Part shown: in pieces, positions 1-25,673 of the stretch | Position numbering within the stretch: the stretch's first letter is position 1 | Layout: each line of letters begins with the position of its first letter | Source of the DNA: a virus | Reading direction: 5' to 3' (one strand) | Length of the DNA stretch: 25,673 bases | Virus record (IMG/VR): IMGVR_UViG_3300037961_001042 | Location: 1-25,673 of that record | Translations under genes and position numbers: made by a program | The notes under the pieces: generated by a model | The model's input: the letters and a program-made list of their open reading frames with translations, nothing else | What the model was told of the DNA's origin: nothing | Database searches by the model: none

Positions 1-2477
1 ATATTTACACTCAAGCAGGTCACTACTTTACAAAAAAACATCCCACAATGAATCAAATATCTTTAAGACATAGTGTCGACGCTGACAATATAATTCAATG
101 TGGAACTGATCCTGATGACGACAACGGCGACGTAATTTTAGAATATAGACTTGTAGAAATAGACTCAGACGGCAATTTTATTGCTGGAAGTGAGCTTGTT
201 GTAGAAACAAAAGAAATTAATACAAACTCAAATACAGACGGCTATCCTGGATTGCTTGTTACTAAAACTTTAAATATAGAAAGCATTCCTGTTGGAACAA
301 GGTTTAGGATATGGATTCGTAGAACTAATTGGCGACCAGGAGAAAGTGCTTTTACCAGCAATTTTAAATTTGATGTTGGTAACACTGGAACTGTGTCAGA
401 AATATATAGTCAAACAGCTTTTACAACTATTGATTGTAATTGTAGAGTTCTGATAAATTGGAGCGGTTACGACAGAAATACATACGGAAGCACAATAGAT
501 ATTCCTGCCTGTATTGATCCCGAAATAACACAAAAAGCCTTTTTAAAAGACATTATACAAAGGTTTAATTTAGTTATAGTTGCTGATCCTAATAACGCCG
601 CCAACCTTATTATAGAGCCTTACAGAGACTATGTTGGACAGGGTAGTATAAAGTATTGGACAGACAAGCTAGACACATCTAAAGAGGTTATAATAAAAGA
701 CACAGTAGACCTTCAAAAGAAAACAATAGATTTTTCAGACCAAGAAGACGACGACTATTTAAACAAAGAATTCAAAGAAAGTTTTCCAAATATTAATGTG
801 TATGGACACTATAAAAAAGAGGAGCAAGAGAATCAGTTTGCAAAAGGAGTGTTAAAAAATGAGTCTATTTTTGCTCCATATATTAATAGCAAGGTATGGA
901 CAAACTACGATTTTGACGAAACACTTCTTCCAAATATGGTTGTTCAATATGAATACAGTTATTCTGTTGATGACGACAATGTTGTTGAAATAAGTCAAGA
1001 ACCTACAAAGCCTAAATTGTTTTATTATTGCGGAGAAAGAACTACTGTTGTTGATGAGAGCGGAGCGTCTTTAACTTATTATATGCACTCAATAGAACCA
1101 GAAACAGACACAATAAGCTATCATAGTTTCCAGCAATACCCTCTTTGTAGTCCTTATGATATTAGCAGTGGAAGTTCGTTTTCGTCATATACTTTAACGT
1201 CTGCAAACTCTAGTTTGTATTGGAGTGGAGCGCCGCCAGTAGCTTATGACGCAACTGTGTTTAATTATGAGCCAGGAGGCAACGTAAGTTTAACACAAAA
1301 TAGTTTATTTTTTAAATACTGGAAAGTATATTTAGACGAGCTTTATAGTACAGACGCTAGGATAATGGAATGTTATTTGAACCTTAACGAGGTTGATATT
1401 TTAAACTTTAAATTCAATGATGAGATATTTATAAAAGACACTTACTGGCGTATTCTAAAAATACAAAATTATCAAGTAGGCGAGTTAGCTTCTACTAAAG
1501 TAACTCTTTTAAAAGTTATAGACAGTTTAATTCCTTACGCTGGTTGTACAAGAGTAGTAGGAGAAGTATCTGGAATTGGTAATACTTATAATGGTTATTA
1601 TTTATGGGTAGATGCGACAGACGCTAGTGCTACCCCTTCTTATCCAAACGGACTATATGCTGAGCCTCAATGTTGTATAAGCATGGGTGGACAGGTTGTA
1701 TGGAATAACACCGCACAAGCAAGCAATAACAGGTATCTGTGTTTGGCTGATGCTTCTAGCGCTCCTTTGTGGAAACAAGACATTACAAACAACAAAAACA
1801 TATTTTCTGATCCTGGAATAAAAAACGTGTTATCTAAAAAGCTAGGACGTGCAAATACACCTTTGAGAACAGGTAGTAATATTTCTAAATATACTAAATC
1901 TTTATTGCCTAGCTATGGAGACGATATTGTAATAAAATATAATACAACACCTATTGATGTTCCCTCTTTACAAGGCGAGAATCATAGAATTATGTTAGTA
2001 GGATATACAGAAGGAACTACAACAGGATATGCTTATGTGCAAGGAGACGAGCTTTTAGACAGAATAAAAATTCCACCTAATAGCAACACAAGAATAAATG
2101 TTAAAGCTACTGTGACAGTAATAGGAGGAGAAGACGCTTCATATACGCTTGGCCATACAGACATAATAGCACACTATACAGCTTTTATAAGTATGAATGG
2201 AACAATCACACAAATAGGAACAGCAGGTGGAGTTGAGGAGTATCAACTAAATCAAACGACTTCGCGTGTTAGTCTTTATATTGATGTTTCAGAGTCAGAG
2301 CTTAGAATAGGTTTATTAGACAGTATTGGAACAACTAAGAGAATATGGACTATTAATTTAGATATGGACGTTCAAGAAATTAACAATTTAAATTATCCAT
2401 ATAAAGCCAACTACGCTTTATATCAAGACCAGAATCCAATTAATTTACAAGATTACGAAAACTTACTATGGAATTAA
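1..2477 (+). CDS. Tail hub / baseplate-like structural protein (5' partial)
   Basis: Large phage structural protein of at least 824 residues. The reading frame is open from base 3 with no stop, and the first ATG (base 48) looks internal, so the true start is probably left of the window. The middle of the protein (a stretch with LKDIIQRFNLVIVADP, then YRDYVG and YWTDKLD) resembles hub or tail-associated-lysin type proteins that sit at the tail tip, in which a host-cell-facing ring binds the tape measure. The C-terminal third has many short beta-strand-like segments and ends in an N/Y-rich stretch. It directly precedes the tape measure gene, with only a 59-aa ORF between, which supports a tail-tip role. 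No peptidoglycan hydrolase motif was recognised. The assignment rests on context and general resemblance, so the exact baseplate role is uncertain. Confidence 0.6.
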   Translation, partial: IYTQAGHYFTKKHPTMNQISLRHSVDADNIIQCGTDPDDDNGDVILEYRLVEIDSDGNFIAGSELVVETKEINTNSNTDGYPGLLVTKTLNIESIPVGTRFRIWIRRTNWRPGESAFTSNFKFDVGNTGTVSEIYSQTAFTTIDCNCRVLINWSGYDRNTYGSTIDIPACIDPEITQKAFLKDIIQRFNLVIVADPNNAANLIIEPYRDYVGQGSIKYWTDKLDTSKEVIIKDTVDLQKKTIDFSDQEDDDYLNKEFKESFPNINVYGHYKKEEQENQFAKGVLKNESIFAPYINSKVWTNYDFDETLLPNMVVQYEYSYSVDDDNVVEISQEPTKPKLFYYCGERTTVVDESGASLTYYMHSIEPETDTISYHSFQQYPLCSPYDISSGSSFSSYTLTSANSSLYWSGAPPVAYDATVFNYEPGGNVSLTQNSLFFKYWKVYLDELYSTDARIMECYLNLNEVDILNFKFNDEIFIKDTYWRILKIQNYQVGELASTKVTLLKVIDSLIPYAGCTRVVGEVSGIGNTYNGYYLWVDATDASATPSYPNGLYAEPQCCISMGGQVVWNNTAQASNNRYLCLADASSAPLWKQDITNNKNIFSDPGIKNVLSKKLGRANTPLRTGSNISKYTKSLLPSYGDDIVIKYNTTPIDVPSLQGENHRIMLVGYTEGTTTGYAYVQGDELLDRIKIPPNSNTRINVKATVTVIGGEDASYTLGHTDIIAHYTAFISMNGTITQIGTAGGVEEYQLNQTTSRVSLYIDVSESELRIGLLDSIGTTKRIWTINLDMDVQEINNLNYPYKANYALYQDQNPINLQDYENLLWN

Positions 2478-2647
2478 AAAATCACATACAATTTAGCACT
2501 ATCTCAATGATAGCACAATTAAAAATTATAAACTCAATAGAGCTTAAAGACAAGCAATACGATTTCCTTTATGGCTTAAATGAGAAACACTCAAGTTTTA
2601 AAAGAATGTTTAAAGAATTAAAAAGAATAATATGGCGCAAGATGTAA
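2468..2647 (+). CDS. Small protein between hub and tape measure genes (59 aa)
   Basis: A 59-residue ORF, MELKNHIQFSTISM at the start and KELKRIIWRKM at the end, rich in Lys and predicted largely helical. It starts inside the end of the upstream structural gene (10-bp overlap) and runs 16 bp into the tape measure gene, the tight packing seen through the rest of the phage. I do not recognise a family. Its place just before the tape measure is where small tail chaperone-like or connector genes can occur, but the real frameshifted chaperone pair of this phage lies at 24052-24839, so that role is unlikely. The ORF could also be a chance reading frame filling the gap. Confidence 0.5.
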   Translation: MELKNHIQFSTISMIAQLKIINSIELKDKQYDFLYGLNEKHSSFKRMFKELKRIIWRKM

Positions 2648-4494
2648 ATGTAAATATAAACGTCAAAGGAGCTTCTGATGGAGGCAAAAAAGTAGACAAG
2701 CTAGGTTCTAATTTAAAGAAAACTAAAGGCGATGCAGAGAGCTTAGGAACGAGTTTAAGCAACGCTTGGGGAGAGGTTAACATACTAGGCACAAGTCTAG
2801 GTAGTGTTTCTAAGGCTTTTAAAGCAACAGCCGCTTCTGGAAAACTAATGTTTAAGTCAATTAAAGTTGGTTTAATATCAACAGGAATAGGAGCTTTTGT
2901 TGTAGCGATAGGATCACTAGCAACATACTTTTCACAAACAAAAGCAGGAGCAGAGCTTCTAGAAACAACGCTTGCAACACTAGGAGCGGCAATAAAAGTC
3001 ATCACAGATAGAATAGCTAATTTTGGAGGCTCTATAATTAAGGTATTTAAAGGAGACTTTAAAGGAGCGGCTAAAGACATGAAAAACGCTTTAGCAGGAA
3101 TAGGCACAGAAATTAAAAAAGAAATAAAACTAGCTAATGATTTAGCAAAAGCTACAATAAATCTAAGAGATAGTCAAAGAGAGTTAAATGTAGAAACAGC
3201 AAAACAAAGAGCAGAAGTAGAGGCGTTAAAGTTAATTGCAGAAGACCAGTCAAAGACAGAAGAAGTAAGGCTAGAAGCGGCACAAAAAGCCTTTGCAATA
3301 GAACAAGAATTGCTAGACAAAAGAGTTGCAAATGCAGAAGAAGCTGTACGGATTCAGCAAGAGCAAATGGCTATGGGAGAAAACACAGCTGAAGACTTAG
3401 ACAGGCTAGCAGAACTTGAAATTAACTTGTTTAATATTCAACAAGAATCTGGAACAAAACAAATAGAGCTTAATAATAAAATCAATGCTATTAAGCAAGA
3501 AACTATTAATAAAACAAAACAAGAAAAAGCTGAGGAGCTAGCTAAGATTAAAGAGGTTGAAGCGGCTGAAAGACAATCGGCTTTGGATAGAATGAAAACA
3601 AACCAAAGATTTAAAGATGAAATCTTAGACAGAAATTTATCAGCAGAAGAAAAAGAAACAAAAGCACTAGAACAGCAAGCTCAAAAAAGGAGAGATTTAA
3701 TAAACGAACAATTTAACGCTCAACAATTAAGTGTGGAAAGGTTTGAAACTTTACACAACGAAATAAACGATGAGCTTGTAAAAGGTCTTGAAGATATTAG
3801 ACAAAAATTTAAAGACGCTGAAAAAGCCGAAGCACAAGCAAAGCAAGACTTATTAGACGCGGACATTGAATATATGCTACAAACTTTTAAGGACGGAGCA
3901 CAATTTGTAGAAAACCACACAGCAGAACAAATTCAAACCTTTGTTGCGTATCACAAAAAGCAAAGAAAATTAGACGCAGAAACAGCTATGCTAAAAGACG
4001 CAACAATACAGTCTGGCTTAGCCGCTACTGAAAGCGTTGTTGCTGGAATAAGTGGTTTGTTAAAAGAAGGCACAAAAGGCGCTAAAGCCGCCGCTATGGC
4101 TCAAATACTTATTGACACAGCTAAAGGTATTTCTAGTGCTATTGCAGGAGCAACAGCCGCCGCCGCAGGTACTGGGCCAGCCGCTGTAATTTCTCAGCCT
4201 TTATTCTTAGCACAAATGATAGGAACAGTATTAACAGGAATTGCAAACGCAAAAGCTACACTAGGAAAAGTTCCAGGAGGAGGCGGAGGAGGTGGAGGCA
4301 CTCCTAGCGTTTCTGCTGGTGGTTCGCCTAATCGACCTACTGGTCAACAGTTCGAATCTATGATACCTCAACAATTAACAGAAACTATTGAGAGCGAGCA
4401 ACAAGATCAAACTATTCAAGCCTATGTTGTTGAGAATGATATTAGCAATGCTCAAGCACTGCAAGAGGAGTTAGAAACACAAGCGACCTTGTAA
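2632..4494 (+). CDS. Tail tape measure protein
   Basis: Tape measure protein of 620 residues, the scaffold that sets tail length and is ejected with the DNA. Visible features: a Gly/Lys/Ser-rich N-terminus (residues 1-78), a hydrophobic segment at about 79-100 (VGLISTGIGAFVVAIGSL), a long charged helical region rich in Glu, Lys, Gln and Ala to about residue 440 (coiled-coil-like, with KAEAQAKQDL-type stretches), a second hydrophobic Ala/Gly-rich region at about 475-545, then eight consecutive glycines (549-556) and a flexible tail. This layout is typical of siphophage tape measures. At about 1.5 angstrom per residue it would fit a tail slightly under 100 nm, short for the family. The ATG lies inside the preceding small ORF. 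No lytic domain was seen. Confidence 0.85.
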   Translation: MAQDVNVNINVKGASDGGKKVDKLGSNLKKTKGDAESLGTSLSNAWGEVNILGTSLGSVSKAFKATAASGKLMFKSIKVGLISTGIGAFVVAIGSLATYFSQTKAGAELLETTLATLGAAIKVITDRIANFGGSIIKVFKGDFKGAAKDMKNALAGIGTEIKKEIKLANDLAKATINLRDSQRELNVETAKQRAEVEALKLIAEDQSKTEEVRLEAAQKAFAIEQELLDKRVANAEEAVRIQQEQMAMGENTAEDLDRLAELEINLFNIQQESGTKQIELNNKINAIKQETINKTKQEKAEELAKIKEVEAAERQSALDRMKTNQRFKDEILDRNLSAEEKETKALEQQAQKRRDLINEQFNAQQLSVERFETLHNEINDELVKGLEDIRQKFKDAEKAEAQAKQDLLDADIEYMLQTFKDGAQFVENHTAEQIQTFVAYHKKQRKLDAETAMLKDATIQSGLAATESVVAGISGLLKEGTKGAKAAAMAQILIDTAKGISSAIAGATAAAAGTGPAAVISQPLFLAQMIGTVLTGIANAKATLGKVPGGGGGGGGTPSVSAGGSPNRPTGQQFESMIPQQLTETIESEQQDQTIQAYVVENDISNAQALQEELETQATL

Positions 4495-4525
4495 ACAAAA
4501 TTAAGCTAAATATATTTATAAAAAA
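4489..4525 (+). promoter_or_regulatory. Promoter-like element P1 before prohead protease
   Basis: A TTG at 4489-4491, 19 bp, then TATATTTA at 4511-4518 followed by T and six A. The layout matches the Bacteroidota vegetative promoter (TTG at -33, TAnnTTTG at -7) except that the last base of the -7 box is A. The 37-bp element matches the one at 7825-7861 at 30 positions, and its right half is repeated at 24038-24052. It would start a transcript about 10 bases before the protease ATG. It overlaps the last codons of the tape measure gene. Confidence 0.55.
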
Positions 4526-4533
4526 TAACACAA

Positions 4534-5490
4534 ATGAAGAAGCCAAAAATAGTTGAATTATTAATAGACGAAACAGAAGACATCTTCGGAATACAGGCTA
4601 TAAGCCTTGTTGCAAACCCAGCTATTGAGCGAGGGTGGGTAGCTTTAAACAAAGACAAATTTGTATCATTAGCAAAAATTAACGAAGACAAAAGAACTTT
4701 AGTAGGAGTAGCTTTAATTCCAGAAAAACAAATTCCAAGATATTCAGAAGAAGACGGAGAGTATTTAGTTTTCTTTTCTAAGGAAACAATAGAGAAAGCA
4801 CAAGAGTTATTTATGAATAGCTTAAAAAACAACAACGCTACCTTAGAACACAAAGAAGACATTGAAGGCGTTAGCGTTATAGAGACATGGATTAAAGAAG
4901 ACAAAAACGACAAGTCTAATTTATACGGATTCCAAGACGTGCCTGTCGGAAGTTGGTTTGTAAAAATGAAAATATATAACGACGAGGTGTGGAAAGAGGT
5001 CAAGGAAAATAAGCTAAGAGGTTACTCGATAGAAGGCTACTTCGTTGACAGAGCTGTTGAAATGCAAAAACAAGACATATTAGATTTAGCTGAGGAGTGC
5101 GTAGAATGTGAACAAAAAGAAGTCTTAGACGAAATTAAAGACGTTCTTTTAAATGCTGAATTAAAGCCAGACAAGACCTTAGACGGAACACCAGTCTATA
5201 AAGATGTTGAAAAAGCAGAACTTTATGGAGAGCTATTTTTTGATTGTATTGGAAGTCATGCACACGAAATTGATTCAGAGGTTTATTTTATGGCTTGCAA
5301 GTCACACCAAGAGCTAATGAAGAAAAGAAAAAAGAAAGTAAAGTACAAGAAAAAGAAATACACAAGCTCTGACTATTTAGCCAAATACGACTGGGATCAA
5401 TGTATGAGAGACCAGATGGCTGAATACGGCAATGAAGAAACAGCCGCAAAAGTGTGTGCCGCAATAAAAAATAAAACTGTAAATCGCTGA
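4534..5490 (+). CDS. Prohead protease, XkdF-like serine protease family
   Basis: Capsid maturation protease of 318 residues in the XkdF-like (Peptidase S78_2 type) family, which cuts scaffold and capsid precursors inside the prohead. The N-terminal 175 residues carry the family pattern: EDIFGIQAISLVANPAIE near the start, GVALIPEKQIPRY, the likely catalytic His106 in ATLEHKEDIEG, VPVGSWFVKMKI, and the likely catalytic Ser165 in RGYSIEGYF. After a Cys pair (ECVECEQ) comes a Lys-rich linker and a C-terminal segment WDQCMRDQMAEYGNEETA followed by a second Cys, a motif I associate with the ends of several Bacteroidota phage head proteins. Scaffold-like and major capsid genes follow immediately, as expected. 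A promoter-like element lies just upstream. Confidence 0.8.
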   Translation: MKKPKIVELLIDETEDIFGIQAISLVANPAIERGWVALNKDKFVSLAKINEDKRTLVGVALIPEKQIPRYSEEDGEYLVFFSKETIEKAQELFMNSLKNNNATLEHKEDIEGVSVIETWIKEDKNDKSNLYGFQDVPVGSWFVKMKIYNDEVWKEVKENKLRGYSIEGYFVDRAVEMQKQDILDLAEECVECEQKEVLDEIKDVLLNAELKPDKTLDGTPVYKDVEKAELYGELFFDCIGSHAHEIDSEVYFMACKSHQELMKKRKKKVKYKKKKYTSSDYLAKYDWDQCMRDQMAEYGNEETAAKVCAAIKNKTVNR

Positions 5491-5549
5491 TTCCTTATTT
5501 TGAATAGGAACAATTAATAATTATTAATATATATAAAAAAAGTCAAGAC
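5491..5549. promoter_or_regulatory. Intergenic hairpin and AT palindrome
   Basis: Between the protease and scaffold-like genes. TTCCT (5491-5495) and AGGAA (5506-5510) pair around an inner ATT/AAT (5497-5499 with 5503-5505), one T bulged, loop TTG. It is followed by the perfect 16-bp palindrome ATTAATAATTATTAAT (5513-5528) and then TATATATAAAAAAAG. There is no clean T-tract after the hairpin, so a terminator is doubtful. The AT-rich part may be the leader or a weak promoter for the next gene. Confidence 0.35.
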
Positions 5550-6179
5550 ATGAGTTCAATAAAAAAAATCAAAGAGCTTTTAAAGCTATCTAAAAAGAAG
5601 ACATACAAGATCAATATGTATGCAGAAGCAATCCTAGATGACGCAAGAGTCATAGCAACAGACGCTGAAAAATTTGACATAGGCGCAGAGGTTTATGTTA
5701 TAAACGATGCAGGCGAGGTAGAATCTTTAGCACAAGGAATCTACACACTAGACGACAACTCGAAAATAAGAATCGACGCTGAAAGTAGAGTAGCTGGTTT
5801 TGGCGAAGAAGAAGAAGTTGTAGAAGAAGAAGTTGTAGTTGAAGAAATGGCGGAGGAGTCAGAAGCAGAGGAGACTGACTGGGCAAAAACTTTCGAAGAA
5901 ATGAAAGACAGAGTTGCTGAGTTAGAAAAAGCTGTATTTGGAGACAAAGCGGCTGAAGAAACTGAGGAGCTTTCTAAGGAAACAACAGACCTATCTACTG
6001 ACGTTATGGGCGAAATTATTACACGCCTTAATTCAATGGAAGAAAAATTTAGTGGCTTAGAAAATGAGTCATCTAATGACGGCGTAAATGTTTCGCCAAG
6101 TGTTAACAATAATCAAGAAATTAATTTGTCTAAACTTTCAGTTAAGGAAAGAGTAGCATATTTCGTAAACAAAAACTAA
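5550..6179 (+). CDS. Acidic scaffold-like head assembly protein
   Basis: A 209-residue protein between the prohead protease and the major capsid protein, the usual place for a capsid scaffold. The N-terminus is basic (KKIKELLKLSKKKTYKI), a small beta-rich part follows (EVYVINDAGEVESLAQGIY), then a very acidic stretch at about 86-110 containing two tandem copies of EEEVV, encoded by a perfect 15-bp tandem repeat at 5808-5837. The rest is helical and Glu-rich with a short coiled-coil-like part (WAKTFEEMKDRVAELEKAVFG) and ends in LSVKERVAYFVNKN. The size, charge and position fit a scaffold or its protease-cleaved precursor, but there is no sequence-level family recognition, so the role is inferred. 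Confidence 0.6.
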   Translation: MSSIKKIKELLKLSKKKTYKINMYAEAILDDARVIATDAEKFDIGAEVYVINDAGEVESLAQGIYTLDDNSKIRIDAESRVAGFGEEEEVVEEEVVVEEMAEESEAEETDWAKTFEEMKDRVAELEKAVFGDKAAEETEELSKETTDLSTDVMGEIITRLNSMEEKFSGLENESSNDGVNVSPSVNNNQEINLSKLSVKERVAYFVNKN

Positions 6180-6190
6180 ATACTTAAAAA

Positions 6191-7120
6191 ATGAAAAAGA
6201 ATTTATCTAAGAAGTATGACTTAACTCAGTCAGTAACTTCAAACTATGCAGGAGAAGCGGCGGCTGGATATATCTCAGCGGCGTTGCTTTCTAATAAGAC
6301 TATCGCAAACAACGAACTGACAGTTTTAAACAATGTAGAGTACAAAGCTAACTTAAGAAAAATTACTGTTGCTGGAACGGCTGGTAACTTAATGGCTAAT
6401 GCTACTTGTGATTTTGATGACTCTGGAACAGTTACTTATGCTGAAAGAGTCTTAACACCTAAAAATTTAGATGTAAACACTCAAGTTTGCAAGAAAGAAT
6501 TTTTAAGTTCTTGGGAAGGTCAAAACATGACAGCTGGCTTAAACGGCACTCTACCTTTAGAGTTCACTGATTACTTAATTGGACAAACAGCTGAGAGAGT
6601 TTCTCAAGAAATTCAACAGTCAATCTGGGACGGAAACGGATCAAACGACGGACAGTTTGATGGCTTTAAATTATTACTAGCGGCTGATTCAGATGTAAAC
6701 GACGTAACTGGAACAACTTTAACTAACTCTAATATTGACGAGGAGTTAATAAAAGTAATTGATGCTATACCTTCTGCTGTATATGGAAAAGATGATTTAA
6801 AAATCTGGCTACCTACAAGCGCTTGGAGACTATACATTCAAAACCAAGCAATAGCTGGTTATCAAAATCAATACCATATGCAAGCAGATTTTCCACTTGT
6901 ATTTAACGGAATTAAACTAGCGGAAGCTCCAGGCTTAGCGGCTGACACAATGGTAGCTGGAAGAACGTCTAATATGTTCTTTGGAACTGACGGATCATCT
7001 AGCGAAGTTCGTGTTTTAGACATGGCTGAACTTGACGGCTCTGACAATATTAGAATGATAATGCGATTTAACGCTGGCGTTAACTACGCATTTGGTTCTG
7101 ACATGGTTCTTTACGCATAA
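6191..7120 (+). CDS. Major capsid protein (HK97-fold type expected)
   Basis: Major head protein of 309 residues. It follows protease and scaffold-like genes and is itself followed by a strong terminator, the usual layout for a highly expressed capsid gene. The sequence fits Bacteroidota phage capsid proteins: KYDLTQSVTSNYAGEAAAGYI at the N-terminus, TICKKEF-like segment (VNTQVCKKEFLSSWEGQ), LPLEFTDYLIGQTAERVSQE, the helix VIDAIPSAVYGKDDLKIWLP and the C-terminal beta part MIMRFNAGVNYAFGSDMVLY. Codon use is clean and GC is slightly higher than in neighbours, as expected for an abundant protein. No covalent cross-link residues can be assigned by eye. The HK97 fold is family expectation, not shown by the sequence alone. 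Confidence 0.8.
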   Translation: MKKNLSKKYDLTQSVTSNYAGEAAAGYISAALLSNKTIANNELTVLNNVEYKANLRKITVAGTAGNLMANATCDFDDSGTVTYAERVLTPKNLDVNTQVCKKEFLSSWEGQNMTAGLNGTLPLEFTDYLIGQTAERVSQEIQQSIWDGNGSNDGQFDGFKLLLAADSDVNDVTGTTLTNSNIDEELIKVIDAIPSAVYGKDDLKIWLPTSAWRLYIQNQAIAGYQNQYHMQADFPLVFNGIKLAEAPGLAADTMVAGRTSNMFFGTDGSSSEVRVLDMAELDGSDNIRMIMRFNAGVNYAFGSDMVLYA

Positions 7121-7131
7121 TGATTTTAACT

Positions 7132-7157
7132 GGGAGGTTGCAATATACCTCCCTTTT
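7132..7157 (+). terminator. Rho-independent terminator after capsid gene
   Basis: GGGAGGT (7132-7138) pairs perfectly with ACCTCCC (7147-7153) around an 8-base loop and is followed by TTTT. It lies 11 bp after the capsid stop codon. Confidence 0.8.
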
Positions 7158-7180
7158 ATATAACTTTTAAAATATAAAAA

Positions 7181-7771
7181 ATGGCTAATAAAAAATACGA
7201 TTTTGCGTGTAATGTCAGCGAGGGGAGACTCGTCTCTTGCCGTGATGTGGTGGGAGGCGTAAAGGCTATCTATTTGATTACTTATGCGGCTGACTTCTTG
7301 TCTACGCTTGCAAAGTCTTCTAACGAGCTAACAGACGCTAACTCAGCACACACGTTCTTTAAATACGACCTTAGACAAGGAACGACAGGTTTTAATGCTA
7401 ACGTAACTGGAGACAATGCTACTGGAACAACTTTCTATGAGCAAACTTTAGAAGTAGTTTTGCAAAAGATTGTTAAAGAAGACATTCCAAACTTAGATAA
7501 TATTATCAAAGGCAGATGTCAAATCTTTGTTTTAGATAACAACGATAATTGTTTCTTAATGGGAGCGGAACACGGAGCAACTTGTACGGCTGGCGCTATG
7601 TCTTTGGGAACAGCGAAGGGCGATCTTTCTGGATTCACGCTAACATTCACAGCTCAAGAAAAAGAGAATTACATTGTGAAAGCAACAGCAGGAGAAGGCA
7701 CAGCAGGCTATCCATTCGATGCTTGGACTTCTAATGTTCCTACAATAACAGCTGGAACTACTCCAGTTTAA
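7181..7771 (+). CDS. Probable major tail tube protein
   Basis: A 196-residue protein placed between two terminators right after the major capsid gene, which suggests an abundant virion protein with its own transcript. The N-terminus NKKYDFACNVSEGRLVSC, the segment GGVKAIYLITYA and the later KYDLRQGTTGFNANV and TFYEQTLEVVLQKI read like the beta-strand pattern of siphophage tail tube proteins. KGRCQIFVLDNNDNCFLMGAEHG and DLSGFTLTFTAQEKENYIVKA fit strands of the same fold. The C-terminal ITAGTTPV tail is flexible. Tail tube is the best call from length, position and pattern. A head decoration protein is the main alternative. Confidence 0.6.
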   Translation: MANKKYDFACNVSEGRLVSCRDVVGGVKAIYLITYAADFLSTLAKSSNELTDANSAHTFFKYDLRQGTTGFNANVTGDNATGTTFYEQTLEVVLQKIVKEDIPNLDNIIKGRCQIFVLDNNDNCFLMGAEHGATCTAGAMSLGTAKGDLSGFTLTFTAQEKENYIVKATAGEGTAGYPFDAWTSNVPTITAGTTPV

Positions 7772-7800
7772 TAAGAGTTTTCTATTCTGTTTTTAAAAAG

Positions 7801-7822
7801 GGCAACTTCGGTTGCCTTTTTT
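7801..7822 (+). terminator. Strong Rho-independent terminator after tail tube gene
   Basis: GGCAAC (7801-7806), TTCG tetraloop (7807-7810), GTTGCC (7811-7816) and six T (7817-7822). Five A precede it at 7795-7799, separated from the stem by one G. This is a textbook terminator. Confidence 0.93.
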
Positions 7823-7824
7823 AT

Positions 7825-7861
7825 TTGTAAACAAAAGGTAAATATTTATATTTATAAAAAA
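7825..7861 (+). promoter_or_regulatory. Promoter-like element P2
   Basis: TTGTAAACAAAA at 7825-7836, 10 variable bases, then TATATTTATAAAAAA at 7847-7861. The TTG to TATATTTA spacing is 19 bp, identical to the element at 4489. It begins 3 bp after the terminator T-tract and sits 8 bp before the next ATG, so it likely restarts transcription of the portal region after termination. Confidence 0.65.
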
Positions 7862-7869
7862 GTAACATC

Positions 7870-8037
7870 ATGATAATAGTTAAAAAAGAGTATCTTCAAA
7901 CCACGCTAGGTTATAAAATACCTCTTGGCGAAATGAATCAACACCAGTTGCAATGTGCTAAGGACGCATGGGGAGACAAGTATTTTGAAAAAGCAAAGAA
8001 ACAAAAGAAAGCAATAGACAATGACTTGGAAGGTTAG
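7870..8037 (+). CDS. Small protein (55 aa), first gene of portal transcript
   Basis: A 55-residue ORF beginning MIIVKKEYLQTTLGYKIPLG and ending KKQKKAIDNDLEG. It is the first gene after promoter-like element P2, and its end overlaps the next small gene by 17 bp. The VKKEYL start followed by a short strand and a helix (MNQHQLQCAKDAW) is a form I associate with tiny genes next to head genes in flavobacterial phages, but I know no function for it. The good leader, the spacing and the coupling to the next genes argue that it is translated. Confidence 0.6.
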   Translation: MIIVKKEYLQTTLGYKIPLGEMNQHQLQCAKDAWGDKYFEKAKKQKKAIDNDLEG

Positions 8038-8155
8038 AGACGAATATAAGGAAAACACTATATTGTTTGATATTAACGCCTTGAGTGAGTTAGAGCAAAA
8101 AAAATTACAGGAAATAATTCCAGACATTATAAACAAGTATTTTGAGAAAATATGA
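8021..8155 (+). CDS. Small acidic protein (44 aa)
   Basis: A 44-residue ORF, MTWKVRDEYKENTILFDI followed by a helical part NALSELEQKKLQEIIPDI. It overlaps the previous small gene by 17 bp, and its TGA overlaps the next ATG in an ATGA junction, the same coupling used elsewhere in this phage. The composition (a short beta hairpin then an amphipathic helix) looks protein-like. No family is recognised. Confidence 0.55.
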   Translation: MTWKVRDEYKENTILFDINALSELEQKKLQEIIPDIINKYFEKI

Positions 8156-8628
8156 TACAAATTCCACAAAGTACAGTAAGTTCTAGTTCTCATTATATTC
8201 GTTTAAATGTTTACGACAGATTTGCTTTTAAATTAGGCACGTCTGGTTATAGTTACAATCCTTTAATTAAAATGACTAGCCAAGAGACAAATCAGGATAA
8301 AATATTTATTGCACTATCGACTGACACAACTTGGGCGCAAAGATATTTTGCGATGTTGTTTTTAACTGTGGCGGACTTGTCTCTTGAAAATCCCTCTTTA
8401 GGTTTGGTAGCTTTTGGAACAAGAGAATTCCCTTATGGCGTTTATGACATTTCTGTATATGAAAACTCAACGTCTACAAATCTAGCGCCTAATGCAACTT
8501 ATGGAGTGGTTTATCAAGGACTAGCTAACGTAAAAGTAGCAACCCCACAAGAGTCTGCTACAAAATATTATAAATATTTAGAAGACCAAGAGCAAGTTGT
8601 ATATTTAACTAATACACCAATAACATAA
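8152..8628 (+). CDS. Putative virion structural protein (158 aa)
   Basis: A 158-residue protein rich in Ser, Thr, Tyr and short beta-strand-like segments (HYIRLNVYDRFAFKLG, VADLSLENPSLGLVAFG, FPYGVYDISVYENST, TYGVVYQGLANVKV), ending in YKYLEDQEQVVYLTNTPIT. The pattern looks like a small beta-sandwich virion protein such as a decoration, neck or tail protein. It starts in an ATGA overlap and ends in a 1-bp TAATG overlap with the portal gene, so it is co-translated with head-vertex components. I cannot name a specific function. Confidence 0.55.
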   Translation: MIQIPQSTVSSSSHYIRLNVYDRFAFKLGTSGYSYNPLIKMTSQETNQDKIFIALSTDTTWAQRYFAMLFLTVADLSLENPSLGLVAFGTREFPYGVYDISVYENSTSTNLAPNATYGVVYQGLANVKVATPQESATKYYKYLEDQEQVVYLTNTPIT

Positions 8629-10880
8629 TGCCTAAAAAGAAAAACAAATACGACCTATCAGTAGTTGAGCTTGCTCACTATAACATACCTCACATTGTTG
8701 AAAAAGATGACAAAGAGTACATCTATTTCGGAGCAGACAATCTATATCCTCAATACTTAATAGAACTATTTACAGGCTCTGGGATCAATTCAGCTATTAT
8801 CAAAGGAGTGTCAGCCATGATTGCTGGAGACCAGCAGGGAACGTGTCAAGGTCTTGACGTTGTTGACAAAGACGAATTAGAAGGCGATGCAAAAGAACAA
8901 CTACTAAAGTTTAATAAACTACTAAAAACTGGAAGTAGAAACACAATAAAAAACCTAGCATTCGATTTAAAGCTATTTGGAACGTGTTACATCAACGTAA
9001 TATGGAATAAGGCTAAAACGGCTATCCATGAAATAAAACACATTCCAGCGCAGTATATACGCTCAGGAAAGGCTGACGGCTACGGCAAGGTTAATGAGTA
9101 TTACTATTGTTATGACTGGAGCAATATAAGAAAATACAAGCCAAGAATTATAAAGGCTTTTAATCCAGAAGACAGAACAGAGACAAGTCAACTAATGCAA
9201 GTTAAGGAATACAACCCTCAATCGTTCTACTATGGAATCTGTGACTATGTAGGTGGGACGGATTTTATACAGCTTGACATGTCGATTGCGGAACTACATT
9301 TAGCTAATATAGACAACAACTTTATGCCTAGTTGTATGATTAATTTTTCGAATGGGATTCCGACAGACATGGAGCGTCAAGAGGTTGAGCGTAAATTGAA
9401 TGCGCGCTTTTCTGGAGCTGGGAACAGTGGAAAACTAATTATAACTTTTAACGACGGCAAAGAAACAACACCAGAAATTGTGCCGTTAAACACAGGAGAC
9501 AATGACGACAAGTATCAGTTCTTGTCGCAAGAAGTTAGTCGAAAAATTCTCACAGCTCATAGAGTCACGTCCCCACTCCTTTTTGGCGTGAAAGCTGAGT
9601 CTGGTTTTGGAAGCAATGCCGATGAGCTTCGAGACTCGTATTCACTTTATAATTCAACTTGCATCAAGCCGTTTCAATCCACACTCTTAGAATCACTTGA
9701 CCAGATATTTAGAATTAATGGGATAGATAGTTTAGACATATACTTTAAAACGCTTAAACCTGCTGACTTCTTAGACTTAGACATGATTGACGCAATAGAC
9801 GAACAGACAGAAGGAATAGACATAGAAGAAGTTACAGAAGACACAGTAGTAGCTCCAGCAGGAGAAGTAGTAGAACAACCAATAGAAGAAGAAATGCCTG
9901 AAGAAGAAGAAGTAGAGGTAGTCCAAGACGTTGAGGCTTCATATAATGGCGCACAAATTAGTAGTGCAATAGACATTGTAGCTAAGGTACAAGAAGGAAT
10001 TTTGAGCAAAGATCAAGCGATTGTATTCTTAATTCAGTTCTTACAGCTACCGCCAGAAGTTGCACAAAGGTTCTTTGCAGATACGCCAGAGCCTAAGCCT
10101 TTAGTGGAAAACTTAAAAGACATCTTGCGAAACCTTAAAAAAAAAAAGATAAGCACTAGCGTTTCTGAGTTTAAAAAAAGCGCTAAAGAAAAAGCTATAA
10201 AAGACGACAATGTAGACATTTCGTTTTTTGATGACATAGGAATAACACTAGACAAGGACGAATGGTTTGAAGCACACGTTGACTCAATAGACGATGACAA
10301 GATTGACAAGCGTTATCATGAGTTCGCTTACGCTCCAGCAGGCACGCCAAATGTCGCTGATAGTTCTAGCGATATAGGAATGTTTAGAATTTTGTATAGA
10401 TACTCGCAAACGTTGTCAGTAAATAAAAAGACTGGACAAATATCTAGCAGAGAGTTTTGTCAAAAGATGGTTGCTAAGTCAATAGCTGGAACATTGTATA
10501 GAATGGAAGACTTGGAGAAAGCGTCTACTAAAGCTGTTAACAAAGGATTTGGAGCTGGAGGTTCTAATACTTATAATATAGCACTATATAAAGGAGGAGC
10601 TAATTGCAAGCATCGCTGGGAACGAGTGTTCTATTTCAGACGTATAGTACCTAAAGGAACAACGTTTGTAGATGTTGACGGAAAGGAATATCAAGAAGGA
10701 GAGTATCTACCAAACGGAACATTAAATAATTTTAGAGAAGTATCACAGGCTTTTGCAAACGGAAAAATGCCTATGCCTGATGACGCGGAAATGAGAAAAA
10801 CAACGTGGAGAATGAAGAATCACGGATTCCTAAAACCACGAAAAGAAAAAGAAAGAAGTTACAAAACAAACGTAGGATAA
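8628..10880 (+). CDS. Portal protein with fused C-terminal domain
   Basis: Portal protein of 750 residues, the dodecameric ring through which DNA enters and leaves the head. The N-terminal part (GADNLYPQYLIELFTGSGIN, IKGVSAMIAG, LFGTCYINVIW, HIPAQYIRSGK, SQEVSRKILTAHRVTSPLLFG and AESGFGSNADELRD) has the order seen in phage portals. An acidic linker (about 390-435) and a helical part (YNGAQISSAIDIVAKVQEGI) lead to about residue 500. Then comes a stretch of four lysines coded by eleven consecutive A bases, and about 245 more residues with SSREFCQKMVAKSIAGTLYR, a G-G-x-N-C-x-H-x-W motif (Cys660, His662, Trp664) and a Lys/Arg-rich end. Usual portals are about 400-550 residues, so the C-terminal domain is an addition, perhaps taking the place of a separate minor head protein, none of which is seen nearby. 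Confidence 0.85.
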   Translation: MPKKKNKYDLSVVELAHYNIPHIVEKDDKEYIYFGADNLYPQYLIELFTGSGINSAIIKGVSAMIAGDQQGTCQGLDVVDKDELEGDAKEQLLKFNKLLKTGSRNTIKNLAFDLKLFGTCYINVIWNKAKTAIHEIKHIPAQYIRSGKADGYGKVNEYYYCYDWSNIRKYKPRIIKAFNPEDRTETSQLMQVKEYNPQSFYYGICDYVGGTDFIQLDMSIAELHLANIDNNFMPSCMINFSNGIPTDMERQEVERKLNARFSGAGNSGKLIITFNDGKETTPEIVPLNTGDNDDKYQFLSQEVSRKILTAHRVTSPLLFGVKAESGFGSNADELRDSYSLYNSTCIKPFQSTLLESLDQIFRINGIDSLDIYFKTLKPADFLDLDMIDAIDEQTEGIDIEEVTEDTVVAPAGEVVEQPIEEEMPEEEEVEVVQDVEASYNGAQISSAIDIVAKVQEGILSKDQAIVFLIQFLQLPPEVAQRFFADTPEPKPLVENLKDILRNLKKKKISTSVSEFKKSAKEKAIKDDNVDISFFDDIGITLDKDEWFEAHVDSIDDDKIDKRYHEFAYAPAGTPNVADSSSDIGMFRILYRYSQTLSVNKKTGQISSREFCQKMVAKSIAGTLYRMEDLEKASTKAVNKGFGAGGSNTYNIALYKGGANCKHRWERVFYFRRIVPKGTTFVDVDGKEYQEGEYLPNGTLNNFREVSQAFANGKMPMPDDAEMRKTTWRMKNHGFLKPRKEKERSYKTNVG

Positions 10881-10885
10881 TAAAT

Positions 10886-11206
10886 ATGGCTTTACAATAT
10901 ACATTTACAAGCGCAACAGGAATAACATCTAACAGCGCATATCATAAAATATACAAAATAGAATACAATGCAAAAAAATCAACCGCAACAGTATTCGCAG
11001 AAATTTTCCACGATGCCTCAGCAAGAACAAACAATAAAGTTCCTATTGATGTGGTGGAGTTTGATTTTGCAATGGCGGTAGGAGACACAGACGACAATCC
11101 TGTTAAGCAGGCTTATGCGGCTATGAAAACAAAAACAAAAGTAAAAGACAGTAGAGGAAAACCAATAAGTTTAGATTATACAGATAGAAATGTTCAAGAC
11201 GTTTAA
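10886..11206 (+). CDS. Small conserved-looking phage protein (106 aa)
   Basis: A 106-residue protein starting MALQYTFTSATGI five bases after the portal stop. A longer version of the frame starts at 10805 inside the portal gene, but its extra N-terminus is only the Lys-rich reading of the portal end, so the later ATG is preferred. It has strands around YHKIYKIEYNAKKSTATVFAE, an acidic middle (DVVEFDFAMAVGDTDDN) and a polar C-terminus with the helix VKQAYAAMKTKTKVKD. Position between portal and connector suggests a neck or head-completion protein, but the family is not recognised. Confidence 0.6.
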   Translation: MALQYTFTSATGITSNSAYHKIYKIEYNAKKSTATVFAEIFHDASARTNNKVPIDVVEFDFAMAVGDTDDNPVKQAYAAMKTKTKVKDSRGKPISLDYTDRNVQDV

Positions 11207-11217
11207 ATAAAAAAATT

Positions 11218-11787
11218 ATGCCTGTAACACACACACTTCTAATAAGCGCAGATACGCTAAAACAAAATACAACGATTTCAGAATCGGTGGACACAAACTT
11301 GATACACCCTGTTATTATGTTAGCTCAAGATAAATACATTTTGCCTGTTTTAGGCACAGACCTTTTTGAGAAACTTAAAACAGAAGTGCAAGGCACTCCA
11401 GCTGGAAACTATTTGATCTTGTTACGAGATTATGTAGGCAAGTGTCTTTGTCAATATACTCTCGCTACTCTCTACCCTGTGTTACGTCTAAGGGCGGCGC
11501 GTCACTCAATTTCTGAAATGAATAGTGAGCAAGGCTCGTCAGCAAGTTATGACGCTATACAGCCTCTCATTGATTCCGCCCTTGACATGGGAGCGTTCTA
11601 CCGCGAGCAAATGATTTCTTATTTAACTAATAACACATCACTATTTCCAGAATACAGTTCGAACACTGGCTCAGATATTAGTCCGACTACGCGTAATTTT
11701 TACAGCGGTATAAATATGGACACTAATATTAACGACATAGAGATTAAGGCTTTATTAGCTGGAATGGGATATAAAAATATATGTTAA
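11218..11787 (+). CDS. Head-tail connector-like protein
   Basis: A 189-residue, mostly helical protein. The start SADTLKQNTTISESVDTNLI followed by IMLAQDKYILPVLGTDLFEKL is a pattern I associate with the Bacteroidota phage family (DUF6712-like) that fills the place of head-tail adaptor proteins. Further helices follow (LILLRDYVGKCLCQYTLATL and LIDSALDMGAFYREQMISYL). It lies just after the portal block, where connectors normally sit, and it is followed by a fibre-like gene. The family name is from memory of the pattern, so treat the adaptor role as probable only. Confidence 0.6.
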   Translation: MPVTHTLLISADTLKQNTTISESVDTNLIHPVIMLAQDKYILPVLGTDLFEKLKTEVQGTPAGNYLILLRDYVGKCLCQYTLATLYPVLRLRAARHSISEMNSEQGSSASYDAIQPLIDSALDMGAFYREQMISYLTNNTSLFPEYSSNTGSDISPTTRNFYSGINMDTNINDIEIKALLAGMGYKNIC

Positions 11788-11874
11788 TGAGGGGAAAATA
11801 CAACACAAAGTTTTCCTTGATTAACTTTAGAAAACTAAAAAAATATATTAAAAAACTAAATAAAATTAATAACA

Positions 11875-12417
11875 ATGGCCAAAAGAGTAACAGATTTAAC
11901 AGCAATTGAGGAACAATTAGGTTCAGGCGATTTATTTATGGTGGTCGATGTAAACGACACGAGTTCTGGAGCAGACGGAACTAGCAAAAAGTTTGATGCA
12001 AAATACTTAATACAAACAGACAAAATATCTGTATCAAACGCAGAGTTACACGCTATGAAAGCTACAGGCGGAGCAGGCACGTTTAAAACATTAGTAGGGG
12101 CTTTAAGCGGTTATATGATAACAGTGTACAATGTAACGGTATTAACTACTTATGCAGCTTCAACAGAATCCTCTAGTGAAAATTTATATTTTGGCTATAA
12201 GTCTGATGATACATCTGCTTATTGGAATACTGCTAGAGATTTTATGAATGGAAGCACAAAAAGTATTACTGCTTGTTTTACAGGAGCATTTGTACCAAAT
12301 GGAACTTGTACAGAAACAATTTTAAATAAACCTTTTTTAATGTATTCAAGTGATAATTTTGATGGGGGTTGGACTTGTGATGTTTATGTAACTTATGCTT
12401 ATACTAAAGTGCTATGA
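11875..12417 (+). CDS. Short fibre-like or virion surface protein
   Basis: A 180-residue protein. The N-terminus AKRVTDLTAIEEQLGSGDLF, then MVVDVNDTSSGADGTSKKF, is the pattern found at the start of many phage tail fibres and virion appendages (a DL-V-D-x-x-D module followed by G-T-x-K). The C-terminal 110 residues are rich in Tyr, Thr, Ser and Gly with strand-like segments (FGYKSDDTSAYWNTARDF, CTETILNKPFLMYSSDNF, WTCDVYVTYAYTKVL) and four Cys, as in a small surface-exposed head domain. It may bind the host or decorate the virion. Its stop overlaps the start of the secreted beta-barrel gene in an ATGA junction. The 87 bp before it hold no other gene. Confidence 0.5.
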   Translation: MAKRVTDLTAIEEQLGSGDLFMVVDVNDTSSGADGTSKKFDAKYLIQTDKISVSNAELHAMKATGGAGTFKTLVGALSGYMITVYNVTVLTTYAASTESSSENLYFGYKSDDTSAYWNTARDFMNGSTKSITACFTGAFVPNGTCTETILNKPFLMYSSDNFDGGWTCDVYVTYAYTKVL

Positions 12418-13433
12418 TAAAATACTTATTATTATTAATACCGTTTTTGTCTTTTGGGCAAATAGATTTCTTCAAGTATTCTACTATTTATACATCTATG
12501 AATATGAATACAAGTATGGTAGAAAGACAAGACTATATTTCTGTTGACAAAGGCTACGAAGATGTCACAAAGATTAATGAATATGATTTCAATTTAAGTT
12601 TTGGAATCCGTAAAATTGCTCGCTATGCGTATGAACAGAAAAAACGAACTTGGTTCACAGGTACAGAATACAATGTTTCAGAAAATGTTACTATTTCCAA
12701 TGCTGTTGGTTTTGAGTATCTTGCTAATTATTCGTATATACGCAGTCGTGGCGACACACTTATTGAGCAAAATTACTGGCTTAGATACTTGGGAAAAAGA
12801 TTTGTAATTAAAGCACAATACACTGACAAACAAAAAGTTGATCTTAGATACAACTCTTTAGATGCTAGATTAAGACTAACAAAAGGAGGTTTTGACGTTA
12901 CACTCGGAGGACTATATAGAGTTCATGATGCTTATGGCTATACACCGATAGATGACTTTTGGATTGCAGGAGAACAGTCTTTTCCACAACTAGCAGAGGA
13001 GTTTGGATATAGTAGCGAGTTTGTCAATGGTCAATGGAACTGGTTTAAAAACAACGAATTACTTGCAACATCAAATGACGAGTTCTACAAACACTATTTT
13101 GGCGAAGCCATAGCAGACTTTAACACAAGAGAACTTGAGGCTTTAGGTATGCAAAGAGAGCTTAGCTTAGTGCTTGGTTTATCATACTATAAATATACTC
13201 CAAACTACTGGGTTCACGTTTGGGCGAATCTAATGCCTTTACACTATGGTTTGGACGAATACTCTTACGAGTATGGAGAAAGTGCCTTAGAACGCTTAGA
13301 ATGGGATTCTGGAGCTGTTTTAGGCGCTAAAGTTACAAAGCACTTAGGATTGTTTGTGGAGGGTACACATTTAAAATACTGGGACAAGCCTGTCTACGAG
13401 TGTAAGTTTGGGTTTAATTATTTAATATTTTAA
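12414..13433 (+). CDS. Secreted outer-membrane beta-barrel-like protein
   Basis: A 339-residue protein with a clear Sec signal peptide (MIKYLLLLIPFLSFGQ) whose SFGQ end is typical of Bacteroidota. The mature part consists of alternating polar/hydrophobic strands rich in Tyr, Trp and Phe: NEYDFNLSFGIRKIARY, RTWFTGTEYNVSENVTISN, VGFEYLANYSYIRSRG, WLRYLGKRFVIKAQY, DARLRLTKGGFDVTLGGLYR, ELSLVLGLSYYKYTP, LGLFVEGTHLKYWD, and a C-terminal strand ending in the aromatic FNYLIF. This is the signature of an outer-membrane beta-barrel. I cannot assign a known phage function. Options are receptor masking or superinfection exclusion, outer-membrane opening at lysis, or a virion component exported by mistake of annotation. 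Strand count cannot be fixed by eye. Confidence 0.65.
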   Translation: MIKYLLLLIPFLSFGQIDFFKYSTIYTSMNMNTSMVERQDYISVDKGYEDVTKINEYDFNLSFGIRKIARYAYEQKKRTWFTGTEYNVSENVTISNAVGFEYLANYSYIRSRGDTLIEQNYWLRYLGKRFVIKAQYTDKQKVDLRYNSLDARLRLTKGGFDVTLGGLYRVHDAYGYTPIDDFWIAGEQSFPQLAEEFGYSSEFVNGQWNWFKNNELLATSNDEFYKHYFGEAIADFNTRELEALGMQRELSLVLGLSYYKYTPNYWVHVWANLMPLHYGLDEYSYEYGESALERLEWDSGAVLGAKVTKHLGLFVEGTHLKYWDKPVYECKFGFNYLIF

Positions 13434-13435
13434 TT

Positions 13436-13996
13436 ATGAAAAAATTATTGTTGTTATTATTTATTAGTTCTTTTTCTTTTGCACAAGACTATGACTTTGA
13501 AGCACTGTGTATAGCTTGCGCAGAGGCTAATGGTTTCTATTGTGGCGATGACGTTAGCAACTGGACGCAATACTCTCCAGACGGCTGTGTTCAGACATCT
13601 TGGATAAACGACGGCTGGGTAGACTGTGTCGATTCTAGCGACGAGGGAGAAGACGTTGTTCCTACAACACTAGCTGAGTGCGCTCCACCAGCTCCAGAAT
13701 GTGACACAATATATGTAGAAGTTCCAGTAATACAAACAGACACAATAATACAAACAGATACTATTGTTGAAACAATAATAGAAACAGAATATCTAACAGA
13801 CACTATTGTAGAGTTTCAAGAAATCATTATAACAGACTATATTGATTGCACAACTGGACTACCTTGCAATAGTGGTATGCAAGAAGTGTTAGACAAGTCA
13901 AAAAATACAGGCTTACTTTATGATCTTAATGGTAGAACTATAAAAAGAGCCGAAGGAATTTACATAGAAAATGGTTTAATTAAATATAAATTATAA
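13436..13996 (+). CDS. Secreted Cys-rich protein, LDL-A-like motif and T9SS-like tail
   Basis: A 186-residue protein with a Sec signal peptide (MKKLLLLLFISSFSFAQ, FAQ cleavage). The mature part carries nine Cys. Residues 51-71 (CVQTSWINDGWVDCVDSSDE) closely follow the calcium-binding end of LDL-receptor class A modules (C-I-x-x-x-W-x-x-D-G-x-x-D-C-x-D-x-S-D-E), although other module Cys positions are not standard. A Thr/Asp/Ile-rich spacer (about 90-135) has imperfect TDTI repeats. The C-terminus (160-186: LLYDLNGRTIK, then GIYIENGLIKYKL) has the Y-D-x-x-G-R...G-I-Y-I-x-N-G pattern of Bacteroidota sorting tails used by the type IX secretion system, though shorter than the usual 70-80 residue domain. 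It may be displayed on the host surface. Function is unknown. Confidence 0.65.
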   Translation: MKKLLLLLFISSFSFAQDYDFEALCIACAEANGFYCGDDVSNWTQYSPDGCVQTSWINDGWVDCVDSSDEGEDVVPTTLAECAPPAPECDTIYVEVPVIQTDTIIQTDTIVETIIETEYLTDTIVEFQEIIITDYIDCTTGLPCNSGMQEVLDKSKNTGLLYDLNGRTIKRAEGIYIENGLIKYKL

Positions 13997-14232
13997 TGGA
14001 TATATTCAAAGATAACAACGATTGGAACGAAAAGTCTATAATAGGTTTTATAGCTTTCTTAATAATGTGTTTAATAATGATAGCAGATTTACTTACTGGC
14101 TGGATAGGCAAAGACCTCGTCATAAATGAGTTCATATACGATTCTTTCACATGGATTGTGTTAGGGTGTTTTGGACTTAGTGCGACAGAAAAATTCTCTG
14201 GTAAAAAATGTGATAAAAGTTGCAACAAATGA
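13996..14232 (+). CDS. Small two-TM membrane protein, holin-like
   Basis: A 78-residue protein with two hydrophobic segments: IIGFIAFLIMCLIMIADLLTG (about 15-35) and, after a short polar loop, FIYDSFTWIVLGCFGLSA (about 46-63). A Lys/Cys-rich tail follows (KKCDKSCNK). The size, topology and position two genes before an endolysin fit a holin or antiholin, but the 3TM-type holin of this phage is more clearly the gene at 15330, so this may be a second pore protein or an antiholin. Its start overlaps the previous stop by one base and its stop overlaps the next start (ATGA). Confidence 0.55.
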   Translation: MDIFKDNNDWNEKSIIGFIAFLIMCLIMIADLLTGWIGKDLVINEFIYDSFTWIVLGCFGLSATEKFSGKKCDKSCNK

Positions 14233-14501
14233 AAGAACTATCTGAAGACTCAAAGTTTCAAATTAGCCTTAAAACACTAGGCGGAATTGTGGTTTTAATT
14301 GTTACCCTCGTAGGTATGTGGTTTACGCTACAAGCTGACATAGAAGAAGCTAAGATGCTACCAGAAATGCCTATTAGTGAAAAAGAGTTCGAGCTAAAAG
14401 ATAAATTAATTAGAGGCTCTATTTTAAGCACTCAAGAAGACGTAAAAGAAATTAAAGAAGACATGAAGTATTTGAGAGACAAGATAGACAAAATGGACTA
14501 A
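14229..14501 (+). CDS. Single-TM coiled-coil protein, possible inner-membrane spanin
   Basis: A 90-residue protein. I chose the ATG at 14229, which overlaps the upstream TGA as ATGA. A TTG nine bases earlier would add three residues and looks less likely. After a short polar start comes one transmembrane segment (LKTLGGIVVLIVTLVGMWF, about 15-33) and then a charged helix with coiled-coil character (KLIRGSILSTQEDVKEIKED, YLRDKIDKMD). An N-terminal anchor followed by a periplasmic coiled coil is the topology of an i-spanin such as Rz, which a phage of a Gram-negative host needs to fuse the outer membrane. No obvious o-spanin partner is seen, so this stays a suggestion. Confidence 0.5.
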   Translation: MKELSEDSKFQISLKTLGGIVVLIVTLVGMWFTLQADIEEAKMLPEMPISEKEFELKDKLIRGSILSTQEDVKEIKEDMKYLRDKIDKMD

Positions 14502-14836
14502 TGACTAATTTACCTTACATATTAATAGGCTTATTCTTTTTTTGCATAGGCTCTTGTTTTGCACAAGTTAAAGTTGTTCACTACAATAGTGAATGGAACT
14601 CTGAAAATAATTACAATATTACATCTTTAAAAGATTGCGAAAAAGCTGACGTTGTAATATGTCACAATCCAGAGGAGCAAGAAAAATACGACATACTTGC
14701 TGTTCCTACAATTATAGTTTTTGACAATAGTATAGAGGTTGCTAGGTATGAAGCAAATATAATGATGCAATTAGATTTGTCAATTAGTGATTTGCAAAAG
14801 GCTATTGATAAAATTTATTTAACAAAATTTGAATGA
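14501..14836 (+). CDS. Secreted thioredoxin-fold protein without CXXC
   Basis: A 111-residue protein with a signal peptide (LPYILIGLFFFCIGSCFAQ). Cleavage after FAQ is likely, but IGSC could also be a lipobox, which would make it a lipoprotein. The mature part reads like a thioredoxin fold: VKVVHYNSEWN as the first strand and turn, KADVVICHNPEEQEKY, and the cis-proline strand ILAVPTIIVFDNSIEVARYE at about 65-84. The place of the active-site CXXC holds SEWNSENN instead, so the redox centre is missing. It sits between membrane proteins and the endolysin, joined by 1-bp and ATGA overlaps. Periplasmic binding, protection or a structural role is possible; oxidoreductase activity is unlikely. Confidence 0.6.
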   Translation: MTNLPYILIGLFFFCIGSCFAQVKVVHYNSEWNSENNYNITSLKDCEKADVVICHNPEEQEKYDILAVPTIIVFDNSIEVARYEANIMMQLDLSISDLQKAIDKIYLTKFE

Positions 14837-15330
14837 AGTTAACTAAAAATTTCACATTGCAAGAAATGATTTTTAGTGCTACGGCACAAAGATTATGTAT
14901 TGATAATTCAGCAACAAAAGAAGGAATCATAAAGTTGAGACTCCTGTGCGTTAATCTGTTACAGCCATTGAGGAATCACATAGGCTCTATCAGAGTAACC
15001 TCAGCGTACAGGTGTCCAGCTTTGTCAGAGGCTATCGGATCAAGTGCGTCCAGCCAGCATTGTCGCTATGAAGCGGTGGACATTCAACACGTTAGCAGAG
15101 GCAAAATGGACAACCTTAAAATCTATAAAGCACTGATAGACTTAGACTTAGACTATGACCAGTGCATCTTAGAATTTGGGGACTCGTCCGCTTTGAGTGA
15201 TCCTATGTTTCCAAGTTGGCTACACTTGAGCTGGAAAGTATCAGACAATAGACGAGAGACTTTAGTTGCCTATAAAGATATGGACAATAAAACAAAGTAC
15301 AGACCTTTAATTAAATACAATTCTTTATAA
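14833..15330 (+). CDS. Endolysin, M15-type D-Ala-D-Ala/peptidoglycan peptidase
   Basis: A 165-residue zinc peptidase of the M15 family (Peptidase_M15_3 type), which cuts peptide cross-links of peptidoglycan and acts as endolysin. The N-terminus (MKLTKNFTLQEMIFSATAQR) and LRNHIGSIRVTSAYRCPAL are characteristic. The zinc ligands are visible as His76 in SSQHCRYEAVD, Asp83 in the same motif, and His131 in SWLHLSW, with Glu114 in ILEFG as the likely catalytic base. It has no signal peptide, so it depends on a holin, and the 3TM holin gene follows with a 1-bp overlap. It also shares an ATGA junction with the gene before it. Confidence 0.88.
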   Translation: MKLTKNFTLQEMIFSATAQRLCIDNSATKEGIIKLRLLCVNLLQPLRNHIGSIRVTSAYRCPALSEAIGSSASSQHCRYEAVDIQHVSRGKMDNLKIYKALIDLDLDYDQCILEFGDSSALSDPMFPSWLHLSWKVSDNRRETLVAYKDMDNKTKYRPLIKYNSL

Positions 15331-15704
15331 TGCTAGGAGGGATTTTTAAATCATTAATCGGAAATGCTTCAGAAATTATAGACGAAGTAGTGACAACCAA
15401 AGAGGAGAAGCTAGCCTTAAAAAATAAGATGCGTGAAATTTTAGCTAACGCTGAGTCTAACGCACAACAACAAGTCACTAGGCGTTGGGAAGCTGACGCT
15501 AAGGCTGGTTGGCTACCAGCAAATATCAGACCACTAACATTAATTTTTTTGACCTTCGTGTTTGTGGTTATATCAGTGTTTGACGGAAACATTGGCGAGT
15601 TTAAAATCTCGTCAGCATATATTCCAATTTACCAGACGCTTTTATTGTGTTGCTATTCAGCTTATTTTGCTGGAAGGTCTATTGAGAAAATCAAAAGAAA
15701 ATAA
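15330..15704 (+). CDS. Holin, 3TM gene-transfer-release type
   Basis: A 124-residue protein of the 3TM holin family (PF11351 type). The amphipathic N-terminus (MLGGIFKSLIGNASEIIDEV) and a charged helix (EEKLALKNKMREILANAESN) lead to the family signature RRWEADAKAGWLPANIRPLT (residues 51-70), followed by membrane segments at about 70-84 (LIFLTFVFVVISVF) and 98-115 (IPIYQTLLLCCYSAYFAG). It forms the membrane lesion that releases the endolysin encoded just upstream. The stop codon overlaps the ATA where the following phosphoesterase frame appears to begin. Confidence 0.82.
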   Translation: MLGGIFKSLIGNASEIIDEVVTTKEEKLALKNKMREILANAESNAQQQVTRRWEADAKAGWLPANIRPLTLIFLTFVFVVISVFDGNIGEFKISSAYIPIYQTLLLCCYSAYFAGRSIEKIKRK

Positions 15705-16477
15705 AAGATAAAAGAACATATCGTCTAAGGCTAACCAAGTCAGAACACGACAAGGTCAAAGAGTCAAGACAAAAAGAAAATGAGATAATATTAATTATCT
15801 CTGACCTCCATATTCCATACCATCACCAAGACTCAATTCGCTTTCTTAGAGCTATAAAAGAATACTACAAGCCTACGTTAGTTTGGAATGTAGGAGACGA
15901 AGCTGACTTTCACGGACTGTCATATCATGAAAAAGAACAAGAGCTAGACACACAACACAACGAAACTCTCAAAGCTCGCAAAGTTTTTAAAGAGCTAGAG
16001 GAGCTATTTCCAGAAATGACTCTAGTACATTCAAATCACGGCTCAATGCTTTACAGGCGCTCTAAGACGCACGGAATACCAAACTATATGCTGAAAGACT
16101 ATAACGAAGTTATTGGCGTAGGCACAGGCTGGAAATGGTATGCAGACTATAAGCACACAATGAACAACGGACAGACAGTATTTATGACACATGGAATGAA
16201 AAAGAACGGCTTAGCTTTAGCCAAAGAAATGGGAATGTGCGTAATTCAAGGACACTATCACACAGAGTTTAACATAGGCTATACAAGCAATCCTATGGCT
16301 TTGAACTGGTCAATGATGGTAGGCTGTTTAATAGACGATAATTCCAGAGCCTATGCGTACAATAAGGTCAATAGTGCTAGAGTGATCTTAGGCTGTGGAA
16401 TAATAATAAACGGACAACCTAAGCTATTGCCTATGGTACTAGAAAAGGGAGGACGTTGGAATGGTAAGATTAATTAA
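15701..16477 (+). CDS. Calcineurin-like metallophosphoesterase, non-canonical start
   Basis: A metallophosphoesterase of about 258 residues. Motifs in order: IISDLHIPY (D-x-H), WNVGDEADFHG (G-D-x-x-D), VHSNHGSM (N-H), FMTHG and IQGHYHTEF (G-H-x-H), all the metal ligands of an active calcineurin-like fold. The first in-frame ATG is at 16016, which would remove the first two motifs and leave an inactive piece, so the gene must start earlier. In this frame an upstream stop lies at 15683 and there is no ATG, GTG or TTG before 16016. The frame begins best at the ATA at 15701, which overlaps the holin TAA exactly where an ATGA junction would sit. Phage versions act on nucleic acids or signalling nucleotides; the substrate here is unknown. 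Confidence 0.8.
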   Translation: MKDKRTYRLRLTKSEHDKVKESRQKENEIILIISDLHIPYHHQDSIRFLRAIKEYYKPTLVWNVGDEADFHGLSYHEKEQELDTQHNETLKARKVFKELEELFPEMTLVHSNHGSMLYRRSKTHGIPNYMLKDYNEVIGVGTGWKWYADYKHTMNNGQTVFMTHGMKKNGLALAKEMGMCVIQGHYHTEFNIGYTSNPMALNWSMMVGCLIDDNSRAYAYNKVNSARVILGCGIIINGQPKLLPMVLEKGGRWNGKIN

Positions 16478-16486
16478 TTATATTTG
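16456..16486 (+). promoter_or_regulatory. Promoter-like element of Bacteroidota type
   Basis: TTG at 16456-16458, 20 bp, TATATTTG at 16479-16486, an exact match to the Bacteroidota TTG/TAnnTTTG consensus. It ends only 4 bp before the ATG of the 43-aa gene, so a transcript from it would have almost no leader. It overlaps the end of the phosphoesterase gene. Confidence 0.5.
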
Positions 16487-16490
16487 TAAT

Positions 16491-16622
16491 ATGAATATTT
16501 ATAAAGAGAAACTAAAACTTGGAGCATATTATACTTATGACAAAAACAACAAAAAGGTTTATGACATAAAAACTATGCGCGAGGATTTTAAAGTTTTAGT
16601 AAAGAAATTAAAGAAAAAATAA
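16491..16622 (+). CDS. Very small basic protein (43 aa)
   Basis: A 43-residue ORF starting MNIYKEKLKLGAYYTYDKNN and ending LVKKLKKK, strongly basic. It follows the phosphoesterase by 13 bp and comes immediately after an exact Bacteroidota-type promoter. It ends just before the converging leftward operon. The Y-T-Y-D-x-x-x-K-K-V-Y-D pattern (a short beta hairpin followed by a helix) looks like a real small protein. No function is known to me. Confidence 0.55.
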   Translation: MNIYKEKLKLGAYYTYDKNNKKVYDIKTMREDFKVLVKKLKKK

Positions 16623-16646
16623 AAGGGGGTATATATATTTTCTTGG

Positions 16647-16880
16647 CTATGCAATTAGTCGATACCGAACTACTTGCGTGAACTTCCTGTCTCCATTGTC
16701 TAATATCCACCTCGTTGGAACATCAATAAAATCAGATTCTATTTTATGTCCTTTTTTTCTAAGTAGAAATATGGTTGAAGATAATCTCGTATTGCCTAAG
16801 TCTCTAAAAGCATCTAGTGTTGTTATGCTTCCAAATTCATGCAAATAGTCTAGTGTTCTAGTTAAGTGTGTTGATCTCAT
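16647..16880 (-). CDS. Winged-helix DNA-binding protein (77 aa)
   Basis: A 77-residue protein with a winged helix-turn-helix layout: first helix RTLDYLHEFGSITTLDAFRD, turn and recognition helix LGNTRLSSTIFLLRKKGH, and a wing (IESDFIDVPTRWI then FTQVVRYRLIA). The R-L-S-x-x-I-x-x-L-R-x-x-G-x-x-I pattern is common in small phage HTH regulators of Bacteroidota. It is the last gene of the leftward operon and its ATG overlaps the stop of the gene before it (ATGA). It is the best candidate for the protein that binds the inverted repeat in the divergent region at 17817-17841, but this is inference. Confidence 0.65.
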   Translation of the reverse strand: MRSTHLTRTLDYLHEFGSITTLDAFRDLGNTRLSSTIFLLRKKGHKIESDFIDVPTRWILDNGDRKFTQVVRYRLIA

Positions 16881-17116
16881 AATAAAAAAATTCTTTCTAG
16901 GTTATCGTACTCCTCTTTAGTGAAACAGCTTCTATATTTAAAATACGTTTCATCTTGTATTAACGTGTCTAAAAAAGCATCTAATTGTTCTTCTGTGCCT
17001 TTAAAACGAATGACACCTCTTGACCATTTTATGTCTCCAATTTCTTTTAAAGACACAGGACTTGCAACTTGCGTGTTGTAATATCCTTCTCCTGTTATTA
17101 TATATTCTTGTACCAT
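16877..17116 (-). CDS. Small hypothetical protein (79 aa), leftward operon
   Basis: A 79-residue ORF, MVQEYIITGEGYYNTQVASP at the start, with a central beta/turn part (IKWSRGVIRFKGTEEQLDAF) and an acidic C-terminal helix (FTKEEYDNLERIFLL). It is joined to both neighbours by overlaps (TAATG upstream, ATGA downstream), so it belongs to the leftward operon. I recognise no family. The alternation of strands and one long helix suggests a small alpha/beta domain. Confidence 0.6.
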   Translation of the reverse strand: MVQEYIITGEGYYNTQVASPVSLKEIGDIKWSRGVIRFKGTEEQLDAFLDTLIQDETYFKYRSCFTKEEYDNLERIFLL

Positions 17117-17370
17117 TATAAAGTATGTTTAGTGATTAATTCCTTAGTTTCCATTTGCTCTTGTAAAGCAATCATAGATTTGATGTTAGCTTTTTTGTCT
17201 TTAATAGTAGTTTGATAAAACCGAACTTGCTCTGTGTTGTCTGATCCGTTTAATTGTTCTTTGTATAGTTCTATCATTTCTTTTTGTTCTTTAATATAGC
17301 TGTCTATTAAAGTCATTGTAGTTGCTAATTGACTAACACTACATTCTATATTTTTAAATACTGTTGACAT
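17116..17370 (-). CDS. Small coiled-coil protein (84 aa), leftward operon
   Basis: An 84-residue, almost entirely helical protein (LATTMTLIDSYIKEQKEMIE, LYKEQLNGSDNTEQVRFYQT, KKANIKSMIALQEQMETKEL) with heptad-like spacing of hydrophobic residues, so a coiled coil or helical hairpin is likely. Its start is 97 bp downstream of the previous leftward gene, and this gap carries several inverted repeats that would fold in the transcript leader. No family is recognised. Confidence 0.6.
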   Translation of the reverse strand: MSTVFKNIECSVSQLATTMTLIDSYIKEQKEMIELYKEQLNGSDNTEQVRFYQTTIKDKKANIKSMIALQEQMETKELITKHTL

Positions 17371-17385
17371 AATTCTTTTTAATTT

Positions 17386-17474
17386 GGTTATACAACCCCC
17401 TCAGCTAGTGAGGGACGCTCTGAGCCTAATGTCTATTTATAGTCGCTCAGACGACTTGTTATAGGTATTAACAA
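17386..17474 (-). promoter_or_regulatory. Structured leader with alternative hairpins
   Basis: GC-richer gap in the leftward operon. Plus-strand pairs: GGTT/AACC (17386-17389 with 17394-17397); CCCTCA/TGAGGG (17398-17403 with 17409-17414); TCTGAGC/GCTCAGA (17419-17425 with 17445-17451); AGTCG/CGACT (17441-17445 with 17452-17456); TTGTTA/TAACAA (17456-17461 with 17469-17474). The third and fourth pairs share bases and cannot form together, an attenuator-like arrangement. None is followed by a T-tract in leftward reading, so it is not a simple terminator. Confidence 0.45.
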
Positions 17475-17716
17475 TTATTCTCTACCCAATCATTATGAGA
17501 TTCTTTTACATCATCTTCTAAATTATCATAATCAGTTGAGTAATAGTGTGAATCTGAAAAACAAAATTCACATATTTCTATCATTTCTTTTATATCTCCT
17601 TGCTCACAATAAGAGTTGTCTAATAATTCCATTACTAAATCATATGCAGATGTATAGTCTAATTGCTCTACATACTCATTAAATATAAATTTCTTTTTTT
17701 CTATTGATACTAACAT
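17468..17716 (-). CDS. Small acidic protein (82 aa), first leftward gene
   Basis: An 82-residue acidic protein starting MLVSIEKKKFIFNEYVEQLD with helices around AYDLVMELLDNSYCEQGDIK and a C-terminus rich in Asp, Glu, Ser and Tyr that ends in DDVKESHNDWVENNC. A longer frame starts at 17773, but a promoter -7 box lies at 17759-17766 inside that extension, so the ATG at 17716 is preferred and gives a leader of about 35 bases. As the promoter-proximal gene of the leftward operon, it is probably expressed early. Acidic small early proteins in phages often inhibit host enzymes, but nothing in the sequence proves this. Confidence 0.6.
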   Translation of the reverse strand: MLVSIEKKKFIFNEYVEQLDYTSAYDLVMELLDNSYCEQGDIKEMIEICEFCFSDSHYYSTDYDNLEDDVKESHNDWVENNC

Positions 17717-17758
17717 AATTTCTAAATTTTTAATAATACTTGTTTTAATTGTATGACA

Positions 17759-17788
17759 CAAATATATAAACATTTTTTTATATACAAA
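17759..17788 (-). promoter_or_regulatory. Leftward promoter of Bacteroidota type
   Basis: Read on the minus strand: TTTG (17788-17785), 18 bp, TATATTTG (17766-17759), a full match to TTTG/TAnnTTTG. It would drive the leftward operon and argues against the longer start at 17773. Confidence 0.65.
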
Positions 17789-17816
17789 GCAAATTATAGT
17801 AAAAAAAGTTTATAAG

Positions 17817-17841
17817 TTATTAACATTATGATTGTTAATAA
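17817..17841. promoter_or_regulatory. Perfect 9-bp inverted repeat, candidate operator
   Basis: TTATTAACA (17817-17825) and TGTTAATAA (17833-17841) are perfect reverse complements with a 7-bp spacer. The dyad lies about 29 bp upstream of the leftward -33 box and about 130 bp before the first rightward early gene, the expected place for a regulator that controls divergent transcription. The rest of 17774-17972 is AT-rich. It holds a possible 18-codon ORF (17903-17959) and no clear rightward promoter match. Confidence 0.5.
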
Positions 17842-17972
17842 TTTTTTTATGTTTTATTAAAAATAATTACTATTATTGCACTTTAACTATAAAAATAAAT
17901 ATATGAATTCACGAATGATGCGAAGGCAAGTGATTAAGATTGCTATGTCTAATTTATAAGACCATTTTAATT

Positions 17973-18365
17973 ATGAAAGAAACAAAACAGGAAATCTTAA
18001 ATAGATTATTTATAGAAAACAATTTAACAGATGAGGACTATTTTAAGCATAAATTCTATACTATCCTCACGAGGTCTGGAATCGAAAAGATAATTGCTAA
18101 AAACAATATAACAATTTCTTATGAGTTATTATATAACTCTCCAGACAATAAATGTATTATAATAAAAGCAACCGCAAGAATGGGAGAAAAGGTTATAGAA
18201 ACTTTTGGAGAAGCCGCTCCTAATAACAATCAAAATTCTTATGGAGTCGCAATCGCAGAGAAGCGTAGTATGAGCAGAGCGTGTCTTAAACTCGTCGGTC
18301 TATATCGTCATCAAGTATTTGGAGAAGATGAGGCAGACGCATTTAAAAGAAGTAATAATCAATAA
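17973..18365 (+). CDS. Early protein, possibly annealing/recombination related
   Basis: A 130-residue protein, first gene of the rightward early block. I prefer the ATG at 17973 (MKETKQEILNRLFIENN); a TTG at 17940 would add 11 residues. The middle contains strands (ITISYELLYNSPDNKCIIIKA) and the C-terminal half has SYGVAIAEKRSMSRACLKLV followed by GLY and FGEDEADAF. The A-E-K-R-x-x-x-R-A-x-L-K-L-x-G...E-D-E-A-D pattern is shared by Erf/Rad52-type single-strand annealing proteins and some related phage proteins, but the protein is shorter than usual annealing proteins. Its neighbour encodes an OB-fold protein of ssDNA-binding type, which supports a recombination or replication role. Confidence in the specific function is low. 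Confidence 0.45.
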   Translation: MKETKQEILNRLFIENNLTDEDYFKHKFYTILTRSGIEKIIAKNNITISYELLYNSPDNKCIIIKATARMGEKVIETFGEAAPNNNQNSYGVAIAEKRSMSRACLKLVGLYRHQVFGEDEADAFKRSNNQ

Positions 18366-18375
18366 ATTAAAAATC

Positions 18376-18696
18376 ATGTATAAATTAAGAGGCAAAATAA
18401 TAGACAAAAAAAAAGAAACTATTGAAAACAAAAAGGGCGGTGATCCTTATGAAAAAATGTTGATAACAATTATAGAAACTGAAACAGATTTCGAACACAA
18501 ATACCAGTTTGAGATATTTGGAAAAGAGGCAATAGCTGTTCATGAGCATAATGTTAAGCTAGATAGTTATGCTACGATAGAGTTTTATATTAAGTCTAAC
18601 GAGTGGAAAGGCAGATTCTTTAATACTTTAATGGTTAAACACATTAATTTAGAGCAAGATGTTAATTACACTATAACAGAAAACCCACCCTTTTAG
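18376..18696 (+). CDS. DUF3127-type OB-fold, likely ssDNA-binding protein
   Basis: A 106-residue protein beginning MYKLRGKIIDKKKETIENKK (start chosen at 18376, since the longer frame from 18319 only reads through the upstream gene). The core has FEIFGKEAIAVHEHNVKLDS, IEFYIKSNEWKGRFFNTLMV and a final strand VNYTITENPPF, the order and key residues (F-E-x-x-G-K, S-N-E-W, F-N-T-L) of the DUF3127 family of Bacteroidota, an OB-fold protein thought to bind single-stranded DNA like a phage SSB. The short acidic C-terminal tip typical of SSB is absent; it ends in PPF, which can serve as a similar partner-binding tail. Confidence 0.7.
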   Translation: MYKLRGKIIDKKKETIENKKGGDPYEKMLITIIETETDFEHKYQFEIFGKEAIAVHEHNVKLDSYATIEFYIKSNEWKGRFFNTLMVKHINLEQDVNYTITENPPF

Positions 18697-18704
18697 TTAG
18701 TTCC

Positions 18705-18772
18705 GATAGTGCCTATGTTATTACTTGTTTTATATGTTTTAAACTTTTTCTATATTTAATGTAGGCACTATC
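18705..18772. promoter_or_regulatory. 11-bp inverted repeat flanking AT-rich region before rep gene
   Basis: GATAGTGCCTA (18705-18715) and TAGGCACTATC (18762-18772) are perfect reverse complements and can extend by five more pairs including two G-U. The 36-bp loop is AT-rich and holds TTG (18725-18727) and TATATTTA (18751-18758), 23 bp apart. TTTATTTT follows the right arm. It may be a long terminator-like hairpin after the OB-fold gene, or paired operator half-sites around a promoter for the replication gene. Confidence 0.5.
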
Positions 18773-18787
18773 TTTATTTTAAACACT

Positions 18788-19546
18788 ATGAAAAAAACAT
18801 ACTTCAATCACGATTCAAACGCACGCAATGACTTAAAGCTAATAAGACTTAGAAGCGCTGGCGGTTTTGAATTTTACGGAATCTATTTTGCAATATTAGA
18901 ATTATTATTTTCGGAAGAAAACAAAATTTGTGTTAGCCAGTATGACATTTTAGCTTATGGTTTACAATGTGATGCTAACAAATTAAGATCAGTTATAGAA
19001 GACTTTGACTTATTTGTCATTGAGGACGGCTGTTTTTATTCTAGGCGTTTAAATAAACACATACAAGAAATTAATACAAAGAGCGTAAAAGCTAAAGAGA
19101 ACGCTAAAAAACGTTGGAATAATGCAATTGCAATGCAACCGCATAGCGAACGCAATGCTAGTAAAAGTATAAGTAAAAGTATAAGTAAAGTAAACAAAAG
19201 TAAAATACAAGATAGAATAGTTGCGTTTAAAAACGCCATTCACGATTTAGATTTTATGAATAAAGACGACAAAGAAGACTTTTTCTTGTACTGGTCAGAG
19301 TTAAATAAGTCACAAAGCAAGATGAGGTGGGAGACTGAGCGCACATGGTCATTGAGCTTAAGAGCTAAACGATGGATAAATAATGGCTTTAATAAGCAAA
19401 AGAATAGGTTTCCAGATCACTACGACTCTTTATATATGAAAAGACTAGATGCTTCTTCACAAAAAGAATATGAACAACACCTTAAAACACTTGGATATGT
19501 AACAGAATACAATCCAAATGCAGGCGCTAAATGGATAAAAAAATGA
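18788..19546 (+). CDS. Replication initiation-like protein, DUF4373 N-terminus
   Basis: A 252-residue protein. The N-terminal 95 residues (TYFNHDSNARNDLKLIRLRS, GGFEFYGIYFAILELLF, YGLQCDANKLRSVIEDFDLF, CFYSRRLNKHI) form the winged-helix DUF4373 (Lin1244/Lin1753-type) domain found in phage and plasmid replication proteins. A low-complexity linker (about 100-140) includes two tandem SISK units. The C-terminal domain (DKEDFFLYWSELNKSQSKMR, WSLSLRAKRWINNGF) is a helical part common in Bacteroidota phage replication proteins. It probably binds the origin and recruits the host helicase. The linker DNA carries repeats that could form the origin, as in lambda O. Confidence 0.7.
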   Translation: MKKTYFNHDSNARNDLKLIRLRSAGGFEFYGIYFAILELLFSEENKICVSQYDILAYGLQCDANKLRSVIEDFDLFVIEDGCFYSRRLNKHIQEINTKSVKAKENAKKRWNNAIAMQPHSERNASKSISKSISKVNKSKIQDRIVAFKNAIHDLDFMNKDDKEDFFLYWSELNKSQSKMRWETERTWSLSLRAKRWINNGFNKQKNRFPDHYDSLYMKRLDASSQKEYEQHLKTLGYVTEYNPNAGAKWIKK

Positions 19547-19968
19547 ATGAACAACAAATAAAATTATTTCAAAGTAAAAAATCAGATAACTGGGCAACGC
19601 CTAAAAAATTATATAATGAATTAAATAGTGAGTTTAATTTTGATTTTGATCCCTGTCCTTTAAATTCAGATTTTGACGGACTACAAATAGACTGGGGAAA
19701 AAGAAATTTTATAAACCCTCCTTATAGTAATGTAATTGGATTTTTAAAAAAGGCACATTATGAGTTGAAATTTGGTAACGCAGAATTGTGTGTTTTTTTA
19801 ACCTTTTCAAATACTGACACAAAATGGTTTCATAATTATTGTTATGGAATTGGAGAGTTAAGATTTATTAAAGGGAGATTAAAATTTGAAGACGAAAATG
19901 GAAACGCAAAAAATTCAGCTATGCGACCTTCAATGCTAGTTATATTTAGAAAAAAAAATTTTATATGA
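19543..19968 (+). CDS. Phage Dam-type DNA N6-adenine methyltransferase
   Basis: A 141-residue methyltransferase of the small phage Dam family (PF05869 type). Visible: SDNWATPKKLYNELN, the SAM-side motif FDFDPCPLNSD (DPCP at 36-39), DGLQIDWGKRNFINPPYSN with the catalytic NPPY at 58-61, ELCVFLTFSNTDTKWFHNYC, and FIKGRLKFEDENGN. The start at 19543 overlaps the upstream TGA (ATGA); an ATG 12 bp earlier would add four residues. No cognate restriction enzyme is seen, so it most likely protects phage DNA or marks it, rather than being half of a restriction-modification pair. The VRR-NUC gene after it overlaps in another ATGA junction. Confidence 0.82.
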   Translation: MNEQQIKLFQSKKSDNWATPKKLYNELNSEFNFDFDPCPLNSDFDGLQIDWGKRNFINPPYSNVIGFLKKAHYELKFGNAELCVFLTFSNTDTKWFHNYCYGIGELRFIKGRLKFEDENGNAKNSAMRPSMLVIFRKKNFI

Positions 19969-20300
19969 AAGAATACGAACTACAAAAAGCAGTATGTAAA
20001 TACTTAGATTTAAGCAATGTTCTATATTGTGGAAGTATGGGAGGCAATTATCAACCACACGTTTCTGTTAGAATGAGAGCAAAAAAATCTGGCTATAAGC
20101 GTGGTTTTCCAGACATTTTTATTTATGAACCTCGCGGAGGTTATCACGGCTTAGCCATTGAATTAAAAGTCGGTTATAATAAACCTACAAAAGAACAGTT
20201 AGAATGGATTGAGCAATTAAGCAAAAGAAAATATAAATCTGTTGTGTGTCGCGGTATAGATGAAACATTATTCGAATTACAAAATTACTTAAGTTTATAA
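19965..20300 (+). CDS. VRR-NUC domain nuclease
   Basis: A 111-residue nuclease of the VRR-NUC type (PD-(D/E)XK fold). The N-terminus YELQKAVCKYLDL carries the first acidic residue, GGNYQPHVSVRMRAKKSGYK and RGFPDIFIYEP give the catalytic Asp (Asp50), and GLAIELKVGYNKPTKEQLEW gives the E-x-K (Glu66, Lys68). KYKSVVCRGIDETLFELQNY finishes the fold. Such single-domain phage enzymes process branched DNA (Holliday junction-like substrates) during replication or packaging. Confidence 0.8.
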   Translation: MKEYELQKAVCKYLDLSNVLYCGSMGGNYQPHVSVRMRAKKSGYKRGFPDIFIYEPRGGYHGLAIELKVGYNKPTKEQLEWIEQLSKRKYKSVVCRGIDETLFELQNYLSL

Positions 20301-20308
20301 GAATATTA

Positions 20309-20674
20309 ATGAAAGCTAAGAGAACATTTTTTAATAGCAGGAACGAAAGATTGTTCTGGGACTATACAGATACTAACAATTGGTTGTTCACAATAATCTA
20401 TCAGCAAGGGGAAATACATAGAGAACAAAATTATATATTGCGTTATCTAAAAAAAGACAATATAAATTTGTCTTATATATATAAAAAAATACACGAGAGG
20501 TTTGATGTTGTAGAAATAGAGGCAAGCAAAATGTCCAAAACAGAATACGATTTGCTTAAAAATATAGAAACGCCAAGCATAAATAATTGTGTCGAAATTA
20601 AACCAATATTTAGAAAAGAATTATCGGAAGCTAAAACAAGTGTCCGACAAGATTACGAGTTGCAAGAAGTATGA
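20309..20674 (+). CDS. Hypothetical early protein (121 aa)
   Basis: A 121-residue protein with a basic N-terminus (MKAKRTFFNSRNERLFWDYT), several aromatic residues and helical segments (EIHREQNYILRYLKKDNINL, SKMSKTEYDLLKNIE). No family is recognised. Its last 86 bp overlap the sigma-like gene in another frame, a longer overlap than the ATGA junctions used elsewhere here. This suggests either that the sigma gene was gained upstream of its own start or that the tail of this gene is less constrained. Confidence 0.5.
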   Translation: MKAKRTFFNSRNERLFWDYTDTNNWLFTIIYQQGEIHREQNYILRYLKKDNINLSYIYKKIHERFDVVEIEASKMSKTEYDLLKNIETPSINNCVEIKPIFRKELSEAKTSVRQDYELQEV

Positions 20675-21146
20675 TAGTGACGACTTATTGCACGATACTA
20701 TTGTGGCGTTATACGATAGCAACAAAGAAAAGATAGAAAAACTAATAGACAAAAAGGAGCTTATCTTTTGGATAGCTAGAATAATGGTTAATCAATATCA
20801 TAGCAAAACGTCTCCTTTTTTTAAGAAATATAGAAAGTATTATAAAATAATGGACGAGAGATTTGTATTGGGAACGTGGGAAGATCAATATATTAACAAC
20901 ACGCCTAGTAGAATACATAGAATAATAGACGAAGACGGCGTAAAGTTAAAGAAACAAATGGAAAAAGACATAGAGAGAATAGAGAAAAGGTTAAAAGAGA
21001 TACACTGGTTTGATTCGGAGTGCTTCCGAATATACACAATGACAGGTATGTCACTCAATCAATTTAGCAAGCAATGCGGAATCAATAGGAATACTCTCTA
21101 TAAGTCGATAGTAAAAGTAAAAAAGATATTACAAGATGAGATTTAA
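20589..21146 (+). CDS. Sigma-70-family-like transcription factor, GTG start
   Basis: A 185-residue protein. The N-terminus SKLNQYLEKNYRKLKQVSD and the segment SDDLLHDTIVALYDSN resemble sigma region 2 (the D-D-L-x-x-D/E pattern of core binding), and LIFWIARIMVNQYHSKTSPF fits the following helices. The end (MTGMSLNQFSKQCGINRNTL, YKSIVKVKKIL) is a region 4-like helix-turn-helix. The only start that keeps region 2 is the GTG at 20589 (a GTG at 20640 is the alternative), inside the gene before it. A phage-encoded sigma-like factor would direct host RNA polymerase to late phage promoters, possibly the TATATTTATAAAAAA elements found in front of virion genes here. Confidence 0.65.
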   Translation: MSKLNQYLEKNYRKLKQVSDKITSCKKYDSDDLLHDTIVALYDSNKEKIEKLIDKKELIFWIARIMVNQYHSKTSPFFKKYRKYYKIMDERFVLGTWEDQYINNTPSRIHRIIDEDGVKLKKQMEKDIERIEKRLKEIHWFDSECFRIYTMTGMSLNQFSKQCGINRNTLYKSIVKVKKILQDEI

Positions 21147-21225
21147 CGAGGACACTTTAGCAAACATAATAGTTGCTATAACAACATTAATAATATTAAC
21201 ACTTTTAATTTTTGCAATATGGTAG
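21136..21225 (+). CDS. Tiny single-TM protein (29 aa)
   Basis: A 29-residue ORF, MRFNEDTLANIIVAITTLII followed by LTLLIFAIW. One transmembrane helix takes up most of it. It overlaps the sigma-like gene by 11 bp and the next gene by 7 bp, which is the same packing as real neighbours, so it may be translated. Tiny phage membrane proteins can act as antiholins or membrane regulators; no evidence separates these here. Confidence 0.45.
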   Translation: MRFNEDTLANIIVAITTLIILTLLIFAIW

Positions 21226-21584
21226 AAAAATCACGCGGTTTGGGGGACGACATCAAAGCGTTCACAGACAAAACAGGAATTTCAAAAATGGTCAAAACTA
21301 TCTTTGGAGATTGCGGCTGTGATGAGAGGCAACGGCTTATGAATGAGCGTTTTCCAAACTTTAAAAACATACGCCCTTTTACTAAAGACGAGAAAAAAAT
21401 ATACGAAGAAGTTATGCCGAGCGTTCAAAAAGGTCAAAGAGTAACTAGGGAAAACCAATTTATCTTAGGCAAGATATATAAAGCAGTGTTTAACGCAGAG
21501 GCTAAATGGTCAAGCTGTAATTCTTGCAATAAGAAAACAATGGATAATTTGCAAAGAGTATATGAAAAAAGCTGTGAGGTATGA
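21219..21584 (+). CDS. Cys-containing hypothetical protein (121 aa)
   Basis: A 121-residue protein. GLGDDIKAFTDKTGISKMVK followed by GDCGCDERQRLMNERFPNF is a pattern I recall as conserved among Bacteroidota phage hypothetical proteins. Cys pairs (CGC near residue 34 and CNSC near 98) could hold a metal or a disulfide. The C-terminus (KKTMDNLQRVYEKSCEV) is helical. It is part of the run of small genes before the HNH and terminase genes. Function unknown. Confidence 0.55.
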   Translation: MVEKSRGLGDDIKAFTDKTGISKMVKTIFGDCGCDERQRLMNERFPNFKNIRPFTKDEKKIYEEVMPSVQKGQRVTRENQFILGKIYKAVFNAEAKWSSCNSCNKKTMDNLQRVYEKSCEV

Positions 21585-21739
21585 AAAAAGAAGAACAAAT
21601 ATTTAGATTCTGTTGCAGTTGCGCAATGGTTAGTTTAATTCAAAAAGGCAAATGCTACTTTTGTGGTGGCGATTTTATATTGTCTTTGCCTAGTGATGAC
21701 CTGCACAAACTACCTAAGAGAGTTGAAAAGACACACTAA
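21581..21739 (+). CDS. Small zinc-ribbon-like protein (52 aa)
   Basis: A 52-residue ORF coupled to the previous gene by an ATGA overlap. It has two CXXC knuckles (CCSC at 11-14 and CYFC at 25-28) separated by ten residues, the layout of a small zinc ribbon, and then a polar tail (SDDLHKLPKRVEKTH). Such proteins may bind nucleic acid or RNA polymerase. A longer frame in another register overlaps it; this reading is preferred because of the junction and the Cys pattern. Confidence 0.55.
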   Translation: MKKEEQIFRFCCSCAMVSLIQKGKCYFCGGDFILSLPSDDLHKLPKRVEKTH

Positions 21740-21746
21740 AATATAT

Positions 21747-22040
21747 ATGGACTTTTTCGATTATGTCGAAGACGATATAATATTGTGCGAAATGATGTGC
21801 GGCTCTAAAGCTACTGACATACACCACCTCACTAAACAGTCTAAGTTTGGTTCAAAAAAAGAGCGTGACTACATAGAAAATTTGTGCGGACTGTGTCGCG
21901 ATTGTCATATAAAAGCAGAAAGCGATTCAATGTTTAATATGTTTTGTCGCATAAAACATTTAGAGAATGTATGTCATCAAGTATATGCTAAAATAGAATA
22001 CAAAAAAATATATGAAAATAAAAGACATAGAACTAAGTAA
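21747..22040 (+). CDS. HNH-type endonuclease-like protein (97 aa)
   Basis: A 97-residue protein with Cys at 14 and 18 and the H-H-L pattern DIHHLTKQSKFGSKK (26-27), then ENLCGLCRDCHIKAESD with Cys50, Cys53 and His54, a metal-held HNH layout. The ATG at 21747 is preferred; a frame from 21663 only adds unrelated residues that overlap the zinc-ribbon gene. HNH proteins next to the terminase often work with it in DNA packaging (cos or pac cutting). Here it is followed by a ParB-like gene and then by the terminase genes. It overlaps the ParB-like gene by 29 bp. Confidence 0.7.
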   Translation: MDFFDYVEDDIILCEMMCGSKATDIHHLTKQSKFGSKKERDYIENLCGLCRDCHIKAESDSMFNMFCRIKHLENVCHQVYAKIEYKKIYENKRHRTK

Positions 22041-22527
22041 GTTAAAGCCAGCGGAATACAATCCTAGACAGATAACTAAAAAACAAGTTAAAGACTTAAA
22101 AGAGTCAATAGAAAAGTTTGGAATAGTTGATCCCTTAATAATAAATTCTGACAACACAATCATCGGAGGACATCAAAGATTTGCTATATTAAATGAAGCA
22201 TCTAAAAAAGTAGACTGGGAATATCCTCCAAAAGTTCCTTGTGTAATATTAGACTTGTCAAAAGAACAAGAAAGAGAACTTAATATAAGGTTAAACAAAA
22301 GTGGTGGAGACTGGGACTTTGATTTATTAAGTAACTTTGAAATAGAAGAACTAAAGGACTGGGGTTTTAAAGAAATAGAGCTAGGACTAAATATAGACAA
22401 AATAGAAGAAAAGAAGGACGATAGCTATATAGTATCAGTAAAGACTAAAGATGCCTTAGAAGCAGAGAAAATACACTTAGAATTGAAGGAGCAAGGCTAT
22501 AACGTAACATTAAAGAAATCGGTATAA
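22012..22527 (+). CDS. ParB N-terminal-domain protein
   Basis: A 171-residue protein. The N-terminal 60 residues hold the ParB/sulfiredoxin-type fold: LKPAEYNPRQITKKQVKDLK, SIEKFGIVDPLIINSDNTII and the nucleotide-binding GGHQRFAIL (GGHQR at 52-56). Then SKEQERELNIRLNKSGGDWD is also standard for the family in phages. The last 50 residues are acidic and helical and end with a short strand part (YIVSVKTKDALEAEKIHLEL). There is no ParA partner, no centromere-like repeats and no DNA-binding HTH, so it is the phage ParB-N type linked to DNA methylation or packaging genes, not a partition system. Confidence 0.75.
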   Translation: MKIKDIELSKLKPAEYNPRQITKKQVKDLKESIEKFGIVDPLIINSDNTIIGGHQRFAILNEASKKVDWEYPPKVPCVILDLSKEQERELNIRLNKSGGDWDFDLLSNFEIEELKDWGFKEIELGLNIDKIEEKKDDSYIVSVKTKDALEAEKIHLELKEQGYNVTLKKSV

Positions 22528-22537
22528 AAACGGAATC

Positions 22538-22864
22538 ATGAATAAATTTCCAAACAAATCAACACAATTTAGTTCTGAGAATCAACCAGAGAAACGTGGA
22601 AGACCTAAAGGTAGAAGAAATGTAGCTACTGTATTAAAAGAATTATTAGCAACACAGGATCAAAATATGGGCGGAATAGGAGACTTTGGTTCTCCAATAG
22701 CAAAGATGTTAATACAAATAGCGTTCCATAAGGACTCAAATAATAATGAAAAGCTCAAAGCAATTAAAGAAATTTTAGACAGGATAGAGGGACTACCAGA
22801 CCAAAACGTCAATGTGAGTGCTAGTCCTCCGTCTTGGATTAATGACGATGAAGAAACAAGCTAA
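22538..22864 (+). CDS. terS: Terminase small subunit
   Basis: A 108-residue protein. FSSENQPEKRGRPKGRRNVA at residues 11-30 is the DNA-binding start common to DUF5681-type small terminase subunits, followed by helices for ring assembly (VLKELLATQDQNMGG, IAKMLIQIAFHKDSNNNEKL, KAIKEILDRIEG). The C-terminus (NVSASPPSWINDDEETS) is acidic and flexible. It overlaps the large subunit start by about 23 bp. It recognises the packaging site and loads DNA onto TerL. Confidence 0.8.
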   Translation: MNKFPNKSTQFSSENQPEKRGRPKGRRNVATVLKELLATQDQNMGGIGDFGSPIAKMLIQIAFHKDSNNNEKLKAIKEILDRIEGLPDQNVNVSASPPSWINDDEETS

Positions 22865-24020
22865 GCCATATTATGATGTAAAGAACTCAACTAAAAGAAT
22901 ATGCGTTCTACAAGGCGGTACAAGAAGCGGTAAGACTTATTCTATATTGTTAGCACTAATAGAGTTTGCTTATAAGAACAAAGGCAAAGGACTGTATATA
23001 ACGATAGCTAGACAAACGTTTCCGAGTTTAAGAGCAACAGCCATGCGTGATTTCTTTGACATTCTTAAAAACGAGAATCTATATAATGAGCGAAACCACA
23101 ATAAGTCTAATCACATATACTTGCTCTATGGTAACTATTTCGAGTTTATTAGTACCGATTCTGAAATTAAGATTAGGGGAAGACAAAGAGAAGTGCTTTT
23201 TTTAAATGAGTGCAATGAGTTTTCAATGGACACATTCCTTCAATTATCGCTTAGAACAAAGTTTAAAATCATAATAGACTTCAATCCTAGTGAGGAGTTT
23301 CACTGGCTTTACACACACATAATAGACGCAGACAGAGACGATGTTGACTTTCATATATCAACATACAAAGACAATCCATTTTTGCAAGAGGCTACAATTT
23401 CTGAAATAGAACGCTTAAAAGAAGTAGACGAAAATCTTTACAATGTGTTTGGAAAAGGCTTGCGTGGTGTGTCTACTGAGACTATATTTCCTTCATTTAA
23501 CATAGTGGACAAAGTACCAGACAATGCAAAGCCTATCGCTTTGGGACTTGACTTTGGCTATTCTGCTGATCCTACTACAATTGTAAGCGTGTATAAACAC
23601 GACCTTGATTTATATATTGATGAGCTATTATACGAACGAGGACTAACAAACCAAGACATAGGAGCGAGAATAAAAGACATGAAAATAGAAAGAGGGACTG
23701 AGTGTTTTGCCGACTCTAGCGAGCCTAAGAGTATCGAAGAACTCTATCGAATGAACACAGGCGTTAATATAAAGCCAGCTAAAAAGGGAGCTGATTCTAT
23801 ACGAATTGGAATTGATGTCATGAAAAGACATAAGCTAAATATTACTAAAAGAAGTGTCAATGCTATTAAAGAATTTAGAAACTACAAATGGATTAAAGAC
23901 AAGAACAACGAAATCACAAACAAGCCAATAGACGCGTTTAATCACGCCATCGACGCGGTTAGATATGTATGTTTAAATAAGCTAATGGTGTCTTATTCTG
24001 GTAAGTATTATATTAGCTAA
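22842..24020 (+). CDS. terL: Terminase large subunit
   Basis: A 392-residue packaging motor. Residues 20-35 carry the ATPase Walker A (GGTRSGKT, 25-32), then a Walker B-like REVLFLNECNE and a coupling motif (IIDFNPSEEF). The C-terminal nuclease has LGLDFGYSADP, CFADSSEPKSIEEL and IDAFNHAIDAVRYV, the RNase H-like catalytic acids of Terminase_3. The first ATG in frame after the GTG at 22818 is at 22842; a second ATG at 22848 (MKKQAKPYYD) is equally good. It pumps DNA into the head through the portal encoded at 8628, which is far from it in this window. Confidence 0.92.
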   Translation: MTMKKQAKPYYDVKNSTKRICVLQGGTRSGKTYSILLALIEFAYKNKGKGLYITIARQTFPSLRATAMRDFFDILKNENLYNERNHNKSNHIYLLYGNYFEFISTDSEIKIRGRQREVLFLNECNEFSMDTFLQLSLRTKFKIIIDFNPSEEFHWLYTHIIDADRDDVDFHISTYKDNPFLQEATISEIERLKEVDENLYNVFGKGLRGVSTETIFPSFNIVDKVPDNAKPIALGLDFGYSADPTTIVSVYKHDLDLYIDELLYERGLTNQDIGARIKDMKIERGTECFADSSEPKSIEELYRMNTGVNIKPAKKGADSIRIGIDVMKRHKLNITKRSVNAIKEFRNYKWIKDKNNEITNKPIDAFNHAIDAVRYVCLNKLMVSYSGKYYIS

Positions 24021-24052
24021 AACAAATTAATAACTTTTATATTTATAAAAAA
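24016..24052 (+). promoter_or_regulatory. Promoter-like element P3 before tail chaperone gene
   Basis: AAACAAA (24020-24026) and TATATTTATAAAAAA (24038-24052) lie in the same register as in the elements at 4489 and 7825, but the leading TTG is replaced by GCT. The last A of the run is the A of the gene's ATG, so a transcript from it would be leaderless. It may instead be a translation-initiation element. Confidence 0.4.
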
Positions 24053-24621
24053 TGAAGCAGATTAAACTAACTGTTCCAGATAATTGGAACGACATCACTA
24101 TCGAAGATTATCAAAAATTTATGGTAATAATGGATAGTAAGAAAAGCGAAAAGCAGAAAATGCTAGACATGATTAGCTTGTTTTGCAAGGTGTCAAAAAA
24201 GGATTTGAAGCAGGTTGCCTTAAAAGATGTAGAAAAGATTGGTAGCATATTGATTAAAATGGTCAAAGATGATCCGTCTGATATTAAAGCAGAGAGGCAC
24301 GTTAGTTTTAATCAAGACATATACTCTATGATTCCTAATATGTCAGAAATGACAACAGGAGAGTTTGTAGATTTAGAGACATATAGTAGTGACTCAATAA
24401 ATAATCTACATAAAATAATGTCTATTTTGTACAGAAAGCAGACAAGCAAAGAGGACAGGTGGGGACGCTATAATGTTGAGGACTACGAGCCGACACCAGA
24501 AAAGACAGAGGCAATGTTGCAATTTCCAATGGGTTATGCGCTAGGTGTTCTCAATTTTTTTTTTCATTTAGAAAAAGAACTTATAGTAGATTCTCGCAAT
24601 TATTTGGACAAACTGACATAG
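24052..24621 (+). CDS. Tail assembly chaperone, short form
   Basis: A 189-residue protein after the terminase. The sequence (KLTVPDNWNDITIEDYQKFM, KMLDMISLFCKVSKKDLKQV, DLETYSSDSINNLHKIMSIL, YRKQ) fits the gpG-like partner of the lambda tail chaperone pair that guides tail tube assembly on the tape measure. Near its end a run of ten T (24555-24564) lets the ribosome shift to the -1 frame, which is open upstream of and beyond the stop codon and codes for a further domain to 24839. Tail chaperone genes in siphophages use exactly this type of frameshift. The tape measure itself is at 2632. Confidence 0.7.
   Translation: MKQIKLTVPDNWNDITIEDYQKFMVIMDSKKSEKQKMLDMISLFCKVSKKDLKQVALKDVEKIGSILIKMVKDDPSDIKAERHVSFNQDIYSMIPNMSEMTTGEFVDLETYSSDSINNLHKIMSILYRKQTSKEDRWGRYNVEDYEPTPEKTEAMLQFPMGYALGVLNFFFHLEKELIVDSRNYLDKLT
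24555..24564 (+). other. Programmed -1 frameshift slippery site (T10)
   Basis: A run of ten T in frame AAT TTT TTT TTT CAT. After the last TTT a -1 slip re-reads T24564 and continues TCA TTT AGA. This is a T-TTT-TTT type heptamer. The -1 frame is open to 24839. Confidence 0.75.
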
Positions 24622-24839
24622 TACAAAATAAAGGCACAGGCTTAGAACGTAGAGTAACAACAGAAGAAAGATATGTCGACAAATGGGGTTGGTACCCTTT
24701 ATTATATGACATGGCTTCTGGAGACATAACTAAAATAGATGCAGTTACTAAAATAGGTATCTATCAAGCACTAACATTTCTTGCATATAAGCAAGATAAA
24801 TTTATACTAGAAAAAGAAAAGAATGGCGACATTAAATAA
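24564..24839 (+). CDS. Frameshift extension of tail assembly chaperone (gpT-like)
   Basis: This is the -1 frame extension of the gene at 24052. A ribosome that slips at the T10 run makes a fusion of about 262 residues: 171 from the first frame plus 91 from here. The extension reads SFRKRTYSRFSQLFGQTDIV through YVDKWGWYPLLYDMASGDIT to LTFLAYKQDKFILEKEK. The W-G-W-Y-P-x-x-Y-D-x-A-x-G-D pattern is what I expect of this domain in flavobacterial phages. No start codon of its own is well placed to make the whole domain, which supports the fusion. The end overlaps the next gene's ATG (24823) by 17 bp. Confidence 0.75.
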   Translation, partial: SFRKRTYSRFSQLFGQTDIVQNKGTGLERRVTTEERYVDKWGWYPLLYDMASGDITKIDAVTKIGIYQALTFLAYKQDKFILEKEKNGDIK

Positions 24840-25359
24840 CCGCACACCAAGAAATATGACTTATAGACAATTCGTCTATATTTTTGACAGAATTACTACA
24901 AACCATTTTCAGTTGCAAAGTTTTTCAAGAGGGACTATGAACGAGGTTGACATCAACAAAATGAACTTAGAAGACTTTCCGTTTCTATATTTGTCTCCGC
25001 AACCAGCTTCTGTGGACGCTCAAACTATTACTTATTCTTTTGAAATTATAATAGCTGACCAAACACAATTAGCTAATTTAGAAGATTCGAACAAACCCTC
25101 AGTAGGAATAACGCCAAGAGTCGATGCTCATTCGTACACTTTAAATATTATGCGAGACGTTATAGCTAATTTTAGACAAAGCATACAGACAGGAAGTTAT
25201 GTAGACGCAGGAGTTGAACTTGAGTTGCCTATGTCTATAACTCCGTTTGAAGCAAGATTTGATAATATATTGACAGGCTGGTCTACAATTTTTAATGTAA
25301 CGTGTCAAAATACTAACAACCTTTGTGATGTTCCACAAACTATGAATACAGGCGCATAA
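24823..25359 (+). CDS. Tail completion / terminator-like protein
   Basis: A 178-residue protein, ATLNNRTPRNMTYRQFVYIF at the start, an acidic helix and loop in the middle (FSRGTMNEVDINKMNLEDFP), then LYLSPQPASVDAQTITYSFE, IIIADQTQLANLEDSNK and a long helix YTLNIMRDVIANFRQSI. The strand-then-helix pattern, the length and the neighbours (tail chaperone before, gp10-like after) match tail terminator or neck proteins that finish the tail tube and join it to the head. Family recognition is only by general pattern. Confidence 0.55.
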   Translation: MATLNNRTPRNMTYRQFVYIFDRITTNHFQLQSFSRGTMNEVDINKMNLEDFPFLYLSPQPASVDAQTITYSFEIIIADQTQLANLEDSNKPSVGITPRVDAHSYTLNIMRDVIANFRQSIQTGSYVDAGVELELPMSITPFEARFDNILTGWSTIFNVTCQNTNNLCDVPQTMNTGA

Positions 25360-25673
25360 TGGCTTTTGAAAATTCTATACGAGTATTACAAGGCTTTGCT
25401 AAAAAACAAACAGCAGATGCTAAAAAAAACCTAAAAGGCTCTAACAATTTAGCGTCTAAGATTACAAGCTCTGTGATAGGTAGCTTTGATAAAACACCAG
25501 TTGTTCGGTTTACTATGCCTAATTATTCTGGCTTTGTAGATACTGGAGTAAAGGGAGTGAAAAACGCAAGAAGACAACTAAACAGTCCTTTTGCAAATGC
25601 TATATTTGGTTTTAATAGGCAACCAGCGTTTAGTGGAAAATTCAAAATGATACCTCCAAGCGCTATTGACAAG
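25359..25673 (+). CDS. HK97 gp10-like head-tail protein (3' partial)
   Basis: At least 105 residues, cut by the window end. Helical start (MAFENSIRVLQGFAKKQTAD), then SSVIGSFDKTPVVRFTMPNY and SGFVDTGVKGVKNARRQLNS, a pattern (Y-x-x-F-V-D-x-G-V-x-G) typical of gp10-like proteins that join head and tail. The stop-start overlap with the previous gene is TAATG. Further residues are missing, so length and C-terminus cannot be judged. Confidence 0.55.
   Translation, partial: MAFENSIRVLQGFAKKQTADAKKNLKGSNNLASKITSSVIGSFDKTPVVRFTMPNYSGFVDTGVKGVKNARRQLNSPFANAIFGFNRQPAFSGKFKMIPPSAIDK

Follow-up and report, generated by a model that had tools for sequence, protein, structure and literature searches.

A previously uncharacterized module of exported phage proteins that may break or remodel the host outer membrane

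Why would a phage place a run of exported proteins directly before its endolysin and holin genes? The window (the whole stretch of viral DNA that we analyzed, 25,673 nucleotides) raises this question. The first-pass annotation of the window marked three genes, at 12414, 13436 and 14501, as encoding secreted proteins and read them, with two small membrane proteins nearby, as an envelope-remodelling or surface-exclusion module. Open reading frame calls confirm these gene positions, all on the + strand. The three genes belong to a series of eight on the + strand (11875-15704) that overlap, abut by a few bases, or nearly do so. We refer to OMB, COIL and TRX, as defined below, as the trio.

11875..12417, + strand: fibre-like protein; 4-nt overlap with OMB; context, outside the trio
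12414..13433, + strand: OMB, predicted outer-membrane beta-barrel (~12 strands), 339 aa; type I; core
13436..13996, + strand: T9, T9SS-like protein, 186 aa; accessory, coupled to type-I OMB
13996..14232, + strand: small membrane protein, 78 aa; variable neighbor, not core
14220..14501, + strand: COIL, predicted N-terminal transmembrane segment (TM) and periplasmic coiled coil, 93 aa; core
14501..14836, + strand: TRX, predicted exported thioredoxin fold without CxxC, 111 aa; core, adjoins COIL
14833..15330, + strand: M15 endolysin (PHROG_894, 5e-30; Peptidase_M15_3, PF08291, 2e-11); 4-nt overlap with TRX
15330..15704, + strand: holin (PHROG_3427, 1.6e-21); 1-nt overlap with the endolysin

We called Q-rule, SPI-like leaders with a simple rule, namely an N-terminal hydrophobic core plus an [AGSC]Q site. 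Among the 38 non-overlapping ORFs of at least 60 aa in the window, OMB, T9 and TRX are the only ones that carry such a leader, with cleavage predicted between SFG and Q16 in OMB and between SFA and Q17 in T9. The site is well conserved: the +1 Gln is kept in 89 of 92 type-I OMB proteins, [AGSC]Q occurs in the leaders of 155 of 161 TRX relatives, and [AGSCT]Q occurs in all 95 T9 relatives. A Gln at +1 after a Sec leader is the Bacteroidetes Q-rule (PMC5837995), and given their [AGSC]Q sites, the leaders of OMB, T9 and TRX fit it. The three Sec leaders proposed from the sequence therefore pass the rule-based test rather than being rejected by it, and they look like Q-rule signal peptides.

The beta-barrel assignment of the protein at 12414 is backed by an AlphaFold2 model (pLDDT 72, pTM 0.70), in which 12 strands form a barrel that has a helical insert, and by structure comparison, which returned outer-membrane barrels, those in the PDB being 12-stranded (Tsx, Z 15.5). 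A C-terminal Phe is present in the window OMB and in 79 of 92 type-I OMB proteins, and the surface loops are conserved as well as the strands. Barrel size and fold class are shared with Tsx, KdgM/NanC, NalP, FapF and OMPLA, at ~10% identity, a likeness that does not imply a common function. Fold searches of PDB and BFVD found generic barrels only, except for one viral relative, A0A516LKJ4, which is 31% identical to OMB. An OMPLA-like enzyme was considered and set aside, as no HxSNG motif was seen and the fold match was generic. Membership in a known family was rejected for lack of any PHROG, Pfam, PDB-sequence or INPHARED match; COIL likewise found no match among INPHARED phages. On viral contigs, 445 of 502 pattern matches were confirmed as viral relatives of OMB (80 kept), while the patterns used found none in bacterial genome contigs, and the 399 genomes from the order to which G001 belongs yielded none either. 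OMB is predicted, from its modeled fold, to be an outer-membrane barrel, one that is phage-specific in these searches.

The protein at 13436 had been described as T9SS-like cargo. It consists of a Cys-rich, LDLa-like head (the LDLa match is below the curated Pfam cut-off), a TDTI-type stalk that is low in complexity and varies in length, and a short tail resembling a T9SS C-terminal domain (CTD); its structure prediction was poor (pLDDT 56). As in T9SS type A cargo (TIGR04183), there is a Sec leader, and the short YDLNGR...GIYI tail bears some resemblance to the last CTD strands; the head domain also has a bacterial counterpart, being 51% identical to a tandem-repeat domain in a protein from a Crocinitomicaceae MAG, whose C terminus is a T9SS CTD. 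The T9 tail differs from that of type A cargo in being truncated and without a match to the curated model: none of 16 T9 members matched TIGR04183 at E<1. Against a local CTD HMM, 19 of 24 T9 tails scored >6 bits, compared to 0 of 480 shuffles, a weak, sub-threshold similarity, and in a null search with the same HMM, all 56 matches >6 bits were T9 proteins. The leader fits the cargo description; the tail scores as CTD-like specifically but weakly, and the curated sorting domain is not matched.

The thioredoxin fold claimed for the protein at 14501 is well backed, with PF00085 matching 13 of 16 TRX relatives (best 3e-9) and profile matches to PDB thioredoxins at 9e-9. A CxxC active site was found in 0 of 161 TRX relatives, and TRX is therefore predicted to be redox-dead; [VIL]PT is present in 160 of the 161, and TRX proteins of the window lineage have a conserved Cys (IGSC). 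COIL has a predicted TM near residue 16, followed by a predicted periplasmic coiled coil of ~55-60 residues, with a hydrophobic fraction at heptad a/d positions of 0.69 compared to 0.457 ± 0.011 for shuffled sequences (n=165). Such a topology, an N-terminal TM plus a periplasmic coiled coil, is that of an i-spanin. COIL is also widespread: among at least 599 pattern matches on viral contigs, at least 469 were confirmed as viral relatives (80 kept). COIL and TRX lie on one strand in 161 of 161 loci, separated by -40 to 60 nt in 157 of them. The 78-aa membrane protein at 13996 is present in 46 of 89 OMB loci and has a weak TssN match below the curated Pfam cut-off.

We seeded loci with either OMB or COIL and found that the two predict each other. 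Among OMB-seeded loci, 84 of 89 have COIL and 82 of 89 have TRX; among COIL-seeded loci, 76 of 78 have TRX and 69 of 78 have an OMB of either type. All 23 whole records have one OMB each, and 22 have one COIL; the sole exception is a contig ending beside OMB. The trio is kept even in L055, L059 and L061, where it is split to opposite strands ~7 kb apart. T9 behaves differently: it is found in 84 of 89 OMB-seeded loci and 23 of 78 COIL-seeded loci, and it directly follows OMB in 84 of 86 type-I loci compared to 6 of 64 type-II loci. T9 is an accessory tied to type-I OMB. Given these patterns of co-occurrence, and the coupling of T9 to type-I OMB, the conserved core is OMB, COIL and TRX. The genes are co-inherited and syntenic in many related phages, as the first-pass annotation had expected of a module; the unit that is inherited, however, is the trio rather than the three signal-peptide genes, and the 93-aa membrane protein that had been left outside the secreted set as a bystander is a core partner, COIL. 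Overall, we are highly confident that the module is real, that it is conserved and exported, and that it spans the envelope.

OMB moves between phage lineages. It is 81-87% identical in L002-L004 and L016, where the capsid protein is ~28-30% identical, and ~60% identical in L005-L013, where the other structural genes of the window were undetected. A barrel and a T9SS-like cargo resemble host functions, and Cryophage carries T9SS cargos (PMC7468147), so the genes might be accessory host-conversion cargo (a moron), for example an uptake barrel. We regard this as improbable, given that the core is near-constant and no OMB relative was found in the bacterial genomes searched, which does not fit a patchy accessory gene. 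Less probable still is that these proteins are components of the virion: the module adjoins structural genes, but the Sec leaders would export the proteins, and neither OMB nor T9 has a PHROG structural match.

The company kept by the module points toward lysis. COIL, TRX, M15 and holin are contiguous in 26-35 kb phages, and a window-type M15 or holin lies ≤3 kb from COIL-TRX in 81 of 120 eligible loci. The position noted at the outset, beside an M15 endolysin and a 3TM holin, is therefore usual but not universal: in a 50-65 kb lineage (L005, L007, L008 and L011), no holin-like match lies closer than 26-38 kb on the linear record, and the match at that distance is weak. Among the 399 genomes from the order that includes G001, two MAG contigs carry COIL-TRX, in L318 beside an M15-like gene with no OMB match, and in L319 beside genes that we interpret as encoding an XhlA-like holin and a lysozyme-like protein.

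These arrangements could also mean that COIL and TRX control lysis timing by regulating the holin or M15 from the periplasm, with OMB and T9 serving a separate, travelling surface function. COIL, TRX, M15 and holin genes overlap as if translationally coupled, L318 has COIL-TRX-M15 with no OMB match, OMB-T9 and COIL-TRX are separable in some loci, and a holin/anti-holin family, PHROG_10340, matches two COIL members (best 1e-4). However, the presence of OMB in most COIL-seeded loci is too tight an association for independent functions, and in some phages the holin is distant from the module, making a timing role unlikely in our judgment.

We looked for spanins in trio phages and in portal-seeded relatives, which offer a natural comparison, with a rule-of-thumb lipoprotein scan, which missed known cases until it was relaxed. 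In the window, rule-based scans found no plausible ORF for an o-spanin lipoprotein and no protein with a lipobox and a C-terminal transmembrane domain (TMD), save an implausible antisense ORF at 7906-8193. Eleven trio phages with whole or near-whole sequences gave no u-spanin in the heuristic scan, and a small lipoprotein lies beside OMB in 6 of 162 loci. Among 17 newly fetched close portal relatives with enough sequence (58-96% identity), the trio is present in 15. In L239 and L250, which are without it, the fibre-like gene leads to M15, with one 54-aa ORF between them in L250. Two more distant relatives, L258 and L262 (portals 36% and 32% identical), have no trio and do have a protein with a lipobox and C-terminal TMD; that of L258 matches PHROG_1804, an Rz-like spanin (4.6e-4), and that of L262 matches only a PHROG of unknown function. 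We fetched 14 loci with the L262 protein, 10 of which have the portal, and none has the trio in the sequence covered. The contrast between trio and spanin follows phage lineages and is not an independent statistical test. In L239, L250 and L265, the heuristic scan shows no spanin, and the trio is missing too, so that these phages either lyse their hosts with no need of such proteins or rely on another mechanism; this is the main difficulty for a role in lysis.

Since no spanin was detected in trio phages and spanins occur in trio-less relatives, a role in lysis is at least as likely as the envelope remodelling or surface exclusion originally proposed, of which the predicted reach of the module, from inner membrane through periplasm to outer membrane and probably the cell surface, still stands. 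The 2018 spanin survey of Kongari et al. did not settle how the outer membrane is breached by phages in which no spanin can be recognized; it lists Croceibacter and Bacteroides phages as spanin-less and suggests that an outer-membrane protein (OMP) might serve as the o-spanin (PMC6139136). Given this suggestion, the predicted topology of the proteins, their usual lysis-gene company and the lack of detected spanins, we favor an outer-membrane-disruption complex over surface exclusion or remodelling. Our leading, if tentative, proposal, which we hold at somewhat less than even chances, is that the trio is a lipoprotein-free, OMP-based equivalent of spanins acting at lysis.

Under this proposal, OMB would insert into the outer membrane ahead of lysis, and COIL would be anchored in the inner membrane, its coiled coil extending into the periplasm. 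TRX would act as a scaffold or adaptor joining the two across the peptidoglycan. After holin triggering and removal of the peptidoglycan by the M15 endolysin, the joined proteins would disrupt the outer membrane. In type-I phages, OMB may also carry or anchor T9, probably delivered to the surface via the host type IX system. The data show co-occurrence, gene order and sequence features (a predicted barrel, thioredoxin homology lacking CxxC, coiled-coil periodicity and Q-rule leaders); mutual contact of OMB, COIL and TRX, action at lysis, and passage of T9 to the surface are what we infer. As in two-component spanins (lambda Rz/Rz1), a protein with an N-terminal TM and a periplasmic coiled coil adjoins endolysin and holin; in contrast to them, no o-spanin lipoprotein was found in the window, the outer-membrane partner being a beta-barrel, and there is an additional thioredoxin-fold protein. 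Unimolecular spanins (T1 gp11 type), which occur in trio-less relatives with related portals, are one lipoprotein with a C-terminal TMD, whereas three proteins are present here. With slightly more reserve, we suggest a third class of phage outer-membrane-disruption machine, in which a phage-specific barrel would work with a redox-dead thioredoxin and a coiled-coil protein of the inner membrane, lipoprotein-free and widespread in uncultured Bacteroidota phages, some of which would also display a T9SS-exported surface protein.

Neither OMB nor COIL has a good match to spanin families (PHROG_739, a spanin family, matches two COIL members marginally, E 0.04), and the module is far from the nearest holin-like match, a weak one, in L005, L007, L008 and L011. 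T9 and the well-conserved OMB loops exceed what a spanin would need.

The closest rival is surface exclusion or envelope remodelling, in which OMB and T9 at the surface would block re-adsorption or superinfection and COIL and TRX would be the inner-membrane and periplasmic parts. Both OMB and T9 are predicted to be surface-exposed, the T9 head is shared with a CTD-bearing bacterial protein, and OMB follows fibre-like genes in several lineages. Phage T5 Llp is a single lipoprotein acting on one receptor. Like OMB, it is a phage-encoded outer-membrane protein, whereas OMB is a barrel that has obligatory partners in the inner membrane and periplasm. Llp shows that a phage protein can exclude superinfection at the receptor (PMC9586334). 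We nevertheless consider exclusion or remodelling doubtful, though a serious contender: OMB keeps ~60% identity between phages in which no relationship is detected among the other window genes, its loops are conserved like its strands, unlike a receptor-specific mask, and the obligatory COIL and TRX, usually with endolysin and holin, are left unexplained.

The module is present in hundreds of viral contigs from uncultured phages, whose hosts are probably Bacteroidota, judging from the Q-rule leaders, from the T9SS-like tail of T9 and from the MAG contigs L318 and L319; we assume that these hosts are of marine origin. The trio offers a concrete, testable candidate for outer-membrane breach in spanin-less phages, and should it prove to modify the cell surface instead, it would still be a common, unstudied phage route to changing the host envelope. 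Porphyromonas gingivalis phages encode Q-rule secreted proteins of unknown function (PMC10367356), which have the signal-peptide type in common with the module.

In two close portal relatives of this phage, L239 and L250, the genes for the outer-membrane barrel (OMB), the T9SS-like secreted protein (T9), the inner-membrane coiled-coil protein (COIL) and the redox-dead thioredoxin fold (TRX) are all absent, and the fibre-like gene and the M15 endolysin gene are kept; therefore, the module can be missing. COIL-TRX-M15 occurs on a contig (L318, G181:C67) of a MAG in the order to which G001 belongs, where a TonB-dependent receptor gene adjoins it and no OMB match was found near it. This locus is possibly a prophage edge.

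Bacterial protein, neighbours of the module and gene after the holin
L101:7956-11372, 1138-aa Crocinitomicaceae MAG protein
L005:7367-7858, PHROG_1501-type protein
L013:14152-14646, PHROG_1501-type protein
L083:14047-14544, PHROG_1501-type protein
L013:9044-9205, small lipoprotein adjoining OMB
L083:9056-9247, same
L015:7735-7926, same
L070, L071, L084, same
Window 13996-14232, 78-aa membrane protein, sub-threshold TssN match
Window 15704-16477, metallophosphoesterase gene (listed ORF from 16016), PHROG_221 match

In the L101 protein, the Cys-rich domain of T9 is repeated in tandem at least twice and a T9SS CTD is present as well, which connects the domain found in the phage with a secreted protein of bacteria.

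The PHROG_1501-type protein close to the module contains an HCGN...AGCLLVG motif and may be a peptidoglycan enzyme. The 78-aa membrane protein is present, at differing positions, in 46 of the 89 OMB-seeded viral loci. A minority of loci have a small lipoprotein, often proline-rich, immediately next to OMB; its likeness to o-spanins of the Rz1 type is limited to size and composition.

The ORF listed from 16016 covers PHROG_221 positions 196-358. Because its frame is open upstream as far as 15704, and this stretch encodes the N-terminal part absent from the listed ORF, the metallophosphoesterase gene is longer than called, probably starting close to the holin stop.

Follow-up and report, generated by a model that had tools for sequence, protein, structure and literature searches.

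A predicted secreted three-part protein between a barrel gene and the lysis genes

The stretch of DNA analysed here (hereafter the window, 25,673 nucleotides) comprises bases 1-25673 of a 26,400-base IMG/VR virus record, and its terminase and portal genes, an MCP-like protein and then lysis genes give it the gene content of a tailed phage. The host is likely a member of the Bacteroidota, probably of the marine Flavobacteriia, because the terminase is ~40% identical to those of Phocaeicola phages and the portal ~30% identical to those of Nonlabens phages P12024S/L. On the plus strand, an ORF with an ATG start (13436..13996) encodes a predicted secreted protein of 186 aa, which consists of an LDL-A-like head, a DT-rich stalk and a short C-terminal tail resembling type IX secretion system (T9SS) sorting signals. 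The protein begins with a Sec/SPI signal peptide (residues 1-16, 13436..13483; MKKLLLLLFISSFSFA, followed by Q) and contains exactly nine cysteines, at residues 25, 28, 36, 51, 64, 82, 89, 138 and 144. The head (residues 25-82, 13508..13681) was modelled by AF2 with a pLDDT of ~73-88 and carries the segment WINDGWVDCVDSSDE at residues 56-70. It is followed by the DT[IV]-rich stalk (13700..13843), which varies in length in the alignment and is modelled by AF2 at low confidence, and by a segment supported by both alignment and AF2 (13847..13909), in which a DCxTGxPC pair (C138 and C144) and a short helix (residues 148-158) precede the tail. The tail itself occupies the last 27 residues (LLYDLNGRTIKRAEGIYIENGLIKYKL; 13913..13993) and includes YDLNGRTIK...GIYIENG. 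A sequence-only reading of this locus had listed the signal peptide, the nine cysteines, a W-I-N-D-G-W-V-D-C-V-D-x-S-D-E segment, a TDTI-rich spacer and this C-terminus, and each of these descriptions proved accurate. Foldseek searches with the AF2 model of the whole protein returned meaningless matches, the stalk being at low confidence.

Relatives were sought in IMG/VR viral contigs with six search peptides, and since only one of the six was taken from the tail, the search itself did not impose tail conservation. Relatives are encoded by 105 IMG/VR stretches, which argues that the architecture is more than a product of chance. The best 80 of 105 were kept, under a ranking by E-value that favours full-length proteins, and the signal peptide, the Cys-rich head and the C-terminal tail are present in 80/80 of them. 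The pairing of head and tail thus recurs in other phages, where the sequence-only reading had proposed to look for it, and none of the 80 relatives has the signal peptide and lacks the C-terminal motif. A search of PHROGs and of 50,697 deposited phage records found no relatives of this protein or of the barrel protein described below. The homologues measure 160-299 aa, the stalk being the variable part.

In an alignment of 60 family sequences (A1), the invariant positions comprise Q17, six head cysteines, D59, W61, D63, D69 and E70, together with D137, C138, G141 and C144 in the segment before the tail and Y162, G166, I177 and G180 in the tail. Cleavage of the signal peptide before Q is consistent with the sequences of 81/81 members (the window protein and 80 homologues), as predicted by the Bacteroidetes 'Q-rule' (PMC5837995), and this pattern shows Q17 to be the predicted mature N-terminus after SPI cleavage. 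Purifying selection on both head and tail is indicated by dN/dS values of 0.12 and 0.14, respectively (Nei-Gojobori, 230 pairs; synonymous sites near saturation).

Relationships of the head and the tail

The head had been read as an LDL-A module, a claim that stands in the form of a divergent relative. The window protein scores 15.1 bits against PF00057, below the cut-off of 24.1; matches are weak and sub-threshold in 45/60 homologues, and the family profile reaches the edge of significance against VLDL receptor modules. Chromosomal homologues of the head module pass PF00057, at 26.7, 29.3 and 47.6 bits. One of these (L083) is a 1138-aa protein from a Crocinitomicaceae MAG, with ordinary chromosomal genes on either side, which contains two copies of the head module (PF00057 26.7 bits) and a C-terminal T9SS CTD (TIGR04183 35.5 bits). 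Another chromosomal homologue (L084) combines the head module with a CTD-like end, and a protein from Neomarinimicrobiota (L085) has this motif complete with Cys4 and, next to it, ordinary LDL-A repeats; a 51-aa piece of L085 with the motif scores 29.3 bits against PF00057 by itself. Because L083 and L085 bridge to accepted LDL-A modules, the head is classified here, by sequence, as a divergent LDL-A relative. It shares with LDL receptor class A (PF00057) the acidic cluster NDGWxDCxDxSDE and cysteines at five of the six positions, and differs in the replacement of Cys4 by Asn (N58), in an extra cysteine upstream (C25), in a longer C2-C3 loop and in a score below the Pfam cut-off. Four acidic residues of LDL-A modules bind calcium, and the corresponding positions in the head (D59, D63, D69 and E70) are invariant in 60/60 sequences; the head may therefore bind calcium as well.

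The C-terminus had been interpreted as a T9SS-type tail shorter than classical sorting domains. Its shortness is evident, since the family consensus, YDLNGRxI..xGIYIENGxIKYKL, spans 27 aa, compared with the roughly 70-aa, seven-stranded beta-sandwich by which type-A domains are defined. The T9SS assignment held in part: neither TIGR04183 nor PF18962 matched the window protein or any of the 60 members (0/60), and it is profile-profile comparison, a tail swap on bacterial proteins and a shared barrel partner that speak for it. As for the two profiles by which the sequence-only reading had proposed to judge the protein, TIGR04183 thus gave no match and LDL-A a sub-threshold one. Type-A CTDs for comparison were drawn from two Flavobacteriales MAGs (54 and 27 matches), and 29 of them were aligned. 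The phage tail profile scored 23.3 against these 29 CTDs in hhalign (P=2e-5), the maximum of 40 column shuffles being 13.4, and the YDxxGxxI and GxYI landmarks were aligned across a 15-residue gap. The two landmarks coincide with motif Lb3b4 and the C-terminal motif, both required for the T9SS to function (PMC11285876); in the case of HBP35, the final 22 residues of its CTD are enough to export GFP (PMC10202324). AF2 predicts a terminal hairpin in the tail (strands 174-178 and 181-185). Homology thus shows the tail to be a predicted shortened relative of the type-A T9SS signal, which keeps the YDxxGR loop (Lb3b4) and the GxYI...K end; unlike type-A CTDs, it has no PNP beta1-beta2 region and 15 residues fewer between the landmarks.

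A search for the tail in 199 Flavobacteriales genomes gave one strong chromosomal match (L116). Homologues of the L116 cargo occur in 32/199 of these genomes and constitute a secreted family with three kinds of end: a canonical CTD with YPNP/YPSP...GxY (e.g. L347-L349, L352-L354), a short VDxLGRE...LFYIYxDGTxEKK end (L341, L342, L357, L359, L365), referred to below as DLLGR-type, and a short YDLxGREL...YIQNxKK end (L340, L343-L346). Tails of the last kind give a full-length alignment to the phage tail in hhalign (prob 95%, P=1.9e-8). As the three ends interchange on one cargo family, their exchange is evidence that they do the same job. The window-type and DLLGR-type tails are linked only via this swapping on shared cargo, because their direct comparison by hhalign gave a score of 12.7, inside the shuffle range, and so no support. 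On chromosomes the window-type tail is rare, being found in 12/199 Flavobacteriales genomes (E<=0.01) and, among 396 Bacteroidota, essentially only in G037; the A5 tail occurs in 2/248 Bacteroidota genomes, both of which have SprA, a number too small to bear on co-occurrence. The DLLGR-type tail is present on chromosomal ORFs of 108/199 Flavobacteriales genomes (e.g. L310-L339). It is a candidate uncatalogued T9SS-type signal, and with its DLLGR...YIYDDG pattern it would add many unannotated candidate T9SS substrates. Many of the chromosomal ORFs with this tail also have a signal peptide.

The proposed outer-membrane barrel partner

Directly upstream of the cargo gene, and on the same strand, lies a gene (12414..13433) for a predicted phage-specific outer-membrane (OM) beta-barrel of 339 aa with a signal peptide and a C-terminal Phe. 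A barrel gene precedes the cargo gene in 81/81 loci, at a distance of <=3 bp in 63 of them, and the viral contigs that carry the pair differ widely in length and in their other genes. In the other 18 of the 81 loci (among them L018, L024, L029, L036, L043, L047, L049 and L054), 129-1053 bp of extra DNA lies between the two genes, often with ORFs starting MAFKMxG, and the pair still stays together. Between the barrel and cargo genes of L016 (5492-6004) is an ORF for an unrelated 170-aa secreted protein ending GELYIDTFGRQHIVPPKGLSIKDGQKYFRL.

The AF2 model of the barrel has ~12 strands and a pTM of 0.70, with residues 69-96 unreliable, and OM barrels make up most of its top PDB matches in Foldseek, but no match has an E below 1e-3 and TM is ~0.3; these models support placement in the general OM-barrel class only. 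Two narrower assignments were rejected. An identification as PorP/SprF found no TIGR03519, NCBIfam or Pfam match, and hhalign with 20 PorP proteins aligned the signal-peptide region only. An OMPLA-like phospholipase was considered in view of the high Foldseek rank of 1qd6, but the residues around the conserved His (RxHxxYG) do not show the H-x-S spacing of the OMPLA active site. No barrel homologues were detected on the chromosomes of the 199 Flavobacteriales, in a search run without a positive control. A mirror-tree comparison of barrel and cargo gave r=0.61, a correlation that does not rise above those of other gene pairs and is therefore not discriminating.

A search with a divergent barrel as query recovered 93 relatives, of which the best 80 of 93 were fetched. 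In 64/80 of these distant loci, a same-strand ORF with a T9SS-like tail was present, many such ORFs abutting the barrel start; 28 canonical CTDs, 35 DLLGR-type and 7 window-type tails were counted, six loci having two kinds. About half of the 16/80 loci without such an ORF were limited by contig ends, and the rest were searched within a 5 kb flank. All of the canonical-CTD neighbours that were scanned (7/7) pass TIGR04183, at 35.9-46.7 bits. Because 64/80 distant loci have a neighbour with a T9SS-like tail, the barrel appears as a recurrent companion of phage proteins that are putatively addressed to the T9SS, the window gene being one version of such a protein. Large secreted phage proteins (~620-1340 aa) with DLLGR-type tails or canonical T9SS CTDs are seen beside the barrels of L230-L309 (e.g. 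L261:7721-10417, L255:1481-4159 and L230:2020-5001).

A precedent for such pairing exists in type-B CTD cargo, which goes with a PorP/SprF-like OM barrel (PMC12618676, PMC9143113). The phage system resembles it in the genetic pairing of a secreted cargo with an OM barrel. It differs in that the cargo has no TIGR04131 match and the barrel no TIGR03519 match, and in that the barrel gene precedes that of the window-type cargo. The AF2 model, in which residues 69-96 are unreliable, gives the barrel ~12 predicted strands, compared with the 14 of the FadL-type PorP/SprF.

Candidate routes to the cell surface and alternatives

With slightly better than even confidence, we propose that the gene encodes phage cargo for the host T9SS and that the barrel is its dedicated OM partner, the two being placed beside the lysis genes. 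This proposal draws on the signal peptide and tail in 80/80 relatives, the homology of the tail, the tail swap, the occurrence of the head on CTD proteins and the barrel linkage; on the other side stand the 0/60 matches to TIGR04183/PF18962, a tail of 27 aa, its rarity on chromosomes, variants with a lipobox (see below), a barrel that is not PorP/SprF by profile and a mirror-tree that does not discriminate. Sec would export the stalk protein, with SPI cutting before Q17, and the host T9SS (SprA/Sov) would take it through the outer membrane via the 27-residue tail, so that the LDL-A-like head would be displayed at the cell surface, raised by the DT-rich stalk. The barrel could act as a shuttle, dock or anchor, as PorP/SprF does for type-B cargo; its role as a dedicated partner is proposed because of strict gene linkage, not homology. 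Expression would presumably fall late in infection. The sequence-only reading had named the blocking of further phage, help with release and altered adhesion as possible purposes. As the likeliest use, the altered surface of the infected cell might lower the adsorption of further or newly released phages, and the benefit might be protection against superinfection or against loss of progeny on debris. Such protection would fit reports that mutations conferring phage resistance in Flavobacterium, as in Flavobacterium columnare, commonly fall in T9SS and gliding genes (PMC9233685), and a phage using the same machine would, if the proposal is true, link secretion, receptor masking and lysis.

The barrel and stalk pair is present in many uncultured marine phages, and the likeness of the stalk protein's end to T9SS signals suggests that the host's export system is used to redecorate the bacterial surface. 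More tentatively, and with clear reservations, marine Bacteroidota phages might use a dedicated, phage-encoded barrel shuttle and a surface cargo with a new, short class of T9SS signal (~27-38 residues, present on many chromosomal proteins of Flavobacteriales too) to reprogram the host T9SS and remodel the surface of the infected cell before lysis. The marine phage group concerned has no deposited representatives for these genes.

Phage-encoded T9SS cargo as such has already been reported: 'Cryophage' encodes a T9SS type-A cargo (PMC7468147), and T9SS domains are found near crAss-BACON ORFs (PMC6949934). In those cases, as in the one proposed here, phage genes specify Sec-exported proteins addressed to the host T9SS. 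The earlier examples, however, come from single lineages and have canonical CTDs, the proteins being enzymes or of the PA14/BACON kind, whereas the present proteins are small and non-enzymatic, have a short tail missed by TIGR04183 and a barrel partner, and form a conserved family spread over many phages. Both the short class of tail and the partnership with a barrel appear to be new, and a literature search of open-licence PMC articles found neither of them, nor the head-stalk-short-tail family. Whether the minimal T9SS signal is the full CTD fold or just its last ~22 residues is debated. In phages a natural 27-residue signal appears to have been kept, and bacterial short tails replace full CTDs on the same cargo, so that the question becomes directly testable with one fusion protein.

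The genes downstream of the cargo gene, all on the plus strand, bear on a different reading. They encode a small, holin-like membrane protein with two predicted TM helices (13996..14232; homologues in 28 loci), a protein with one TM helix and a periplasmic coiled coil in an i-spanin-like topology (14220..14501, with the ATG at 14229 as its likely start; homologues in 70/81 loci), a secreted thioredoxin-like protein without CxxC (14501..14836; homologues in 74/81 loci, weak TIGR01068 match), an endolysin of the peptidase M15 family (14833..15330; PF08291 E=2e-11, phrog_894 endolysin 5e-30) and a holin (15330..15704; phrog_3427 holin 1.6e-21). The product of 14220-14501 is possibly the i-spanin of Bacteroidota phages; homologues of it are also found beside distant barrels.

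The stalk protein could accordingly be a periplasmic lysis protein that, with the barrel and the TM/coiled-coil protein, makes up an OM disruption device, functionally a spanin, its tail binding the barrel or another envelope layer. We regard this as unlikely. It would account for the position of the gene within the lysis cassette, near the M15 endolysin and the holin, and for the i-spanin-like neighbour that most loci keep, and a canonical spanin pair was not recognised within the window. Variants of the protein also favour it. In some that have no head (L187-L189, L195 and L201), the stalk, the tail and the barrel partner are kept, and three further head-less variants (L200:2521-3084, L173:547-1119 and L202) retain stalk and tail with a lipobox, not an SPI signal peptide, the barrel being within the fetched flank only in L200. 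Predicted lipoproteins that carry this tail are not what one would expect of T9SS substrates, and they keep the spanin-like reading in play. Like known spanins (PMC6139136), the window protein is a putative envelope protein encoded near an endolysin and a holin; unlike them, it has neither a lipobox nor a TM helix, and neither a lipobox nor a C-terminal TM helix was found in any of the 81 LDL-A members (the window protein and 80 homologues). Also at variance with a lysis function are the relationship of the tail to T9SS signals, its interchange with canonical CTDs on cargo proteins of bacteria, and the distant barrel partners, proteins of 600-1300 aa with real T9SS CTDs, which would be odd for a spanin.

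The tail might instead be a docking tag for the phage barrel, in which case the protein would either stay at the periplasmic face or cross by way of the barrel itself, bypassing the host T9SS; we consider this quite improbable. Such a tag would fit the barrel linkage in 81/81 loci, and also that in head-less variants, and the AF2 barrel of ~12 strands has its top, but weak, Foldseek match in FapF (E 1.7e-3, TM ~0.3), a 12-stranded polypeptide transporter. However, the same barrel family accompanies canonical-CTD cargo, which in known systems passes SprA/Sov, and both window-type and DLLGR-type tails occur on chromosomal Flavobacteriales proteins in genomes without a barrel match. It is hardly credible that the protein is a virion component, for instance a fibre or spike, with a hydrophobic N-terminus that does not function as a signal peptide: the gene does come directly after the structural genes, and its stalk-like repeats and length variation resemble those of fibres, but the Q-rule cleavage motif in 81/81 members, conserved cysteines in a pattern pointing to an oxidising compartment, the homology of the tail to secretion signals and the absence of any PHROG match to a structural family speak against it.

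Beyond the holin gene, a calcineurin-like phosphoesterase frame (15707-16477; ISDLHIPYHHQ) stays open further 5' than the listed ATG (16016), and its true start probably lies upstream of that codon.
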